Below are positions 1 through 64,000 of a stretch of 64,000 nt of DNA, in pieces. Source of the stretch: Salinibacterium amurskyense (lineage in GTDB: Bacteria > Actinomycetota > Actinomycetes > Actinomycetales > Microbacteriaceae); contig NZ_PGFH01000001.1 of the NCBI RefSeq assembly GCF_002797685.1, positions 372,001 to 436,000 on the forward strand. Reading direction: 5' to 3'. The notes under the pieces are model-generated. The model saw only the letters and a list, made by a program, of their open reading frames with translations, was not told where the DNA came from and did not search any database. Position 1 is the first letter of the stretch. The number at the start of each line of letters is the position of its first letter. The translations under genes were made by a program, and so were the position numbers.

Positions 1-389
1 TCGCCATTGATCCACACGAGGTCGACAGCGCCATCCGTGTTTCGGCCAGCCTGCAGTTCAGTGAAGACGCGGTTGAGGGCATCCTTCGTGTCCGCGATCG
101 GCACCCGTTCGAGCGTGACGCCCTGCGCCGCCGCGGCCGGAGCCAGTACGTCGTCAACATAGGCATTGCCCTGATCGTCGCCGCCCCACATCCACAACTT
201 CACGGTCTGGCCGTCGGCAGCAACCTGCACGTCAGACCAGTCGAAGAACTCGGGGCCGCGCGGGGCGTTCGTGGGAGCCGAGCACGCGGTGAGAGCGAGT
301 GCCGTGACGGCGGCGGTCGCGAGAACCGGAAGGATGCGACGACGAACGGTCGTGGCGGTCGGGCGGCGGAACAGATTACGAAGCGGCAC
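1..389 (-). CDS. YnjB-like ABC transporter substrate-binding lipoprotein (partial, N-terminal part)
   Basis: The gene runs off the left edge of the window; about 129 codons are visible. It starts at a GTG at 389 with AAGGAG seven bases upstream. The N-terminus is Arg-rich, then hydrophobic, then LTACS, a lipobox, so the product should be a membrane-anchored extracytoplasmic receptor. The mature part reads like the COG4134/YnjB family: a KLWMWGGDD segment, then an Asp-Ala-rich stretch, then an AGRNTDG..VDLVWING segment close to the site the E. coli family shows as TGGSVDLLWVNG. The substrate of this family is not established. It is transcribed leftwards, away from the TVP38 and CDP-alcohol phosphatidyltransferase genes, which match partners of ynjB in the E. 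coli ydj-ynj operon. Family call is fairly firm; transport role is by homology. Confidence 0.8.
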   Translation of the reverse strand, partial: MPLRNLFRRPTATTVRRRILPVLATAAVTALALTACSAPTNAPRGPEFFDWSDVQVAADGQTVKLWMWGGDDQGNAYVDDVLAPAAAAQGVTLERVPIADTKDALNRVFTELQAGRNTDGAVDLVWING

Positions 390-518
390 GCTCGTGCTCC
401 TTGCGGTCTCGGCGATCAAAAAGGGGCAGCACCCCCGGTGCGGCATGCCTCAACAGTAAGTGTGAATAACTTCATTGCTCAGTAACCCACATCACATACG
501 CAGCGCAGGGCGCCCACA

Positions 519-524
519 TAACAT
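519..524 (+). promoter_or_regulatory. Putative -10 box (TAACAT) of a leaderless promoter
   Basis: TAACAT lies seven bases before the ATG at 532, so the transcript would begin at or next to the start codon. No ribosome binding site precedes that ATG. This pattern recurs in the window and is the reason for preferring 532 over the upstream TTG at 475. Confidence 0.45.
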
Positions 525-531
525 TGGCCGC

Positions 532-1245
532 ATGAACAAAAAGCGCGCCTCTGCCCTGTGGAAAGCTGGCGCGTTCGTCGTCTTCCTCATCGTGATCGTC
601 ATTGTGGCGTTCACGATCGACATTCCGTCTGTTGAAGAGATTCAGGCCTGGGCCGAGAGCACAGGGCTACTCGGGGCCGGCATTTTCGTCCTCGCCTACG
701 CGATCCTCACGCTCACCCCGGCGCCCAAGGCCGTGATCAGTATTGCCGCGGGCCTCGCTTGGGGGCTCTGGATCGGCACCCTCCTCGTGCTCGTCGGAGC
801 CGTTGCTGGAGCCGCCGCATCGTTCTGGATTGGCCGGATGCTCGGCCGCGACGCCGTGGAGCAGTACACCGGTGGCCGGGTGCGCGCCGTCGACAAGATG
901 CTGCAGAAGCGTGGGCTGCTCTCGATGATCGTGCTGCGCCTCATTCCGCTCGTTCCCTTTACCGTCATCAATTACGCCGCGGGTCTCACCGCCGTGCGCG
1001 TGCGCGATTACATGATCGGTACCGCCATCGGCATCATTCCCGGCACGATGGCGTTCGTTGCCGTCGGTGCCTACGGGGCCGAACTCAACGGTGGTTTCTA
1101 CATTGCCCTCGCCGCGCTCGCCTTGCTGACTATTGGCGGTGGCGTCGTCGCTAGCCGTATTCGCAAGAAGGACGCCGCTGCGGCTGCAGCCTCCGGTCAG
1201 GTAACAAACGACAGCGCGGGCGACGTCGCTGCGGAGAAAATCTAA
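532..1245 (+). CDS. TVP38/TMEM64 (DedA-like) family integral membrane protein
   Basis: A 237-residue membrane protein of the VTT/SNARE-associated family. The sequence shows an N-terminal membrane segment after a basic MNKKR start, the family signature around LTPAPKAVISIAAGLAWG (about residues 59-76), the GRMLGRDAV element and the LRLIPLVPFTVINYAAGL re-entrant region, followed by two more hydrophobic segments and a charged Ala-rich tail. Family members are proposed to be lipid scramblases or small-solute transporters; the substrate here is unknown. The start at 532 fits a leaderless promoter; a longer version from TTG 475 would add 19 residues with no membrane character. The next gene starts two bases after its stop, so the two are probably cotranscribed. 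Confidence 0.85.
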   Translation: MNKKRASALWKAGAFVVFLIVIVIVAFTIDIPSVEEIQAWAESTGLLGAGIFVLAYAILTLTPAPKAVISIAAGLAWGLWIGTLLVLVGAVAGAAASFWIGRMLGRDAVEQYTGGRVRAVDKMLQKRGLLSMIVLRLIPLVPFTVINYAAGLTAVRVRDYMIGTAIGIIPGTMAFVAVGAYGAELNGGFYIALAALALLTIGGGVVASRIRKKDAAAAAASGQVTNDSAGDVAAEKI

Positions 1246-1247
1246 CC

Positions 1248-1892
1248 ATGCTGGATGTCCAGCTGCGTCGAGCGGTCAGCAAGCCTCTGTACACAATGGC
1301 TTCCGCTCTCGACGTGCCTTGGATCACCCCCGACCGCCTCACCATGGCCGGGCTCGTTATTGGCCTGAGCAGTGCGGCACTCGCCGCCAGCCAGCTCTGG
1401 GCTCTGGCGGTAGTCGCATGGCTAGCCTCGCGAGTGCTCGACGGCCTCGACGGAACGCTGGCTCGGCGCCGGCTCGCTGCGGCATCCGCGCCTCGTTCGG
1501 CCACCGCAAGCGAAGCTGGCGGCTTTCTCGATATCGTCGCCGATTTTGTGGTTTACGGTGCGACTGTTCTTGGTGTCGCGGTGGGCGCGACGACCGCGTT
1601 CGGTGCGCCGTGGTGGCCGTTCTTGGTTGTCCTGTTCGCCTATTACATCAACGGGGCCGCGTTTCTGGCGTTCTCGTCGATCGCTGAACGCACAGGCCGC
1701 TCGCTCTCTGACGACGACAACCGCTCGCTATTCTTTCTCGGTCGCATCGCCGAGGGCGGCGAGACAGTATTCGTTCACACCCTGTGGCTTGTGTTGCCGT
1801 TCATCGCCTGGCAGATCGCGATCGTCTGGAGCATTGTCGTTCTTGTCAGTGCCGCCCAGCGCATGATCGTCGGCTACCGCCTGCTGCGCTAG
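1248..1892 (+). CDS. CDP-alcohol phosphatidyltransferase family protein (YnjF-like)
   Basis: A 214-residue integral membrane enzyme expected to transfer a phosphatidyl group from a CDP-diacylglycerol-type donor to an alcohol. The CDP-OH-P-transf signature is visible: D65-x2-D68-G69-x2-A72-R73, then G91-x3-D95-x3-D99, the last Asp being the usual catalytic base. The stretch between AR and G is about 17 residues instead of the usual 8, with an Ala/Ser-rich insertion. Several hydrophobic helices follow. The ATG sits two bases after the TVP38 stop, so the two genes form a tight pair. E. coli carries the same partnership (ydjX/ydjZ with ynjF, beside ynjB). The acceptor alcohol cannot be told from sequence. 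Confidence 0.88.
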   Translation: MLDVQLRRAVSKPLYTMASALDVPWITPDRLTMAGLVIGLSSAALAASQLWALAVVAWLASRVLDGLDGTLARRRLAAASAPRSATASEAGGFLDIVADFVVYGATVLGVAVGATTAFGAPWWPFLVVLFAYYINGAAFLAFSSIAERTGRSLSDDDNRSLFFLGRIAEGGETVFVHTLWLVLPFIAWQIAIVWSIVVLVSAAQRMIVGYRLLR

Positions 1893-1943
1893 CCGCTTCG
1901 TTGCTGCACGCTGCACGCTGCCACGACGGCACGCCTCACCACG

Positions 1944-3383
1944 CTAGGCGCGGGGCTTGCCCAAGATCGCCCGACGCACGCGAACCAGCAGCTGGATGCC
2001 CGACTTCACGACGCCGCTCTTCAAGCGATACTGCACATCGGCAATGGCGGCGTTCCAGAGCGCATCGGTGAACGTCGGGTAGGCATGGGTGGCACTGGCC
2101 AGAGTGCTCGTGGAGAGCTTGGCGCTCACGGCAACGGTCAGTTCGCCGAGGCTCTCGCCGGCACGGGGACCGACGATGGTTCCGCCGAGCACTCGGCCGC
2201 TTGAACTGACGACGATCTGCGCGAAGCCATCTTCGTCACCCTCGGCGACGGCGCGGTCGGTGGAGCCGTGCTCGCCAGTGAAGACGCGGTGCTTGCCTTC
2301 GATGGCATCTGCAGCGGTGAGGCCGACGGCGGCGATTTCGGGCGAAGTGAAAGTGACGCGGGGCACGACCGCCTCGTTGAACTTGCGACGCAATCCGAGG
2401 ATGGCGTTGGTGCCGGCGGTGCTGCCGCTCACGCCAGCAACGTGGCTGAACTTCGGCAGCCCGGCGACGTCTCCCGCCGACCAAATGTGCTTGTTTGTGG
2501 TGCGCAGCGAAGCATCCACGTCAACGTAGCCCTGGTCGGTGACGGCAACGCCGGCGGCTTCGGGGGCAAGGGTGTCGAGATTGGGGGTGCGGCCGATCGC
2601 GGCGAGCAGACGATCGAAAGCAACGCGAGTGCCGTCATCAAGAACGAGTTCGCCACTAAGACCATCGCTCGAGACCACTTCAACGGCGCTGCGGCCGTTC
2701 AGCACGGTGATGCCGTCGCGGTCGAAAGTCGCTTGAAGCACGGCGCTGGCGCGTTCTTCTTCCGCGGGAAGGATGCGGTTGCTGCGGTTCACGATGGTCA
2801 CGTCAGAACCGAGTCGCGCCATTGCCTGGCCGAGTTCACTGCCAATGGCGCCGCCGCCGAGCACGACGAGGCGCTGGGGGAGTTCATCGAGCTCCCAAAT
2901 ACTGTCGCTCGTGAGCATCTGGACGCTGTCGGTGCCAGTAAAGGTGGGAACGCGCGGCACGGTGCCGGTCGCGATGACCGCCTGCACGAAGGTGTGACGA
3001 GTGCCGTCGATCTCGAGAGAATGGCGGCCAGTGAAGCGCGCATCGCCGTGAGCGACCTCGATGCCGAACTCGGCGAAGGCTTCCACCGAATCGTGCGGTT
3101 CAATCGTGGCCACAGCATCCTGAACGTGGCCCATCGCGCGAGCGAAGTCGACCGTCACGTTCTCAGCGGTGACGCCGAAGCGTTCCGACGTGCGTGCAAC
3201 GTGGGCGGCATGAGCGGCGGCGATCAGTGACTTGGAGGGAACGCATCCGGTCCACAAGCAGTCCCCACCGAGGCGGTGTCGTTCGACAAGCAGCACGCGC
3301 GCCCCAAAGCGGGCGGCGGTTTTGCTGGCGACGATTCCGGCGCTGCCGGAGCCGATGACGATGAGATCCCACTGAGCGGGCAT
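1944..3383 (-). CDS. FAD-dependent pyridine nucleotide-disulfide oxidoreductase (mercuric reductase/lipoamide dehydrogenase-like)
   Basis: A 479-residue class I flavoprotein. A Rossmann FAD site (GSGSAG, residues 11-16) is followed by the redox disulfide C42-x4-C47 in GGDCLWTGCVPSK, an NAD(P) site around GGGAIGSELG and the FAD-binding SAGDVAG segment. The C-terminal dimer motif, HAHPTxxE in lipoamide dehydrogenase, reads HAYPTFTD here, so the usual His-Glu acid-base pair is absent; the enzyme is therefore not a standard lipoamide dehydrogenase or mycothione reductase. There is no N-terminal HMA domain and no C-terminal Cys pair, so true mercuric reductase is also unlikely. The start has AAAGGA seven to eight bases upstream. 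It converges on the TVP38/CDP-alcohol pair; such reductases are often found with TVP38 proteins. The substrate is unknown. Confidence 0.85.
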   Translation of the reverse strand: MPAQWDLIVIGSGSAGIVASKTAARFGARVLLVERHRLGGDCLWTGCVPSKSLIAAAHAAHVARTSERFGVTAENVTVDFARAMGHVQDAVATIEPHDSVEAFAEFGIEVAHGDARFTGRHSLEIDGTRHTFVQAVIATGTVPRVPTFTGTDSVQMLTSDSIWELDELPQRLVVLGGGAIGSELGQAMARLGSDVTIVNRSNRILPAEEERASAVLQATFDRDGITVLNGRSAVEVVSSDGLSGELVLDDGTRVAFDRLLAAIGRTPNLDTLAPEAAGVAVTDQGYVDVDASLRTTNKHIWSAGDVAGLPKFSHVAGVSGSTAGTNAILGLRRKFNEAVVPRVTFTSPEIAAVGLTAADAIEGKHRVFTGEHGSTDRAVAEGDEDGFAQIVVSSSGRVLGGTIVGPRAGESLGELTVAVSAKLSTSTLASATHAYPTFTDALWNAAIADVQYRLKSGVVKSGIQLLVRVRRAILGKPRA

Positions 3384-3484
3384 GCGAGTTCCTTTCGAGA
3401 GGGCGTCTGCCCCCAGTCATGTTTAGCAGCGCATTGTTCAGCGAACCGTACGCTAGATCACAGTTCGCAGGGACGGCTCGCCCG

Positions 3485-3490
3485 TAGCAT
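3485..3490 (+). promoter_or_regulatory. Putative -10 box (TAGCAT) of a leaderless promoter
   Basis: TAGCAT ends six bases before the ATG at 3497 and no Shine-Dalgarno precedes it, consistent with a leaderless transcript for the flavodoxin-fold gene. Confidence 0.45.
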
Positions 3491-3496
3491 CGGGTC

Positions 3497-4246
3497 ATGG
3501 CTACCGAAACTACTGAGAATTCCGTTCCCGCAGACGCTCCCCGCTACGACGGGCTCAAGGCTGTCTTCATCAACTGCACGCTCAAGAAGAGCCCTGAGAT
3601 GAGCCACACGCAGGGCCTCATGGATTCGAGCATCCAACTCATGCGTAGCGCCGGCGTTCACGTCGACAGCCTGCGTTTCATCGACCACGACATCGCGATC
3701 GGCGTCTACCCGGACATGCGCGAGCACGGCTGGGAGAAGGATGCCTGGATGGACGAAGTCTGGCCCCTCATCGAAGCGGCCGACATCCTCGTCATCGGCG
3801 GACCGATCTGGCTCGGCGACAACTCCTCTGTCACCCGGATGCTCATCGAGCGTCTCTACGCGATGAGTGGCGAGTTCAACGACAAGGGCCAGTACGTCTT
3901 CTACGGCAAGGTCGGCGGCGCGCTCTTCACCGGCAACGAGGATGGCGTGAAGCACTCCGCCATGTCCGTTCTCTACAGCCTTCAGCACATTGGCTACGTC
4001 ATCCCTCCCGCAGCGGATGCTGGCTGGCTCGGCGAGATCGGCCCCGGCCCCAGCTACCTCGACGAAGGCTCCGGCGGTCTCGAGAACGACTTCACGAACC
4101 GCAACACCACCTTCATGTCGTGGAACCTCATGCACCTGGCCTCAATTCTCAAGAACGCCGGCGGCATCCCCGCCTACGGAAACACGCGCAAGGCGTGGAA
4201 CGACGGCGAGCACTTCGGCTTCGAAGCCAACCCCGAATACCGCTAG
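3497..4246 (+). CDS. Flavodoxin-fold NAD(P)H-dependent oxidoreductase
   Basis: A 249-residue soluble protein of the flavodoxin/FMN-reductase fold. The first beta strand AVFINCTLKKS and phosphate loop KSPEMSHTQGL match the FMN-phosphate loop of WrbA/NQO-like proteins; the middle ADILVIGGPIWLGDNSS is the typical strand-loop that covers the isoalloxazine ring, and GKVGGALFTGNEDG follows. The C-terminal part (GPGPSYLDEGSGG..NDFTNRNTT) is a longer tail than in simple flavodoxins. It probably passes electrons from NAD(P)H to a quinone or other acceptor; no specific partner can be named. It lies divergent from the disulfide oxidoreductase gene across a 113-bp gap that must hold both promoters. Confidence 0.8.
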   Translation: MATETTENSVPADAPRYDGLKAVFINCTLKKSPEMSHTQGLMDSSIQLMRSAGVHVDSLRFIDHDIAIGVYPDMREHGWEKDAWMDEVWPLIEAADILVIGGPIWLGDNSSVTRMLIERLYAMSGEFNDKGQYVFYGKVGGALFTGNEDGVKHSAMSVLYSLQHIGYVIPPAADAGWLGEIGPGPSYLDEGSGGLENDFTNRNTTFMSWNLMHLASILKNAGGIPAYGNTRKAWNDGEHFGFEANPEYR

Positions 4247-4356
4247 CTAGTAGAGGCGAGCGTGTCATGATGGATCCCTGTGGCGAGAGAGTGGCGTCAG
4301 CCCCTCTGGCGGGCGAACGCCCGTGGTCGCCGCAGCGAAGGGATCCTGAACCACTC

Positions 4357-5052
4357 ATGCCGATCGACAATGGTTCATTTAGTTGCTTGAGCGAAGTTGA
4401 CCTCTTCGCTGATCTCTCGCCTGCTGAGATCGAGCAGATGGACCGCATGGCTCCCTCGCGCTCGTACTCGCTCGGTGAAATGGTGTTCAGCCAAAGCCAG
4501 CCCGTCACCGCGCTCTTCATTTTGAAGAAGGGCCGCATCCGCATCTTCCGCGTCACTGAAGAAGGCAAAGCCCTCACCATGGCGATCCTCGAGCCTGGTG
4601 CAGTCTTCGGCGAGATGATGATGGTCGGCCAGCGCATGTACGACAACTATGCCGAAGCGATCGACGACGTAGAGATCTGTCTCATGAACACGGCGGATGT
4701 TGAGCGCTACCTCATCGCCGACCCACGCATCGCTATCCGCATCTCGCGCCATCTGGGAGAGCAGGTTGTGCGGCTCGAAGAGCGACTCACCGATCTCGCT
4801 CTGCGCCCGCTGCAGTCGCGCGTGTGCAGCACCCTGCTTCGTTTGGCGGAGGCTGCGCGCACGCCGCGGTTCACGCATCCGACCATCCGCCTCAGTCACG
4901 ACCAACTCGCGGGCCTGCTCGGCGCAACTCGCGAATCGACGAGCAAGACCATGTCTGAACTGGCCAGCCGCGGCATCATTCGGCAAGGTCGGGCTCGCGT
5001 CGTCATTCTCGATGCGGATGCTCTGGGCCAGCTAGCTCGTCAGTCGAACTAG
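4357..5052 (+). CDS. Crp/Fnr family transcriptional regulator
   Basis: A 231-residue regulator with an N-terminal cyclic-nucleotide-binding-type beta barrel (about residues 10-125, with FILKKGRIRIFR and the PGAVFGEMMMVG turn) and a C-terminal winged helix. The recognition region reads LSHDQLAGLLGATRESTSKTMSELASRGII. The barrel lacks the Arg-Ser pair that holds the cAMP phosphate in E. coli CRP, and there is no Cys cluster of the Fnr type, so the effector is unknown. The start at 4357 gives the normal family length; an in-frame ATG at 4267 would add 30 Pro/Arg-rich residues and cannot be excluded, since GAGG lies before it. A GC-rich hairpin follows the stop. Targets are unknown. Confidence 0.85.
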   Translation: MPIDNGSFSCLSEVDLFADLSPAEIEQMDRMAPSRSYSLGEMVFSQSQPVTALFILKKGRIRIFRVTEEGKALTMAILEPGAVFGEMMMVGQRMYDNYAEAIDDVEICLMNTADVERYLIADPRIAIRISRHLGEQVVRLEERLTDLALRPLQSRVCSTLLRLAEAARTPRFTHPTIRLSHDQLAGLLGATRESTSKTMSELASRGIIRQGRARVVILDADALGQLARQSN

Positions 5053-5071
5053 CGGCGCTCGCGGGCGCCGC
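5052..5071 (+). terminator. GC-rich hairpin after the Crp/Fnr gene
   Basis: GCGGCGC and GCGCCGC form a perfect 7-bp stem with a 6-base loop right after the stop codon. There is no T-tract, so termination is plausible rather than certain. Confidence 0.4.
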
Positions 5072-5120
5072 GCGGGCAATGAAGTAACTATTACTCACGC
5101 GCAGGGTAGAGCGTTCGGTC

Positions 5121-5126
5121 TACTGT
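5121..5126 (+). promoter_or_regulatory. Putative -10 box (TACTGT) of a leaderless promoter
   Basis: TACTGT is exactly six bases upstream of ATG 5133, with no ribosome binding site between. Confidence 0.45.
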
Positions 5127-5132
5127 GCTGCT

Positions 5133-5804
5133 ATGGATGCCCTTCACAACCCCACAACACAGGTGACCACTGCACGCGCTCGCGCATTGCTGGCCTCAGC
5201 CGGGGCGTTTCTCGTCGCGCTTTCACTGGTGGGATGCACGCCAGCAAGCCCCGAGGGCGGCGATACAACTCCGCCTGAGCCGGAGGTGACCTCGGAGCCA
5301 GAACCAGAAGCTGACCCCATCGTGGATCCGCTGGTCATCCCAGAGTGCGACGCGCTGCTCTCCATCAGTACCGCCCGCTTCCTTCTTACGGATAACACCG
5401 AGCTCATTGAGGAGGAGACTCCGGGTCAAGCCAAGAATTTCCAAGAGGTGCCGATCGCGGCCATCGACTCGATCCTCGCGAACGCGTCAGAATCTCGCCA
5501 GTGCCTGTGGGGCATCCCCAACTCTGGCTCTTTCTTCACGCTAGCGATCGCGGACATTTCTGAAGACGATGCGATCGCCTTAGAAACTGAGACGATGGCG
5601 GCGTCCTACTCGGCAGTGAGGGCAGGAGACTTCTCCATGTTCTCCCTTCAAGTGGATGGCCCGGTCGGCCCTGTTGGCAGCAATCATTTCGTCGTCGGTG
5701 ACCTGTGGCTTTACTCGACCGCTTACGATCTCCCCACCACGAATACTGTCGTGGATAGCGCTCTGCTTCAGATTCGCAACGCCAATCCCAGCCGAGATTA
5801 CTAA
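5133..5804 (+). CDS. Lipoprotein of unknown function, paralogue 1 of 3
   Basis: A 223-residue secreted lipoprotein: signal peptide with hydrophobic core around residues 20-30, lipobox LVGC, then a Pro/Glu/Thr-rich linker. The folded part begins at DPLVIPECDALL and contains a second conserved Cys in CLWGIPNSG, so the two may form a disulfide. It ends in the motif RNANPSRDY. The same three landmarks recur in the next two genes, so the family arose by tandem duplication. I do not recognise a characterised family and assign no function. The start lies six bases after a TACTGT -10 box. Confidence 0.75.
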   Translation: MDALHNPTTQVTTARARALLASAGAFLVALSLVGCTPASPEGGDTTPPEPEVTSEPEPEADPIVDPLVIPECDALLSISTARFLLTDNTELIEEETPGQAKNFQEVPIAAIDSILANASESRQCLWGIPNSGSFFTLAIADISEDDAIALETETMAASYSAVRAGDFSMFSLQVDGPVGPVGSNHFVVGDLWLYSTAYDLPTTNTVVDSALLQIRNANPSRDY

Positions 5805-5866
5805 TGAGTATTCGGGCTGTGCCGAGAAGCGGGAAGTGGTCTCTTCCTCCCGGCAGGTTGCGGGGT

Positions 5867-5872
5867 TACTCT
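5867..5872 (+). promoter_or_regulatory. Putative -10 box (TACTCT) of a leaderless promoter
   Basis: TACTCT ends six bases before ATG 5879. This supports 5879 over the in-frame ATG at 5804, which overlaps the stop of the upstream gene and would put a basic 25-residue stretch before the signal peptide. Confidence 0.45.
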
Positions 5873-5878
5873 TCACTC

Positions 5879-6511
5879 ATGAACAGTGGGTGGGACAAAA
5901 AATTGATGGTGGCGGCGGCATCCGCGGTGCTTCTCAGCGGGGTGCTTGCCGGGTGCGTTCCCGCGGAGCCAGAGAGCTCAACGACAGCGAGCGCTCCGCC
6001 GGCCACGGCGTCGCCGAGTTCTAGTCCGATTCCGACCCCGGATCCGCTGATCCTCCCGGGCTGCGACACTTTGTTGCCGCTTAACGAAGCGAAGAGTCTG
6101 TTCTCTCCTTCGACCGTTGTCTTGGGGGCTGACGACACGATTCCGATTCGCGGCGACGAGCTGCCCGAGATCGACACCGCGGCGGGCAACGCCTCCATTG
6201 CTAAGAACTGTATTTGGGGAGTTCCGAATTCGGATGGCGGCTTCACCGTGGTGGTCGCCGACATTTCCGAGGCAGATGCCACCAATCTGCAAGATGCGCT
6301 GCTAGCAACGGGATTCACCGGTGCCAGCGCGGGAACGGTGACAACGCTGGAGAAGGAGTTCGAAACCGCCGTCGGGTGGAGCGCTCAGACTCACTACTTC
6401 GTGAGCGACCTCTGGATCTACGTCTACGGCACGAGCACAGAGCTCACCGTCGACGTTGCCGACGCAGTGCTCGACCAAGTGCGAACGGCGAACCCCACGC
6501 GCACCTACTGA
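5879..6511 (+). CDS. Lipoprotein of unknown function, paralogue 2 of 3
   Basis: A 210-residue lipoprotein with signal peptide, lipobox LAGC and a Ser/Thr/Pro-rich linker. It shares the paralogue landmarks: DPLILPGCDTLL, the second Cys in CIWGVPNSDGG, HYFVSDLWIY and the terminal RTANPTRTY. Cys spacing is kept relative to its neighbours. Its own leaderless promoter suggests it can be expressed apart from paralogue 1. Function unknown; cell-surface location is the only firm inference. Confidence 0.75.
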   Translation: MNSGWDKKLMVAAASAVLLSGVLAGCVPAEPESSTTASAPPATASPSSSPIPTPDPLILPGCDTLLPLNEAKSLFSPSTVVLGADDTIPIRGDELPEIDTAAGNASIAKNCIWGVPNSDGGFTVVVADISEADATNLQDALLATGFTGASAGTVTTLEKEFETAVGWSAQTHYFVSDLWIYVYGTSTELTVDVADAVLDQVRTANPTRTY

Positions 6512-6527
6512 TTCGAAAGGGAGACCT

Positions 6528-7169
6528 ATGAGTGAGCACCTCCGACCTGTCCGAGGTTCAATCGCTGCGGCATCCGCTGCCCTGATCGTGCTCACGCTTG
6601 CCGGCTGCGTGCAAGCGGAAACCCAGACCGCGACCGAGCCGTCAGCGGCTGCGCCAACCGCGTCAACTGAACCCAGCACTGACCCAACTCCCGTTGTCGA
6701 GCCCCTCGTTCTCCCCGAGTGCTCGACAATGGTGCCCCTCGACCTTGCCAGGAGTTGGTTATCTCGCGACACCATCCTCTCGATCGATGAAGATTTCTTC
6801 ACGGCAAATGAGTGGTTTATGCCGGAAGAGGCTGCCGTGATTTCGAATGCATCGCTGGTAAAAAACTGTGTGTGGGCGGTGCCTCGCAGCGATGGCTTTC
6901 TGGTGCTCAAGGTTTTCGATGTTGACCCCGCTGAGGGCGCGACGTTGGCGGCGGCCCTCGTTGATGAGGGGGCAGTGGAGACAACGATGGGTGATGTGAC
7001 TGTGCTGAAGCTGCTGACGCTGGGTGGGTTGAATGACCTCACCGACACTCACTATTTCATCGACGACATCTGGGTTCATGGCAACGCGAACAGCGACGAG
7101 GTCTCGACACGGATTGCGGATGCTGCCCTCGAGCAGATTCGCGTAGCGAATCCCACGCGCGCCTACTGA
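6528..7169 (+). CDS. Lipoprotein of unknown function, paralogue 3 of 3
   Basis: A 213-residue lipoprotein, lipobox LAGC after a short signal peptide. The shared features are EPLVLPECSTM, CVWAVPRSDGF, HYFIDDIWVH and the C-terminal RVANPTRAY. Unlike the first two copies it has a normal Shine-Dalgarno, AAAGGGAG, six bases before ATG 6528, and starts only 16 bases after paralogue 2, so it is probably translated from that transcript. Function unknown. Confidence 0.75.
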   Translation: MSEHLRPVRGSIAAASAALIVLTLAGCVQAETQTATEPSAAAPTASTEPSTDPTPVVEPLVLPECSTMVPLDLARSWLSRDTILSIDEDFFTANEWFMPEEAAVISNASLVKNCVWAVPRSDGFLVLKVFDVDPAEGATLAAALVDEGAVETTMGDVTVLKLLTLGGLNDLTDTHYFIDDIWVHGNANSDEVSTRIADAALEQIRVANPTRAY

Positions 7170-7296
7170 CTCCGGCATCCCTCCGCTAACGTCAGTAGCA
7201 ACCACTCATGCGCTCCCGGGCGCATGATCTGTCTGCCCGCAGCGAATTAGTCGCCGCGCATGGCCGATGGGGGATGGCAGCCAAAGCGATCGTAAA

Positions 7297-7327
7297 TCAA
7301 GTTTGCACAGTCAATCTTGATCATGTA
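7297..7327. promoter_or_regulatory. Candidate operator with TCAAGTTTG and TTGATCATGTA elements
   Basis: The 213-bp gap before the ABC receptor gene holds TCAAGTTTG (7297-7305) and TTGATCATGTA (7317-7327). Both occur in the same order, read on the other strand, between the PadR regulator and the flavin reductase (12352-12397). The second element extends to a 19-bp match with two mismatches. The sharing suggests that one regulator, most simply the PadR protein, acts on both promoters. Confidence 0.5.
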
Positions 7328-7382
7328 CGTTTTGTCTAGCCATCCAATGACGGATACGGCCTAGGAAGGAACCTGGATCCAA

Positions 7383-8486
7383 GTGACTACACCTCTTGAT
7401 TCCAAGAAATTGCGAGGCTTCGGCATCGCAGGACTCTTGGTAACAGCACTCACGCTCTCCGCCTGCACAGCCCCCGCAGAAGAATCCACGCCCGACGCCG
7501 GCGACCTCCTGATTTCTCAGGAAGCCTGCGACCGCAATGCCGCGGCGGGAACCATCACCTACATCTCCGGATACGGATACTCGGCCAGCGCCGGCCAGCT
7601 CGACGTATTCCTCGCCGAAGAGCTCGGCTACTTCAAGGACCTGTGCCTCGACCTAGAGATCAACGCCTCGGGAGCGAACGGGCAGCAGCTCGTTTCCTCA
7701 GGCCAGGCCGAATTTACCGCCCTCGGTTCGGCATCCGATGTCATGCTCGCCGCCGCCAACAGCCAGAACCTCACGGCAGTAGCGACTTACGGCAACACCC
7801 CGCCGTTCTCGATCTTCGCCAACGAGAAGATCAAGAGCCTCAAGGACCTCGAAGGTGGTTCGCTCGGTTACTTCATCAACCTCACTCCGATCGCCTCCGC
7901 CATGTTGGATGCCGCTGACGTCGATGTCAGCAAGGTCGAACTGATCAAGATGACCAACTACGATCCCACCGTGGTCACCCGCGGCCAGGTCGACGCCATT
8001 GTTGGCTACGCCTCGAACCAGCCCGAGAACCTTCGTGCTCAGGGCCTGCCGTTCAGCGAGTTCTTCCCCTCTGACGTTGGTGTTGAAGGCACCTACAACG
8101 TCATGGAGGTCAACTCCGAGTTCCTCGCCGAGAACCGCGAAGTCGCCGCTGACTTCATGCGCGCCTCACTGCACGCTCTGCAGTTCTGCCTCGATAGCGC
8201 CGACGAATGCCTCGACGTGATCGCGCAGTTGGCCGAAGACAACGGTCAGGGTTCTGCCTTCCCGCGCGAACAGCTCGAGCGCACGTGGAATGTGGAATCA
8301 CAGTGGGTCAAGGACAGCAACAGCGGGCTCCCCGGAGCCCAGACTGCCGCTGACTGGGAAGCAGAGTACGAACTCGTCAAGCAGTTCGGCAACGTCGACA
8401 GCCTTCCTGCCATTACCGACATGATGGATGAAACCCTCGTCTCTGATCTCTATGCAGACGGCGAACTGATCTGGCCGGGAAACTAA
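7383..8486 (+). CDS. ABC transporter substrate-binding lipoprotein (SsuA/NMT1-like)
   Basis: A 367-residue receptor with signal peptide and lipobox (TLSACTAP). The mature part shows NMT1/THI5/SsuA-family features: GYSASAGQLDVFLAEELGYFKDLCLDLEI at the first lobe, SSGQAEFTALGSASDVM where the ligand site forms, and KDLEGGSLGYF at the hinge. Such receptors feed sulfonates, pyrimidine precursors or other small heterocycles to an ATPase and permease, which follow directly. GTG 7383 is preceded by AGGAAGGAA. A strong hairpin separates it from the ATPase gene, as is usual where the receptor is needed in excess. The neighbouring monooxygenase suggests an organosulfur or aminocarboxylate ligand; the ligand itself is not readable. 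Confidence 0.88.
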   Translation: MTTPLDSKKLRGFGIAGLLVTALTLSACTAPAEESTPDAGDLLISQEACDRNAAAGTITYISGYGYSASAGQLDVFLAEELGYFKDLCLDLEINASGANGQQLVSSGQAEFTALGSASDVMLAAANSQNLTAVATYGNTPPFSIFANEKIKSLKDLEGGSLGYFINLTPIASAMLDAADVDVSKVELIKMTNYDPTVVTRGQVDAIVGYASNQPENLRAQGLPFSEFFPSDVGVEGTYNVMEVNSEFLAENREVAADFMRASLHALQFCLDSADECLDVIAQLAEDNGQGSAFPREQLERTWNVESQWVKDSNSGLPGAQTAADWEAEYELVKQFGNVDSLPAITDMMDETLVSDLYADGELIWPGN

Positions 8487-8502
8487 CCCGACCACCCCGC
8501 TC

Positions 8503-8535
8503 GGATGCCGCACCACCCCACCCGGTGCGGCATCC
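8503..8535 (+). terminator. Intra-operon hairpin between receptor and ATPase genes
   Basis: GGATGCCGCACC and its perfect 12-base complement close a 9-base loop. There is no U-tract, so it may act as a partial terminator or an mRNA 3' stabiliser that raises receptor over ATPase expression. Confidence 0.6.
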
Positions 8536-8559
8536 GGCATCACAACTCAGGGAGTAACT

Positions 8560-9360
8560 GTGGAAACCGCACAGCCACACGCCGGCGTTTATATTGAGGA
8601 CGTCTCTAAGAGCTTCGGCCCCGAGGGGGCGCGCACGCTCGTGCTCAACCACGTGAGCCTCTCGATCAAGATGGGCGAGTTTGTCTCCGTTATCGGCCCG
8701 AGTGGCTGCGGAAAGTCGACTCTGCTCAAGACTGTTGCCGGCCTCATCGAGGCAGACAGCGGCACCGTCAAGGTCGACGGGATGACAGTGAAGGCCGCCA
8801 CAAAGAACAAGATGATCGGTCTTGTTCCTCAGTCTCCCGCGCTGCTCCCGTGGCGCACGGTGCTCGACAATGTGCGCCTGCCGATGACGGTGAACCCGAA
8901 AGCGAACGCGAACCGCAACCTGCGCGATCCGCGCGAGATTCTGGAATCGTTCGGTTTGGGCGCCGCGCTCGACAAGTACCCGGGCCAGCTTTCCGGTGGA
9001 ATGCAGCAGCGCGTCGCCATTGCCCGCGCCTTCGTGTTCGACCCGAGCGTGCTGCTCATGGACGAGCCCTTCTCCGCGCTCGACGAGATGAACCGCGACG
9101 CTCAGCGACTGGGCCTGCTCGATTTTTGGCAGTCGAACCGTAAGGCCGTCATGTTCGTGACTCACTCGGTGCCCGAGGCGATCATGCTCTCCGATCGCAT
9201 TGTGGTGATGGGGGCGCATCCCGGCCACATCGCCGAGATCATCGATGTTCCCTTGCCGCGCCCGCGCACTATCGACGTCTACGCGACCGATGAATTCCGC
9301 GACCTTGAAGGTCGCGTGCGCGAAACGCTGCGCGAAGTGATGGGACAAAAGAGTGCCTAA
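8560..9360 (+). CDS. ABC transporter ATPase (SsuB/TauB-like)
   Basis: A 266-residue nucleotide-binding subunit. Walker A is GPSGCGKST (about residues 47-55), the Q-loop region [14 protein letters not shown], the signature LSGGMQQR, Walker [12 protein letters not shown] and the switch His in VTHSVPEA. The PWRTV Q-loop is typical of the nitrate/sulfonate/taurine subfamily. GTG 8560 follows GGGAG by five bases. It pairs with the permease that begins 22 bases after its stop. Confidence 0.92.
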
Positions 9361-9382
9361 GTCACGCAAGAACGAGGACACC

Positions 9383-10240
9383 ATGTCAACAACCGAAACT
9401 TCCGCTCTGGCCGTTCAGGCAGCCACGAGCGCCACGGGCCGTCGCTTTTCGCCGCTGGCCTCCGCCAAGCTCAAGCAGAACCTGCGCTGGACTAGCTGGG
9501 CTCCCGCGGTGATCACCTTCGTGATCGCGGCCGCGCTCTGGCAGATCACCGCGATCGCGAATCCGTACGTGATTCCTACGATCGACCAGGTCTGGATGAG
9601 CCTGATCAAAGACGCGGACACCTACTGGGCCAACATGCTCGTGACGAGTCTTGAGGTTGTCGTGGGCGCGAGCTCGGGCATCCTCGCCGGCTTCATTCTG
9701 GCGATCATCATGGCCGAGTTCCAGATCATGGAGCGCGCCATCATGCCGCTCGTGGTCGTCGTGATGGTGACGCCGATTGTCGCGATCGCTCCCGCGCTCG
9801 TTGTTGCCTTCGGCTTTGGCATGACCCCCAAGTTCATCGTGACTGCGCTTGTCGTGTTCTTCCCCATGCTCGTCAACTCGCTCGCCGGGCTGCGAGATGT
9901 GGATGACCGTGCTCTCGATGTGATGAAGACACTGCATGCCAGCCGCTGGGAAATCTTCCGCGACCTGCGCTTCACCGGCTCGATGCCCTACGTCTTTGCG
10001 GGACTGCGCATTGCGCTTCCGCTCGCGATTGTCGGCGCGGCTGTTGCCGAGTTCGTTGCGGCCGGCCAGCAGGCAGGTCTCGGATCACTCGTCACGATCG
10101 CCGCTGCGCAAGCCAACTTGCCTGTTACGTGGGCCAGCATCGCGCTGCTCTGCCTCATGGGAGTGATCCTGATTTCTCTCCTCGCGCTCGTTCGCGAGCG
10201 AGTGCTCTGGTGGAGCGATGGAGCCGCCGTGGGCCGCTAA
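9383..10240 (+). CDS. ABC transporter permease (SsuC-like)
   Basis: A 285-residue inner-membrane subunit of the BPD_transp_1 fold with about six helices and the EAA-type coupling loop around KTLHASRWEIFRDLRFTGSMPYVFAGLRIALPL. ATG 9383 has GAGGA six bases upstream and is preferred; a GTG at 9353 would overlap the ATPase gene but adds only a short polar tail. It completes the importer and is followed by the monooxygenase gene after 83 bases. Confidence 0.9.
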   Translation: MSTTETSALAVQAATSATGRRFSPLASAKLKQNLRWTSWAPAVITFVIAAALWQITAIANPYVIPTIDQVWMSLIKDADTYWANMLVTSLEVVVGASSGILAGFILAIIMAEFQIMERAIMPLVVVVMVTPIVAIAPALVVAFGFGMTPKFIVTALVVFFPMLVNSLAGLRDVDDRALDVMKTLHASRWEIFRDLRFTGSMPYVFAGLRIALPLAIVGAAVAEFVAAGQQAGLGSLVTIAAAQANLPVTWASIALLCLMGVILISLLALVRERVLWWSDGAAVGR

Positions 10241-10323
10241 CTCCCCACCTTCGGCACCTTTTCCCGCCACCACTCTGCCCTCGTCCACCCCCAGACTTTC
10301 TCCCCACCACGAAAGGTTTCACC

Positions 10324-11703
10324 ATGAAGAAGCTCCGCTTCGGTCTATTCGAGAACCCCCAGGCCAACGACTCGGGAACGTCCACGTGGCGTCACCCCGA
10401 CAACAAGCGCGACATGTTCGATCGCCTCGACTACTGGCGTGAAATCACGACCATCTGCGAAGAGGCCGGCTTTGATTTCATGTTCTTGGCGGATGCCTGG
10501 GGCTGGGCCGACGTCAATGGCGAGCGTCCCGAGATCTGCTCGGTCGAGGGCCTCGACCTGCCGCGCCTCGACCCCGCGATTCTGGCTGCTGCCCTGATCT
10601 CGACGACCACGAACCTCGGACTCGTGCTCACGGGATCCACTCTTCTTGAACAGCCCTACGCTTTTGCGCGCCGCATTGCGAGCCTCGACCACCTCTCGGG
10701 TGGGCGCATCGGCTGGAACGTTGTCACGACTGGTACCGCTGAGACGGCATCGCAGGCTTTCGGTGTTCCGATGGTGGCGCACGATGAGCGTTATGACATG
10801 GCGGATGACTTCATGGAGGTTGTCTACAAGTTGTGGGAGGGCGCCTGGGAGCGTGACGCGCTTGAGCGCGACAAAAACGGTCACTTCGCTGACCCGGCCA
10901 AGGTGCACCGCATCGAGCACGATGGTCCGTACTTCAAGTCGCACGGTTACGGAAACTCGTCGTACTCACCGCAGGGCACCCCGGTGCTCTTCCAAGCGGG
11001 AACCTCCCCGCGCGGTCGCGAGTTCGGCGGCAAGCACGGCGAGGCCGTCTTCCTCGGAGGGGGTTCGGTCGAGAAGGTGGCCGAGCAGGTCGCGTCGATT
11101 CGTGAAGAGGCTGTCAAGAACGGTCGCGCCGCCGACTCGGTCAAGATCATGTCGGCCTTCACGTGCGTGATCGGCGACTCCGCCGACGAGGCCAAGGCCA
11201 AGCTGCAAGCGGTGTTGGATGCCGAGAGCCCCGACGTTGCTGTTGCCTCCTACGCGTGGTTCACGGGCCTCGACCTTTCCTCCTTCGACCCGGCAACGCC
11301 GATGAAGGAGCTGCACACTGAGCTTTCACAGACCCAAATCACGCGCTTCGGCGATCAGACGGTCGGCGACGTTCTGGCGCAGTGGCACGGCAATGGTGTG
11401 CGCAGCAAGCCTTTCGTGGGCACTGCTGAGCAGATCGCTGATGAGATGATCGCTCTCGCTGAGGGCGCTGACCTCGACGGCTTCTTGCTCACGCCCATGA
11501 TTCAGCCCAGCTCGACGGTGGAGTTCATCGAGAAGGTGCTGCCGATTCTGCGCGAGCGTGGAGTTGCGGGCGAAGGCTACGACGCTCCGACCCTGCGCGA
11601 GCGTTTGCTCGGCACCGATGACTCGATCTTGCGCGACGACCACCCGGGAGCGGCGTACCGCGCCACCGCGGGTGGCTCAGCTGCAGCCGAGTCGGCTCAC
11701 TAG
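10324..11703 (+). CDS. LLM-class FMN-dependent monooxygenase, NtaA/SnaA/DszA family
   Basis: A 459-residue TIM-barrel flavin monooxygenase. The length and signatures (FENPQAND near the start, LSGGRIGWNVVT, GTPVLFQAGTSPRG and an FVGTAEQIADEM region) fit the nitrilotriacetate/EDTA/dibenzothiophene-sulfone monooxygenase family, enzymes that use reduced FMN and O2 to cleave C-N or C-S bonds. A flavin reductase that can supply FMNH2 is encoded 740 bases downstream. It lies behind an SsuABC-type importer, so the imported compound is probably its substrate; sulfone, sulfonate and aminopolycarboxylate are all possible. Its stop overlaps the convergent padR stop through the palindrome CTAG. Confidence 0.9.
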   Translation: MKKLRFGLFENPQANDSGTSTWRHPDNKRDMFDRLDYWREITTICEEAGFDFMFLADAWGWADVNGERPEICSVEGLDLPRLDPAILAAALISTTTNLGLVLTGSTLLEQPYAFARRIASLDHLSGGRIGWNVVTTGTAETASQAFGVPMVAHDERYDMADDFMEVVYKLWEGAWERDALERDKNGHFADPAKVHRIEHDGPYFKSHGYGNSSYSPQGTPVLFQAGTSPRGREFGGKHGEAVFLGGGSVEKVAEQVASIREEAVKNGRAADSVKIMSAFTCVIGDSADEAKAKLQAVLDAESPDVAVASYAWFTGLDLSSFDPATPMKELHTELSQTQITRFGDQTVGDVLAQWHGNGVRSKPFVGTAEQIADEMIALAEGADLDGFLLTPMIQPSSTVEFIEKVLPILRERGVAGEGYDAPTLRERLLGTDDSILRDDHPGAAYRATAGGSAAAESAH

Positions 11704-12299
11704 TCGGTAGTGGCTCGAGCGGGGCGGTCGCCATCTTCACCGGCAAAGACGTAGTCGCCGGCACTGATGCGCTCGCTCACGTCTCGGGCCCACTGCTGTT
11801 CTCCGCGCAGGCGCGAGGTGGCAAGTTCAAAGATTTCACGCACGTAGGCGGGCGTCGAGGTCGAGGCTGCGACATCGCCGATGTGGTACGTATTGCTCGC
11901 GATGCGGGCATCGATTTCGGTGACGCGGTGGGCGAGCCCGGCGAGCACTTCTTCGCGCTGCAGGGCGTACATGAACGAGGTGAGGACCATGACGGGTTTG
12001 GTGTCGAAAACCTCGACTGTCCAGAGCGTGTCGCGCAGCATCCGGAGCAGTTCAACTTCGCCGGCTTCGGTCATGCGGTAGGTCGTGCGCTCGGGGCGGT
12101 TGCCGGCAGATTCGGTGCCGTTCTCGGCGAGGTAGCCGTCGTTCTTGAGCGAACGCAGCGCGTTGTAGATCGATCCGGGCTGAATGTTGGCCCACTCGTC
12201 GATGTGCCAGGTCATCAGTTCGCGGCGCAGGAAGTAGCCGTGAACTGGTTGGAACTGGTTCACAGCTCCCAGTACGACGAGGCGAGTTGTAGTCGACAT
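11700..12299 (-). CDS. PadR family transcriptional regulator
   Basis: A 199-residue regulator. The N-terminal winged helix (HGYFLRRELMTWHIDEWANIQPGSIYNALRSL, with the recognition turn PGSIYNAL) is a clear PadR domain; the C-terminal half is a helical dimerisation region of the Vir_C type. PadR proteins are usually repressors released by aromatic or drug-like ligands. It is divergent from the flavin reductase and convergent with the monooxygenase, and the motifs it shares between two promoters (7297-7327 and 12352-12397) point to control of this pathway. The regulatory link is inferred. Confidence 0.88.
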   Translation of the reverse strand: MSTTTRLVVLGAVNQFQPVHGYFLRRELMTWHIDEWANIQPGSIYNALRSLKNDGYLAENGTESAGNRPERTTYRMTEAGEVELLRMLRDTLWTVEVFDTKPVMVLTSFMYALQREEVLAGLAHRVTEIDARIASNTYHIGDVAASTSTPAYVREIFELATSRLRGEQQWARDVSERISAGDYVFAGEDGDRPARATTD

Positions 12300-12351
12300 G
12301 CCCCCAATCGTAGGGCAAGCACCCCCGCTACAGGGGGAAAAGTCGCTTGTT

Positions 12352-12397
12352 TACATGATCAAAAATGACTAACATATAGTCCATTGTTCAAACTTGA
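12352..12397. promoter_or_regulatory. Candidate PadR-site pair in the padR/flavin reductase intergenic region
   Basis: TACATGATCAA (12352-12362) and CAAACTTGA (12389-12397) are the complements of two motifs upstream of the ABC receptor gene at 7297-7327. They lie in the 141-bp gap between the two divergent start codons, where autoregulation and control of the flavin reductase would be expected. Spacing between the two motifs is 26 bases here and 11 at the other site. Confidence 0.5.
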
Positions 12398-12440
12398 CTA
12401 GCAGTCGCTGGTTGAACATCCTAAGCAAAGGAGTCCGCTC

Positions 12441-12935
12441 ATGTCCCCCAAGGCCACTGCGGAAGAAGTTTCCCCCCAAGTCGCTCTTCGTCGAGCGCTC
12501 TCCCTCTTTCCCACCGGCGTCGTTGCCTTGGCCGCCGTTGTTGATGGCCAGCCCACCGGTATTGCCGTGAACTCCTTTATCTCCGTTTCGCTCGAGCCGC
12601 CGCTGGTAGCCGTGTGCCCCGCGCGCACGTCGACCACCTGGCCTGTACTGGCTCGCGCGACACGCATCGGACTCAGTGTTCTGGGCGCCGATCAGGAACA
12701 AACGGCACGCAGTCTTGCCTCCCGCACCGGCGATCGTTTCGCCAACATCGACTGGCGTGCGACCGAGGGTGGGGCTATCCACATGGATGGCGCGGCGCTG
12801 TGGTTGGAGTGCGAGATCCGTCACAGCTTCGATGGCGGCGACCACGAGATCGTGACCCTCGAAGTGATCAGCTCCGAGGCTTTTCCAGAGGTGACGCCGC
12901 TTGTCTTCCACCTCAGCCAGTTCCGCGGGCTCTAG
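12441..12935 (+). CDS. Flavin reductase family protein
   Basis: A 164-residue FMN-binding split-barrel protein of the flavin reductase (HpaC/NtaB-like) family. The signature FPTGVVALAA..GQPTGIAVNSFISVSLEPPLVAVC is clear, as is the GDRFANIDW segment. These proteins use NAD(P)H to make free reduced FMN for a partner oxygenase, and the NtaA-type monooxygenase across padR is the obvious partner. AAAGGAG lies seven bases before the ATG. Which flavin or nucleotide it prefers cannot be read. Confidence 0.88.
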   Translation: MSPKATAEEVSPQVALRRALSLFPTGVVALAAVVDGQPTGIAVNSFISVSLEPPLVAVCPARTSTTWPVLARATRIGLSVLGADQEQTARSLASRTGDRFANIDWRATEGGAIHMDGAALWLECEIRHSFDGGDHEIVTLEVISSEAFPEVTPLVFHLSQFRGL

Positions 12936-12950
12936 GCGCGCTCCCGCGGC

Positions 12951-12956
12951 TAGGGT
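12951..12956 (+). promoter_or_regulatory. Putative -10 box (TAGGGT) of a leaderless promoter
   Basis: TAGGGT ends seven bases before ATG 12964; there is no Shine-Dalgarno. Confidence 0.4.
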
Positions 12957-12963
12957 TGGCCTC

Positions 12964-13371
12964 ATGGGGCATCCGTCGACGCTGAGTTTTCGCGGCACTG
13001 TTGTTCACGGTGATAAGCGTGGCCGCGAACTGGGCTTCCCCACGGCCAACATTTCGATCGCTGACCACGCGGCGCTTCCCATCGATGGCGTGTATGCCTG
13101 CTGGGTCACGTTCCCGCCGGCGACCGAGCAACACGGTGCCACGATCAGTATTGGCGACAACCCCACCTTCGACGACGTCACCGATCGCCGCGTCGAAGCC
13201 TTCATTCACGATTTCGATGGCGACCTGTACGACGCCGAGGTTGAGTTCACGGTGCACGCCTGGCTGCGCGGAATGTTCCGTTACGAGAGCCTCGTCGAAC
13301 TAATCGAGAAGACGGCGGCGGATGTCGCGGCCTCCCGCATCGCTCTTGCTCTTCCGCCGCAACTCCCGTAA
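12964..13371 (+). CDS. Stand-alone riboflavin kinase domain protein
   Basis: At 135 residues this is only the kinase half of the usual bifunctional RibF. It has the ATP/flavin motif GDKRGRELGFPTANI near residues 17-31, the GVYACWV strand, SIGDNPTF and the VEAFIHDFDGDLYD region that holds the catalytic Glu, ending with the LRGMFRYESLVELIEK helix. The FMN adenylyltransferase domain is missing, so the product should convert riboflavin to FMN only. It stands directly behind the flavin reductase, which consumes FMN, and a full-length RibF is probably encoded elsewhere. A dedicated FMN supply for the oxygenase system is a reasonable inference, though it has its own leaderless promoter. Confidence 0.8.
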   Translation: MGHPSTLSFRGTVVHGDKRGRELGFPTANISIADHAALPIDGVYACWVTFPPATEQHGATISIGDNPTFDDVTDRRVEAFIHDFDGDLYDAEVEFTVHAWLRGMFRYESLVELIEKTAADVAASRIALALPPQLP

Positions 13372-13425
13372 CAATCGCGGCTCCTCAGATTTGCTCATCT
13401 GAGCACCTTGCGGCCGTGATTTCGT

Positions 13426-13431
13426 TAGTCT
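13426..13431 (+). promoter_or_regulatory. Putative -10 box (TAGTCT) of a leaderless promoter
   Basis: TAGTCT ends six bases before ATG 13438 of dcd, with no Shine-Dalgarno. Confidence 0.45.
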
Positions 13432-13437
13432 TAGGCC

Positions 13438-14043
13438 ATGCTTCTCAGTGATCGCGACATCCGGGCCGAACTCGACTCTGGCCGTATCGGCCTCGACCCG
13501 CTTGATCTCGATATGGTGCAGCCTTCGAGCGTTGACGTGCGGCTCGACCGCTTCTTCCGACTCTTCGATAACCACAAGTACCCCTTCATCGATCCGTCGG
13601 TTGATCAGCCTGACCTCACTCACCTCATGGAGGTGGATGCGGACCAGCCGTTCATCCTTCACCCCGGTGAATTCGTGCTTGGCTCCACCTTCGAGCTCGT
13701 CACGCTGCCCGACGATGTGGCGGCTCGGCTGGAGGGCAAGAGCTCGCTCGGGCGCCTCGGCCTGCTCACGCACTCGACGGCCGGCTTCGTTGACCCCGGC
13801 TTCTCAGGTCACGTCACCCTCGAACTCAGCAACGTCGCGACGCTGCCGATCAAGCTCTGGCCCGGCATGAAGATCGGGCAGCTCTGCTTCATTAAGACGA
13901 GCTCGCCGGTGGAGTCGCCCTACGGTTCGGGCCAATACGGCTCGCGCTACCAGGGCCAACGTGGTCCCACGGCGAGCCGCAGTTTTCAGAACTTCCACCG
14001 CACCGACGTGCGGGCTAATGACGCGGGTTCGCTCGGCGGCTAA
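13438..14043 (+). CDS. dcd: dCTP deaminase
   Basis: A 201-residue enzyme of pyrimidine deoxynucleotide synthesis. The start [11 protein letters not shown], the [22 protein letters not shown] active-site segment with its Ser-Arg pair and catalytic Glu in VTLELSN, and the [11 protein letters not shown] tail are diagnostic of Dcd. Actinobacterial members often both deaminate dCTP and hydrolyse the product to dUMP; whether this one does is not visible. It is a core gene with no obvious link to its neighbours. Confidence 0.95.
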
Positions 14044-14075
14044 GCCTCGCGCTGGGCGTCGAGCTGCTCCAGTCG

Positions 14076-14600
14076 CTAAAGCTGTTCGAGCTGCTCCAAC
14101 TGCCAGCCGAGCCACGGGCTAAACGCGAACGGCGTACCGGCCACGGCGGCGTGCAGCGATTGGGGATCAGCCCACTCGAATTCGTCGACTTCGGCGGGGT
14201 TCGGGGCTACGGCATCGGTCGTCACTGCACGGTAGACGGGGCAGATCTCGTTCTCGACGATGCCGGAGGAATCGACGGCGCGGTAGCGAAAGTCGGGCAG
14301 CACGAGCTGAACATCGCTGACGGTGATTCCGAGTTCATGCTGAGCGCGACGGATGATGGCCGCCGCCATGTCTTCACCGGGAGCCGGATGCCCGCAGAAC
14401 GAGTTCGTCCAGACGCCCGGCCAGGTGAGCTTGGAGAGGGCGCGACGCGTGACGAGCACTTTGCCGTCGGCGTTGTAGACGTGGCACGAGAAGGCTAGGT
14501 GCAGTGCCGTCTCCGTCGTGTGCACGAGGGCTTTATCGGCCACGCCAATGTGCTCACCGGCGTCGGAGAGAAGAACGACCTGCTCAGGGATTTCACTCAT
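14076..14600 (-). CDS. idi: Isopentenyl-diphosphate delta-isomerase, type 1
   Basis: A 174-residue Nudix-fold isomerase that interconverts IPP and DMAPP. The catalytic Cys lies in TNSFCGHPAPGED and the metal-binding Glu residues in the following AAIIRRAQHELGI helix; the opening LHLAFSCHVYNADGKVLVTRRA is typical. It is divergent from the carotenoid operon and supplies its isoprene units. A probable promoter with GACTAT seven bases before the ATG again suggests little or no leader. Type 1 is the Mg/Zn-dependent form. Confidence 0.95.
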   Translation of the reverse strand: MSEIPEQVVLLSDAGEHIGVADKALVHTTETALHLAFSCHVYNADGKVLVTRRALSKLTWPGVWTNSFCGHPAPGEDMAAAIIRRAQHELGITVSDVQLVLPDFRYRAVDSSGIVENEICPVYRAVTTDAVAPNPAEVDEFEWADPQSLHAAVAGTPFAFSPWLGWQLEQLEQL

Positions 14601-14706
14601 GTTCGCGATAGTCTGCCTAGGTGGAACGAAACGAAATGCCGCACCTCATGTGTCGGCCTGCACTCAGCCTAACTAATGTGACTGAGCACGCTGAGAGTGG
14701 GCGCGC

Positions 14707-15573
14707 GTGAGCTCACGCCTCAAGCTCTACGACCGTGTCGCTGAAGACGCGGCCAGCATCGTCATCCGCAGCTATTCCACGTCTTTTTCTGCTGCTTCTC
14801 GCCTGCTCGGTGTAGATGTTCGGCAACACGTTGAGAACATTTACGCCCTCGTTCGCGTGGCCGATGAGATCGTCGACGGCGGTGCCGAAGAAGCCGGTCT
14901 CGACCTGCTCGAAACATCGCGCCAACTGAATGAACTCGAGCGCGAAACGGAACTCGCGATCGAGCAGGGCTTCAGCTCGAACCTCATCGTGCACGCCTTC
15001 GCACTCACCGCCCGCGAAGTGTCGTTCGGGGCAGAACTCACCGCGCCATTCTTTGAGTCGATGCGGATGGATCTCAGCGAGAAAGAGCACGACCAAGAAA
15101 GCTTCGACCGCTACGTTTATGGCTCCGCCGAGGTTGTCGGGCTCATGTGCCTGTGCGCTTTCTTGCACGGTCATGAGGTCAGCGACGAGCAGCGGGCCAA
15201 GTTTGTTCACGGAGCGCGAGCGCTGGGTGCAGCCTTTCAGAAGGTCAACTTCTTGCGCGACCTGGCCGACGACTTTGAAACTCTCGGCCGCAGTTACTTT
15301 CCCGGTGTCGACGTCGCGTCGTTCACCGAAGACGAGAAGCTTCGGCTGCTCGATGACCTCGATGCCGATCTGCGGGATGCCGCTATCGGCGCCGAGTTGC
15401 CAGCGAGTAGCAAGAAAGCTGTTGCGCTCGCACACTCCCTTTTTGCCCAGCTCTCCAAGCGCATCCGGGCAACCCCGGCCAGCGAATTGGTGAAGACTCG
15501 GGTGCGCGTTCCGAATGTTGTTAAGGTGCGGTTGGCTGCGGTTGCCGCGATGGGAGTGACCCCTCGACCATGA
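14707..15573 (+). CDS. crtB: Phytoene synthase
   Basis: A 288-residue all-helical prenyl synthase that joins two GGPP to phytoene. The first Asp-rich motif is RVADEIVDG (DEIVD) and the second is the FLRDLADDFETLGRSYFP segment with DLADD; SYSTSF at residues 20-25 is the usual opening. It begins with GTG 14707 and its stop overlaps the crtI start (ATGA), so the operon is translationally coupled. No GGPP synthase gene (crtE) is found nearby, so that step must be encoded elsewhere. Confidence 0.94.
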   Translation: MSSRLKLYDRVAEDAASIVIRSYSTSFSAASRLLGVDVRQHVENIYALVRVADEIVDGGAEEAGLDLLETSRQLNELERETELAIEQGFSSNLIVHAFALTAREVSFGAELTAPFFESMRMDLSEKEHDQESFDRYVYGSAEVVGLMCLCAFLHGHEVSDEQRAKFVHGARALGAAFQKVNFLRDLADDFETLGRSYFPGVDVASFTEDEKLRLLDDLDADLRDAAIGAELPASSKKAVALAHSLFAQLSKRIRATPASELVKTRVRVPNVVKVRLAAVAAMGVTPRP

Positions 15574-17153
15574 GTGACGTTGTTGTAATTGGTGGCGGTA
15601 TTGCCGGGTTGGCGAGTGCGGCATTGCTCGCGAAAGAGGGTCACTCGGTCACGCTGCTTGAGGGGCGCCCCGAGGTGGGTGGCCGTGCTGGTTCGTGGGA
15701 ACACGAGGGTTTCCGTTTCGACACGGGCCCGTCGTGGTACTTGATGCCCGAGGTCTTTGACCACTTCTACAAGCTCATGGGCACGAGCGCCGCCGAGCAG
15801 CTCTCGCTCGTCACGCTTGACCCCGGTTACCGGGTGTACTTCGAGGGCGAGAAAGAGGCCCTCGATATCTCGACGGATCTCGAAGAGAACCTGGCGCTGT
15901 TCGAAAGCATTGAGCGCGGTTCGGGCGCCCGCATGCGCAAGTACTTGGCCTCGGCCGAAGACACGTACGAGCTCGCCAAGAAGTACTTTTTGTACACGAG
16001 CTTTGCCGACCTGCGCACGAGTGCAACGAAGGAGGTGCTCGCGAAAGCGGCACGCTTCATCCGGTTGCTCATTGAGCCGCTCTCCAAGCTCGTGGCCCGC
16101 ACGGTGAAAGACGATCGCCTGCGCAAAGTGCTCGGTTACCCGGCTGTGTTCCTCGGATCATCGCCGTACCTCACGCCGAGCATGTACCACCTCATGAGCC
16201 ACCTCGATCTATCGGATGGCGTGCTCTATCCCATGGGCGGCTTCACCCGGGTGATCGAAAGCATCGCCGACATTGCGCGCACGGCGGGCGTCGACATCCG
16301 CACCGACTCGAAGGTCACGCGCATCGTGACGGTCGATGGTGTCGCCACCGGCGTTGAATACACGGATGCCGCGGGCAAGTCCCACACGCTGCTGGCCGAC
16401 ACGGTCGTCTCGGCCGCCGATCTCCACCACACCGAAACCACCATGCTCGAGTCAAACGAGCAGACGTACCCTGCCGAGTACTGGGCCAAGAAAACTCCTG
16501 GCCCCAGTGCACTGCTGTTGTACTTGGGCGTCAAGGGCGAACTGCCTGAACTCGAGCACCACACGCTGCTGTTCATGAAGGACTGGCAAGAGGGTTTCGA
16601 GGCCATCTTCGGCCACGAGCCCAGCGTGCCCGAGCCGGCATCGCTCTACATTTGCAAGCCGAGTGGTGTTGACCCCAATGTGGCGCCCGAAGGCTACGAG
16701 AACGTGTTCGTGCTCGTGCCGATCCCGGCCGACCCCAGCATTGGTCACGGCGAGATCGATGGTGACGGTGATCCGCGAATCGAACAGCTCGCCGACAAGG
16801 TGATTGCTCAGATCAGTGACTGGACCGGCATCCCCGATCTCGCCGAGCGTGTGACTGTGCGTCGCACGATGGGCCCAGGCGACTTTGCCGATGACCTCAA
16901 CGCGTGGCGCGGGACCGCCCTCGGGCCAGCTCACACGCTCAAGCAGAGCGCGTTCTTCCGCGCCGGCAATGTGAGCAAGAAGGTCAAGGGGCTCTACTAC
17001 GTGGGTGGTTCGACCATCCCCGGCATCGGTCTGCCGATGTGTCTGATCAGTGCTGAAGTTCTCGTGAAGCGCCTGCGCGGCGACACTTCTGCCGGCCCGC
17101 TTGCCGAGCCGCTCATGCCCGTGGTTGCACCCCAGCCGAGGCCCTGGCCGTGA
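15570..17153 (+). CDS. crtI: Phytoene desaturase
   Basis: A 527-residue FAD enzyme that converts phytoene to lycopene. An N-terminal dinucleotide site (GGGIAGLASAALLAKEGHSVTLLEG) and the bacterial-type desaturase signature at the C-terminus (GLYYVGGSTIPGIGLPMCLISAEV) are plain. FDTGPSWYLMPEVF matches the CrtI N-terminal substrate region. It overlaps crtB by four bases and crtYe by four (GTGA). With an elongase and no beta-cyclase of the fused type downstream, lycopene is the expected product. Confidence 0.94.
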   Translation: MSDVVVIGGGIAGLASAALLAKEGHSVTLLEGRPEVGGRAGSWEHEGFRFDTGPSWYLMPEVFDHFYKLMGTSAAEQLSLVTLDPGYRVYFEGEKEALDISTDLEENLALFESIERGSGARMRKYLASAEDTYELAKKYFLYTSFADLRTSATKEVLAKAARFIRLLIEPLSKLVARTVKDDRLRKVLGYPAVFLGSSPYLTPSMYHLMSHLDLSDGVLYPMGGFTRVIESIADIARTAGVDIRTDSKVTRIVTVDGVATGVEYTDAAGKSHTLLADTVVSAADLHHTETTMLESNEQTYPAEYWAKKTPGPSALLLYLGVKGELPELEHHTLLFMKDWQEGFEAIFGHEPSVPEPASLYICKPSGVDPNVAPEGYENVFVLVPIPADPSIGHGEIDGDGDPRIEQLADKVIAQISDWTGIPDLAERVTVRRTMGPGDFADDLNAWRGTALGPAHTLKQSAFFRAGNVSKKVKGLYYVGGSTIPGIGLPMCLISAEVLVKRLRGDTSAGPLAEPLMPVVAPQPRPWP

Positions 17154-17482
17154 TCGTTCTCTACCTGCTCGCGCTTCTCATTTCGCTCACCGGCATGGTC
17201 GTTCTCGACCGTCGGTTCCGGTTGTTCTTTTGGCGAGACGCTCGTCGTGCCCGCATCGTATTACCCGTCGGGGTGCTCTTCTTTCTCGTCTGGGACCTGT
17301 TCGGTGTCGGCCTCGGAATCTTCTTCCGTGGCGAAACCGAGTTCATGACCGGGCTGCTGGTCGCCCCCGAGGTGCCGATCGAAGAAGTCTTCTTCCTCAC
17401 CCTGCTCTGCTACCTCACGATGAACGTCTACGGGGCACTCACGCGCGAACGCTCGGCGGCTACCGAGGGGAGCGCAGCATGA
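17150..17482 (+). CDS. crtYe: Lycopene cyclase subunit (CrtYe-like)
   Basis: A 110-residue membrane protein of the lycopene cyclase domain family with three helices. The motif PEVPIEEVFFLTLLCYLTMNVYG holds the conserved Glu pair of the family. In C50-carotenoid producers such as Corynebacterium this small protein pairs with CrtYf to cyclise the elongated C50 chain. GTG 17150 overlaps the crtI stop and its own stop overlaps crtYf. Ring type (epsilon or beta) cannot be decided by eye. Confidence 0.88.
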   Translation: MIVLYLLALLISLTGMVVLDRRFRLFFWRDARRARIVLPVGVLFFLVWDLFGVGLGIFFRGETEFMTGLLVAPEVPIEEVFFLTLLCYLTMNVYGALTRERSAATEGSAA

Positions 17483-17835
17483 CGTACTGGCTTCTCAACG
17501 CTGTGTTCTTGGCTCTCGTCGCGGCGCTCGTGATTGCCGCTGTGGCGCGGCGGCGCTCGCCGCAGTGGCGCGCCATCGCGATCACCATGGGCATCCTGCT
17601 CGTGATGACGGCCGTCTTCGACAACGTGATGATCTCCGTCGGCCTCGTCGGCTACAGCGCGGATGCCATCAGCGGCGCCTTCATCGGAGTCGCCCCGCTC
17701 GAAGACTTCGCCTACGCGGTCGCGGCCGTCGTGGCGCTGCCGTGCCTGTGGACGCTTCTGGGCTCGCGCACGCCGGCCGTTAGCTCTGCGGCCAGCCCCG
17801 ACATCCGCCCCGCTTCGGAGGATCGCCATGCTTAA
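17479..17835 (+). CDS. crtYf: Lycopene cyclase subunit (CrtYf-like)
   Basis: A 118-residue partner of CrtYe with three hydrophobic helices and the conserved segment GVAPLEDFAYAVAAV. ATG 17479 overlaps the crtYe stop as ATGA. The two short proteins together make one cyclase and neither is expected to work alone. The C-terminal tail is polar and overlaps the start of crtEb. Confidence 0.87.
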   Translation: MTYWLLNAVFLALVAALVIAAVARRRSPQWRAIAITMGILLVMTAVFDNVMISVGLVGYSADAISGAFIGVAPLEDFAYAVAAVVALPCLWTLLGSRTPAVSSAASPDIRPASEDRHA

Positions 17836-18685
17836 GGATCTGTTTCTCTCGTCGCGCCCGCTGAGCTGGGTCAACACCGCGTTCCCTTTCGCCGCGGCGT
17901 ACTACTTGACCACGGGCGCGATCGATCTCACGTTCGTGCTCGGCACGATCTTCTTCCTCGTGCCCTACAACCTGGCGATGTACGGCATCAACGACGTGTT
18001 CGACTACGAGTCCGACCTGCGCAACCCGCGCAAGGGTGGAGTTGAGGGCGCGCTTCTTGACCCGCGGATGCACCGGCCGACGCTCATCGCTGCCGCCGTC
18101 ACGACCATCCCGTTCCTGATCTATCTCGTGATCGTCGGCAATCCACTCTCGTGGCTCGTGTTGCTGATCAGCATGTTTGCCGTCGTTGCCTACTCAGCCA
18201 AGGGTTTGCGCTTCAAGGAGCGCCCGTTTCTCGACTCGCTCACCTCGAGCACCCACTTTGTTTCCCCCGCGATCTATGCGCTCGCTCTCACCGGGGCGGC
18301 GTTCACGCCTCAACTCTGGGCTGTTCTCGCCGCTTTCTTCCTCTGGGGCATCGCCTCGCACGCCTTCGGCGCCGTGCAAGACGTGGTGGCCGATCGTGCC
18401 GCAGACATCTCGTCCATCGCCACCGTGATTGGGGCGCGAGCCACCACCCGCTTCGCTGTTATTGCGTATCTTGCCGGCGGCATCCTGCTGCTGTTCTCGG
18501 CGTGGCCGGGCCCGCTCGCTGCCATTCTCGTGCTGCCCTACGCGGCGATGTGCGCGCCATTCTGGAACATCACGGATGCCACTGCCGAGTCAGCAAACCG
18601 TGGCTGGAAGAACTTCCTGGCCCTCAATTTCGTCACCGGATTCTTCGTGACGATGCTGCTCATCTGGTGGGCGTTCATCCGCTAG
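17828..18685 (+). CDS. crtEb: Lycopene elongase (UbiA-type prenyltransferase)
   Basis: A 285-residue polytopic prenyltransferase that adds C5 units to lycopene, leading to C50 carotenoids such as decaprenoxanthin or related pigments. The first Asp-rich motif NDVFDYESD and second motif (DVVADRAADISS) are those of the UbiA superfamily. GGAGG lies six bases before ATG 17828, inside the crtYf 3' end, so expression is coupled. Family assignment is firm; the exact end product depends on the cyclase. Confidence 0.9.
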   Translation: MLKDLFLSSRPLSWVNTAFPFAAAYYLTTGAIDLTFVLGTIFFLVPYNLAMYGINDVFDYESDLRNPRKGGVEGALLDPRMHRPTLIAAAVTTIPFLIYLVIVGNPLSWLVLLISMFAVVAYSAKGLRFKERPFLDSLTSSTHFVSPAIYALALTGAAFTPQLWAVLAAFFLWGIASHAFGAVQDVVADRAADISSIATVIGARATTRFAVIAYLAGGILLLFSAWPGPLAAILVLPYAAMCAPFWNITDATAESANRGWKNFLALNFVTGFFVTMLLIWWAFIR

Positions 18686-18706
18686 GCGGCGCCGTCGCCG
18701 GCAGCC

Positions 18707-19177
18707 CTACGGCCTCGGCGGCACGGCTCCATCGCGCTGGGCGCTCAGGTTCTTCGCCATCGTTTCGAGAACGGTGACCGTGGTCTGGTACTGCTCGTCC
18801 GTGACTCCGGCGATTGCCTTGGTGCGTTCGCCCGCGATCACCGCGGCGAGACGTTCCACTACGCCACGACCGCGTTCGGTGAGTTCGTAGAGCGAACCAT
18901 CGGTCGCGAGCCAGTCGCTTTCGACGAGTTCCTCCAGCGACTCCCGAGACGTCGTGTGCGCCTCAATGGAGGGTGGCGCCGTGCTGTTTTTAGGCATCAG
19001 GAAGGGCGCGATTTCGATGTCAAGGCGATCGATACCCGCGGGCCCCTTCATGAGGACGACGAGCAGCTGCCACTGGCGGCGGGTGATGCCGTGTTCTTCG
19101 AGGGTGATGGCGAAGAGGTCATCGATGATCCGATCGACTACCTTGACCCAGTAACTGATGGGTTGTTGCGTGTCCAT
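18707..19177 (-). CDS. MarR family transcriptional regulator
   Basis: A 156-residue winged-helix regulator (RRQWQLLVVLMKGP, then an SRESLEELVESDWLAT wing and YELTERGRGVVERLA). The usual recognition helix is degenerate in sequence but the length and tail fit MarR. It converges on the carotenoid operon. In Corynebacterium a MarR-type protein, CrtR, represses carotenoid genes, so a pigment role is plausible here, but that one is divergent from crtE while this one is not divergent from any crt gene. TAATGT stands six bases before the start codon, so its mRNA is probably leaderless. Confidence 0.75.
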   Translation of the reverse strand: MDTQQPISYWVKVVDRIIDDLFAITLEEHGITRRQWQLLVVLMKGPAGIDRLDIEIAPFLMPKNSTAPPSIEAHTTSRESLEELVESDWLATDGSLYELTERGRGVVERLAAVIAGERTKAIAGVTDEQYQTTVTVLETMAKNLSAQRDGAVPPRP

Positions 19178-19183
19178 AAACCG

Positions 19184-19189
19184 ACATTA
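19184..19189 (-). promoter_or_regulatory. Putative -10 box (TAATGT) of a leaderless promoter
   Basis: Read on the minus strand, TAATGT ends six bases before the MarR start codon at 19177. Confidence 0.45.
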
Positions 19190-19198
19190 CTCCTGTTT

Positions 19199-20002
19199 TT
19201 AGTACACGAAGCCGAGTTCCTCGGGGTAGTCGCCCAGCGCCGTCAGCTGCGTTGCGGCCTGCTGCAAGTGGGCCAGAGCAAGGCCGAGAGTGCGAGGACC
19301 AAAGCTGACCCGAGCAACACCCAACTCGGCCAGCCGCGTCAGCGGAATATAGCCAGCCCCACCGATCACTGAGATGGGCCCGTCAATCTGCCCGATCGCC
19401 TGAGCAACCATCTGCTCGTCAGCAAGCCCGAGTACAAAGATGCAGTCGGCGCCCGCTGCGAGGTAGGAGTTCGCGCGGGTGACCATGTCATCCCACTCGC
19501 CACCGCCGGCGAGAACGTCGACGCGCGCGTTGATCGCGATGGGCACACCCGTCGCCTGCGCGGCCGCCCGAGCTGCGACGACCCGAGCGGTGGCATGGCT
19601 GAGGTCGAAGAGTGGAGCTTTGGCCGGGCCTGAGCTGTCTTCGATGTTCAGTCCGGATGCTCCTGCCGCGATCAATCGTTCGACATTGGCTTGCACGCCG
19701 GCGGCATCCAAGGCGTAGCCCTTCTCGAAGTCGACGGAGACAGGAATCTCCACGGCGTTGCAGATGATGGATGCGGCGTCGAGGGCTTGCTCCACCGTGA
19801 GGCCTTCGCCGTCGGCCACGCCGTGCGCGAAGCTCACCGCGTGGCTCGCGGTGGCGAGGGCGCGCACTCCGGGGGCTTCGGCAACGATGCGGGCAGTGAT
19901 GGCATCCCACACGTTGGAAACAATGAGCGGCGTTCCCGGCACGTGAAGTGAGCGCAGCAGTTCGGCGCGAGTGGCGGGGGAGGCGGGGGTGGTTTCGGTC
20001 AT
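19199..20002 (-). CDS. Isocitrate lyase/PEP mutase family protein
   Basis: A 267-residue TIM-barrel protein of the PEP mutase/isocitrate lyase superfamily. Visible are the VSNVWDAITARI opening, the substrate-binding ATASHAVSFAHG stretch, VSVDFEKGYALD where the family has its metal-binding acids, and GLNIEDSSGPAKAPL. It lacks the KKCGH motif of true isocitrate lyase, so it is probably a C-C or C-P lyase of another 2-hydroxy or phosphono acid; the substrate is unknown. Start at 20002 has GGAGG 11 bases upstream; an in-frame GTG at 20035 is possible but has no ribosome binding site. Confidence 0.82.
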   Translation of the reverse strand: MTETTPASPATRAELLRSLHVPGTPLIVSNVWDAITARIVAEAPGVRALATASHAVSFAHGVADGEGLTVEQALDAASIICNAVEIPVSVDFEKGYALDAAGVQANVERLIAAGASGLNIEDSSGPAKAPLFDLSHATARVVAARAAAQATGVPIAINARVDVLAGGGEWDDMVTRANSYLAAGADCIFVLGLADEQMVAQAIGQIDGPISVIGGAGYIPLTRLAELGVARVSFGPRTLGLALAHLQQAATQLTALGDYPEELGFVY

Positions 20003-20094
20003 GAGCCCAGCATCCTCCGCGTGAGCGCTGGGCACCAGTGATTTTCAGACGCGACCAGCAAACTCTCGGAAAAGCGAGCGGTCGCCGACGTGAA

Positions 20095-21552
20095 CTAGTC
20101 GATCACCGACTGCTTGGCCTTCACCGGCAGCATGAGCACGAGGCCCGCGAGCAGCACGATCACGATGCCGATGATGCCGAAGCGGGTATCGCCCGTCATC
20201 GCCACGAAGAGCGTGAAAAGTCCGGGAGCCAAGAAGCTCACGGCGCGACCCGTGGTGGCGTAGAGGCCGAAGATCTCGCCTTCGCGGCCGACGGGCGTGA
20301 TGCGCGCCAAGAAGCTGCGGCTTGCGGCCTGCACCGGACCAACAAAGAGGGTCAAGAAGAGTCCGGCGATCCAGAACCCGGTCTTGGCGTCGCCGACCAA
20401 GAGCACAGCGAGGCCGGCGAGCACGAGACCGATGAGGGAGCCGATGATCACGTTCTTGGCTCCGAGCTTGTCGTCGAGCCATCCGCCAATAAAGGTTCCG
20501 ATGCCGGCGACGAGGTTAGCGGCTACCGCGAAGTAGATGACCTCGCTGGGGCTGAAGCCGAAGACCTGCGCGGCGATGATCGCACCGAAAGTGAAGACGG
20601 CAGCGAGGCCATCGCGGAACACCGCGCTCGCGAGCAAGAACATGAGCACCTGCGGGCTCTTCTTAGCAAGAGTCTTGATGGTGCCGAAAAGTTTGGCGTA
20701 GCTGGCGAAGAAGCTCACGCGGTTCTCACGGGCGCCGGCGGGGATCTCGGGAACCGCGATCAGAACCGGGATCGCGAAGATGGCGAACCACGCTGCCGAA
20801 GCAAGAACGGCGTAGCGGATGTCGAGCGCTCCGCCTTCAGTGCCGGAGGGTGCGTTCAGCAGGCCGCTGCCGGTTTCGCTTCCAAAGTCTTGGATAAACA
20901 GCACGAGCAGGATGATCAGCAGAACGATGCCGCCGATGTAGCCCATGCCCCAGCCGAAGCCCGAGACGCGGCCGACGGTCTTGGGCGTGGAGACCTGCAC
21001 GAGCATTGCGTTGTAGTTGACGCTCGCAAACTCGAAGAAGATGTTGCCAGCGGCGAGGAGTGCAGCACCGAGGTAGATGTAGGACGGCACCGGCGCGACG
21101 AAGAACATGGCGCCCATGGCGACCACGACGAGCCCGGTGTTGATCGCGAGCCACAGCTTGCGGCGACCGGAGCCGTCAGAGCGCTGGCCCAAAATTGGCG
21201 CCAGGATGGCGACGAGGATGCCCGCAATCGTGAGTGCACCGGAGATGACAGTCGTGTTGTTGGCTTTAGCAAGAACCAGTGCCGGGTTCTTCTCATCATC
21301 GCCCGCCGCGGCGACGATCTCGGGGTCAATAAAGAGCCCGCTCGCGAGGTACGTGCTGAAGACAAAAGTGGTAACGACGGCGTTGAAGGCGGCCGAGCCC
21401 CAGTCCCACAGTGCCCAGGCGCGAACGCGGCTCTTAGGAATGGTGGCATCTGCAATGAGCCCCTGGCCCACGGTGCCGATTGCGCGCGTGTTTGAGACGC
21501 GCGGAACGGCGGGAGTTCTGGGGGCGTCGTTGTCGCCAGTGTTGTCCGTCAT
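20095..21552 (-). CDS. MFS transporter, UMF1 (Atg22-like) family
   Basis: A 485-residue transporter with about 12 helices. The opening WALWDWGSAAFNAVVTTFVFSTYL is the hallmark of the UMF1/Atg22 family, and SDGSGRRKLWL is the MFS motif A after helix 2-3. Yeast Atg22 exports amino acids from the vacuole; bacterial substrates are not known. TAGCCT lies six bases before the start codon, giving another leaderless promoter. It is transcribed away from the large surface-protein gene. Confidence 0.87.
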   Translation of the reverse strand: MTDNTGDNDAPRTPAVPRVSNTRAIGTVGQGLIADATIPKSRVRAWALWDWGSAAFNAVVTTFVFSTYLASGLFIDPEIVAAAGDDEKNPALVLAKANNTTVISGALTIAGILVAILAPILGQRSDGSGRRKLWLAINTGLVVVAMGAMFFVAPVPSYIYLGAALLAAGNIFFEFASVNYNAMLVQVSTPKTVGRVSGFGWGMGYIGGIVLLIILLVLFIQDFGSETGSGLLNAPSGTEGGALDIRYAVLASAAWFAIFAIPVLIAVPEIPAGARENRVSFFASYAKLFGTIKTLAKKSPQVLMFLLASAVFRDGLAAVFTFGAIIAAQVFGFSPSEVIYFAVAANLVAGIGTFIGGWLDDKLGAKNVIIGSLIGLVLAGLAVLLVGDAKTGFWIAGLFLTLFVGPVQAASRSFLARITPVGREGEIFGLYATTGRAVSFLAPGLFTLFVAMTGDTRFGIIGIVIVLLAGLVLMLPVKAKQSVID

Positions 21553-21558
21553 GCGAAC

Positions 21559-21564
21559 AGGCTA
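21559..21564 (-). promoter_or_regulatory. Putative -10 box (TAGCCT) of a leaderless promoter
   Basis: On the minus strand TAGCCT ends six bases before the UMF1 start codon at 21552. Confidence 0.45.
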
Positions 21565-21735
21565 GTGGTGTGCGGTAAACAATGGGGGCTGATGGCGCAG
21601 CAATCTGCGAGTGAGAAAAAGTTCTTTCGAATTCCACGACCCTGCTCGCGCACTCACACAGACCCACATCCGCACGTTTCCGGGGCTGTCAGCGCTTGGG
21701 GGGACAAAATGGGGGACATAGACAGAACGTTTCAC

Positions 21736-21887
21736 CCGCCTACTAGGGCTACAGGCGGTTGTAGGACCTGACGTACCGTGGTGCACGGTGTTACAAATCT
21801 GTCCTCCCTATGGAGGACTACCCGGTAACACCACAATCCCGACAACACCCGAATTATCTACGGCCTACACCCGAATCTAGGTAGGCC
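21736..21887 (+). promoter_or_regulatory. Hairpin-rich leader or operator region before the giant surface-protein gene
   Basis: The 363-bp gap between the two divergent genes has no protein-coding ORF I can support, but its downstream half is packed with inverted repeats. CCGCCT/AGGCGG (21736-21758) competes with CTACA/TGTAG (21749-21764). ACCGTG/CACGGT (21775-21789) overlaps the left arm of GGTGTTAC/GTAACACC (21787-21794 and 21825-21832), which encloses GTCCTCC/GGAGGAC (21801-21818). GGCCTAC/GTAGGCC (21862-21887) sits 28 bases before the start codon. These could be mutually exclusive RNA stems in a 5' leader or DNA operators. I recognise no known riboswitch class. Confidence 0.5.
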
Positions 21888-21915
21888 CTAGGTCAATCTT
21901 TAAGGCTCTTACCCC

Positions 21916-24900
21916 GTGAAGTTTTTGCTGCGCTCTTTGCTCATTGCTGCCCTCTTGGCCGCTGGAATTACGGTTCCCGCCACGGTAGCTACCGCCGCCG
22001 GTACGCCGGATGTCGAACTCACTCGACAGGTGAGCGCCTCGACGCTCTACGGCAGCGACGTTTCGGTGACGCTCTCCGCGCAGCAGACCTCGGGAAGCAA
22101 CGCCTATAACTTGACCTTCACCGATGTGTTGCCTGCGGGGGCAACCCTCGAAGACTCCACCTACCCGGTGAGTGAAACCATCGCGCTGGCGGGCGGCGCG
22201 ACCAAGCTCATCTGGAACAACGTGGCAGACCTCTCGTCGGGAGTCGTCGTGCCACTGACCTACTCGTTCTCCTACAACACAACCACCTACGACGTCGGCG
22301 ATAGCTTCACGAGCGAAGCCGAGGCGTTCGTCAACTCGAACCCTCGCGTACTCGTCAAGTTCAACCCGACCACGGGCAACGTCATCACGAGCAGCCGCAC
22401 GGGTTGGGATGCCGCGGAGTCGACGACTCTTCTCGTTCCCTTCGTTCTCGACAAGGCAGAGCCCAGCACTGAGGCTGAACTGCAGCGCGGTGTGCACGAC
22501 AACAAGACCGTTTACACGCTGACGATCACGAACAACAGTGTCAACGACTCCACCAACTTCTCGATCACTGACTACTTGCCTGCTGGCCTCGAGTTCCTCG
22601 GCTGCAGCAACCAGGACAATAGCGCTGCAGCAACCGAGGAGTACCCGGGTTCGGGCCGCATCGATGACACCCCGCTTCCCGCGACCGTGGACTGCGCCGG
22701 ATTCGTCCCGACCTCCGAAACCGTCACGGTTGACCCCGACGGCAGCGGCCCACTGCCCAACGACGTGTACACCAAGGTCGACTGGACGTCGCTCGGCACG
22801 ATCGCTGCTGGTGACACCCTGACGATCAAGTACGCCGCCGCTATCCCGCTGCGCGAGAACGTTGACATCGACGGCGAAGCCACCGCAAACCTCGACAACA
22901 ACACCGGCGACCTCACCGAAGATGAGCAGTCGCTCACCAACTACGCGGTTGCGACCGGCACGTACGGCGGCACCGTCTACACGGATGACGCCTCGGCGAC
23001 GATCACCGCTGAAGACGTTGCTATCCAGAAGAGTGCTGACGAGACATCCATCTCGCAGGGCGCGACGACCGTGTGGACGCTCTCGTTCCAGTCGTCTGAA
23101 TATGCTCTGTCGACGAGCATCATCACCGTGACCGACACGATTCCGGATGGCCTCGACTACGTCTCGAGCTCGCTCGCCCCGGAGTCCGTTGTCACCAGCC
23201 AGGCGGATGGCACGATCACCGTCACGTGGGATGCCGACGCATTCGCCGCAGCATCCGACTCGGGCGAGATTACTGTGACGACCCAGACGCGCGAAAACTA
23301 CCGCAATGGCGGCGGTCCGGTCAGCTCGAACGACTCGTGGACCAACAGCGTCGACCTCAGCGCCACCGCGACAATTATCACCGCGAACGACGGGAGCACT
23401 TCTGAGCTGCCCGTTGTTGATGACTCGAGCGCCGGCCAAACTGCCCGCGGCATTGAGATCGACAAGAAGGTCGCCGAGCCCGCCTCGATCGCGACCACTT
23501 GTGCCGACGCGACTGGCCTGAGCTTCAGCGACACCGTCACGGGCCCCTTCCACCCCGGCGACCGCGTTTGCTACGAACTGACCGTGACCTTCCCGGGCAG
23601 CCTCGACACCCTTGACAATCAGGTCAATGACTTCCTGCCCGCAGGTTTCACGTATGAAAGCTTCGAATACACCGCGGTCAGCACGGTTACTGACACCGAC
23701 GGCGTCACGTTCACCAACATCGCTGGTGACCCGCTCCTCACCTGGAACATCGGCGACGTGGATGCGGCAACGGTCTTCCAAGTTCTCGTCACGGCCAAGA
23801 TCACTGATCCGGCCGCGATCGCCGACGGTGACATCACCGCCAACATCATGAAGATGACGTACGAGAACACGGCAGGAAATGTGTTCCAGCTGCGGGACCA
23901 GGCCGACACTCTTGTTGAGAAGCCGATCGTCACGCTCAGCAAGGGCATCACGCACCTCAACACGGACGCAGTCAACAACGGCCCGCTCGACACCCTCACG
24001 GTGCAAGCAACGGATCGCGTGACCTATGCGGTGGTTGTGACCAACAGCGGAAGCCAAGACGCCGATGATGTTTCGGTACGCGACAACCTTCCCACGCTCT
24101 TGGAGTGCTCGGATCTTCAGAACATCAGCGACTCCGGCGTCTGTGGCGCCAACCCGTCACTGCCGCGTTCGATCGAATGGACGATTCCTTCGTTGGATGC
24201 TGGAGACTCTTACACGGTCACCTATGACGTCATTACTCCCGCAGACTCTTCCGCTGGAGACACCTTCCTCAACACCGCCGGTGTTCGCACCTACGACGCC
24301 GTAACGAACACGGGTGACCCGCAGGTTTACGTTCCGGTCAACAACATCGATCCCACGCTTGAAGATGACGCGAACAGCGTCGAGGCGAAGGACACCGCGA
24401 GCACAAACCTGCGCCGCCCCACCCTCGTGAAGACGGCAACGACGTCGATCACCGAGTCGGGCAACAACGCGGCCGGACAGGCCACCGTCGGTGAGACAGT
24501 CACCTACTCCGTAACGACCACGATTCCTCAGGGCTCGACGGTGTACGTAAACCCGACCGTTACTGACGTAGTCAACAGTCGTTACGAGATCATCGGAACG
24601 CCCACGTTCACGGTCAACGGTGGAGCGTCGCAAAACGCAACCGTCACCGGCCAGACCGTGCGCGCACTCATCGGTGCTAACTACATCAACCCTGCTAACA
24701 GTGGGGATGACGATGTCATCCTTTCTATTACCGTTCGCGTTCTCGACGCTGCCAATGTCACCCGCGGCACCGGAATCACGAACACCGCGACGCTCACATG
24801 GGAGCGTGTCAACGGAACCGCTGACTCGGAGCAAAGTAACAGGACGACCACGCGTGTCGTCGAGCCCGACATCAACATCACCAAGAAGAGCAACGCCGTT

Positions 24901-27900
24901 TCGGGTCAGGTCGAAGCCGGCCAGATCGTGACGTACACGCTCGAGCTGCGTAACGCTAGCGGCGCTAACGTATCGACGGCGCACGACACGACTGTTGTCG
25001 ACCAGGTGCCCACGACCATCCAGCCGGTGGATGCAAGCAATACCCCGGTCACCTCGAGCCAGACTTTGCCTGGTGGCGGCTACTGGGACAACGCTGCCCG
25101 CACCATCACGTTCTCGGTGGCGACGATCGTGCCTGGTGCTGGCCCCGACCTCACCTACTCTGCTCGCGTTGTTGACCCGCTGCTCAGCGGCGCAACGATC
25201 GTGAACACTGTTGGCGCCATCACGACCTCGATCGCTGGCGGCAACTCCAACGAGCGCACGGCCGTATCGCCGCTCGGAACCGAAGCTAACGGCTACCAGG
25301 CCAACGACGACCTCACGCTGCGCGCCCCCGAGTTGGGCGTCAGCAAGTCGGCATCGCCCGGCACCCGCACGATCGGTGAAGTCATCACCTACACCGTCGA
25401 CGTAACCATCCCGAAGGATGTCGTTGCCTACGACGCCACGATCATCGACACGATGCCCACCAACGTGCGCTTCGGCCAATTCCTCGACTCGACCTGCGAC
25501 CAGAACGGTAGCCCGTGTGCTGCCGAGGCTTCGTTGATCGGATCACCAACCGCGACCGACCGCACCGTTGGTTACTTCATCGGCGACATCGACCCCGCCG
25601 AGGCTGAAGTTCGCACCGTCACGATCACTTACACGGGCATCGTGACGACTGCTGCAGCATCCGGAAACACGCTCGTCAACACGGTTCGCCCGTACTGGAA
25701 CAACACCGACACCATCACGGGAACCCCCACGACGGTGCCGGCACCTGGCGACTTCGACAAGGTGGGAACGCCGTCGACCGCCAACGTCTCGGTCATTGAG
25801 CCGCGACTGACGATCGATAAGGATGTTGCTGGCCAGGTTGGCGACAGCGACACTCGCCGCGCTAAGCCCGGTGAGGCCCTCGAGTACACGATCGTCGTGC
25901 GCAACGCAGGTAACGCGCCCGCCTACGACGTCGAGGTCACCGACACCCCCGACGCTCGCGTGACCGACTACACCTCTGCCGGAGTTGTGGGCGTGACCCC
26001 GACCGACATCGACCCCTCTGACGGAACACTCGGCTGGACCATTGCTGGCCCGATTGCCGCTGGTGCGTCTGTGACGATCACGTACACGGTCACGATGCCC
26101 GTCGTTGACGAAACGAGTGAACTCGTTACGGCACGCGAAGTCATCAACACCGCCGATGTTCCTCACTACTTCGGTGTTGCTCCGGGCGACCAGGTCTCCG
26201 GCATCGACTACAAGGACTACGACAACGTGACTCCGGATGTCGTCAGCGTCGAACTCGACCTCGCGTCGATCGGTGACTTCATCTGGTTCGACGTCAACAA
26301 CGACGGTGTGCAAGATGCCACCGAGCCCGCTCTCGAGGGAGTCGGCGTCACGGTTCTCTACGCGGGAGCAGACGGAGTTTTCGGTAACGCCGACGACGAA
26401 ACCTTCACTCGCACGACTGACAGCAATGGCGAGTACCTCGTCACCCAGCTGCCCGGTGGCACGTACCGAGTGACCGTGGACGCATCCACGCTCCCCGCCG
26501 GTATGGCGCCGAGCTATGACCTCGACGGCACCACCGCCACGCCTAACGGCATCTGGCAGGGCACCCTCGCCGAGAATGACAAGAAGCGCGACGTCGACTT
26601 CGGCTACACGGGAACCGGCTCGATCGGTGACTTCATCTGGTTCGACCAGAACAAAGACGGCGTCCAAGACGCGAACGAGCCTGGCCTGCCCGGCGCGACC
26701 GTCACGGTAGTCTCCGGTGGCCTCGACGGCGACCTCTCGACGACCGCTGACAACATCACGTACACAACGTCGACGGATGCCGATGGCAAGTACACGGTTG
26801 GCCTGCTTCCTGCTGGCCCGTACACCGTCTCGGTGAGCGACCTGCCCGCAGGCTACGCCGTTGTCTCCGACCCCAATGGCGGAACGAGTGCGACCTCCAC
26901 GACGTCATTGACGGCCGGCCAGAACCGTGTCGACCAGGACTTCGGTTACGCGGGCACCGCATCCATCGGTGACTACGTGTGGATCGACCGCAACGGCGAT
27001 GGCGTTCAAGACGCCGACGAGCCCGGAATCTTCGGCGCAGAGGTCGAGCTGACCTGGTTCGGCGAAGACGGCGTGCTGGGCGGCGGTGACGACGGAGTCT
27101 TCACCACGACCACCGACGGCGACGGGCTTTACAGCTTCCCGAACCTGCTCCCGGGCAACTTCTCGGTAGCGGTGACCGGCGGCCTGCCCGCTGGCGCAAC
27201 GAACAGCTACGACCGCGACGGCGACAGCGACTCCGAAGCTCCCGTATCGCTCACGGTTGGTCAGGCAGTCACCGACGTTGACTTCGGTTATGACGTGACC
27301 TCCGTTATCGGAGACCGCGTCTGGTGGGACCGCAACAAGGATGGCGTGCAAGACAGCAACGAGCCCGGATTGGCTGGCGTAAAGATTCTCGTCACCTACC
27401 TCGGCACTGATGGTGTTCTTGGTGGAACCGGCGCGGCTGGCGACCTCGAGTTCGAGGCGACGACGGACAGCAACGGTAACTGGACTGTCACCGAGATCCC
27501 CGATGGTAACTACATCGTCGAGGTTGTCAGTGGTGTCCCGGCTGGCTTTAGCCCGACCTTCGACAACGACAGTGGAACAACGTCGCCCGACGAAGAGTCT
27601 GCGGTCACGTTGGTCGGCTCTGACCTCATGCAGGACTTCGGTTACGCCGGAAACTCCAGCATCTCTGACACTGTCTGGCTCGACCTGAACAAGGATGGCG
27701 TCAAGGATGCTGGCGAGCCCGGCTTGCCCGGCGCCGAGGTTACTCTCGTCTGGTTCGGTCCGGATGGCGTAGCGGGTGGCGGCGATGACGTCACGTTCGT
27801 TGAAACCACCGACTCCAACGGTGAGTACCTCTTCGATGGTCTGCCCGAGGGCAACTACACGGTGACGGTAGACACCGACACGCTTCCGAGCGGCCTTGAA

Positions 27901-29169
27901 GCGACCTTCGATGCTGACGCTGGCCCCAACCAGCCGACTGCTCGTACCGCTGCGTCGAACGTTGGCCCTAACTCGACCACCGCAGTCGGCCTGCCGGCAG
28001 CGACCGATCTCGACAACATCGACTTCGGCTACGTCGGCACGGGCAAGATTGGCGACACCGTCTGGCTCGACCAGAACGGTGACGGAGTTGTTGACGCGAC
28101 TGAGCCCGGCATCGCCGAGGTAGACGTCACGCTCACCTGGGCTGGCCTCGATGGCATCCTGGGCAACGCCGACGACGTGGTCTCGACCACGAAGACGGAT
28201 AACGCCGGAAACTACCTGTTCGAAGACCTGCCGTCAGGGCTCTTCACGGTCGAGCTTTCGGGACTGCCTGCAGGGCTGACCTCCACGGTTGACCCCGACG
28301 GTGGAGCTGATGACCAGTCCGAGCTCACGCTCGCTGGTGCTGAGGAGAACCTCGATCAGGACTTCGGTTACCGCGGTGACGCGGGAGTCGGCGACCTGCT
28401 GTGGCTCGACGTCGACAACGACGGAGTGCAGGGCACGAACGAGCCTGGTCTTCCCGGCATCGTGATTACCGTCACCAGCCCCGGCTTCGATGGAATCTTC
28501 GGCAACGAAGACGACATCATCGTGACTACCACGACGGATGAGAACGGTAACTACCTCGTAGAGGGACTGCCGGCTGGCGAAGTGAAGGTCTCGTACGACC
28601 CCACAACGTTGACCGAGGGTTACGTGCCAAGCTCTGACCTCGACGGCGACGTGTTGTTCGAGACCACGGCAACGCTCGTCTCGGGCGAGACTCTCCTCGA
28701 CGTCGACTTCATCGTGGTCGGTAGCGCAACGCTCAACGGCATTGTGTTCGACGACCCGAACGGTAACGGCGTTCGCGACAGCGGCGACCGCGGCATCCCC
28801 AACGCTGAGTTGGATGTCGTCTGGGACGGCCCGAACGGCCCCGTCACCGTGCGCGTCACCACCGACGCGAATGGCGCCTGGGAACTCACGAACCTTCCTG
28901 CCGGAACGTACACCGCAACGGTCGACCTCGCGTCGGTCGATGCCGAGTACCGCCCGTCAACGGGTACTTCTTCAACGGTCGAGCTGCCCGCCTTTGGCGA
29001 GCGCTCGGTCATCCAGGGACTCACGACTCTGATGCTCGCCTTTACTGGTTCGAACATCGCATTCGGAGGCCTGCTCGCTGGGCTGCTCTTGCTGAGCGGA
29101 TTGCTGCTCCTCCTGCCTGCACGTCGGGTGCGTGGCGGAGGCAAGCGCGTCTTGGCTATCACTGAGTAG
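21916..29169 (+). CDS. Giant cell-wall-anchored surface protein with DUF11-type and SdrD-type repeats
   Basis: A 2,417-residue exported protein. A signal peptide (hydrophobic LLIAALLAAGITV, cleavage near ATAAG) is followed by about 1,400 residues of beta-sandwich repeats of the DUF11/TIGR01451 kind, each built around a VTDxxPxGL-like turn. From residue 1451 to about 2370 there are eight SdrD/Cna-B-like domains, most opening with SIGDxxWxDxNxDGVQDxxEPG, whose Asp-rich loops resemble Ca-binding sites. The C-terminus is LAFTG (residues 2374-2378), a hydrophobic helix and an Arg-rich tail, which is the LAxTG signal of class E sortases. It probably forms a long wall-attached stalk. GTG 21916 has AAGG ten bases upstream. 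The ligand is unknown. Confidence 0.88.
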   Translation: MKFLLRSLLIAALLAAGITVPATVATAAGTPDVELTRQVSASTLYGSDVSVTLSAQQTSGSNAYNLTFTDVLPAGATLEDSTYPVSETIALAGGATKLIWNNVADLSSGVVVPLTYSFSYNTTTYDVGDSFTSEAEAFVNSNPRVLVKFNPTTGNVITSSRTGWDAAESTTLLVPFVLDKAEPSTEAELQRGVHDNKTVYTLTITNNSVNDSTNFSITDYLPAGLEFLGCSNQDNSAAATEEYPGSGRIDDTPLPATVDCAGFVPTSETVTVDPDGSGPLPNDVYTKVDWTSLGTIAAGDTLTIKYAAAIPLRENVDIDGEATANLDNNTGDLTEDEQSLTNYAVATGTYGGTVYTDDASATITAEDVAIQKSADETSISQGATTVWTLSFQSSEYALSTSIITVTDTIPDGLDYVSSSLAPESVVTSQADGTITVTWDADAFAAASDSGEITVTTQTRENYRNGGGPVSSNDSWTNSVDLSATATIITANDGSTSELPVVDDSSAGQTARGIEIDKKVAEPASIATTCADATGLSFSDTVTGPFHPGDRVCYELTVTFPGSLDTLDNQVNDFLPAGFTYESFEYTAVSTVTDTDGVTFTNIAGDPLLTWNIGDVDAATVFQVLVTAKITDPAAIADGDITANIMKMTYENTAGNVFQLRDQADTLVEKPIVTLSKGITHLNTDAVNNGPLDTLTVQATDRVTYAVVVTNSGSQDADDVSVRDNLPTLLECSDLQNISDSGVCGANPSLPRSIEWTIPSLDAGDSYTVTYDVITPADSSAGDTFLNTAGVRTYDAVTNTGDPQVYVPVNNIDPTLEDDANSVEAKDTASTNLRRPTLVKTATTSITESGNNAAGQATVGETVTYSVTTTIPQGSTVYVNPTVTDVVNSRYEIIGTPTFTVNGGASQNATVTGQTVRALIGANYINPANSGDDDVILSITVRVLDAANVTRGTGITNTATLTWERVNGTADSEQSNRTTTRVVEPDINITKKSNAVSGQVEAGQIVTYTLELRNASGANVSTAHDTTVVDQVPTTIQPVDASNTPVTSSQTLPGGGYWDNAARTITFSVATIVPGAGPDLTYSARVVDPLLSGATIVNTVGAITTSIAGGNSNERTAVSPLGTEANGYQANDDLTLRAPELGVSKSASPGTRTIGEVITYTVDVTIPKDVVAYDATIIDTMPTNVRFGQFLDSTCDQNGSPCAAEASLIGSPTATDRTVGYFIGDIDPAEAEVRTVTITYTGIVTTAAASGNTLVNTVRPYWNNTDTITGTPTTVPAPGDFDKVGTPSTANVSVIEPRLTIDKDVAGQVGDSDTRRAKPGEALEYTIVVRNAGNAPAYDVEVTDTPDARVTDYTSAGVVGVTPTDIDPSDGTLGWTIAGPIAAGASVTITYTVTMPVVDETSELVTAREVINTADVPHYFGVAPGDQVSGIDYKDYDNVTPDVVSVELDLASIGDFIWFDVNNDGVQDATEPALEGVGVTVLYAGADGVFGNADDETFTRTTDSNGEYLVTQLPGGTYRVTVDASTLPAGMAPSYDLDGTTATPNGIWQGTLAENDKKRDVDFGYTGTGSIGDFIWFDQNKDGVQDANEPGLPGATVTVVSGGLDGDLSTTADNITYTTSTDADGKYTVGLLPAGPYTVSVSDLPAGYAVVSDPNGGTSATSTTSLTAGQNRVDQDFGYAGTASIGDYVWIDRNGDGVQDADEPGIFGAEVELTWFGEDGVLGGGDDGVFTTTTDGDGLYSFPNLLPGNFSVAVTGGLPAGATNSYDRDGDSDSEAPVSLTVGQAVTDVDFGYDVTSVIGDRVWWDRNKDGVQDSNEPGLAGVKILVTYLGTDGVLGGTGAAGDLEFEATTDSNGNWTVTEIPDGNYIVEVVSGVPAGFSPTFDNDSGTTSPDEESAVTLVGSDLMQDFGYAGNSSISDTVWLDLNKDGVKDAGEPGLPGAEVTLVWFGPDGVAGGGDDVTFVETTDSNGEYLFDGLPEGNYTVTVDTDTLPSGLEATFDADAGPNQPTARTAASNVGPNSTTAVGLPAATDLDNIDFGYVGTGKIGDTVWLDQNGDGVVDATEPGIAEVDVTLTWAGLDGILGNADDVVSTTKTDNAGNYLFEDLPSGLFTVELSGLPAGLTSTVDPDGGADDQSELTLAGAEENLDQDFGYRGDAGVGDLLWLDVDNDGVQGTNEPGLPGIVITVTSPGFDGIFGNEDDIIVTTTTDENGNYLVEGLPAGEVKVSYDPTTLTEGYVPSSDLDGDVLFETTATLVSGETLLDVDFIVVGSATLNGIVFDDPNGNGVRDSGDRGIPNAELDVVWDGPNGPVTVRVTTDANGAWELTNLPAGTYTATVDLASVDAEYRPSTGTSSTVELPAFGERSVIQGLTTLMLAFTGSNIAFGGLLAGLLLLSGLLLLLPARRVRGGGKRVLAITE
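26266..28980 (+). repeat. Eight tandem SdrD/Cna-B-like coding repeats
   Basis: Eight units of roughly 335-390 bp encode domains of about 112-130 residues. Unit 1 starts at 26266 and unit 2 at 26620. Units 1-7 share an opening with a conserved GD..W.D.N.DGV.D..EPG core and close with DxDFGY; the last unit is more diverged and runs into the anchor. DNA similarity between units is moderate, so they are old duplications rather than recent copies. Confidence 0.85.
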
Positions 29170-29182
29170 CCACAGCTAGCGA

Positions 29183-29233
29183 AAGGCGCGATGAGCGTGC
29201 CGGGCGTCGGGCTCGGTGTGCTCATCGCGCCTT
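29183..29233 (+). terminator. Terminator of the giant surface-protein gene
   Basis: AAGGCGCGATGAGC and its perfect 14-base complement enclose a 23-base loop 14 bases after the stop codon. The stem ends in TT and the sequence then turns AT-richer (ACTTCGTTTAA). Confidence 0.75.
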
Positions 29234-29309
29234 ACTTCGTTTAACGAGGTGCCCGCGCAGTGCCCCGCAGCACCCGAACTCGCGCGAAATGCGGGGCGCT
29301 CGGCGAAAC

Positions 29310-29330
29310 CTTGAGTCATACACACTCAAC
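29310..29330. promoter_or_regulatory. HAIR operator 1 (HspR binding site)
   Basis: CTTGAGT-N7-ACTCAAC matches the HspR-associated inverted repeat CTTGAGT-N7-ACTCAAG at 13 of 14 positions. HspR, encoded last in this operon, represses dnaK from such sites. Confidence 0.9.
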
Positions 29331-29372
29331 TTTCAGCTACGCAGCTTGACTCTCGACTCGAGCAGGAGCAAA

Positions 29373-29393
29373 CTTGATACAGCGCGACTCAAG
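29373..29393. promoter_or_regulatory. HAIR operator 2 (HspR binding site)
   Basis: CTTGATA-N7-ACTCAAG is a second HAIR with one mismatch, 36 bases before the dnaK start. TTGACT (29346-29351) followed after 17 bases by CAAACT (29369-29374) is a plausible promoter, so HspR bound here would cover the -10 region. Confidence 0.8.
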
Positions 29394-29428
29394 TTCGCAA
29401 ACCCAAACGCTTAAAGGAGTAAGAGCAC

Positions 29429-31297
<1,869 letters not shown>

Positions 31298-31954
31298 ATG
31301 TCTGACAACAACCACGACCACGACGAAAACCAGGAGCCGGTGATCAACGACGAAAGTCAGAGTGATCCGGAAACCGGCGACGTCAGTGCGTCTGACTCGG
31401 CTGCCGCAGAGGAATCTGCGGCAGCCGAGGGGCAGCCCGCTGCAGAAGATGCTGCGGATGCTGCTTCGGACGCCGAGAAGGCTCCCGACGAGCTGAGCGA
31501 AGAAGACCAGCGTCTTCTCGAAGAAGCTAGCCGGGACCTCGTTGCCGAGATGCGTGAGCAGATGTTGCGTGCGCAGGCCGAACTGGTGAACTTCCGTACT
31601 CGCGTAGAACGCGACCGTGTTGCTAACCGTGAAGCCGTGATCGCCGACGTCGTTCGTTCGATGTTGCCTGCGCTCGATGACCTCGACCGTGCTGACAAGC
31701 ACGGCGATATCCTCGAGGGAACGCCGATCGCGCTTGTAGCGCAGAAGATCAACTCGAGTTTCGAGCGGTTCGGCTTGCGCAAGATCGGCGAGAAGGGCGA
31801 GCCCTTCGATCCCGCTTTCCACGAGGCCGTTGTTCACTTGAACGACCCCGAGGCAACCGAGAACACGATCGCTGACGTCATTGAGCCTGGCTACATTCTT
31901 GGTGAGCGCGTTGTGCGTGCCGCGAAGGTTGCTGTCTCCGGCCCCACCGATTAG
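31298..31954 (+). CDS. grpE: Nucleotide exchange factor GrpE
   Basis: A 218-residue DnaK cofactor. A long acidic, Ala-rich N-terminal tail (about 80 residues) precedes the dimerising coiled coil (RAQAELVNFRTRVERDR) and the beta domain ending in VIEPGYILGERVVRAAKVAVS, the GrpE signature. Its ATG follows the dnaK stop with no gap. Confidence 0.97.
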   Translation: MSDNNHDHDENQEPVINDESQSDPETGDVSASDSAAAEESAAAEGQPAAEDAADAASDAEKAPDELSEEDQRLLEEASRDLVAEMREQMLRAQAELVNFRTRVERDRVANREAVIADVVRSMLPALDDLDRADKHGDILEGTPIALVAQKINSSFERFGLRKIGEKGEPFDPAFHEAVVHLNDPEATENTIADVIEPGYILGERVVRAAKVAVSGPTD

Positions 31955-31971
31955 GGCGGGGGTGGCGTGTA

Positions 31972-32958
31972 GTGGCTAGCCAAGATTGGTTTGATAAGGA
32001 CTTCTATAAGGTGCTCGGGGTATCGAAAGATGTCTCCGAGGCCGACCTGAAGAAGACCTATCGCAAACTCGCGCGCCAGTTTCACCCGGACTCCAATCCG
32101 GGGGATCCCAAGGCGGAGGCTCGTTTCAAGGAGATCAGCGAAGCCCACTCGGTTCTCTCTGACCCTGAAATGCGCCGCGAATACGATCAGGTTCGCGCTA
32201 TGGGCTCCGGCGCTCGCTTTCAAGCGGGCGGTCAAGCTGGCGGCTTCGAAGATGTCTTTGGTGGCATGTTCGGTGGCGGTGGCCAGAGTTATGGTGGCCA
32301 GAGCTACGGCGGAGGGCAGTCGGGCGCAAGCTTCGAGGACCTCCTCGGTGGTATGTTCGGCGGTCAGGCCGGCCCCGGTGGCGGCCCCGGTTTTCGGGGC
32401 GGCCCCGCCAAGGGTCGCGACCTAGCCGCGAACACCACGCTCGACTTCGCTACGGCGATCAACGGCGAAACGATCAAGCTCCAGCCTGCTGGCGGCCGCC
32501 CGATGAACGTCAAGGTTCCTGCGGGAGTCAGCGACGGTCAGAAGATCCGCCTCAAGGGCAAAGGCGAGCCGAGCCCGAATGGCGGCCCGGCTGGCGACCT
32601 CGTGTTGACGGTGACGGTGCGCAAGCATCCGGTGTTCGAGCGGGAAGGCAACAACATTCGTGTGGTTGTTCCCGTCACGTTCGCGGAAGCAGTGCTCGGC
32701 GCCACCATCGAGGTCCCCACTCTCGGCGGTGCTCCGGTGAAACTGAAGGTTGCACCGGGAACCCCGAGCGGGCGAGTATTGCGAGTGAAGGGTCGCGGCG
32801 TCGCGACAGCGAAAGCAACCGGAGACCTGCTTGCCGAAGTGCAAGTGGCGGTGCCTAACCGCATCCCGGAAGCTGCGTTGGCGCACCTTGAGGCCTTTGC
32901 AGAAGCGATGCCCGCAGAGAACCCGCGGGACGACCTGATTGCCCGAGCCAGGAGCTAA
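31972..32958 (+). CDS. DnaJ-type co-chaperone without zinc finger
   Basis: A 328-residue J protein. The J domain has HPD at residues 38-40 (RQFHPDSNPGD), followed by a Gly/Phe/Gln-rich linker (about 75-150) and the two C-terminal substrate-binding beta domains. There is no Cys anywhere, so the zinc-binding domain of classical DnaJ is absent; it is a class B (CbpA-like) J protein placed at the dnaJ position of the operon. GTG 31972 is used. It stimulates DnaK ATPase; a zinc-finger DnaJ may be encoded elsewhere. Confidence 0.93.
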   Translation: MASQDWFDKDFYKVLGVSKDVSEADLKKTYRKLARQFHPDSNPGDPKAEARFKEISEAHSVLSDPEMRREYDQVRAMGSGARFQAGGQAGGFEDVFGGMFGGGGQSYGGQSYGGGQSGASFEDLLGGMFGGQAGPGGGPGFRGGPAKGRDLAANTTLDFATAINGETIKLQPAGGRPMNVKVPAGVSDGQKIRLKGKGEPSPNGGPAGDLVLTVTVRKHPVFEREGNNIRVVVPVTFAEAVLGATIEVPTLGGAPVKLKVAPGTPSGRVLRVKGRGVATAKATGDLLAEVQVAVPNRIPEAALAHLEAFAEAMPAENPRDDLIARARS

Positions 32959-32963
32959 TAGCT

Positions 32964-33398
32964 ATGGATGAGCTAACCCCCGCGTTTGCTATCGCCGTTG
33001 CGGCGGAGCTTGCGGGAATGCATCCGCAGACGTTGCGACAGTACGACCGTCTGGGTCTCGTGTCTCCCACGAGAACCAGCGGTCGGTCGCGGCGTTACTC
33101 TATGCGCGACGTGATGCAGTTGCGCGAGATCGCGGCGCTCAGCGCCGAGGGTCTCAACCTCGAAGGCATCAAGAGAATTCTTGACCTCGAAAATCAGGTC
33201 ACTGAACTCACCTCCCGGGTTCGCGAACTCGAAACGGCGCTGGCCGATGAGATGCTCTCCAAGCCGGGTCGTCGCGTGTTCGCTGCGGGTCAGGCCGGCG
33301 AAGTGATCTCACTGCGCGCCGGAACGCGAGCCGAACGCACCGACCAAGTCGTGCTGTGGCGCCCCTTCGTGCGCCGCGATAACCAGCTTCCCCGCTGA
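32964..33398 (+). CDS. hspR: Heat-shock repressor HspR (MerR family)
   Basis: A 144-residue MerR-like regulator. The winged helix reads FAIAVAAELAGMHPQTLRQYDRLGLVSPTRTSGRSRRYSMRDV, the characteristic HspR start, and a coiled-coil dimerisation helix follows (ILDLENQVTELTSRVRELE). It ends the dnaK operon, five bases after dnaJ, and should bind the two HAIR sites before dnaK, forming a feedback loop. AGGAG lies nine bases before the ATG. Confidence 0.95.
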   Translation: MDELTPAFAIAVAAELAGMHPQTLRQYDRLGLVSPTRTSGRSRRYSMRDVMQLREIAALSAEGLNLEGIKRILDLENQVTELTSRVRELETALADEMLSKPGRRVFAAGQAGEVISLRAGTRAERTDQVVLWRPFVRRDNQLPR

Positions 33399-33447
33399 TG
33401 ATGCGCGCGGCGTCGAACATCCACACGTCCTTGCGGCGGGTGCCCTA

Positions 33448-34230
33448 ATGTTTCGCGAAGCGCCGCCCCTCGGTGGCCCCGCAATCTTGCGCCAGCGCTG
33501 GAGCGAAGTTTCCTTTCTGCACTGGCGCGTAGACCCCGCCGTCGTCGCCCCGTTCATGCCGGAGGGGTGTCGCCCGGACACCCTCAACGGCAGCTCCTGG
33601 GTGGGGCTCATCGCGTTCCAGATGTCGCAGAGTTCGTTCTTTGGTGGGCCCCGCATCCCGTGGCTCGGCGATTTTCCGGAAGTAAATGTGCGGCTCTATT
33701 CGGTCGACGAGAAGGGCAGGCGCGGCGTCGTCTTTCTCTCGCTCGAAGCCTCGCACCTGATTCCCGTTCTCACCGCGCGGGCAGCTTTTGGCTTGCCGTA
33801 CCAGTGGGCCTCGATGAAGATCGGGCAGCGCGACGGGCAGATTGCCTACAAAACGAAACGGCATGGCCGACCGGATGCGGCATCCCACATCATTGTGCGA
33901 CCGATCGACGACCCGGCGGCCAGCGTTTCACTCGCGGCTGACCCCGAGGCGACGTTCTTGACAGCTCGGTGGGCGTTTCACGAAACTCACCGTGGACGAA
34001 CGATCTACTGTCGCAACCAGCACGAGCCGTGGCCGCTGCAGCCGGCCGAAGTGGTCTACCTCGACGATGGTTTACTCGCGGCAGCTGGGTTTGAGGGTCT
34101 TGCCGACCGCGCTCCCGACTCAGTTCTCTATGCCAGCGACGTGACGACGGTGTTTGCGGCACCCCAACAACCGTTCCAGATTCGTGCGCCTCAGTCGCGA
34201 CCAGTGTGGACGTCTGCGCGCTCTTCGTAG
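33448..34230 (+). CDS. DUF2071 (YqjF-like) family protein
   Basis: A 260-residue soluble protein. The opening RQRWSEVSFLHWRVDPAVVAPFMPEG and the later SLEASHLIPVLTAR..FGLPYQWASM, AYKTKR and FLTARW segments match the DUF2071/YqjF family, which shares the acetoacetate decarboxylase-like fold. No biochemical role is established for the family. It follows hspR after 49 bases but nothing in it suggests heat-shock function. Confidence 0.82.
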   Translation: MFREAPPLGGPAILRQRWSEVSFLHWRVDPAVVAPFMPEGCRPDTLNGSSWVGLIAFQMSQSSFFGGPRIPWLGDFPEVNVRLYSVDEKGRRGVVFLSLEASHLIPVLTARAAFGLPYQWASMKIGQRDGQIAYKTKRHGRPDAASHIIVRPIDDPAASVSLAADPEATFLTARWAFHETHRGRTIYCRNQHEPWPLQPAEVVYLDDGLLAAAGFEGLADRAPDSVLYASDVTTVFAAPQQPFQIRAPQSRPVWTSARSS

Positions 34231-34239
34231 CTTCCGCGA

Positions 34240-34279
34240 GCAATATGCCTAAGTTGCATAGACAATTTTGGGCAATATG
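34240..34279. promoter_or_regulatory. Direct repeat GCAATATG upstream of the catabolic operon
   Basis: GCAATATG occurs at 34240-34247 and 34272-34279, 32 bases apart or about three helical turns, in the 241-bp gap before the amidohydrolase gene. It may be an operator or activator site for that operon; no regulator gene is adjacent. Confidence 0.35.
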
Positions 34280-34471
34280 GTCTCACCAGCACAAATGAGC
34301 ATTGCCTCTCGCGTCAGTCGGGGCCATGATGAGTAACCACAACGTCATATAGGCACAACACGATTGAAACGATGAACCCGGAGAATGAACGCACGGGGAT
34401 AGTTCCCGTTCGCGCGTCACTTTCCCGGTTTATCACCGAAGGCAATGACGCCGAATAACGCAGGAGGCACC

Positions 34472-35317
34472 ATGACGACAGTTCGCGCAGCAATCACACA
34501 GACCACTTGGACGGGCGACAAAGAGTCGATGCTCGACAAGCACGAGCAGTTCGCTCGGGATGCCAAAGAGCAGGGTGCTCAAATCATCTGCTTCCAAGAG
34601 CTCTTCTACGGCCCGTACTTCGGGATCACTCAAGACAAGAAGTACTACCGCTACGCCGAGCCTGTTGATGGCCCGATCGTTACGCGCTTTCAAGCCCTGG
34701 CTAAAGAGCTCAACATGGTCATGATTCTGCCGATCTATGAAGAGGCGATGACGGGCGTGTATTACAACACCGCCGTCGTTGTCGACGCTGACGGCACGAA
34801 CCTCGGTTCGTACCGCAAGCACCACATCCCTCACCTCGACAAGTTCTGGGAGAAGTTCTACTTCACGCCCGGCAACCTCGGCTTCCCCATGTTCAACACC
34901 GCCGTCGGCAAGGTCGGCGTTCACATTTGTTACGACCGCCACTTCCCCGAGGGATGGCGCGAACTCGGGCTCAACGGCGCAGAAATCGTCTTCAACCCGA
35001 ACGCCACGAAGCCCGGACTCTCCAACCGCCTCTGGGAGGTTGAAGGCCCCGCAGCAGCAGTGGCTAACGGCTACTTCGTACTTCAGCCCAACCGTGTCGG
35101 CCTCGAAGACAACGAGTACGGCGACGAAGCCGTTGACTTCTACGGCACCAGCCAGGTCATCGACCCCCGCGGAAACTTCGTGGGCGAACGTGGCTCAGGC
35201 GCCGACGAAGAGATCATGATTCGCGATCTCGACATGGACCTCGTGCAGGAGATGCGCGACGACTGGCAGTTCTACCGCGACCGTCGCCCCGACGCTTACC
35301 TGTCGATCCCCAAGTAA
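34472..35317 (+). CDS. Nitrilase-superfamily amidohydrolase (beta-ureidopropionase/N-carbamoyl amino acid hydrolase-like)
   Basis: A 281-residue C-N hydrolase. The catalytic triad is visible as E43 (CFQELFYGPYF), K116 (YRKHHIP) and C153 (VHICYDRHFPEG). The HHIPHLDKFWEKFYF stretch is typical of beta-ureidopropionase and N-carbamoyl-amino-acid amidohydrolases, which release NH3 and CO2 from ureido acids. AGGAGG lies before ATG 34472, so this start is preferred over 34445. With the dihydropyrimidinase-type gene behind it, it would carry out the second hydrolysis of a cyclic ureide. Confidence 0.88.
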   Translation: MTTVRAAITQTTWTGDKESMLDKHEQFARDAKEQGAQIICFQELFYGPYFGITQDKKYYRYAEPVDGPIVTRFQALAKELNMVMILPIYEEAMTGVYYNTAVVVDADGTNLGSYRKHHIPHLDKFWEKFYFTPGNLGFPMFNTAVGKVGVHICYDRHFPEGWRELGLNGAEIVFNPNATKPGLSNRLWEVEGPAAAVANGYFVLQPNRVGLEDNEYGDEAVDFYGTSQVIDPRGNFVGERGSGADEEIMIRDLDMDLVQEMRDDWQFYRDRRPDAYLSIPK

Positions 35318-35329
35318 GCCCAACGTCAG

Positions 35330-35354
35330 CCCCGGGCTGTCTTGGCGCCCGGGG
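35330..35354 (+). terminator. Intra-operon hairpin after the amidohydrolase gene
   Basis: CCCCGGGC/GCCCGGGG, a perfect 8-bp stem with a 9-base loop, without a T-tract; a partial terminator or mRNA-processing stem. Confidence 0.5.
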
Positions 35355-35389
35355 AACAGTAGGCATTCGACATCGCAGAGGAGCGAATC

Positions 35390-36853
35390 ATGGCCACCAC
35401 TCTCATTTCTGGCGGAACAGTCGTCAGCTCAACGGGGCGCGCCCCCGCAGACGTCTTGATCGACGGCGAAGTAATCAAAGCCGTGCTGTCACCCGGCAGC
35501 ACGCTGTTTGGAACGGATGTTGCGGCATCCGTCGACACCGTCATTGATGCCACGGGAAAGTACGTCATTCCCGGCGGTATCGATGCGCACACGCACATGG
35601 AGCTGCCCTTCGGCGGCACCGCGGCAATCGACACGTTCGAGACGGGCACTCGCGCTGCGGCGTGGGGCGGCACGACCGCGATCATCGACTTCGCGGTTCA
35701 GACCTTTGGCGAGCGCATCGAGGATTCTCTCGCAGCGTGGCACGGCAAGGCATCCGGCAACTGTGCGATCGACTACGGCTTTCACCAGATCGTTGGTGAC
35801 GTTACGCCTGATTCGCTGAAGGCCATGGCGAAGCTGCCCGACGAGGGCATCACGAGCTTCAAGATGTTCATGGCGTACCCGGGCGTTTTCTATTCGGATG
35901 ACGCTCAGATTCTGAAGGCCATGCAGGTGTCCCGCGACACCGGCCTCATGACGATGATGCACGCCGAGAACGGCCCGGTTATCGACGTTCTCGCCGAGCA
36001 GCTTGTGGAGCAGGGCAAGACCGACCCGTACTATCACGGTGTCGCTCGCGCCTGGGAGATGGAAGAGGAAGCGACGCATCGCGCGATCATGCTCGCGAAA
36101 CTCACCGGTGCTCCGCTCTACATTGTTCACGTCAGTGCGAAGCAAGCGGTCGAACAGATCGCCGGCGCTCGCGACCGCGGCCAGAACGTGTTTGCTGAGA
36201 CCTGCCCGCAGTACCTGTACTTGAGCCTCGAAGAACAGCTGGGTGCTCAGAGCGAGCAGTACGGCCACTTCGAAGGTGCCAAGTGGGTGTGCTCGACTCC
36301 GTTGCGTTCGCGCGAAGAGGGTCATCAGGATGCCATGTGGCAGTCGCTGCGTACGAACGATGTGCAAATGGTCTCCACCGACCACTGCCCGTTCTGCATG
36401 AAAGACCAAAAAGAGTTGGGCCTCGCGGACTTCCGCAAGATCCCCAACGGCATGGGAACCGTCGAGCACCGTATGGACCTCATGTACCAAGGCGTTGTCA
36501 CGGGAGAAATCACTCTCGAACGCTGGGTTGAACTAACGAGCACCACCCCCGCTCGAATGTTCGGAATCTATGGCCGTAAGGGCGTCATCCAGCCCGGTGC
36601 CGACGCCGACATCGTCGTCTACGACCCCAACGGTCACACCTCGATCGGTATGCCGGTCGACGAAAACGGCAAGCCAACGGGCAAGAAGCACCACATGAAC
36701 ATGGACCACGCTGCCTGGGAAGGCTTCGAGATCGACGGCCACGTCGACACCGTTCTCTCCCGTGGCAAGGTCATTGTGGACAACGATCAGTACCTCGGTT
36801 CGAAGGGTGATGGCCGCTTCATGAAGCGTGGCCTCACCCAGTACCTCACCTAA
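35390..36853 (+). CDS. Dihydropyrimidinase (D-hydantoinase type)
   Basis: A 487-residue cyclic amidohydrolase. Metal ligands are H67 and H69 in PGGIDAHTHMELPFGG and the bridging carboxylated Lys at K158 in SFKMFMAYPG; later His residues lie in YIVHVSAK and the Asp in VSTDHCPF. It should open a dihydropyrimidine or hydantoin ring to an N-carbamoyl acid, the substrate of the preceding enzyme. Homology does not separate dihydrouracil, dihydrothymine and hydantoins. Confidence 0.92.
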   Translation: MATTLISGGTVVSSTGRAPADVLIDGEVIKAVLSPGSTLFGTDVAASVDTVIDATGKYVIPGGIDAHTHMELPFGGTAAIDTFETGTRAAAWGGTTAIIDFAVQTFGERIEDSLAAWHGKASGNCAIDYGFHQIVGDVTPDSLKAMAKLPDEGITSFKMFMAYPGVFYSDDAQILKAMQVSRDTGLMTMMHAENGPVIDVLAEQLVEQGKTDPYYHGVARAWEMEEEATHRAIMLAKLTGAPLYIVHVSAKQAVEQIAGARDRGQNVFAETCPQYLYLSLEEQLGAQSEQYGHFEGAKWVCSTPLRSREEGHQDAMWQSLRTNDVQMVSTDHCPFCMKDQKELGLADFRKIPNGMGTVEHRMDLMYQGVVTGEITLERWVELTSTTPARMFGIYGRKGVIQPGADADIVVYDPNGHTSIGMPVDENGKPTGKKHHMNMDHAAWEGFEIDGHVDTVLSRGKVIVDNDQYLGSKGDGRFMKRGLTQYLT

Positions 36854-36866
36854 AACAGGTTCTCGT

Positions 36867-36901
36867 GCAGCATCCGTGTGGCTGAGGCCAGCGGATGCTG
36901 C
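36867..36901 (+). terminator. Intra-operon hairpin after the dihydropyrimidinase gene
   Basis: GCAGCATCCG/CGGATGCTGC, a perfect 10-bp stem, encloses a second short stem TGGC/GCCA. It lies 13 bases after the stop codon and has no T-tract. Confidence 0.5.
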
Positions 36902-36935
36902 CTTGGCCTACCTTCCACCACGAACGAGGAGCACC

Positions 36936-37952
36936 ATGGATTTCGGAGCAGTACTTCAAACTAACCCGCCCGCAGCACGAACCGTTCAACTAGCGAAGCT
37001 CGCAGAGGCGCACGGCTTCAACTACGTCTGGACCTTCGACTCACACATCCTGTGGCAAGAGCCCTACGTGATTTACAGCCAGATTCTGGCCGAGACGCGC
37101 AAGGTTATCGTCGGCCCGATGGTCACGAACCCGGCCACCCGCGACTGGACCGTCACGGCATCCACCTACGCCACGCTCAACGAGATGTACGGCAACCGCA
37201 CCGTCTGTGGCATTGGCCGGGGCGACTCGGCTGTGCGCGTGACCAACGGCAAGCCCACCACACTGAAGGATCTTCGCGAGTCGATTCACGTCATCCGTGA
37301 ACTCGCCAACTCGCGTTCGGTCGAATACGGCGGCGCCCAGTTGCAGCTGCCGTGGAGCAAGGGCTCAGAGCTCGAAATGTGGGTTGCCGCCTATGGCCCC
37401 CTCGCCCTCAAGCTCACCGGTGAAGTCGGAGACGGCTTCATTCTGCAACTTGCCGACTTGGACATCGCTGCCTGGATGATCAAGAAGGTGCGCGACGCCG
37501 CTGAGGCTGTCGGTCGCGACCCCATGTCGATCAAGTTCTGTGTTGCCGCTCCGATGTACATCGGTGATGACTGGGAGCACATGCGCGACCAGTGCCGCTG
37601 GTTCGGTGGCATGGTGGGAAACCACGTCGCTGACATCGTCAAGAAGTACGGCACTGACGGTGACGTACCCAAGGCCCTCACCGACTACATCGAGAAGCGT
37701 GAAGGCTACGACTACAACCAGCACGGTCAGGCGGGCAACACCCACGCGGCGTTTGTTCCGGATGAGATCGTTGACCGGTTCTGCCTCATGGGCACCGCCG
37801 AGCAGCACATCGAGAAACTCGAGAAGCTGCGCGAGCTGGGGGTCGACCAGTTCGCTGGCTACCTGCAGCACGACAACAAAGAGGAAACGCTGCGCGTCTA
37901 CGGCGAGACCGTGATTCCGGCTCTCACCGAAACAGTGACGGCGAAGGCCTAA
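36936..37952 (+). CDS. LLM-class oxidoreductase of the pyrimidine-operon type (TIGR03842-like)
   Basis: A 338-residue TIM-barrel protein of the luciferase-like superfamily. It starts MDFGAVLQTNPPA and carries WTFDSHILWQEPY, a TVCGIGRGDSAVR segment and AAYGPLALKLTGEVGDGFI. I recall this subgroup as the F420-dependent CPS_4043 family, which is repeatedly found with dihydropyrimidinase and nitrilase genes. Whether it uses F420 or FMN is not readable. It could supply the ring-reduction or oxidation step missing from this operon, since no dihydropyrimidine dehydrogenase is present. GAGGAG stands six bases before ATG 36936. Confidence 0.85.
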   Translation: MDFGAVLQTNPPAARTVQLAKLAEAHGFNYVWTFDSHILWQEPYVIYSQILAETRKVIVGPMVTNPATRDWTVTASTYATLNEMYGNRTVCGIGRGDSAVRVTNGKPTTLKDLRESIHVIRELANSRSVEYGGAQLQLPWSKGSELEMWVAAYGPLALKLTGEVGDGFILQLADLDIAAWMIKKVRDAAEAVGRDPMSIKFCVAAPMYIGDDWEHMRDQCRWFGGMVGNHVADIVKKYGTDGDVPKALTDYIEKREGYDYNQHGQAGNTHAAFVPDEIVDRFCLMGTAEQHIEKLEKLRELGVDQFAGYLQHDNKEETLRVYGETVIPALTETVTAKA

Positions 37953-37956
37953 CCCG

Positions 37957-38910
37957 ATGACGGCAACCCAAAACGATAAGCGTGGGGAGGTTGCCGTCCG
38001 CCCCGCGAGTTCGCCGGGTGCGCTGGCTAACCCCGCGCGCGCTCGGCTGCTCGGTGGCTTCGGCTGGGGCATCGCCGGCGTTCTCTTCATCGCGCTGATC
38101 TGGGAGGGCTACAAGTTCTTCGGTCCAGACAACGGTGTGCTGATTGGTGAACTCCGCGTGCTCCCGCGCACGACCGACCTGGCCATGCCGCACCTCTGGG
38201 ACATGATGGTGCGGTTGGCTGAGCCGGTTACGCGCGCCGACGGTGCACTTCCTCTCTGGGCCGTCGTTGCGCTCGCCGCTCTCACTACGCTCGGCATCGC
38301 CGCCGCGGGCTGGGCGGTAGGAGTGATCGTGGGCATCGCCTTCGCGCTCCTCATGCAGCGCTGGCGCCTGGCCGAATTCGGACTGCTGCCGTGGATCGTC
38401 ATCAGCCAGACCGTGCCGCTCATCGCCTTCGCCCCCGTGGTGAAGAGCTGGGGCTCACGCGTCGAGATCGGCTCGTTCGAGTGGCAAGACTGGATGTCGG
38501 TCGCACTCATTGCGAGCTACCTTGCGTTCTTCCCGATTACGGTCGGCGCGCTCAAGGGGCTGCAGTCTCCCGACCGCATCCACGTTGAGCTGTTCGAAAC
38601 CTACGCTTCGGGCTACTGGCCGACTCTGCTGCGCTTGCGACTGCCGGCATCCGTTCCGTATCTTCTTCCGGCACTTCGCCTCGGTGCGGCTAACGCCGTA
38701 ATCGGTGCGGTTGTTGCCGAAGTCTCAACGGGGCTTCAAGGCGGCATCGGTCGCCTACTTATTCAGTTCGCCGGTCAAGCATCGGGTGACCCCTCTAAGG
38801 CGTGGGGCCCCATCTTCGGCGCGATCGTTCTCGGGCTCGTTGCGGCCGGTTCGGTCGCCCTGCTCGGCGTGATTCTCAAGGACTACAGACGAACCGAGGA
38901 GGCCGCATGA
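37957..38910 (+). CDS. ABC transporter permease (NMT1/ThiX-type importer), subunit 1
   Basis: A 317-residue BPD_transp_1 permease. After a polar N-terminus come about six helices; the coupling loop is near ELFETYASGYWPTLLRLRLPASVPYLLPALRLG. Compared with subunit 2 it has a longer first periplasmic loop (GPDNGVLIGELRVLPRTT). It begins four bases after the oxidoreductase stop and overlaps the ATPase gene (ATGA). Confidence 0.88.
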   Translation: MTATQNDKRGEVAVRPASSPGALANPARARLLGGFGWGIAGVLFIALIWEGYKFFGPDNGVLIGELRVLPRTTDLAMPHLWDMMVRLAEPVTRADGALPLWAVVALAALTTLGIAAAGWAVGVIVGIAFALLMQRWRLAEFGLLPWIVISQTVPLIAFAPVVKSWGSRVEIGSFEWQDWMSVALIASYLAFFPITVGALKGLQSPDRIHVELFETYASGYWPTLLRLRLPASVPYLLPALRLGAANAVIGAVVAEVSTGLQGGIGRLLIQFAGQASGDPSKAWGPIFGAIVLGLVAAGSVALLGVILKDYRRTEEAA

Positions 38911-39800
38911 GCGACCAGATCCCGACCACTACTTCCGCCATCAACCTCGGTGCCAGCGTGACAGCGGATGCCGCTGCCGTGCAGGTGCGCGGAGTCAACA
39001 AGCAGTTTCAGACCGCGACCGGCATCGTGCATGCGCTCGAGAACATCGACCTTACGGTTCAGGCCGGCGAGTTCGTTTCGCTCATTGGGCCGTCGGGCTG
39101 TGGCAAGTCGACGCTCATGCGCTTGATCGCCGACCTCGACGACCCGACCTCGGGGGAGCTGACGGTGTTTGGCAAGACCGCCACCCAGGCTCGCCTCGAT
39201 CAGGATTACGGCATCGCGTTCCAGCAGGCGGGACTGTTGCCGTGGCGCTCGGTGGCCGCGAACGTTGCGCTTCCGCTCGAACTGCACGGCGTCGCATCCG
39301 CTACCCGTCGCACTCGCGTTGCGGAACTTCTCGACATGGTGGGCCTCACCGAGTTTGCCGACCGCTTTCCCGATCAGCTCTCGGGCGGAATGCAGCAGCG
39401 CGTTGCCATTGCGCGGTCGCTGGCGGAACAGCCGCGCCTGCTGTTGATGGATGAGCCCTTCGGAGCCCTCGACGAGATGACCCGCGAGAAGATGCAGACC
39501 GACCTCGTGCGCATTGCCGCCGATACCGGTGCTGCCGTCGTCTTCGTGACGCACTCGATTCCCGAAGCCGTGTTCCTCTCTGACCGCGTCGTCGTCATGT
39601 CGCCGCGACCGGGCCGCATCAGCCAAATCGTTCCCATGCGATTGGATGCCGCTGACGGCCGCGAAGAACGCGACGACGACCTGCGCGAAGCATCCTCCTT
39701 CTTCGAAATGGTTACCGAAGTGCGGGAAGCTCTGCACGGCGGAGCCGACCATTCGACCAGTGATGGTGTGGCCACAGCGCGGGGAGTGGACACTCGATGA
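38907..39800 (+). CDS. ABC transporter ATPase (NMT1/ThiZ-type importer)
   Basis: A 297-residue ATPase. Walker [11 protein letters not shown]-loop AFQQAGLLPWRSV, signature LSGGMQQR, Walker B LLMDEPFGALD and switch His in VTHSIPEA are all present. Subfamily features match nitrate/sulfonate/pyrimidine importers. It is coupled to both flanking permease genes by ATGA overlaps. Confidence 0.93.
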   Translation: MSDQIPTTTSAINLGASVTADAAAVQVRGVNKQFQTATGIVHALENIDLTVQAGEFVSLIGPSGCGKSTLMRLIADLDDPTSGELTVFGKTATQARLDQDYGIAFQQAGLLPWRSVAANVALPLELHGVASATRRTRVAELLDMVGLTEFADRFPDQLSGGMQQRVAIARSLAEQPRLLLMDEPFGALDEMTREKMQTDLVRIAADTGAAVVFVTHSIPEAVFLSDRVVVMSPRPGRISQIVPMRLDAADGREERDDDLREASSFFEMVTEVREALHGGADHSTSDGVATARGVDTR

Positions 39801-40648
39801 GCGCGAGCACCAGTACTTCCGCGAACGCGATTGTGGGTCGCGGAGTAGGAGCGCGCCGGTCGAAAGGCTGGAGCCCACGCACGGAAGCGACGCTGCGCAT
39901 CGTGGCCCCGATCAGCTTCGGGCTGATCGTGCTCGTGATCTGGCAACTGCTCGTGACCGTCGGTGGTGTCTCGGACTACCTGCTGCCCAGCCCAATCTCG
40001 ATCGTGACGGAACTCGTTGAGTTCTGGCCCTCGGTGGTGTCGGCAACGGCCCTCACCGGGACCAACAGTCTGCTCGGCCTCGTGGTCGGCTCGCTCGTGG
40101 GAATTGTCGGGGCAGCGCTCGCGGCCCGCTCGCGCATCGTCGACCAAATGAGTGCCCCGATCGTGGCGGCCCTCGCAGTGGTGCCGATCGTGGCTCTCGC
40201 CCCCGTGCTCAACTCGATGTTCGGTGCCGACAGCCAGTTCGGCCGTCAAGCGATTGCCGCCATTGCCTCATTCGTGCCGATCTTCATCAACACGCTGCGG
40301 GGGTTTCGCCAGACGAAGCCCGTACACCGCGACCTGATGAAGGCCTACGCCACGAACTCCGGGCAGATGCTGATGAAGCTCACGCTGCCGACGGCACGTC
40401 CCTTCATCTTGACCGGCATCCGCATCGCCTCCTCGCTCGCCGTGATCTCCGCCCTCGTAGCGGAATACTTCGGCGGACCGCGCGGAGGGCTCGGCAGCCT
40501 GATTGCAACCTCGGCAGCCTCTAGCGCGTATGGCCGCGCATGGGCGTATGTCGTGGCATCCATTGCTCTCGGCCTGCTCTTCTACCTAGCGACGCTCGCC
40601 CTCGAACGACTGGTGCTGCGTCGCGTACCGACCGGGGGTTCCCGATGA
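39797..40648 (+). CDS. ABC transporter permease (NMT1/ThiX-type importer), subunit 2
   Basis: A 283-residue permease with six predicted helices and the coupling loop in LMKAYATNSGQMLMKLTLPTARPFILTGIRIA. The N-terminus is Ser/Thr-rich and basic. With subunit 1 it would form a heterodimeric channel, less usual for this importer class than a homodimer. Confidence 0.9.
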   Translation: MSASTSTSANAIVGRGVGARRSKGWSPRTEATLRIVAPISFGLIVLVIWQLLVTVGGVSDYLLPSPISIVTELVEFWPSVVSATALTGTNSLLGLVVGSLVGIVGAALAARSRIVDQMSAPIVAALAVVPIVALAPVLNSMFGADSQFGRQAIAAIASFVPIFINTLRGFRQTKPVHRDLMKAYATNSGQMLMKLTLPTARPFILTGIRIASSLAVISALVAEYFGGPRGGLGSLIATSAASSAYGRAWAYVVASIALGLLFYLATLALERLVLRRVPTGGSR

Positions 40649-40691
40649 GAACAGCCCGCGCAGCACAAGGAAGGAGATAACCGCTCCACCC

Positions 40692-40713
40692 GCAGTACAG
40701 CAGTACCGCAGTA
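40692..40713 (+). repeat. Three phased copies of GCAGTA
   Basis: GCAGTA starts at 40692, 40700 and 40708, an exact 8-bp spacing, in the gap before the receptor gene. A short slippage repeat or a binding site; function unknown. Confidence 0.35.
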
Positions 40714-40745
40714 TCCACTTGCACCGTGAATCTGGAAGGTCTGAC

Positions 40746-41897
40746 ATGAAGTTCACCAAACGCCGCTCACTAGCGGCCGGAGCGTTTGCCGTAACGGCAG
40801 CGGTCCTCCTCGCAGCATGCTCCACCGGCGACGGAAGCGACAGCGGTTCGTCCGAGAACGCTGACGGCCTCACCGAAGTGAAGCTCCAACTCCAATGGCT
40901 CCCTCAGGGACAGTTCGCCGGCTACTTTGCCGCCGCCGATCAGGGCTTCTTTGAAGAAGAGGGCCTTGACGTCGAAATCATCCCGTCGGGCGGCGACATC
41001 GTTCCGCAAGACGCTCTCGCTAACGGCGACGTTGACTACGCCGTAGCCTGGGTTCCCAAGGTTCTTGGCTCCATCGAACAGGGTGCCAACCTCACCAACA
41101 TTGCCCAGATCTTCCAGAAGTCGGGCACGCTTCAGGTCTCGTGGGCCGACTCGGGAATTGACTCGGTCGCCGACTTCGAGGGCAAGAAGATTGGTTCGTG
41201 GGGCTTCGGAAACGAGTGGGAAATCTTCGCAGCAATGGCTGCTGAGGGACTCGACTCCTCCACCGTGCAGATCATCACGCAGGACTTCAACATGAACGCC
41301 TTCCTGCAGGGTGACATCGACGCCGCACAGGCCATGACGTACAACGAGTACGCCCAGCTGCTCGAGTCGACCGACCCCGACACCGGAGAGCTTTACCAGC
41401 CCTCTGACTTCAACGTCATCAGCTACGAAGACACCGTTGGTGCCATGCTCCAGGATGCGATCTGGGCTGACACCGAGCGTCTCGACAGCGACGAGGACTA
41501 CCAAGACACCACGGTCGCCTTCCTCAAGGCCGTCGTCAAGGGTTGGATCTACGCTGCTGAGAACCCCGAGTCTGCTGCCGAAGGCACCGTTGCTGCCGGT
41601 TCCGGTTGGGGCCCCAGCCACGAACTGTGGATGGTCAACGAAACCAACAAGCTGATCTGGCCGGCCGCTAACGGCATCGGCGTCATCGACGAAGCTGCGT
41701 GGGACCGCACCGTAGAGGGTGCCATCAGCGCCGTCAACGAGTCGGGCGCGAGCCCCATCACCACGGCCCCGCCGGCAACGGCATGGTCGAACGACTGGAT
41801 CATGAAGGCACTTGAAGAGCTCGAAGCCGATGGTGTCGACACCACCGGTTCCAGCTTCGCGCCGATCGACGTCACCCTCCTCGAGGGCGGCAACTAG
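40746..41897 (+). CDS. ABC transporter substrate-binding lipoprotein (NMT1/ThiY-like)
   Basis: A 383-residue lipoprotein receptor: basic start, hydrophobic core, lipobox LLAACS, and a Gly/Ser linker. The mature part opens with KLQLQWLPQGQFAGYFAAADQGFFEEEGLDV, the NMT1/ThiY signature used by receptors for hydroxymethylpyrimidine and other heterocycles. GGAAGG lies before ATG 40746. Placed with two ring-opening hydrolases, a pyrimidine- or ureide-like ligand is the best guess. Confidence 0.9.
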   Translation: MKFTKRRSLAAGAFAVTAAVLLAACSTGDGSDSGSSENADGLTEVKLQLQWLPQGQFAGYFAAADQGFFEEEGLDVEIIPSGGDIVPQDALANGDVDYAVAWVPKVLGSIEQGANLTNIAQIFQKSGTLQVSWADSGIDSVADFEGKKIGSWGFGNEWEIFAAMAAEGLDSSTVQIITQDFNMNAFLQGDIDAAQAMTYNEYAQLLESTDPDTGELYQPSDFNVISYEDTVGAMLQDAIWADTERLDSDEDYQDTTVAFLKAVVKGWIYAAENPESAAEGTVAAGSGWGPSHELWMVNETNKLIWPAANGIGVIDEAAWDRTVEGAISAVNESGASPITTAPPATAWSNDWIMKALEELEADGVDTTGSSFAPIDVTLLEGGN

Positions 41898-41921
41898 TCG
41901 CACTGAATAACCGCTAATCGG

Positions 41922-41951
41922 ATGCCGCCCTTACGCTCGTGAGGGCGGCAT
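41922..41951 (+). terminator. Hairpin after the receptor gene
   Basis: ATGCCGCCCT/AGGGCGGCAT, a perfect 10-bp stem with a 10-base loop, followed by TCGTTTCG. It could end most transcripts before the aminotransferase gene. Confidence 0.6.
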
Positions 41952-41997
41952 TCGTTTCGCAGAAGCACTGTTCCAATGCTCAGAAAGGCCTCGCGCC

Positions 41998-43320
41998 ATG
42001 ACCGAACCCCACGACGACCTCGACGCCTACGCGCTCGAACTCGATCAGGCGCACATCTTCCATTCGTGGTCGGCGCAGGCTCCCGCCCATGCTGCGGCCG
42101 TGAGCATCAAGAGTGGGCTCGGCACCCGCGTGTGGGATTACGCCGGAAATGAATATCTCGACTTTTCTAGCCAGCACGTTAATGTGAATTTGGGGCACCA
42201 GCATCCGGCCCTGCTCGAAGCGATCCGGGTGCAGTCTCAGTTGCTCGCGACGATCTCACCGCCCACCGCGAACATCACGCGGGGCGAGGCAGCGAAGCGT
42301 TTGGCGGCGATCGCCCCCGAGGGATTCAACCGCGTGTTCTTTACTAACGGCGGCTCTGACGCCAACGAGAATGCGATGCGGATGGCGCGGCTCTACACCG
42401 GACGCGACAAGATTCTCTCGGCGTACCGCTCGTACCACGGCAACACCGGCAGCAGCATTGTGGCCACGGGTGACCCGCGCCGCATCCCGAACGAGTTCGC
42501 GCGCGGCCACGTGCACTTCTTCGGCCCCTACCTGTACCGCAGCGAGTTCTGGGCGACGACGCCCGAGCAAGAGAGCGAACGTGCACTGCAGCACTTGCGG
42601 CGCGTGATCGAAGCCGAAGGTGCGCAGACGATTGCCGCGGTGCTGCTCGAGCCCGTGCCGGGAACTCCAGGCATCATGCTGCCGCCGCCCGGCTACCTCG
42701 CGGGCGTGCGCGAACTGTGTGACGAGCAGGGCATCCTGCTGATCTTCGACGAGGTGATGTGTGGCTTCGGGCGCACCGGCGAGTGGTTCGCGTTCGACGC
42801 CTTCGATGCGCGCCCCGACCTCGTGACCTTCGCCAAGGGAGTGAACTCGGGCTACGTTCCTATCGGCGGTGTGATCATCGATGACCCGATCGCGGCACAC
42901 TTCAACGACCGGGTGTTCCCCGGCGGGTTGACGTACTCGGGCCACCCCCTGGCGGCGGCCACCGTCGTGGCGTCGCTCGACACCATCGCTTCCGAAGGCG
43001 TGCTCGAGCACGTGCGCGACATCTCGGAGAACCACTTGGGGCCAGCGCTGCACGCGCTCGCCGAGCGTCATCCATCAATCGGCGAAGTGCGTGGCCGCGG
43101 AGTGTTCTGGGCCCTCGAACTCGTGACCGATCGGGCGACCCGTGAACCTGTGCCGGCCGCAACGATGGGACGCATTCGGGCGGGACTTGTGGAGCGCGGG
43201 CTGCTGCCCTTTGTCTCAGAGAACCGCATCCACGTTCTGCCCCCGTGTATTGTCACGCCCGCCGAAATTGCTGAGGCGATGGAGATTTACGATGCGGTGC
43301 TGACGCTCGAATTGGGGTAA
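41998..43320 (+). CDS. Class III (omega) aminotransferase
   Basis: A 440-residue PLP enzyme of fold type I. The PLP Lys is K280 in VTFAKGVNSGYVPIGG; the Asp that binds the pyridine N is in IFDEVMCGFGRTG, and the phosphate-binding TNGGSDANENAM loop lies at about 116-127. Family members use beta-alanine, taurine, GABA or putrescine with pyruvate or 2-oxoglutarate. As the last gene of the pyrimidine-type operon, a beta-alanine or 3-aminoisobutyrate role is likely, which would complete the reductive route to a semialdehyde. Confidence 0.88.
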   Translation: MTEPHDDLDAYALELDQAHIFHSWSAQAPAHAAAVSIKSGLGTRVWDYAGNEYLDFSSQHVNVNLGHQHPALLEAIRVQSQLLATISPPTANITRGEAAKRLAAIAPEGFNRVFFTNGGSDANENAMRMARLYTGRDKILSAYRSYHGNTGSSIVATGDPRRIPNEFARGHVHFFGPYLYRSEFWATTPEQESERALQHLRRVIEAEGAQTIAAVLLEPVPGTPGIMLPPPGYLAGVRELCDEQGILLIFDEVMCGFGRTGEWFAFDAFDARPDLVTFAKGVNSGYVPIGGVIIDDPIAAHFNDRVFPGGLTYSGHPLAAATVVASLDTIASEGVLEHVRDISENHLGPALHALAERHPSIGEVRGRGVFWALELVTDRATREPVPAATMGRIRAGLVERGLLPFVSENRIHVLPPCIVTPAEIAEAMEIYDAVLTLELG

Positions 43321-43402
43321 CGAGGGAACTGCGACGCAGGGGTCAATCGCGCCGCCGATTCATATACTTGGGTGAAACTCAATTTATGGGTTCGGTGAGG
43401 GG

Positions 43403-43840
43403 ATGACCATGGTCGGAATGAGCGGCACGCCTGAGGGGTCCGATGAGTTGACCAAGGAGTACGCGGAGCTCGAAGAGTCAGAATTCATGCTCGCCCCACG
43501 ACGGTACGACCCCGACAACCTTGCCGCGGGAAAGAAACTCAACGCCGCGAAACTGCACAAAGCGCTCCTCGCAATGGATGAATCCCTCGGTGGTGGTGGC
43601 ACGATCACGGACCCCGCCGAGTGGGTCACTCAAGAGACCACGGATCTGGCGCTCAGTGATTTCGCCGGCGTGACGATCTTTGCGGAGGATGGCGCGGTGC
43701 GGGCCGTCGGGATTGAACTGGGCTCGCCGACTAAGCAGCAGTGGCGCACTCTTTACCCGCAATTGCGCCGTCTCGGGAGAACTCTCTGGGTGCACTTTGC
43801 GCATGCTGAGTCTGAAACCTGGGCTTCGAACCGCGAGTAG
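43403..43840 (+). CDS. Hypothetical protein
   Basis: A 145-residue acidic soluble protein that I do not recognise. It has no signal peptide or membrane segment. The N-terminal 30 residues are Glu-rich (EYAELEESEF); the rest looks alpha/beta, with ALLAMDESLGGGGTITDPAEW and a Trp-containing end (LRRLGRTLWVHFAHAESETW). A better ribosome binding site (GAGGGG) precedes the second in-frame ATG at 43409, so the true start may be there. TATACT near 43362 is a good -10 box. It converges on the RiPP operon. Confidence 0.6.
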   Translation: MTMVGMSGTPEGSDELTKEYAELEESEFMLAPRRYDPDNLAAGKKLNAAKLHKALLAMDESLGGGGTITDPAEWVTQETTDLALSDFAGVTIFAEDGAVRAVGIELGSPTKQQWRTLYPQLRRLGRTLWVHFAHAESETWASNRE

Positions 43841-43849
43841 CAGTCTTCG

Positions 43850-45883
43850 TCACCAGCCCGGGTAGGGGCCCGGGTTGGGGGCGGCATCCCAACCAAGGGT
43901 TTCGCGAGCCTCAGCTAGGCGGCCGAACGGATCGAGCGGAAAAGCTGCGGGTTGTAAGCGTGCGAACCCGGGGATGATGGCTCGCACAGCGTGAAAGCCT
44001 GCCGTCTTCACTCGGTCGGTTGCGACATCCACGGTGATAAGGGTGCTTGCGACGGCGGCGGTGACCGAGGTCGGTGCGGCCGGTGGTGTCGTGGAGCTGG
44101 CGGAATCGGGGGCAGCGCTGCCGGCAGTTGGCGACAAGCCCTGATGCGGTTGCGGACGGGGTTGCCTGCGCGGTTGAGTGCGTTGACGGGCGTGCTCGAT
44201 GACAGCGGGATCGAGGCCGTACTGCACGTGCGCCATCGGATCGATGAGGCCGCGATGTTTCGGGCCAAAAGCGTGAGCGTAGCGACGCTGGGGGTCCCAC
44301 GAAACAAGGCCAGCAATCGCTCCGTTGCCGAGCGCGGCGGAGTCGCGAATGAGGCTGTTCTCCTGCGCAAGATCCTGTGCGGAAGCGTGCTGAATGAGCG
44401 CTTCCACGATGGCGAGTTCGCTCGCGGTGTCGTCGTCGGTGTGTGCCGCGAACCCGAGCGAGAGGATGGTGTTGTTCACGTCATCCACCACGGCGAGACG
44501 CACGGGAATGCCCGTGGTCGACGGGATGGCGAGGATGCGAACCTTCAGTTCGGACTCCGCGAAAACGGTCGCGACCGATTGCGGTAGTGGAACCGCGCTC
44601 GCGGCTGCGGTCGATGACCACCACACCGCCACGGCATCGTGGGCTACGGCATGGGCGGCGGCTCGTTCGACGGCATCGGCCAGAGTGCGCCCGGCCTGTT
44701 GCCCCACCAGGTTGTTGGCGTTCGTGGCGAGCGCTGAGGTGCGACTGCCGCGCAAGTAGTCGGCGAACACGAGACTCTGCGGCACCCAGATGTCACCTGC
44801 CGCATCCTGGCCCCGAACCCAATCGATGCGCGTATCGGCGCGCAGTTCGACGAAAGGGAATCCGGCCAACGCGTGCAAGGCCGGATCGTGGGGCTGCCAC
44901 GCCGCGAGCTCGAAAGCTCGCTCATCGGTCTGCTGCAGTTCAGTGAGCGAAGCGCGCGTGCGGACGCCCTGCTCAAGGTCGGCCCCGCAATAGTGGGCGA
45001 TACCCGAGAGCAACGCGGGCTCGAGCAACTGTGGCTCAGAGCGCGAGCCATCGTCGAGAGCTCCGGCGGGAGCCAGAGCATCCGGAGTGAACGTGGCCTT
45101 GACGCTCCGCAAGTGCGGCAACTCGGCGTGCAGATGAACGAATCCGGTCGGCAGTGGTGCGAGATTGGTGCGTCGTCGTACCCGATGCAGGATGCCGGTC
45201 ACCGGGTCAACGAGGGGCGACGGGGTGAGCGCGTGGCTGGCCCAGCGGCCGTTGCTCCAGCGCTCGAGTATCCCGTGGCGGGGCGCGAGGGTGGAGTCGT
45301 CGTTGAGGTCACCAGCGGCAACGTGGGTGGCGGGGGAAGTCGTGACTGCCGGCTGCATCAAGGCGGATGCCGTGGCTGGGTCAGCGATAGTCGCCGCGAG
45401 GCAGTCCGTCGCAAACTGGGCAGTGCCGACGGCGCTCCCCGCTTCGAGCAGCAGTCGATGCCAGTGCCCCGCGAAGGGGAAGAGAACGCCGAGCGACATC
45501 GTGGGCTCATCACTGTCGCCGTCATCGGCGCCGCAGTCACAGGGGCAGCCGCCGGCACTGTTGTCGAGAAGCCGAGCGAGGCCGAGCATTTCCTGCGCCG
45601 AATCGAACCGAACGTCGTGAGGCGATACTCGTGGAAGCGGCGTCGGCTGCACGGTGGCACGAAGTCGCTCCCGAATGTCGGCGGTCACCGCGCTCGCCGC
45701 CACCGCAAGGTGCCACAACTGGCCATCGCTCCCCACCGCAATGCACGATTCTGCAGCGAGAGGCACGAGCGCGACTCGCTGCTCGGTCGCCGGCCCGGCG
45801 GCAGCGACCGTCGTCGCCACCGCTGCGTCCACTGTGTTCGCAGCGTTCACGAAGTCGTCCGTACCCTGCGTCGCCTCCGTCAT
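43850..45883 (-). CDS. YcaO-like protein lacking the ATP-binding residues (pseudo-YcaO partner)
   Basis: A 677-residue protein colinear with the preceding YcaO cyclodehydratase: both have a DPVTGILxR-type segment, then YCG, FPFVxxxAD..I.WV.G, an I.VP.S.VF stretch, the AVxWW helix end, and a C-terminal AVRxIIPG..PAAFP. Where the active copy has SxxxExxxR (its S375, E379, R383), this one has P289, S293 and H297; the second Glu-rich helix is also lost. It should not bind ATP in the usual way. A CPCDC cluster at 113-117 may bind metal. Its ATG overlaps the upstream stop (TAATG), so the two are made together and may form a heterodimer. Role inferred: scaffold or substrate binding. Confidence 0.75.
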   Translation of the reverse strand: MTEATQGTDDFVNAANTVDAAVATTVAAAGPATEQRVALVPLAAESCIAVGSDGQLWHLAVAASAVTADIRERLRATVQPTPLPRVSPHDVRFDSAQEMLGLARLLDNSAGGCPCDCGADDGDSDEPTMSLGVLFPFAGHWHRLLLEAGSAVGTAQFATDCLAATIADPATASALMQPAVTTSPATHVAAGDLNDDSTLAPRHGILERWSNGRWASHALTPSPLVDPVTGILHRVRRRTNLAPLPTGFVHLHAELPHLRSVKATFTPDALAPAGALDDGSRSEPQLLEPALLSGIAHYCGADLEQGVRTRASLTELQQTDERAFELAAWQPHDPALHALAGFPFVELRADTRIDWVRGQDAAGDIWVPQSLVFADYLRGSRTSALATNANNLVGQQAGRTLADAVERAAAHAVAHDAVAVWWSSTAAASAVPLPQSVATVFAESELKVRILAIPSTTGIPVRLAVVDDVNNTILSLGFAAHTDDDTASELAIVEALIQHASAQDLAQENSLIRDSAALGNGAIAGLVSWDPQRRYAHAFGPKHRGLIDPMAHVQYGLDPAVIEHARQRTQPRRQPRPQPHQGLSPTAGSAAPDSASSTTPPAAPTSVTAAVASTLITVDVATDRVKTAGFHAVRAIIPGFARLQPAAFPLDPFGRLAEARETLGWDAAPNPGPYPGW

Positions 45884-48174
45884 TACGCGTGCGGCAGCGG
45901 GAAGTAGTTGAGGTCTGCCTCGGCGAGTGGAGTGTCACGCCATCCGAGTTCCACCGCGAGATCTTGCACGCGACGCTTGCCCAAGAACGGGAAGGCGGCG
46001 GGCGCGTTACCCACGGTGCCGGGAACGATGACGCGCACTGCCGCCATGCCGGTGCTCGCGACATCCGCCGACGTAATGTCGACGATGATCACTTCGTGAC
46101 CCTGTGCTTCGATAGCGGCCTGATATCCGGCAACCGAACGATCGGGCAGCGCGGGGATGTCACCGATGGGGCGGCGAGCGGGGCGGTCGACGAGCGGTGC
46201 CACGTGGTCGACCGCACGGGGGTCCAGCAAGACTTGCTGCTGCACCATGAGGTCGTCGCAGTCGCGCATGTCGTCACGGTAGGAGTCGAGGTACGCGCGG
46301 TCGGCACGCCACGGCTTGAAGGAACGGCTGTTGAGCTCGCCGCGCGCCATCGCATCCCAGTGGGCGCCATCGGTGCGCAGCAGATCGCGGCTGCCCTCTT
46401 GCAGGGTGCACGCTTCGGTCCACGCCTTGAGCGCGGCAGCCTCAGCCGTGTTTCGGCAGGCGAAACCGACGTTCACGAGAGTGTCGACATCGTTGTGCAG
46501 GATGCCCGCCGCCACCGGAACGCCGAACTCGTTGTCGAGCATGACAACCGAGGGGCGCTGGCCGTAGGAGTCCGGAACGCCAGCCCAGAGAGCATCCATT
46601 TCGGGCGTCGGAACAATGGCGTCGTGCTGCTGTTCGTTGAGCCACCACACCATCGTGACGTGGCGTTCGATGATCTCCTCAAGCGCCGAGGCGACCGCGT
46701 ACTCCATGTTCGGCCCGGCTGCGATGCCAGCGAAGGGGCAGAAGTTGGTGACTGGGGCCGCCGAATATCCAGCCGTGAACCAGTTCACGTAAACCATGCT
46801 CGCGGGCACCAGAATGTCTTCGTTGGTCGTGAGCGAGCGACCGGGAACCCAGTGGATGGGCAGATCGGCCGTCATGCGCACGAACGGAAAACCAGGGGTG
46901 TCGTACTGCTCGTCGGAGTACAACACGAGTGAGTCAGGGTCGAGCATCCGCACCGCTGACTTTGCCGAGAGTTCGCGGTAGCTGCCGAAGGTGACCGGCA
47001 AAGTGTCGAGCAAATTACCGCAATAACGTTCGACCGCTTCGCCCACAGCACTGGCGGCAGCTTGCCCAGGATCGTTGAATGCCGAGCCCTGGCACGAGGT
47101 GTTGTTGGCCCAGCGCGAGACGCGGCGCATGTTGCAGACATCGCTCTGCGCGGTGGCGAGTGAGGCCGGGATGCTCGGGTGGTGAGTCACAGCGCGAGTG
47201 CGTTGCACGAGGCCAGTGACCGGATCGACGAGGTCGCTCACCGAGTGGGGCAACGAGTGTGAGATCACGCTCGCAGGTAGCGGGAGAACGGGGTGTTCCG
47301 TTGCGCCTGTGGTTGCGACTTCCCACACGAGGTCGCCGCGCCGTTCCGTGGCGTCGGCCACAGTGCGCGCGACTGTGGCGAATACCGCTGACAAGAGCTG
47401 AGGGTGTGCGCCGCTGTCACCGCCAACAGCGGGGGTGCGCAGAGCGCGGTGAGCAACTGGGTCGAAGGCGGCCGCAAGACGACGAGCGGCGAAGTCCTCA
47501 TAGTTGGCTCCCGTGCCGGGGCTCACGAACGGCCCAAGCCAGGCAACCGAGCGGGTGAGTTCGAGAGCGACCCACGGCGTGCGGGCATCAGAGCACAGGC
47601 GATCAAACGCAATGAGGGTCGCATCATCGCCACCCCGCAGGCAGTGCACGAGCAGTTCGCCCGTGCGGAACGCGCGGTGGATGACGCGCTGCCAGTCGTC
47701 GGCCGGAACAACACGAACTGCAGGTACCGAATCTGCGTCGGCAGCGCCGGCGGCAGTGCCGCGGAGATCGTCCATTGCAGCGACCAGGGCGGAGGCAACG
47801 GCGCGATCGCCCATGACGAGCAGGTCACCGGGCTGCGCGGTTGTGCCGTCGCTGTCGTCGAAAGCCACCTGATCGAACTGCGGGGCTGCGGCATCCGCAC
47901 CTTCGTCGCTGCTGCTGTCGGAGCTATCGCCGTGGGCACTCGCGAAGACATCCTCCGCGGTGAGCAGTTCGCGCAGTGCGGTCGCATTCGTCTCCCACTC
48001 GGCGGGCAACTTCGGCGAAATGGTGCCACTCGAGAGGGCCTCCACTAGGACGACAACGGTGTCTGCGGGGAGGTCGAGAGCGAAAGAGTTGCCACGCGGA
48101 GTCGTGAGGAGGGTGCGATCGCTGGGGAGCGCACGAATCTCGAGGTGAGGCGTGGTGGTGACGGTGCTGGGCAT
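45883..48174 (-). CDS. Fused E1-like/YcaO cyclodehydratase of a RiPP pathway
   Basis: A 763-residue protein, the size of cyanobactin fused C-D cyclodehydratases. Residues 1-250 look like the precursor-binding ocin-ThiF-like (E1-like) part, with a WLGPFVSPGTGANYEDFAARRLA region (212-234) resembling the GPLVxPGxxxCxxC..RR element without its zinc Cys. Residues about 315-745 are the YcaO domain with the ATP site S375-x3-E379-x3-R383 and the ExxER helix (500-504). It ends PLPHA, close to the Pro-rich tail typical of azoline-forming YcaO proteins. Such enzymes use ATP to turn Ser, Thr or Cys of a precursor peptide into azolines, though thioamide or amidine chemistry also occurs in the family. AGGAAGG precedes the start. 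Confidence 0.82.
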   Translation of the reverse strand: MPSTVTTTPHLEIRALPSDRTLLTTPRGNSFALDLPADTVVVLVEALSSGTISPKLPAEWETNATALRELLTAEDVFASAHGDSSDSSSDEGADAAAPQFDQVAFDDSDGTTAQPGDLLVMGDRAVASALVAAMDDLRGTAAGAADADSVPAVRVVPADDWQRVIHRAFRTGELLVHCLRGGDDATLIAFDRLCSDARTPWVALELTRSVAWLGPFVSPGTGANYEDFAARRLAAAFDPVAHRALRTPAVGGDSGAHPQLLSAVFATVARTVADATERRGDLVWEVATTGATEHPVLPLPASVISHSLPHSVSDLVDPVTGLVQRTRAVTHHPSIPASLATAQSDVCNMRRVSRWANNTSCQGSAFNDPGQAAASAVGEAVERYCGNLLDTLPVTFGSYRELSAKSAVRMLDPDSLVLYSDEQYDTPGFPFVRMTADLPIHWVPGRSLTTNEDILVPASMVYVNWFTAGYSAAPVTNFCPFAGIAAGPNMEYAVASALEEIIERHVTMVWWLNEQQHDAIVPTPEMDALWAGVPDSYGQRPSVVMLDNEFGVPVAAGILHNDVDTLVNVGFACRNTAEAAALKAWTEACTLQEGSRDLLRTDGAHWDAMARGELNSRSFKPWRADRAYLDSYRDDMRDCDDLMVQQQVLLDPRAVDHVAPLVDRPARRPIGDIPALPDRSVAGYQAAIEAQGHEVIIVDITSADVASTGMAAVRVIVPGTVGNAPAAFPFLGKRRVQDLAVELGWRDTPLAEADLNYFPLPHA

Positions 48175-48264
48175 GATGCCTTCCTGCGGGCGGGAGCGAG
48201 AACGAGAACGAGGGGAAGAAAGCTGAAGAGCAACCCCTGTGGAGGAGAAGAGGGGAGCATTTTC

Positions 48265-48295
48265 GGGTGCCCCGCCGCCGAGCAGCGGGGCACCC
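48265..48295 (-). terminator. Attenuator hairpin between precursor and modification genes
   Basis: GGGTGCCCCGC/GCGGGGCACCC, a perfect 11-bp stem with a 9-base loop, lies 18 bases after the precursor stop. There is no long T-tract. Such elements let precursor mRNA outnumber enzyme mRNA in RiPP operons. Confidence 0.7.
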
Positions 48296-48313
48296 TCTGT
48301 TAAACGCGGGGGC

Positions 48314-48424
48314 TTAGGCCCAAGCGAATGCGGTGGACACGTGTCCGTGGTTGTTCGCGTTCGGAGCGAGGATCTGGTCCTCGTTGCGCTCGGTGGCGAT
48401 CGGCGTAATGGCGATGGTCTGCAT
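48314..48424 (-). CDS. RiPP precursor peptide (36 residues, candidate)
   Basis: A short ORF of 36 codons, below normal gene-calling limits. A near-ideal AGGAGGTGA lies five bases before its ATG, and that same sequence encodes the last residues and stop of the exporter gene in front. Residues 1-21 (MQTIAITPIATERNEDQILA and Pro) look like a leader, with an Ile/Glu/Asp-rich stretch; the C-terminal 12 residues are NHGHVSTAFAWA. There is no Cys. The only Ser/Thr in the C-terminal half are S30 and T31, so at most two azolines could form, flanked by two His. It stands between exporter and cyclodehydratase genes and is followed by a hairpin, the classic place for a precursor. No similar peptide is known to me. 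The product is unproven. Confidence 0.8.
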   Translation of the reverse strand: MQTIAITPIATERNEDQILAPNANNHGHVSTAFAWA

Positions 48425-48429
48425 AGTTG

Positions 48430-50325
48430 TCACCTCCTCTCTGCGGTTGCGGCGGAACTCGACAGAACCGTCGAGTGGTCGGGGGATGCTGCGGCCGGGT
48501 GGCCGAGCAGCGATCGGTACTCTGGGCTCGACGCCAGCAACTCGCGGTGGCTGCCGTCGGCGACGATGCGCCCGTTCGCGAGCAGGACCACGCGCGGAGT
48601 GCGAGCGATCGTGGCGATGCGGTGGGCAATGACGACGGTGGTTGTGCCGGTGCGGCGACGAGCGATGGCGTCACCCACGGCGGCTTCGCTTACGGCATCC
48701 AAATGCGCAGAGGTTTCGTCGAGCACGAGCACGGCGGGGTCACGCAAGAAAGCCTGGGCGAGAGCAAGTCGTTGCCGCTGGCCTCCGGAGAGCGTCGCAC
48801 CAGCCTCACCGATCGTGTGATCGAGACCTTCAGGCCACGAGCGAATGGTGGAGCCGAGTGCCGCATCGTCGAGAGCCGTCCACAATTGGTGCTCAGTGGC
48901 ATCCGGATTCGCCAGCAGCAAGTTCGAGCGCACGCTGCCACGAAAGAGATACGGATGCTGGCCAACGATAAGGACGTCGTTGCGCACGTGTTCGCCGACG
49001 CGCGCTCGCAGCGGCACCCCATCGAGCAGGACGTCACCCTGAGTGGGATCCCAGAACCGTACGAGTAGCGCGCCCATGGTCGACTTTCCTGAACCGGAGG
49101 CGCCCACGATGGCCACGGTTTCGCCCGCGGTGATCTGAAGATCGATGCCGCTGAGTACAGGCTCGGTCGGGGTGTAGCCGAAGTGCACGTCGGCGAAAGT
49201 GATCGCGCCGGCAGCGCGCGAGCCATCAGCCGCGTGGGGGTCGTGGGCGCTGTCTGCTGCGGCACTGCCACTGGCAGCCGTATCGCCGCCGGCGCTGAAT
49301 CCAGTCGGATCCGCGACAACGCTCGGCGCCCTAATAACCTCCATAACACGTTCGGCCGCCGCCGACACATCGCCCAGCTTCTGAGCGACCGCGAAGATCG
49401 CAACGGCCGGCGCGAAGGTGGCGGCAGTCAGCACCAGCACCACGGGGAACAGTCCCGCAGCGAGCTCGCCCCCGGCGACGCGGTCGGCCTGCACGACCAA
49501 GGTGGTGATGGTCGTGACGGCGACAACGGCATCCGCCAACGCGGTTTCGATGCCCGAGCGCAGCGCAAAGGACCGCTTGCGGCGCTGCAATCGACGAGTG
49601 GCGGTGCGCACTTCGTCTACGTGGCGAGCGCTCAGCCCGAGGGCGAGAATCTCGCGAAGGCTCTCGGCGCCCTCGAACGAGATGGCAGTGAGGCGACCCA
49701 ATTCGGAGCGAACGGCCCGGCCTTGGCGAGCCTGAAGCGAAGCAAAGAGCCAGGGGATCGAGACGAGCGCGAGCGCGCCGGCGAGCGCGATGAACCCCGT
49801 GGGCCCCACAAGAACAACGAGCGTCGTGGTGACAACGAGCGGCCCCACCACGGCATTCGCGGCAGAGCCGAGCGTGTGTGCGTAAAACCATTCGAGGGCT
49901 TCCACGTCGGCCATTGCGGAGCCCGCGACCTCGCCTGCCCGGCGTCGTTTCATGCCTGCGGGAGTGATGCGTTCGATGGCGTCGTGCACTTTCAGCCGCA
50001 GCGTTTCGATCACCCGGTACGCGAGCACGTGACTCAACCACGACTCAACCCAGGTGAAGAGGCCGTTCGCGATTACCGCGATCACGAGGCCGATCGCGAG
50101 CACCGCGACGATTCCGGAACCGAGGTCAACGTCGGTTGATTGCGTCGTCACGGCGGCGGCAAGTCCGACGCTAAGTGCGCCCGTGGCGGCGGCGAACAAC
50201 TGAAACGCCGTCATGCTCAGGGTCGACCGCAGCAAGAGCATCCGCTGTGATTCCAATACCGAGAGCAGTTGGATAATCGGGCCGAGCAACCGCACCGGCG
50301 TCGAGTTCAGCAACACAAGTTTCAT
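48430..50325 (-). CDS. ABC exporter subunit 2 (fused membrane and ATPase domains, CydC-like)
   Basis: A 631-residue half-exporter. Six helices lie in about residues 30-320, and the ATPase shows Walker A GASGSGKST, Q-loop VGQHPYLFRG, signature LSGGQRQR and Walker B VLVLDETSAHLD. No C39 peptidase domain is present, so it does not cleave leaders itself. The linker before the ATPase is Ala/Gly/Asp-rich. Its start overlaps the end of subunit 1 by four bases (ATGA), making a heterodimer likely. It lies just upstream of the precursor gene and probably exports the mature peptide. It resembles CydCD thiol exporters, but no cytochrome bd genes are nearby. Confidence 0.88.
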   Translation of the reverse strand: MKLVLLNSTPVRLLGPIIQLLSVLESQRMLLLRSTLSMTAFQLFAAATGALSVGLAAAVTTQSTDVDLGSGIVAVLAIGLVIAVIANGLFTWVESWLSHVLAYRVIETLRLKVHDAIERITPAGMKRRRAGEVAGSAMADVEALEWFYAHTLGSAANAVVGPLVVTTTLVVLVGPTGFIALAGALALVSIPWLFASLQARQGRAVRSELGRLTAISFEGAESLREILALGLSARHVDEVRTATRRLQRRKRSFALRSGIETALADAVVAVTTITTLVVQADRVAGGELAAGLFPVVLVLTAATFAPAVAIFAVAQKLGDVSAAAERVMEVIRAPSVVADPTGFSAGGDTAASGSAAADSAHDPHAADGSRAAGAITFADVHFGYTPTEPVLSGIDLQITAGETVAIVGASGSGKSTMGALLVRFWDPTQGDVLLDGVPLRARVGEHVRNDVLIVGQHPYLFRGSVRSNLLLANPDATEHQLWTALDDAALGSTIRSWPEGLDHTIGEAGATLSGGQRQRLALAQAFLRDPAVLVLDETSAHLDAVSEAAVGDAIARRRTGTTTVVIAHRIATIARTPRVVLLANGRIVADGSHRELLASSPEYRSLLGHPAAASPDHSTVLSSSAATAERR

Positions 50326-52124
50326 GCCAGAACCCCCGAGGTTTGCGCGGCGTGCAACCGCGTGAGCACGCCGTCGCGGGCGATCAGGTCGTCATATGTT
50401 CCCGATTCGGCGAGGCATCCGTTCTCGAAAACGAGCACGAGGTCGGCGCTGCGGATGGGGGCAAGCCGGTGAGCAATAACGATCACGGTGCGAGCGGAAC
50501 CGTCTGCCCGGCGGGTCTCACGCAGTCGCTCAAGAATCGCGTTTTCGCGGCGAGCATCGAGTGCGCTGGAGGCTTCGTCGAGCAACAGGATGGGGCTGTC
50601 GCGCAGGAGCGCGCGAGTGATCGCGAGGCGTTGGCGTTGACCGCCCGAGAGCAGCCCGCCGTTGTCACCGACCGGTGCATCAAGCCCACTACGGCTGGGG
50701 TCGAGCAGCTCTTCGGCACCCGCATCGAAGAGCGCGCGGGAGAGATCGCTATCGCTCGCCCCGGGGGCGACGAGCTGCAGGTTGTGGCGGATGCTGCCCG
50801 TGAAGAGAACCGGATCTTGCGCGACGAGCGACACGAGCGGCGAGCATCCTTCGTGCCCGAGGAGTGCTGTGGATGCTCCTGCGATGACGAGCTCACCCGT
50901 CGTGGGTTGCGCAAAACCGAGCATCGCTGAGGCGAAGGTCGACTTGCCCGAGCCGGACTCTCCGACGATCGCGACCGTGGACCCTGTAGGGATAGTGAAG
51001 TTGAGGTTGTGCAGCGCATCGCTGTCGGCGCCAGGGTAGCGAAAGCTGAGACTGTCAGCGCGTACGGCAATGTCGGAGTGGTGAGCTGCCGGATGTGGTG
51101 AGGTGAGGCCGTGAGGTGCGGCTGCTGTCACGCCGGTCGCAGTCGCAGCCCCGCCGGCCGCACCGCTACCGGCATGCTCGGCATTCGTGAGCAGCGCGGA
51201 AATCCGGTTGCCCGCCGAGACTCCGGCGTAGCCCGCGTGCCAGTACTGCGAGAGGTCGCGGAACGGCCGGAACACCTCGAACGACAGCATCGTCACGAGA
51301 AAGAGGCTGGTGGGGGCGAGCTCACCACTGCTGACGCGGGCGGCGCCCACGAGCAGGGCGACGGCCGGGCCGGCAACGAGAAAGAAGCTTGTAAGGCCCG
51401 ATTCAACCAGAGAGAGCTTCAACTGCGAGAGCGTCGCGGTGAGCAGCGAGTCTCCGGCTGCCGAGAGCTGCTGGCGGCGAAGGTGCACAGCGCCGAGCGC
51501 TTTGAGAGTGGGCATCCCGCGGATTGAATCCACGACATCCGCGTGCAACGACGAGTAGGCGGCCCAGTGCTGTTCGCCGCGTCCGGCGAGGGCGGCATCC
51601 CAGAAGCGCGGGATGAAGGGCACGGCCAGCGCTATGGCGCCGACCACGATTCCGACTACAGGGTCGATCATGATCAGCGCCGCGACGAGTGACCCTCCGG
51701 TGACGAAGGTCACCACGAGCTGCGGGAGGTAGCGGCCAAAGTAAGGTTCCAAGTTTTCAACCGCGTCGACGAGAAGCGATTGCCGTTCTCCGCTGCGAGA
51801 AGTGCTGCTCGCGAGCGGGCCCGCGGTAATTTCAGCGGTGAGGATGCGGCTGCGTAATTGCACTTTGATGCGGCCGGCGACAGCGTGCACGGTGAGTTCG
51901 CGTGCCATCGAGAGCACCGGGCGTACGAGTAGCGCGCCCGTAAAAACGATGGTCGCGACAGTGAGGCTTTCCAGCGCTGCGCCGGTGACGATGCCCGTAA
52001 AAAGCGCAGCGGTAGCGATGGCTTGAGCGATGGCGACAGCACTGAGGGCGATGCCAGCGAGCACGATGGCGCTCAGCAGTGCGGTGGCTGTTCCGGCGAG
52101 CCGGAGTAGGCGGAAGTGGATCAC
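50322..52124 (-). CDS. ABC exporter subunit 1 (fused membrane and ATPase domains, CydD-like)
   Basis: A 600-residue half-exporter and the first gene of the minus-strand operon. The membrane domain (about 10-300, with DVVDSIRGMPTLKALGAVHLR as the coupling region) is followed by an ATPase: Walker A GESGSGKST, Q-loop VAQDPVLFTG, signature LSGGQRQR, Walker B ILLLDEASSALD and the switch His in VIAHRL. It pairs with subunit 2. The promoter lies in the 77-bp gap with the FecBCD-type genes, over a Fur/Zur-like palindrome. Confidence 0.88.
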   Translation of the reverse strand: MIHFRLLRLAGTATALLSAIVLAGIALSAVAIAQAIATAALFTGIVTGAALESLTVATIVFTGALLVRPVLSMARELTVHAVAGRIKVQLRSRILTAEITAGPLASSTSRSGERQSLLVDAVENLEPYFGRYLPQLVVTFVTGGSLVAALIMIDPVVGIVVGAIALAVPFIPRFWDAALAGRGEQHWAAYSSLHADVVDSIRGMPTLKALGAVHLRRQQLSAAGDSLLTATLSQLKLSLVESGLTSFFLVAGPAVALLVGAARVSSGELAPTSLFLVTMLSFEVFRPFRDLSQYWHAGYAGVSAGNRISALLTNAEHAGSGAAGGAATATGVTAAAPHGLTSPHPAAHHSDIAVRADSLSFRYPGADSDALHNLNFTIPTGSTVAIVGESGSGKSTFASAMLGFAQPTTGELVIAGASTALLGHEGCSPLVSLVAQDPVLFTGSIRHNLQLVAPGASDSDLSRALFDAGAEELLDPSRSGLDAPVGDNGGLLSGGQRQRLAITRALLRDSPILLLDEASSALDARRENAILERLRETRRADGSARTVIVIAHRLAPIRSADLVLVFENGCLAESGTYDDLIARDGVLTRLHAAQTSGVLA

Positions 52125-52152
52125 GGGACCTCGGTCTAATTTGACTTAATAA

Positions 52153-52167
52153 TGAGAATCGTTATCA
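52153..52167. promoter_or_regulatory. Fur/Zur-type metal box between the RiPP operon and the FecBCD importer
   Basis: TGAGAAT-C-GTTATCA is a 7-1-7 imperfect palindrome that fits the Fur-superfamily core TGATAAT-C-ATTATCA and the actinobacterial Zur core TGAAAAT-N-ATTTTCA about equally well. It is set in AT-rich flanks (CTTAAT and ATTAAG). It lies in the 77-bp gap between two divergent start codons, so one bound regulator would control both operons. Whether it senses iron, zinc or another metal cannot be told. Confidence 0.65.
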
Positions 52168-52201
52168 ATTAAGTATCACAGTCCCCCAACGAAACGAAAC
52201 C

Positions 52202-53356
52202 GTGACAGCAATAGTGCGAACCCCGCGTGGCGCCTCCACCGCTCCGGCTGCCCCGGAAACAGCGGGCATCTCGACGCCGGTCGGCGTTCCTCTATCGCCT
52301 CAAGAAAAATCCGACCCGGGCCGATCGCCACGCCGGGTCCTTCGTCGCGGAGGCGCGTGGATCGCTGCATTGAGCGTCATCCTTCTGGCCTCAGCGATCG
52401 TGACCGTCGGCATCGGGCCCGTTGCGATCAGCCCCGACATCGTCACCCGCGTGATCGCCTTTCACGCTTTTGGCATCGGTGAGCAAACTCCCGGATCCGA
52501 CGACAACATCGTCTGGCTCATCCGCGTTCCCCGCGTTGTACTGGGAATCCTCGTCGGCGCCGCCCTCGCGATGACGGGCGTCGCGGTGCAATCGCTCGTG
52601 CGGAACCCGCTCGCCGACCCGTACCTCTTGGGAATCTCATCCGGCGCATCCACGGGCGCAGCCGCCAGCATTCTGTTCGGATTCGGTGCGGGTGCCGGCG
52701 CTCTCGCCTTGACCGGCAGCGCGTTCCTCGGTGCTGCGGCCGCCATCGTTCTCGTGTTCTCGATCGCCCGTCTCGGCGGTCGCCTCATCCCGACCCGACT
52801 CGTGTTCGCCGGCATCGCAGTGAGTTTCGCCCTCGCAGCCCTCACCAATTTCTTGGTGTTCGCGAGCGACTCCCGCGACGGCACGCGAGCGGTGCTGTTC
52901 TGGATGCTCGGCTCGCTCGGTCAGGCCCGCTGGCAGTCACTGCCGATCGCCCTGGCCGGAGTCGCGATCGCCGCGTTTTTCTTGATGCTGTGGTCGCGAA
53001 AGCTCGACGCGATCGCCATCGGCGACGACACAGCGCGCGCCCTTGGCACCAACCCCACCCGCTTTCGAGCGGTCGCGGCGTTGATCGTCAGCGTCGCGAT
53101 AGCTGCCGCTGTGTCGGTATCGGGAGCAATCGGTTTCGTCGGACTGGTGGTCCCTCACCTCGCACGACGCCTCGTTGGCTCGACCCATCGAGTGTCGTTG
53201 CCTGTCGCCGGTCTGCTCGGCGGAATCCTGCTGATTTGGGCTGACGCTCTCGCTCGCACCGCTTTTGCTCCGCGAGAGCTCCCGCTCGGGGTGCTCACCG
53301 CTCTCATCGGCACACCGCTCTTGATCGCTCTCGTTCGTCGGCTCAATGCCCGCTAA
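52202..53356 (+). CDS. FecCD-family ABC permease (metal chelate/siderophore import)
   Basis: A 384-residue permease of the BtuC/FecD family with about ten helices. The LIRVPRVVLGILVGAALAMTGVAVQSLVRNPLADPYLLGISSGAS region carries the family signature, as does SGAIGFVGLVVPHLARRLVGSTHR. A polar N-terminal extension of about 55 residues precedes the first helix, so a later start is possible. GTG 52202 is the first in-frame start. It moves siderophores, heme, cobalamin or similar metal complexes in known members. Confidence 0.9.
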   Translation: MTAIVRTPRGASTAPAAPETAGISTPVGVPLSPQEKSDPGRSPRRVLRRGGAWIAALSVILLASAIVTVGIGPVAISPDIVTRVIAFHAFGIGEQTPGSDDNIVWLIRVPRVVLGILVGAALAMTGVAVQSLVRNPLADPYLLGISSGASTGAAASILFGFGAGAGALALTGSAFLGAAAAIVLVFSIARLGGRLIPTRLVFAGIAVSFALAALTNFLVFASDSRDGTRAVLFWMLGSLGQARWQSLPIALAGVAIAAFFLMLWSRKLDAIAIGDDTARALGTNPTRFRAVAALIVSVAIAAAVSVSGAIGFVGLVVPHLARRLVGSTHRVSLPVAGLLGGILLIWADALARTAFAPRELPLGVLTALIGTPLLIALVRRLNAR

Positions 53357-53432
53357 CTCGGTGTCGAGAAACCGCTTTATCCACCTTGGTCATCCGACCG
53401 AAGAACCACCCCAACAAGAAAGAAAACCCCTG

Positions 53433-54449
53433 ATGGATCACACAATAACCCGACGTAATGTGGCGCGACTGCCGCTGATTTCTCTTGCAACCGCAGCACT
53501 CCTCTTGGGGGTTGCCGGTTGCGCAACCTCCAGCGCCAGCGAGACGGATGACGAGTCCGCGACCAGCGCGGGCTACCCAGTTTCCATCGACAACTGTGGC
53601 GCTGACCTCAGCATTGAGAGCGAACCGCAGAGCGTCCTGACCATCGGCACATCAGCACTCTCTCTGCTTGACGCTGCCGGGGCAGCCGACCGCATTGTTG
53701 CCCGCTCGGGCGAGTTTGGCGCAGCGCTTCCTGAGGGAATGTCGGTCGACCTCTCTGGCGTCGAGATCGTTGACCCGTCTGACCCGACCACCGAAAAAAT
53801 CGTCGGAGCGAACGCCGATGTCGTCGTCGGTTACGGACTCTTCAACTCCACGGATGAAGACCTTGCCGCCTCCGGAATCACCAACATCGTGATCGACGGC
53901 GAATGCAGCCATGACGCTGCCCTCACCGACTCGACCGACTTTGAGGCCATCTTTGCCGACATCGAACGCTTTGGCACTGTCTTCGACACGAGCGATGTTG
54001 CGGCCGAAAACGTTGCCGCGCTGCAGGCCGAACTTGATGAGCTCGAAGCGGATGCCAGTGCAGCAGCAGACAAGTCTGCGGCTGTTATCTACTACTTCTC
54101 GCCCGCATCCAGCCTGTCTGCACGCGGTGGTCAAGGCATCGCGAACGACATTCTGGCGCGCGCGGGAATGAGCAACGTGTACGCGGCCGAGCCTTCGGTG
54201 TACCTCGAAACGAACATCGAAACGCTGCTGGATGCTGACCCCGAGGTCATCGTGATTGCCTACGGCCTCTACGGCGAAGACTTCGACACCGCGAAGGCAC
54301 TGTTCTCTGCGGAGCCAGGAACCAGCGACCTCACCGCCGTCAAGAATGGCGCCATCATCGGCGTTCTGGCCTCAGATCTGGCTCCTGATCCCGATGCCAT
54401 TCGCGGGCTGCGCACCGTCATCGACAGCGCCGCAACTCTCTCCGAATGA
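53433..54449 (+). CDS. FecB-like substrate-binding lipoprotein for a metal chelate
   Basis: A 338-residue lipoprotein (lipobox GVAGCA). The mature part fits the two-lobed TroA/FecB fold: SVLTIGTSALSLLDAAGAADRIVARSG, an ANADVVVGYG segment and a long inter-lobe helix around 180-215. Start 53433 is chosen because it begins a proper signal peptide; an upstream ATG at 53346 would add a polar stretch. It should capture the metal complex outside the cell. Nothing in the sequence names the ligand. Confidence 0.87.
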   Translation: MDHTITRRNVARLPLISLATAALLLGVAGCATSSASETDDESATSAGYPVSIDNCGADLSIESEPQSVLTIGTSALSLLDAAGAADRIVARSGEFGAALPEGMSVDLSGVEIVDPSDPTTEKIVGANADVVVGYGLFNSTDEDLAASGITNIVIDGECSHDAALTDSTDFEAIFADIERFGTVFDTSDVAAENVAALQAELDELEADASAAADKSAAVIYYFSPASSLSARGGQGIANDILARAGMSNVYAAEPSVYLETNIETLLDADPEVIVIAYGLYGEDFDTAKALFSAEPGTSDLTAVKNGAIIGVLASDLAPDPDAIRGLRTVIDSAATLSE

Positions 54450-55201
54450 TCACTGTCGGCGACCTGTCCGTGAAGTACGGGCAGGTCGCCGCCGTGGCGG
54501 GAGTCTCCCTCTCGGCGCTGGACGGTGGAACCCTGGGGCTCATTGGCCCCAACGGTTCCGGCAAGTCCACGGTGCTGCGTGCAATTTTGGGGGCTCTCGA
54601 TTCTGCGGCGGGAACGATCATGATCGATGAGGATGACGCCCGCGCCCTGACCGCTCGCGAGCGGTCACGACGGTTGGCGATCGTCGCTCAGGAGGAACCT
54701 TCGGGGCTACCGCTCACGGCGTGGGACTCGGTGATCCTCGGGCGATCGGTGCATGTCTCGGGGTGGCAGAGCTACCGCGATGAAGACGAGCGTGCCGCCG
54801 AACAAGCAATGGTCGACACGGGCACGCTGCACTTGCGCGACCGCTCCATGGACGAGCTCTCGGGTGGTGAACGTCAACGCGTTCTCATCGCGCGTGCGCT
54901 CGCTCAGGCGGCCTCTCACCTGCTGCTCGACGAGCCCACCAATCACCTCGATGTGCGGTACCAACACGAACTGCTCACGGTCGTAGCGGGGCTTCCCCTC
55001 TGCACCGTCGTGGTGCTGCACGACCTCAACCTGGCGGCGCGTTACTGTGATCAACTCGTGCTGCTCGATGGCGGCACTGTCGTTGCCGCGGGTGACCCGG
55101 CGTCCGTCTTGACGCCCGAAAACCTTGAGCCGGTCTACGGCATCGACGTCACCCGCACTGACCTCGACGGGGTACCCCAGCTGCTGTTCACCCCGCGCTA
55201 G
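54446..55201 (+). CDS. FecE-like ABC ATPase
   Basis: A 251-residue ATPase of the siderophore/heme/cobalamin family. Walker A GPNGSGKST, Q-loop VAQEEPSGLPLTAWDSV, signature LSGGERQR, Walker B LLLDEPTNHLD and the switch region VVLHDLNLAARYCD are all present. It overlaps the receptor gene by ATGA and completes the importer. Confidence 0.93.
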   Translation: MITVGDLSVKYGQVAAVAGVSLSALDGGTLGLIGPNGSGKSTVLRAILGALDSAAGTIMIDEDDARALTARERSRRLAIVAQEEPSGLPLTAWDSVILGRSVHVSGWQSYRDEDERAAEQAMVDTGTLHLRDRSMDELSGGERQRVLIARALAQAASHLLLDEPTNHLDVRYQHELLTVVAGLPLCTVVVLHDLNLAARYCDQLVLLDGGTVVAAGDPASVLTPENLEPVYGIDVTRTDLDGVPQLLFTPR

Positions 55202-55271
55202 TGTTTTCGGCAAGCGCACAGGGGAATGGATCACACTCAGGGGAGCACAGCCGCAGCTTCACCCTCTGAGA

Positions 55272-55277
55272 TAAGTT
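55272..55277 (+). promoter_or_regulatory. Putative -10 box (TAAGTT) of a leaderless promoter
   Basis: TAAGTT ends six bases before ATG 55284. Confidence 0.45.
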
Positions 55278-55283
55278 TGAGCC

Positions 55284-55769
55284 ATGATCCCCCGCAGCGC
55301 AGAACGACCTCATCATCGGGTCGACGCTGCGCCCGCACAGCGCGTGAGCAACTCCTTTTCGCGCGTACTGCGAGCGTCGTGGCAGCTCGTTGCGATGACG
55401 TTCCTCGCGCTGGCGCTCATCACTGGCATCGTGGCGATGCATTCGCTCGTGTCGTCCGGCTCGCATTCCGAAATGACGATGGCGGCCACGATGTCTATGG
55501 GCGACGGCGCCGCAACGGAAGCAGCGCCGGCTGGCGCCACTCTTAATGCGCTCGATTGTTCCGGATGCGGGGGCGAGGCATCCATGGTTCTCATGTGGTG
55601 TGTGCTCGCGCTCTTCACCGTTGCGCTCCTTCTGGCGGCGCCCGCCCTGATTCGAGGCTGGGGCCGCTTCCTTGAGCAGCGGTCGTGTGTCACTGCATCC
55701 GTCACCCGGTGGGCCCGCGCTGTCGCCCCGCGCCCCGATCTCAGCACTCTCTGCATTAGTCGCACCTAG
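55284..55769 (+). CDS. Small Met/His-containing membrane protein (DUF6153-like)
   Basis: A 161-residue protein with two hydrophobic helices, LVAMTFLALALITGIVAM and SMVLMWCVLALFTVALLLAAPAL. The loop between them is rich in Met, His and Ser (MHS, SGSHSEMTMAATMSMGD) and has a CSGC motif, an arrangement typical of metal-binding loops. It resembles DUF6153-type actinobacterial proteins, whose function is not known. A copper-handling role with the following DUF305 gene is possible. It has its own leaderless promoter. Confidence 0.65.
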   Translation: MIPRSAERPHHRVDAAPAQRVSNSFSRVLRASWQLVAMTFLALALITGIVAMHSLVSSGSHSEMTMAATMSMGDGAATEAAPAGATLNALDCSGCGGEASMVLMWCVLALFTVALLLAAPALIRGWGRFLEQRSCVTASVTRWARAVAPRPDLSTLCISRT

Positions 55770-55856
55770 GAAGAGCTCTGTCGACTCAGCGTCGACGCGC
55801 CCTTGCGTGACCGTTCTGGCCACGCTCCTACTGACGACTTATTGGAGAACCTCAAG

Positions 55857-56483
55857 ATGAATACTCGTGCGACGGCTACGGCCGCAATCGCCCTGACGGC
55901 GCTATTGACGCTGTCAGGATGTGTCAACGGAATGACCGACGTGGGGCACCGCTCCGACTCGTCATCCACCAACGCGGCCGCCGCCGCTGACGCCAACATG
56001 ACCGATGTGATGTTCACGGCGATGATGATTCCCCATCACGAGCAGGCTGTAGAGATGGCAGACATGGTGCTCGCTAAGGAAGGAATCGACGATCGCGTCG
56101 TTACGCTCGCCGAAGATATCAAGGCCGCGCAAGGCCCCGAGATTGACCTCATGAGTGGCTGGCTCGATGACTGGGGCATCGACATGGGCGACGGCATGGG
56201 CGAGATGAGCGGCCTAGATGGCATGGACGGCGTAGATGGCATGGGCCATGGCGACGGGATGATGAGCGAATCCGACATGGATGAGCTCAACGAGGCCAGC
56301 GGGGATGAGGCCTCTCGCTTGTTCCTCGAGCAGATGATCGTGCACCACGAGGGTGCGATCGACATGGCAGAACGCGAGTTGGATTCCGGCCAGAACGCGG
56401 ACGTTCTTGAGCTCGCTCAAGCAATCATGGACGCGCAGACGATCGAGATCGCGCTCATGCGCGACATTCTTAGTTCCCTGTAG
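55857..56483 (+). CDS. DUF305 family lipoprotein
   Basis: A 208-residue lipoprotein (lipobox TLSGC). The DUF305 four-helix fold is evident in MMIPHHEQAVEMADMVL near residue 60 and IVHHEGAIDMAERELDSG in the second half. A Met/Gly/Asp-rich stretch (GDGMGEMSGLDGMDG) between them is unusually long and may bind metal. DUF305 genes are often near copper-resistance genes. The start at 55857 gives a clean signal peptide. GGAG lies about ten bases upstream. Confidence 0.85.
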   Translation: MNTRATATAAIALTALLTLSGCVNGMTDVGHRSDSSSTNAAAAADANMTDVMFTAMMIPHHEQAVEMADMVLAKEGIDDRVVTLAEDIKAAQGPEIDLMSGWLDDWGIDMGDGMGEMSGLDGMDGVDGMGHGDGMMSESDMDELNEASGDEASRLFLEQMIVHHEGAIDMAERELDSGQNADVLELAQAIMDAQTIEIALMRDILSSL

Positions 56484-56566
56484 CGGAGAGGGGTCCGTCG
56501 CTCCAGAGTGGCGGGCCCCACGCCTCGTGTTAAGCACAGCTGGGTTTGGAATAGGAAGGTATTCGC

Positions 56567-57850
56567 ATGGCTTCACGAACAGACAAGATCTCACTCATCG
56601 GCTCCGTGTCACTCGGCACGGGGGTGATGATCGGCGCGGGAATCTTTGCCCTGGTGGGGCAGGTGGCGGAGTTCGCTGGAGACTTCTTCCCGCTAGCTTT
56701 CTTGCTCGGCGCGATCGTCGCCGCCGTTAGCTCGTACTCCTATATACGTTATTCCAGCGTGAATCCCTCAGCAGGGGGAATAGCGATGTTGTTGAAGGAT
56801 GCCTACGGGCCGGGAGTGGTCGCCGGCTCGTTCTCGCTGTTTATGTACGTGTCGATGGTGGTGGCAGAGAGTCTGTTGGCTCGAACCTTCGGCACCTACC
56901 TCTTGCGTCCGTTCGGTTTACAAGACTCGGTGATCTTGGTGCCGATACTCGGTGTGGCCGCGATTGCAACCGCTGCGATTGTGAACTTCGTCGGCAACAC
57001 CCTGGTGGAGCGCTCAGCAACTATCACGGCCGTCGCCAAGATCCTCGGCATAGCCGTGCTCGCGATTGCGGGCTTGATCGGCGTCGCGGTGGGCGGCGAC
57101 GGATTCTTGGCACAGTCATCCGGAGACTCGATCAGCATCGTCGGGGTGCTGGCCGGCACAACACTGTGCGTTCTCGCCTATAAAGGCTTCACCACAATCA
57201 CTAATCAGGGCGATGATCTTCGCGATCCGAAGCGAAACATTGCTCGCTCGATCCTTATCTCGCTTGCGATCTGCACTGTGCTGTATCTGCTGATCACGGT
57301 GTCCGTGAGTTCGAGCATCGGTGCGAGTGGAGCGGTGGATGCTCGCAACTACGCTTTGGCACAAGCAGCGGAGCCCTTCTTCGGGGCTTGGGGTGTCGGA
57401 ATTACTGTTGCAATTGCCGTCGTGGCGACACTCTCGGGGCTGCTCGCGAGTTTGTACTCAGTGTCGCGGCTCTACGGGATGCTGCAGGAGATGAAGCAGG
57501 CTCCGTCGTTGCCGAAGTCGGTTCCGCATCAGCCCATGATCATCACGGCGGGCCTCGCCATTCTCGTCACCGTTTTTCTCGATCTCAGCCAGATCGCATC
57601 GATGGGTGTCTTTCTCTATCTGACGATGGATATGGCGGTGCAGTGGGGAGTCATCCGTCGGCTGAGAGACAAGATTGAAGCCCGAATGTGGCTTCCGGTG
57701 CTGACAATTGTGCTCGACCTCGTCATCCTGATTCCGTTTGCGGTGCTCAAGATTCAGAGCGATCTCTTTACGGTGATCGTTGCCGCTGTGGTGGCGGCTG
57801 CCATTGTTGTGGCTCAGGTGGTGACGGTTCGCATGCGCTCGCAGAACTGA
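56567..57850 (+). CDS. APC superfamily amino acid/polyamine permease
   Basis: A 427-residue transporter with about 12 helices. The opening ISLIGSVSLGTGVMIGAGIFALVGQVAE is the unwound helix-1 signature of the APC fold; FTTITNQGDDLRDPKRNIARSI is the typical helix 6-7 loop. Substrates of this subgroup include amino acids, but none can be assigned here. AGGAAGG precedes the ATG by seven bases. It follows the DUF305 gene after 83 bases. Confidence 0.87.
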   Translation: MASRTDKISLIGSVSLGTGVMIGAGIFALVGQVAEFAGDFFPLAFLLGAIVAAVSSYSYIRYSSVNPSAGGIAMLLKDAYGPGVVAGSFSLFMYVSMVVAESLLARTFGTYLLRPFGLQDSVILVPILGVAAIATAAIVNFVGNTLVERSATITAVAKILGIAVLAIAGLIGVAVGGDGFLAQSSGDSISIVGVLAGTTLCVLAYKGFTTITNQGDDLRDPKRNIARSILISLAICTVLYLLITVSVSSSIGASGAVDARNYALAQAAEPFFGAWGVGITVAIAVVATLSGLLASLYSVSRLYGMLQEMKQAPSLPKSVPHQPMIITAGLAILVTVFLDLSQIASMGVFLYLTMDMAVQWGVIRRLRDKIEARMWLPVLTIVLDLVILIPFAVLKIQSDLFTVIVAAVVAAAIVVAQVVTVRMRSQN

Positions 57851-57889
57851 CCGGCAGGCTCGGGCTACGCCCGCTCGCGCCCGACCTCG

Positions 57890-58702
57890 CTATTCGCGCT
57901 CGTCGGCTCCGCGGGCGAGGCGTTGCGAGACCCACACGGGAATGAACGACGCGAGAATCACGACGGTCGCGACGACGTTGACGAGGGATGCCTCGTTGGG
58001 TCGTGCCATCTGGTTCATGATCCAGAGTGGCAGGGTGTCGACGCCGGGCGGGGCCGTGAAGATCGTGACAACGACCTCGTCGAAGCTCAGCGCGAACGCG
58101 AGAATCGCTCCGGCGACGAAGGCGCTGCGGAACTGCGGGAACGTCACGAGCCGGAAGGTTTGAAGCGGCGTCGCGCCGAGGTCGCGGGAGGCTTCTTCGA
58201 TGCTGGGGTTGATGCGGCGCAATCGGGCGAGCACGTTGTTGAAGACCATGACGATGCAGAAGGTGCCGTGGGCAATGATCATGCCGAAGTATCCGACCTC
58301 AATGCCGATCGGCTCGAGCACCTGGTTGTAGGTGTTGTTCAGGGCCACACCGGTCACGATGCCGGGCAGAGCAATCGGCAGCACGACGAGCAGGTTCACG
58401 GTCTGCTTGCCGAAGAACGTGTAGCGCTGCAGGGCGAAGGCCACGAGCGTGCCAAGGATGAGCGCGATCACCGTGGCGCCAAGGCCGACGATCACCGAGT
58501 TCAGCAGCGCAGCCCGGATGGGTTCGCTCACGAACGCCTTCTCCCACCAGATGGTGGAGAACTCCGCGATCGGCCAGCTCGACAGGCGCGCGGCGCTGAA
58601 CGAGTTGATGACCACCAAAAACAGCGGGATGTACATGAACGCCAGGGCAATCGCGACGATAGTGCCGAGGGTGAACTTGGCGCCGAGGGAGAGTCTCAAC
58701 AT
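57890..58702 (-). CDS. ABC permease, PotC-like
   Basis: A 270-residue permease with six helices and the EAA loop SIEEASRDLGATPLQTFRLVTFPQFRSAFVAG. The family is that of spermidine/putrescine importers. The start at 58702 is chosen since the upstream ATG at 58765 would overlap the PotB-like gene without adding a useful sequence. Last gene of the minus-strand operon. Confidence 0.88.
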   Translation of the reverse strand: MLRLSLGAKFTLGTIVAIALAFMYIPLFLVVINSFSAARLSSWPIAEFSTIWWEKAFVSEPIRAALLNSVIVGLGATVIALILGTLVAFALQRYTFFGKQTVNLLVVLPIALPGIVTGVALNNTYNQVLEPIGIEVGYFGMIIAHGTFCIVMVFNNVLARLRRINPSIEEASRDLGATPLQTFRLVTFPQFRSAFVAGAILAFALSFDEVVVTIFTAPPGVDTLPLWIMNQMARPNEASLVNVVATVVILASFIPVWVSQRLARGADERE

Positions 58703-58709
58703 AGCGGCA

Positions 58710-59537
58710 TCACATCCGTTCCAGTGCGCCGGTGCGCTGCACGCTGACGAGGTAGATGACAACAAAGGCGATCGGCACGAGCGAGAAAGCGGCGGCGATC
58801 GGAGGGTTCAGGTTGATGTTCGAGGCGATGATGCTGCCGATCATCTGGGTCGAGCCACCCACAAACTTGGCGGCGATGTAGTCACCGAGGCTGAGGGAGA
58901 ACGTGAAGATGGAGCCGGCAATGATCGCGGGCCTAATAAGAGGAAGAACCACGGTGCGGATCGTGAACCCGGCACCGGCGCCGAGGTCAGACGAAGCGTC
59001 GAACAGGTTCGGCGGCAGCTGGCGGATCGCGGTGTACACCGGCACGGCCATGTACGGCAGCCATAGATAGGTGAGCGTCAGCACGACGGTGACGATGCTG
59101 AAGCCGGGGCCGCTGATACCGAGCGGGCCGAGCATCGAGTTGAAGAAACCCTCTTCGGTGAAGGTAATGCGCATGGCGAGAATCTTCACGAGGTAGCCGG
59201 CCCAGAGCGGCAAAGTGATCGCGACGGCCAGAATGGCGCGCAGCTTGGGCGAAGCGACCTTCGCCATGAAGATGCCGAGCGGAACCGAGATCAGGATGCT
59301 CAATACCGTGACCGCGAGGGCGATGCCGAGAGTGCGCAGCGAGGTTGACGCATACGCGGGGTTCGCGATGATCTGCTCAAAGTTGCGGAGGGTGAAGCCC
59401 GGCTTCACCTTGGAAGTAAAGGGGTCGGTCACCCAGAACGCCGTCACGAGAAGCATAACGAGCGAGAAGATGTAGATGCCGATGAGCCACAGCATGGGCA
59501 GCGCCAGCAGTGCCGAGAGTTGCGCGCGGCGATTCAT
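58710..59537 (-). CDS. ABC permease, PotB-like
   Basis: A 275-residue permease with six helices and a coupling loop LFDASSDLGAGAGFTIRTVVLPLIRPAIIAG. It pairs with the PotC-like subunit, beginning its 3' end seven bases before that start codon. Order in the operon is ATPase, receptor, PotB, PotC. Confidence 0.88.
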   Translation of the reverse strand: MNRRAQLSALLALPMLWLIGIYIFSLVMLLVTAFWVTDPFTSKVKPGFTLRNFEQIIANPAYASTSLRTLGIALAVTVLSILISVPLGIFMAKVASPKLRAILAVAITLPLWAGYLVKILAMRITFTEEGFFNSMLGPLGISGPGFSIVTVVLTLTYLWLPYMAVPVYTAIRQLPPNLFDASSDLGAGAGFTIRTVVLPLIRPAIIAGSIFTFSLSLGDYIAAKFVGGSTQMIGSIIASNINLNPPIAAAFSLVPIAFVVIYLVSVQRTGALERM

Positions 59538-59640
59538 GGGAGTCCGATCGATTGGTGCGTGTGGGGAGTGCAGCTCGTGAGCTGCTGGTCGAGCGAGGGA
59601 TGAGGGGTGAGCGAGCGAGGCCGCCCACCCCTCGGGCTAG

Positions 59641-60825
59641 CTAGCTCTTGACGGAGAGCCAGGCATCCGTCCACTGCTGGAAGTTCGTGCAGGTGACGTC
59701 AGTGCGACCATCGATGCACTGCTCGATGGGGGTGGTCCAGAACCAGACGTTGCTGAAGTACTCTTCGTCGGTCGCGTTGAAGTACTCGCAGTGTGCTGCG
59801 GCTTCGTCGCTCGTGTCGCAGAACGCAGCGTTGGCGGGAGCCATGCCGAAGTTGGTGGCGATAGCACCGTTCACATCAGCAGCGCTGGTGTAGTCGACCC
59901 AGGCGTAGGCACAGTTGGGCGACTCAGACTCGGCGGCGATCATCCACGCGTCCGACCAGCCGGTCGAACCCTCTTCAGGAAGAACGCTCTTGAACTTGTC
60001 GTCGTCGGTGAGCTTGCGCAGGATCTCCCACGAGGTGCCGAGCGAAGTGGTTCCGCCAGCGAACGAGGTGATCTGAGCGGCAGGGTCAGCCCAGTACTCG
60101 GAGACGATCTTGTTCTGCTGCTTGAGCAGGTCGATCGCAGCGTCGAGCTGGTCCTGGTCGAGGGCGTACGGGTTGGTGATGCCGAGGTCAGGCTCGTGAG
60201 CCATCAGGTACACGGCGGCGTCAGCGATGTAGATCGGTGCGTCATACGCGATGATCTCGCCGGCGTAGGGGCTGTCAGCTTCCCACGCAACATCCCAGCT
60301 CGTGGGCTCTTCGGTCACAACATCGCTGTTGTACTGCAGGATGTTGGCGCCGCGGCCAATCGGAACACCATACGACTGGCCGTTGATGGTGTCATAAATC
60401 TGACCCTTCATGCCCTCAACGATGTCGTCACCGAAATTGGGAACCAGGTCGAGGTTGATCGGCTGAACGTCGCCACCGGCGATGAGGCGAAGGCTCGCGT
60501 CACCCGAAGCGGAGACGAGGTCATAGTCGCCGGTGCGCATGAGCTGAACCATCTCGTCACTCGTGCCAGCAACGCGACGGTTGACCGTGCATCCGGTTTC
60601 TTCAGTGAACTCGTCGGACCAGGCAGGCTCAACAAAACCGCTCCACGCGACGATGTTGACTTCGCTTTCCATCTCGCCCAGTTCTTCGATCATGGGGATG
60701 TCAGGAACGTCGATGCTGAGGCCGCCGGCAGCGGTGCTGGTGCCGTCGGTGTCAGCGGAACAGCCGGTGAGGGCGAGAGCGGCAACGGCGATGAACGCTG
60801 CGCCGGTCATGATTTTGGATCTCAT
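59641..60825 (-). CDS. PotD/PotF-like substrate-binding lipoprotein
   Basis: A 394-residue receptor. Signal peptide and lipobox (LTGCSAD) begin at ATG 60825, preceded by AAGGAG five bases away; this start is preferred over 60972. The sequence NIVAWSGFVEPAWSDEFTEETGC, a YDLVSASGD segment and SYGVPIGRGANILQYN belong to the spermidine/putrescine receptor family. Four or more Cys in the C-terminal 60 residues (CEY, CIDG, TCTN) could form disulfides. Substrate is likely a polyamine or related cation but this is by homology only. Confidence 0.87.
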   Translation of the reverse strand: MRSKIMTGAAFIAVAALALTGCSADTDGTSTAAGGLSIDVPDIPMIEELGEMESEVNIVAWSGFVEPAWSDEFTEETGCTVNRRVAGTSDEMVQLMRTGDYDLVSASGDASLRLIAGGDVQPINLDLVPNFGDDIVEGMKGQIYDTINGQSYGVPIGRGANILQYNSDVVTEEPTSWDVAWEADSPYAGEIIAYDAPIYIADAAVYLMAHEPDLGITNPYALDQDQLDAAIDLLKQQNKIVSEYWADPAAQITSFAGGTTSLGTSWEILRKLTDDDKFKSVLPEEGSTGWSDAWMIAAESESPNCAYAWVDYTSAADVNGAIATNFGMAPANAAFCDTSDEAAAHCEYFNATDEEYFSNVWFWTTPIEQCIDGRTDVTCTNFQQWTDAWLSVKS

Positions 60826-60938
60826 GATTACTCCTTGGTGTGATTGATGAGTGCTGAATTGCGTGTGTGCTGCGTGTGCTGTTGTGGATGTGGCTGGCCC
60901 GGTTGTGCCGGATTCGCCGGTGTTGCAGGGGTGATCTG

Positions 60939-61997
60939 TTAGCCGATCTGCGAGGCGTGATCGGTGGTCCATTCGACGCGCACCCGGTCGCCGCGCCCGA
61001 AGGCTGATTCGGCAGAGGGGTGATGGTCGTTGGCTCGTTCGGCAATCACGCGAACACCCGATTCGGTGTCGACGAGAAAGCGCGTGGTTGGTCCGGTGTA
61101 GACGGTTTCTGAGACCGTGCCGAGCAGGGAGACGGTTCCGGCGCTCGCCGCGGTGTCGGCGGTGAGCAGGCGCACACGCTCGGGGCGCACGCTCGATTGC
61201 ACGCCATCCGCAGAGAGTTCGGCGGGGATGAGGTTGGAGAGTCCAAGGAACTTGGCGACGAATTCGGTGGCCGGGAATTCGTACACTTCGCGGGCGGTGC
61301 CGACCTGCTCGACGCGGCCGTTGTTGAAGACGGCAACGCGGTCGCTCAGGGTGAGGGCTTCTTCTTGGTCGTGGGTGACGAAGATGAACGTGATGCCGAC
61401 TTCGCGCTGAATTTGCTTGAGCTCGATCTGCATTTCTTCGCGCAGTTGCTTGTCGAGCGCACCGAGTGGCTCGTCGAGCAGCAACACTTGCGGGCGCAGG
61501 ATGAGCGCGCGAGCCAGGGCGATGCGCTGACGTTGGCCACCTGAAAGTTGGTGGGGCAGGCGGTCGGCCACGGCCGAGAGGCGAACTTGCTCGAGCGCGA
61601 CGCCGACCTGGGTTGCCCGTTCGGCGCGGCTGACGCCGGCAACGCGCAGGCCGTAGCCCACGTTCTCGGCGATCGTGAAGTGCGGGAACAGCGCGTAATC
61701 CTGAAAGACCGTGTTGACCTGGCGGGCGTGGGGCGGAACCTGGGTGACGTCGACTCCGCTGAGGTGGATGCTGCCGCTCGTGACGTTCTCGAAGCCTGCG
61801 ATCATCCGCAGCACGGTGGTCTTGCCCGAGCCGGAGGGGCCGAGCATCGAGAGGAACTCCCCGGGCTTCACGTCGAGGTCGAGTGCTTCGACGGCGGTGA
61901 AGTCACCGAAGGTCTTGGAGACGCCGGCGAGGCTGACGGCACCGGGCGCGGGAGTGGAATCCGTTTCGGACGGGGCTTGCTGAGCGGACGCGTGCAC
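60939..61997 (-). CDS. PotA-like ABC ATPase
   Basis: A 352-residue ATPase with a C-terminal TOBE-type domain. Walker A GPSGSGKTT, Q-loop FQDYALFPHF, signature LSGGQRQR, Walker B LLLDEPLGALD, and switch region FVTHDQEEAL are typical of the CUT1/PotA type. GTG 61997 has AAGGAG six bases upstream, so it is preferred to the ATG at 62060, which adds an Arg-rich stretch. First gene of the operon, divergent from the FadR-type regulator. Confidence 0.92.
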   Translation of the reverse strand: MHASAQQAPSETDSTPAPGAVSLAGVSKTFGDFTAVEALDLDVKPGEFLSMLGPSGSGKTTVLRMIAGFENVTSGSIHLSGVDVTQVPPHARQVNTVFQDYALFPHFTIAENVGYGLRVAGVSRAERATQVGVALEQVRLSAVADRLPHQLSGGQRQRIALARALILRPQVLLLDEPLGALDKQLREEMQIELKQIQREVGITFIFVTHDQEEALTLSDRVAVFNNGRVEQVGTAREVYEFPATEFVAKFLGLSNLIPAELSADGVQSSVRPERVRLLTADTAASAGTVSLLGTVSETVYTGPTTRFLVDTESGVRVIAERANDHHPSAESAFGRGDRVRVEWTTDHASQIG

Positions 61998-62128
61998 GAA
62001 GGACTCCTTGGAACGACGGTGATCTCTGAGTGAGAGTAAACCTATAGAACCAGAGTTCATATTTCAAGCGTGTGTCCAAATCGTCACAAAAGGGCAACGG
62101 CTCAGGTGATCGGTGCGAGAATTGAGCA

Positions 62129-62932
62129 ATGCACTCGACCGACTCGGCAGACGCGCCGCGAAAAAGTGCGGTGGTCGCCGACGACACCGCACGCTCTCGC
62201 GATGCCTCGAGGCCTGGCCGCTTGCAGGGTGCGCTCTTTCAGTCGATCGGCGATGCCGGTCGAGCCGAGCTCGTTGAACGCCGTCTCGCCAGTGCAATTA
62301 CGGGCGGCCATCTGCGGGCAGGGGAGCGTCTTCCCTCTGAAAACGACCTCGCTCGAAGCTTCGGCGTAGCGCCGACAACCGTGCGCGAATCGCTGCTGGC
62401 CCTGCGCAGCCAGGGCCTCGTGGTGACTCGTCGCGGTCGCAATGGCGGCAGCTTCGTGGCGGACTCAGCCGACCCCGTAGCTCACGCGCGCACCGCCTTG
62501 GCGGCAACATCCCGCGTCGCCCTTCGTGATTTGGGCGCCCACTACGCCGCCATCACGGCTGCGTGCGTTCGCTTGGCTGCGCGCCGAGCGGTGCCCTCTG
62601 AAGTGCAGCAAGTGCGCTCGCGCCTGAGTCGTCTCGACGAGTCGGATCTCGAACAGTGGCGCAGCACCCTCGACGATGCGCAGATCGAACTCGTCGCGCT
62701 CAGCCAATCGGCCCGCCTCACCCGTGAACAGATGCGATTGCAGGCCGAAATGTCGCCGATGCTTCGCCTGATCGACGTGGATGAGACATCCCGTCGGGCT
62801 CAACCAGTGCTGCTGGCCAGCGTGGTGGATGCCGTTGAAGCCGGCGATGACCACGAAGCCGTTGCGGCCACCGAACGCATGGTCGATGCCGTGATCAACG
62901 CCCTCATCGATCTGCAGTCCCAATCGCGGTGA
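62129..62932 (+). CDS. GntR family regulator, FadR/FCD-type
   Basis: A 267-residue regulator. The winged helix lies at about residues 50-115 (LRAGERLPSENDLARSFGVAPTTVRESLLALRSQGLVVTRRGRNGGSFV), followed by an all-helical FCD effector domain. It is divergent from the PotABCD-type operon, so it probably controls it; the effector is unknown. GAGAAT lies six bases before the ATG, a weaker version of the leaderless pattern. Confidence 0.87.
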   Translation: MHSTDSADAPRKSAVVADDTARSRDASRPGRLQGALFQSIGDAGRAELVERRLASAITGGHLRAGERLPSENDLARSFGVAPTTVRESLLALRSQGLVVTRRGRNGGSFVADSADPVAHARTALAATSRVALRDLGAHYAAITAACVRLAARRAVPSEVQQVRSRLSRLDESDLEQWRSTLDDAQIELVALSQSARLTREQMRLQAEMSPMLRLIDVDETSRRAQPVLLASVVDAVEAGDDHEAVAATERMVDAVINALIDLQSQSR

Positions 62933-63029
62933 ACTAGCGGTGCGGGGCATCTGGTGCATAGGATGCCACGAACAGGATCAGTCAGAGTAGGCGGCACCCG
63001 ATGATTACCAGCCAGAGCGCGGCGCAGCG

Positions 63030-63734
63030 ATGACGACAGCAACGAGCACGAGCACAGCAGCTCGCGCGGCGGCCATCGTCTCGCAGTATTTCAGCGCCCC
63101 GATTGCCAGCCTCGAAGCCACCGCAACCCAACTCGGCACTGAGCTCGCGGCATACGGAAACCTCGGCCCGCTCTCGTCTCAGCAGCTTGATGCGCTGGTC
63201 GAACCGCACGCTCTTGCGACGGTGTCGCTGCCCGATGTTCACATCTACGGCGCCGGGTTTATCGCCGCCGTTGGACTGCTGACGGATGAGCGAAATCACC
63301 TTTCGTGGTGGCAGGGCGATGACCCCAAACGCCTGCTTTTGGCCGCGCAATCGGTGAACAAAGAGCACATCGATTACAGCGAACTTGAGTGGTTCCGCGT
63401 GCCAATGGAGACCGGTCGCGGCCACGTTGCCGGGCCCTACGTCGACTACCTCTGCAGTGATGAATACACGATCACGATCGCCGCTCCCGTGCACATTGAT
63501 GGCACGTTCGTCGGCGTCGCTGGCCTCGATTTACTGATCGATTCGGTCGAGCGACAACTGCTGCCGAAGCTCGCCGAACTCGGCGACAAAGTCACTCTCG
63601 TCAACAGCGTCGGTCGCGTTGTGATCTCGACGGATGCGCGTCACGCCACCGGCGATGCCGTGCGTGCCGGAGCACTCGCCGAACTCGCGCGCACAGCCTG
63701 TGAGGGCGTCGCGTTGGAGATTATCGCGGAGTAG
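63030..63734 (+). CDS. Cytosolic Cache-domain sensor-like protein
   Basis: A 234-residue protein with no membrane helix or signal peptide. The central half (VHIYGAGFIAAVGLLTDERNHLSWWQ, VAGPYVDYLCSDEYTITIAAPVHIDGTFVGVAGLDLLID) is a Cache/PDC-like sensor domain, usually found outside the cell in receptors. Here it stands alone after the FadR-type gene. It may bind a small carboxylate or amine and act on the regulator, but this is inference. Confidence 0.75.
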   Translation: MTTATSTSTAARAAAIVSQYFSAPIASLEATATQLGTELAAYGNLGPLSSQQLDALVEPHALATVSLPDVHIYGAGFIAAVGLLTDERNHLSWWQGDDPKRLLLAAQSVNKEHIDYSELEWFRVPMETGRGHVAGPYVDYLCSDEYTITIAAPVHIDGTFVGVAGLDLLIDSVERQLLPKLAELGDKVTLVNSVGRVVISTDARHATGDAVRAGALAELARTACEGVALEIIAE

Positions 63735-63739
63735 TTCGA

Positions 63740-63880
63740 CGCAGCGATAGCCGGCGGCGGTCGTCGACGGCTATGGCCGGTCGCGATGGTTGGCAGCCAT
63801 GAGCGGCTGCGACGGCCGACCGCGATGCTCGGTCACGATGCCCGACAGCGATGGCCGACCGCAAGCTCCGGCCACGACCC
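63740..63880. repeat. Degenerate GCGATGGCCGACCGC-like tandem repeats
   Basis: Short units such as GGCCGACCGC occur several times in imperfect form with CGATG and CCGG variants. The stretch lies between two convergent genes and codes for nothing I can support. Confidence 0.4.
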
Positions 63881-63889
63881 CGAACGCAC

Positions 63890-63922
63890 AAACGGCCTCC
63901 CGGTTATCCCGGAAAGCCGTTT
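63890..63922 (-). terminator. Terminator of the right-edge minus-strand gene
   Basis: AAACGGC/GCCGTTT closes an outer 7-bp stem around an inner CCGG-TTAT-CCGG-like stem; on the minus strand it lies 18 bases after the stop codon and ends in TTT. Confidence 0.7.
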
Positions 63923-63940
63923 GAGGGGGTGTGCGTGAGC

Positions 63941-64000
63941 TTAGGCGGCGGCGGTGGCCAGCTGCTCGGTGCGAACGAATGCCATTCCGCGCGTCCATGC
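63941..64000 (-). CDS. Right-edge gene, C-terminal fragment only
   Basis: The last 19 codons and the TAA of a minus-strand gene run off the right edge. The visible residues are AWTRGMAFVRTEQLATAAA, too little to identify. A clear terminator hairpin follows the stop, which supports it as a real gene end. Confidence 0.5.
   Translation of the reverse strand, partial: AWTRGMAFVRTEQLATAAA

Follow-up and report, generated by a model that had tools for sequence, protein, structure and literature searches.

The window analysed here is a 64,000-nucleotide stretch of the Salinibacterium amurskyense genome. A minus-strand operon within it encodes an ABC transporter pair, a precursor peptide and two YcaO-family proteins (Y1 and Y2), and a FecBCD-type importer diverges from it on the plus strand across a 77-bp promoter region (52125–52201). 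Reading away from this promoter, the operon comprises a CydD-like ABC exporter subunit (50322–52124; TIGR02857, E = 6.8e−103) and a CydC-like subunit (48430–50325; TIGR02868, E = 7.9e−88), both under the curated cut-offs, followed by a 36-aa precursor peptide (48314–48424) recognised by its reading frame and conservation, a stem-loop (48265–48295, minus strand; −32.9 kcal/mol, z −5.75), Y1, a 763-aa fusion of an E1-like/leader-binding part with a YcaO cyclodehydratase (45883–48174; TIGR03604), and Y2, a second YcaO-family protein of 677 aa (43850–45883; PF02624, E = 7.3e−22). The importer consists of a FecCD-type permease with a GTG start (52202–53356; PF01032, E = 2.7e−89), a FecB-type substrate-binding lipoprotein (53346–54449; PF01497, E = 1.6e−19) and an ATPase (54446–55201; PF00005, E = 2e−29; closest NCBIfam model TIGR03873, under cut-off). 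An earlier note on this DNA had described this gene order, and all of its parts were recovered at their coordinates with Pfam and NCBIfam concurring; neither a dehydrogenase nor a protease was found among the cluster genes with either database, as it had also claimed. The CopM and 161-aa genes next to the cluster were excluded from it, having no match at E < 1e−8 across 80 relatives.

YcaO proteins and precursor peptide

Y1 matched TIGR03604 at 247.5 bits (cut-off 219.25), its YcaO domain was recognised by Pfam (E = 1.2e−52) and its C-terminus reads PLPHA. The YcaO half of the previously proposed E1-like/YcaO fusion was upheld. The E1-like part was weak by profile (TIGR03882, E = 2.4e−5, under cut-off), but the full-length Y1 model gave the fused heterocyclases LynD, TruD and MusD as its best Foldseek matches, and the same three proteins were profile matches. 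Catalytic residues of Y1 were invariant across 14 sequences. Y2 has replacements at six Glu/Arg positions that never vary in the active YcaO, Y1, and its orthologues, in agreement with the degenerate partner claimed before, and judging by these replacements Y2 is probably non-catalytic. Its C-terminal motif P[YWF]PGW (PYPGW in the window) recurred in 12/13 relatives, the thirteenth (L057) being a misframed reading that was disregarded.

The window precursor carries LAPN-A-N-N-H-G-H-V-S-T-A-F-A-W, and the consensus among relatives is LAPN-x-[N/H]-[N/H]-H-x-H...F-x-W, with LAPN, F33 and W35 invariant in an alignment of 17 precursors. That this 36-residue frame is a real gene, as first suggested, is supported by a ribosome-binding site ahead of it, its presence in 13/13 uncut window-type relatives and the strong hairpin that follows. 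Counterpart hairpins were found in all seven relatives folded (z −2.64 to −4.77), and the stem-loop is probably a partial terminator or mRNA stabiliser.

The divergent promoter and its distribution

The palindrome reported in the 77 bp was confirmed. An exact TGANAANNNTTNTCA occurs just once across the 2.78-Mb genome (control, 0), at the predicted Zur box TGAGAATCGTTATCA (52153–52167, unstranded). This box scored 33.6 on a Zur matrix; the runner-up within the 64 kb reached 11.6, and the maximum over 321 simulated loci was 19.7; a loose pattern allowing one mismatch, found once in the window against 0.63 expected, was unremarkable alone. The training set of the matrix comprised 26 sites upstream of znu, cobW and ribosomal-protein genes, with no peptide-cluster site included, but all 26 were first located with patterns modelled on the cluster boxes. 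Independence between matrix and boxes is therefore incomplete, and it is the identity of the genes behind the sites that counts as independent evidence. Among the one-mismatch sites of the same genome (14/18 read), one immediately precedes znuA-znuC-znuB with a Fur-family gene and was the only convincing partner of the cluster box, the 7-1-7 / 10-1-10 Zur palindrome being common to the cluster promoter and these znu genes. The only other Fur-family protein above cut-off adjoins a catalase gene. Iron control through a DtxR/IdeR-type site was rejected, since none occurs in the window at up to three mismatches to the consensus.

Ten related genomes contained 28 box sites (control pattern, 0). Seven of these were at clusters, and 15 of the 21 off-cluster sites precede ZnuA, ZnuCB, zinc-free L36 or CobW genes; Pfam confirmed each of these 15 assignments. 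Across twelve window-type genomes, 22 sites were found in seven (control, 0), and of the 18 that were read, 13 stand ahead of ZnuA, CobW, ZnuB or the FecCD gene of the cluster itself; the promoter box itself was weak in L051 and L056 and absent in L057. From sequence evidence of this kind, the palindrome is very likely a Zur box through which the cluster is controlled. The Fur/Zur-type metal regulation proposed earlier thus stands in a sharper form, as a Zur box makes the metal zinc rather than iron.

Layout and precursor were retained in 13 relatives spanning 11 genera (13/13 uncut clade members), and importer and enzymes occurred together in 14/14 window-type loci, the window included. The importer was also present at 9/10 distant YcaO loci of a family survey and at 0/12 VVHNR-type loci (nine with full flanks), on which grounds chance linkage to FecBCD was rejected. 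The earlier note had expected precursor, YcaO and importer genes to co-occur and took YcaO genes lacking the importer to count against its reading. Co-occurrence was complete within the clade (window plus 13/13), whereas outside it 19 of the 80 named relatives had full flanks and no importer. A site scoring above 17.1 was found at 25/49 importer loci versus 1/19 full-flank loci without importer. Ten ‘other no-importer’ loci were grouped by importer absence and only their boxlessness counts as a result; L054, L061, L062, L067–L069, L074, L102, L104 and L118 belonged to no comparison group and enter only the plain count over the 80 named relatives. The sister, Actinomycetaceae-type branch (Varibaculum, Mobiluncus) had the importer in 11/11 loci and a recognisable promoter box in 0/11, and 13/38 importer loci beyond this branch had no site above 17.1. 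Mycetocola lacteus has the YcaO genes and precursor; importer, ABC pair and box are all missing. A tree test for joint change of importer and box, with three independent pairs on starred branches, was not significant.

Comparison with known systems

The cluster is a fused-YcaO variant of the published streptamidine (ami) kind, a FecBCDE-linked RiPP family of >230 clusters with no role assigned (Russell et al. 2021, PMC8442711); what is newly claimed here is that zinc controls this family. Both have a YcaO enzyme, a short Ser/Thr/Cys-poor precursor, a FecBCDE-type importer, two ABC genes (amiT1-T2; CydC/CydD-like in the window) and a Zur box at the precursor promoter. An automatic scan found this box at 11/17 motif-A precursor promoters of streptamidine-type clusters, with 2/19 motif-A and 13/20 group-C loci yielding no precursor. 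Its start codons for L203 and L208 were set too far upstream; relative to the shorter starts, L203 has a box at −89 and L208 its best-in-locus match (18.4) just upstream. Unlike streptamidine, the window has a 763-aa fusion rather than a standalone YcaO, an extra degenerate YcaO, and a precursor without ALV, which has LAPN/NHxH/FxW in its place. The hydrolase amiC and dehydrogenase amiE are missing from the window cluster, and no S15 or SagB-like match at E < 1e−10 was found in 13/13 window-type loci. The published survey took standalone YcaO proteins only; its motifs A and B both contain ALV, and 22 members had neither (PMC8442711).

Mobilisins, a predicted TOMM family from Mobiluncus and other Actinobacteria, share a fused C-D cyclodehydratase and a low-Cys/Ser/Thr precursor with the window, according to the passages describing them (Cox et al. 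2015, PMC4603692). Those passages include a dehydrogenase (B protein), which the window cluster lacks, and make no mention of the importer, exporter or regulation seen here. In our tree, Mobiluncus mulieris (L077) fell on a branch adjoining the window's clade. Methanobactin is a ribosomal peptide chelator of copper made by enzymes other than YcaO; the window product would likewise be ribosomal, with zinc as the proposed metal and YcaO as the enzyme. Coelibactin and the metallophores named alongside it are presumably non-ribosomal, in contrast to the window product. Zur control of synthesis is what they have in common with the window, as far as the relevant passages of PMC6103462 describe it. 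Our open-access literature search found no YcaO peptide linked to Zur or zincophores.

A proposed role in zinc acquisition and its alternatives

We propose, with a probability of roughly 0.6, that the whole cluster serves to acquire zinc by means of a ribosomal peptide under Zur control; that the peptide itself chelates zinc is slightly favoured, and export with re-import, as of a metallophore, would be consistent with the observations. When zinc is scarce, Zur would leave the shared 77-bp promoter, a step for which the computed regulator and box are strong, and precursor, enzymes, exporter and importer would be co-produced, with precursor in excess owing to the hairpin after its gene (a computed structure with a putative role). 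By analogy of fold and with streptamidine, whose product contains a six-membered amidine (PMC8442711), Y1, aided by Y2, would recognise the leader and use ATP for a cyclisation at a single backbone amide within the short core. The peptide so formed probably bears an azoline or amidine and keeps the conserved Asn/His run. A host peptidase could take off the leader, or the YcaO could do so itself, a reaction reported for MusD in the title of structure entry 7u58. The product would leave through the CydDC-like pair and bind zinc outside. Family membership and co-regulation suggest that the PF01497 lipoprotein would capture the complex for import by FecCD and the ATPase. This binding protein is of the chelate and not the ZnuA type, which speaks for the proposal; its model resembles heme/siderophore-binding proteins, and the lipobox Cys, C84, C187 and H189 are invariant (E186 at least 90%) in 14 orthologues. 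Weighing against the proposal are the negative streptamidine assays described below, the importer-bearing branch and other importer loci that have no box, the box of L123 with no importer nearby, the weak or absent boxes of L051, L056 and L057, the reduced locus of Mycetocola lacteus and the non-significant tree test.

Less probably, the peptide acts as a bacteriocin or as a signal produced under zinc shortage, the importer takes up free zinc or chelates of foreign origin, and the two share only Zur co-regulation. Antibacterial activity is frequent among LAP peptides, L146 and L152 have FecCD genes that carry the same box with no peptide genes in the 6 kb read around them, and L123 has a box (29.7) and no importer within 9 kb. 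Metal import was proposed for the streptamidine family, yet metal-binding and phenotype tests were negative: none of seven metals, Zn included, was bound and loss of amiD gave no phenotype of metal starvation (PMC8442711). The negatives may reflect assay of the free small product or a different zinc-binding form. The same assays found neither antibacterial nor antifungal activity, and the importer genes amiF1-F4 were required for streptamidine production (PMC8442711), both of which argue against this alternative, as do the 14/14 linkage above and L041 (genus g35), where the YcaO genes are followed by the importer in a single co-directional run.

A metallophore for Fe, Cu, Ni or Co behind a Zur/Fur-type box is less probable again. 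FecBCD importers mostly belong to iron, heme or B12 systems, and the fold matches of the binding protein include a CeuE Ni-His structure. The nearest NCBIfam models for the importer are the putative F420-0 transporter set, under cut-off. Against this reading stand the missing DtxR/IdeR-type site and the zinc genes of the same genomes, which bear the same box.

Least probable is an operon with no export step, in which the ABC pair (homologues in L044/L045) is a second importer, as some bacteria import siderophores via ABC-exporter folds, or a thiol reductant exporter like its best, sub-cut-off profiles CydC/CydD, given that the pair keeps its position between promoter and precursor in 13/13 clade members and that amiT1-T2 deletion substantially cut streptamidine output (PMC8442711).

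Returning to zinc acquisition, zinc control of the family would point to a ribosomal zincophore, and we consider it an even chance that the fused-YcaO (LAPN-NHxH) and streptamidine-type clusters represent branches of a single produce-export-reimport system under Zur control across many actinobacterial genera, a zinc counterpart of methanobactin. The clusters described here add a fused-YcaO branch with a conserved Asn/His-run precursor, which a standalone-YcaO search would miss. A zinc-switch promoter names the metal, the mutant (zur) and the growth condition, turning an open role into a direct experiment, and Zur control, if true, would explain the purpose of a widespread peptide family.

Gene content, precursor and predicted functions

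The minus-strand operon comprised genes for CydD-like (abcD, 50322–52124) and CydC-like (abcC, 48430–50325) ABC subunits, a 36-aa precursor (48314–48424), the fused E1-like/YcaO protein Y1 (45883–48174) and its degenerate YcaO partner Y2 (43850–45883). A gap of 77 bp separated this operon from plus-strand genes encoding the FecCD, FecB-type (PF01497) and ABC ATPase components of an importer (52202–55201). The precursor was recognised by sequence reading and all other genes by family scans. Coordinates and family scans thus confirmed the earlier description of two YcaO genes, a precursor, an ABC pair and a divergent FecBCD-type importer, and both gene content and its conservation are established by computation. 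Two further genes were located 3′ of the importer, encoding a small membrane protein (55284–55769) and a CopM-family metallochaperone (55803–56483; NF049983, 101.5 bits against a cut-off of 90). Neither had a homologue at E < 1e−8 among the best 80 of 406 YcaO relatives, so the latter is probably an unrelated copper gene.

Profile searches matched Y1 to the fused heterocyclases TruD, LynD and MusD (E values from 8.5e−24 to 1.4e−29), as did its predicted model, which was of moderate quality (mean pLDDT 71.4). Six Glu/Arg positions (E379, E382, R383, E500, E503 and R504), which presumably have a role in ATP/Mg, were invariant among Y1 orthologues and replaced in Y2. The MusD structure entry refers in its title to YcaO peptidase activity.

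Precursors from the 14 clusters sharing this gene layout (hereafter window-type) followed the pattern leader-LAPN-[AS]-[NH]-[NH]-H-[GA]-H-[VT]-[SAT]-T-[ASV]-F-[AS]-W, of which LAPN, F and W were still invariant once three outer relatives joined the alignment. With no Cys and a single invariant Thr, these 14 precursors are not expected to be heavily modified to azoles. The Asn/His run would be the obvious candidate site for a metal ligand. A hairpin 3′ of the precursor (−32.9 kcal/mol, z = −5.75) was also found in all seven relatives folded (z from −2.64 to −4.77). The importer binding protein fell in PF01497 rather than in the ZnuA family. Structures matching its model (mean pLDDT 79.7) were those of proteins that bind heme, siderophores or B12, with 5cr9 and 4mlz the nearest. 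Across 14 orthologues, C84, C187 and H189 were invariant and E186 occurred in at least 90%. Its family suggests a protein built for a chelate rather than a bare ion.

A Zur box in the divergent promoter

The earlier note had proposed metal control through a Fur/Zur-type palindrome (52153–52167) between the operon and the importer; computation sharpened this, identifying a Zur box and, by regulation, zinc as the metal. In the 2.78-Mb genome, TGANAANNNTTNTCA occurred exactly once, at the cluster promoter (control, 0). Allowing up to one mismatch returned 19 sites versus 14 for the control pattern, hence most are chance matches. Among the 14 of 18 one-mismatch sites that were read, one lay directly 5′ of znuA (PF01297, E = 5.7e−50); next came genes for an ATPase, a ZnuB-type permease (ABC-3, E = 7.8e−46), a Fur-family protein in the place expected for zur (PF01475, E = 2.4e−26) and L28. 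The other Fur-family protein above cut-off adjoined a catalase gene (PF00199, E = 1.7e−177). None of the 19 sites was located at a second ZnuA-family gene, whose neighbour was judged by eye to be DtxR/MntR-like.

Searching ten YcaO-cluster genomes of the Microbacteriaceae for TGANAAYNRTTNTCA returned 28 sites, compared with none for the control; seven were at clusters and 21 elsewhere. Fifteen of these 21 were 5′ of ZnuA, ZnuCB, ribosomal L36 or CobW-type genes (15/15 Pfam-confirmed). Of the remaining six, three were 5′ of genes for secreted proteases, two 5′ of genes for secreted propeller-like proteins and one 5′ of a further FecCD gene. The 12 window-type genomes scanned, all except that of locus L051, contained 22 sites in seven genomes (control, 0). 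The 18 sites read were 5′ of ZnuA (6), CobW (4; L36 beside one, L28 beside another), ZnuB (1), the cluster's own FecCD (2), propellers (2) and other genes (3; L228, L229 and L047:21917), with ten genes assigned by Pfam and the others named by likeness. The five genomes with no exact site are partly accounted for by cluster boxes deviating from the pattern. Judged by sequence, these boxed genes make up the Zur regulon of actinobacteria, which has been described in Leifsonia, Streptomyces and Mycobacterium (PMC2823685, PMC6103462). Zur-type boxes also occurred 5′ of secreted S8/kumamolisin-like proteases and propeller-like proteins (L148, L154, L159; L156, L158, L216, L224), making both protein types potential additions to the zinc response. 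In genomes G343 and G238 (L146/L152), a second FecCD permease (Pfam) was equipped with a separate Zur box, and the 6 kb read around it contained no peptide genes; this permease could take up the zinc chelates of other organisms.

A 21-bp Zur matrix, built from 26 znu/cobW/ribosomal sites, scored the window box at 33.6 and the second-best place in the 64 kb at 11.6. For 321 simulated loci, the top score per locus had a 99% point of 17.1 and a maximum of 19.7. Ten of the fecC–abcD promoters of 13 relatives exceeded 17.1 and 11 were the top place of their own locus, with lower scores in L051 (14.5), L056 (10.9) and L057 (1.1).

Distribution of the cluster and its box

A Y1 relative (E ≤ 1e−30) was encoded in 11/398 Microbacteriaceae genomes, including this one, and in none of nine congeners searched. 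From a scan of titled records, the best 80 of 406 YcaO relatives were kept, of which 13 (L047–L053 and L055–L060; 11 genera) had fecA-fecB-fecC divergent from abcD-abcC-precursor-Y1-Y2. These 13, the window and two loci cut by a contig end (L054 and L062) formed one starred set of 16 rows in a FastTree phylogeny of 107 YcaO domains; the nearest domain to the window was from Brachybacterium tyrofermentans (79%). The scattered genera and the congeners lacking a Y1 relative suggest horizontal transfer. Mobilicoccus massiliensis had two identical YcaO domains on one contig (L054/L055) and G478 had three almost identical copies, which may reflect either duplication or an assembly effect. The YcaO gene of a record titled Tissierella (L083) was almost the same as its Varibaculum cambriense counterpart, through contamination, mislabelling or recent transfer.

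FecCD was present within 9 kb in 49 of the best 80 loci, absent from 19 with full flanks, and 12 loci were cut; a site above 17.1 anywhere in the locus occurred in 25/49, 1/19 and 2/12, respectively. The phylogenetic pair test of importer and box was not significant (three independent pairs). Related genomes with YcaO genes lacking importer or box, named by the earlier note as counter-evidence, do exist, namely the 19 loci without FecCD and Mycetocola lacteus, which had Y1, a second YcaO and a precursor with no importer, ABC pair or box; none was among the 13 window-type loci. All 11 loci of an Actinomycetaceae-type branch (one titled Tissierella) had the importer and none a promoter box, L081 having a site at threshold (17.1) away from the promoter; this branch may therefore be under different control or use an altered box. 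Of the importer loci not in this branch, 13/38 had no site above 17.1. Acrocarpospora pleiomorpha (L123) had a box (29.7) and an APHNHH precursor, yet no FecCD within 9 kb.

In five loci titled Chloroflexales/Chloroflexota, Holophagae, Acanthopleuribacter or Acidobacteriota (L070, L074, L075, L079 and L080), related YcaO genes were accompanied by precursors of the [LI]APN-x-NHH type; the importer was seen in L074, and two of the other four were contig-cut. A Streptomyces/Amycolatopsis fused-YcaO branch (12 loci: L091, L092, L094–L101, L103 and L105) had precursors of repeated AVVHNR units, as read from 11 of the 12 (all but L091), with neither importer nor box, and is a separate peptide type.

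Relation to streptamidine and a putative metallophore cycle

The streptamidine family comprises over 230 clusters, with FecBCDE genes in its main subset, and amiF1–F4 are required for streptamidine production (PMC8442711). The streptamidine core is HLSATH, and the L044/L045 precursors contain HLSA[ST]HSNALVENPFD. The published survey covered standalone YcaO only; seven metals were assayed with no binding, a starvation phenotype was looked for and not seen, and the role was left unknown, and 'Zur' has no occurrence in the main text (PMC8442711). Mobilisins, a predicted family, overlap the fused-YcaO branch (PMC4603692), whilst the opine zincophores (PMC11278768) are unrelated to this system.

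In an automatic scan, precursor promoters exceeded 17.1 in 11/17 motif-A (streptamidine-type), 7/7 motif-B and 4/7 further loci, compared with 0/1402 control windows from 16 importer-less loci. Zur control is thus common to the window cluster and most scanned streptamidine-type promoters. The best reading is a putative metallophore cycle, in which the precursor would be cyclised and its leader removed, the product would be exported and bind zinc, and the zinc-peptide would be re-imported.
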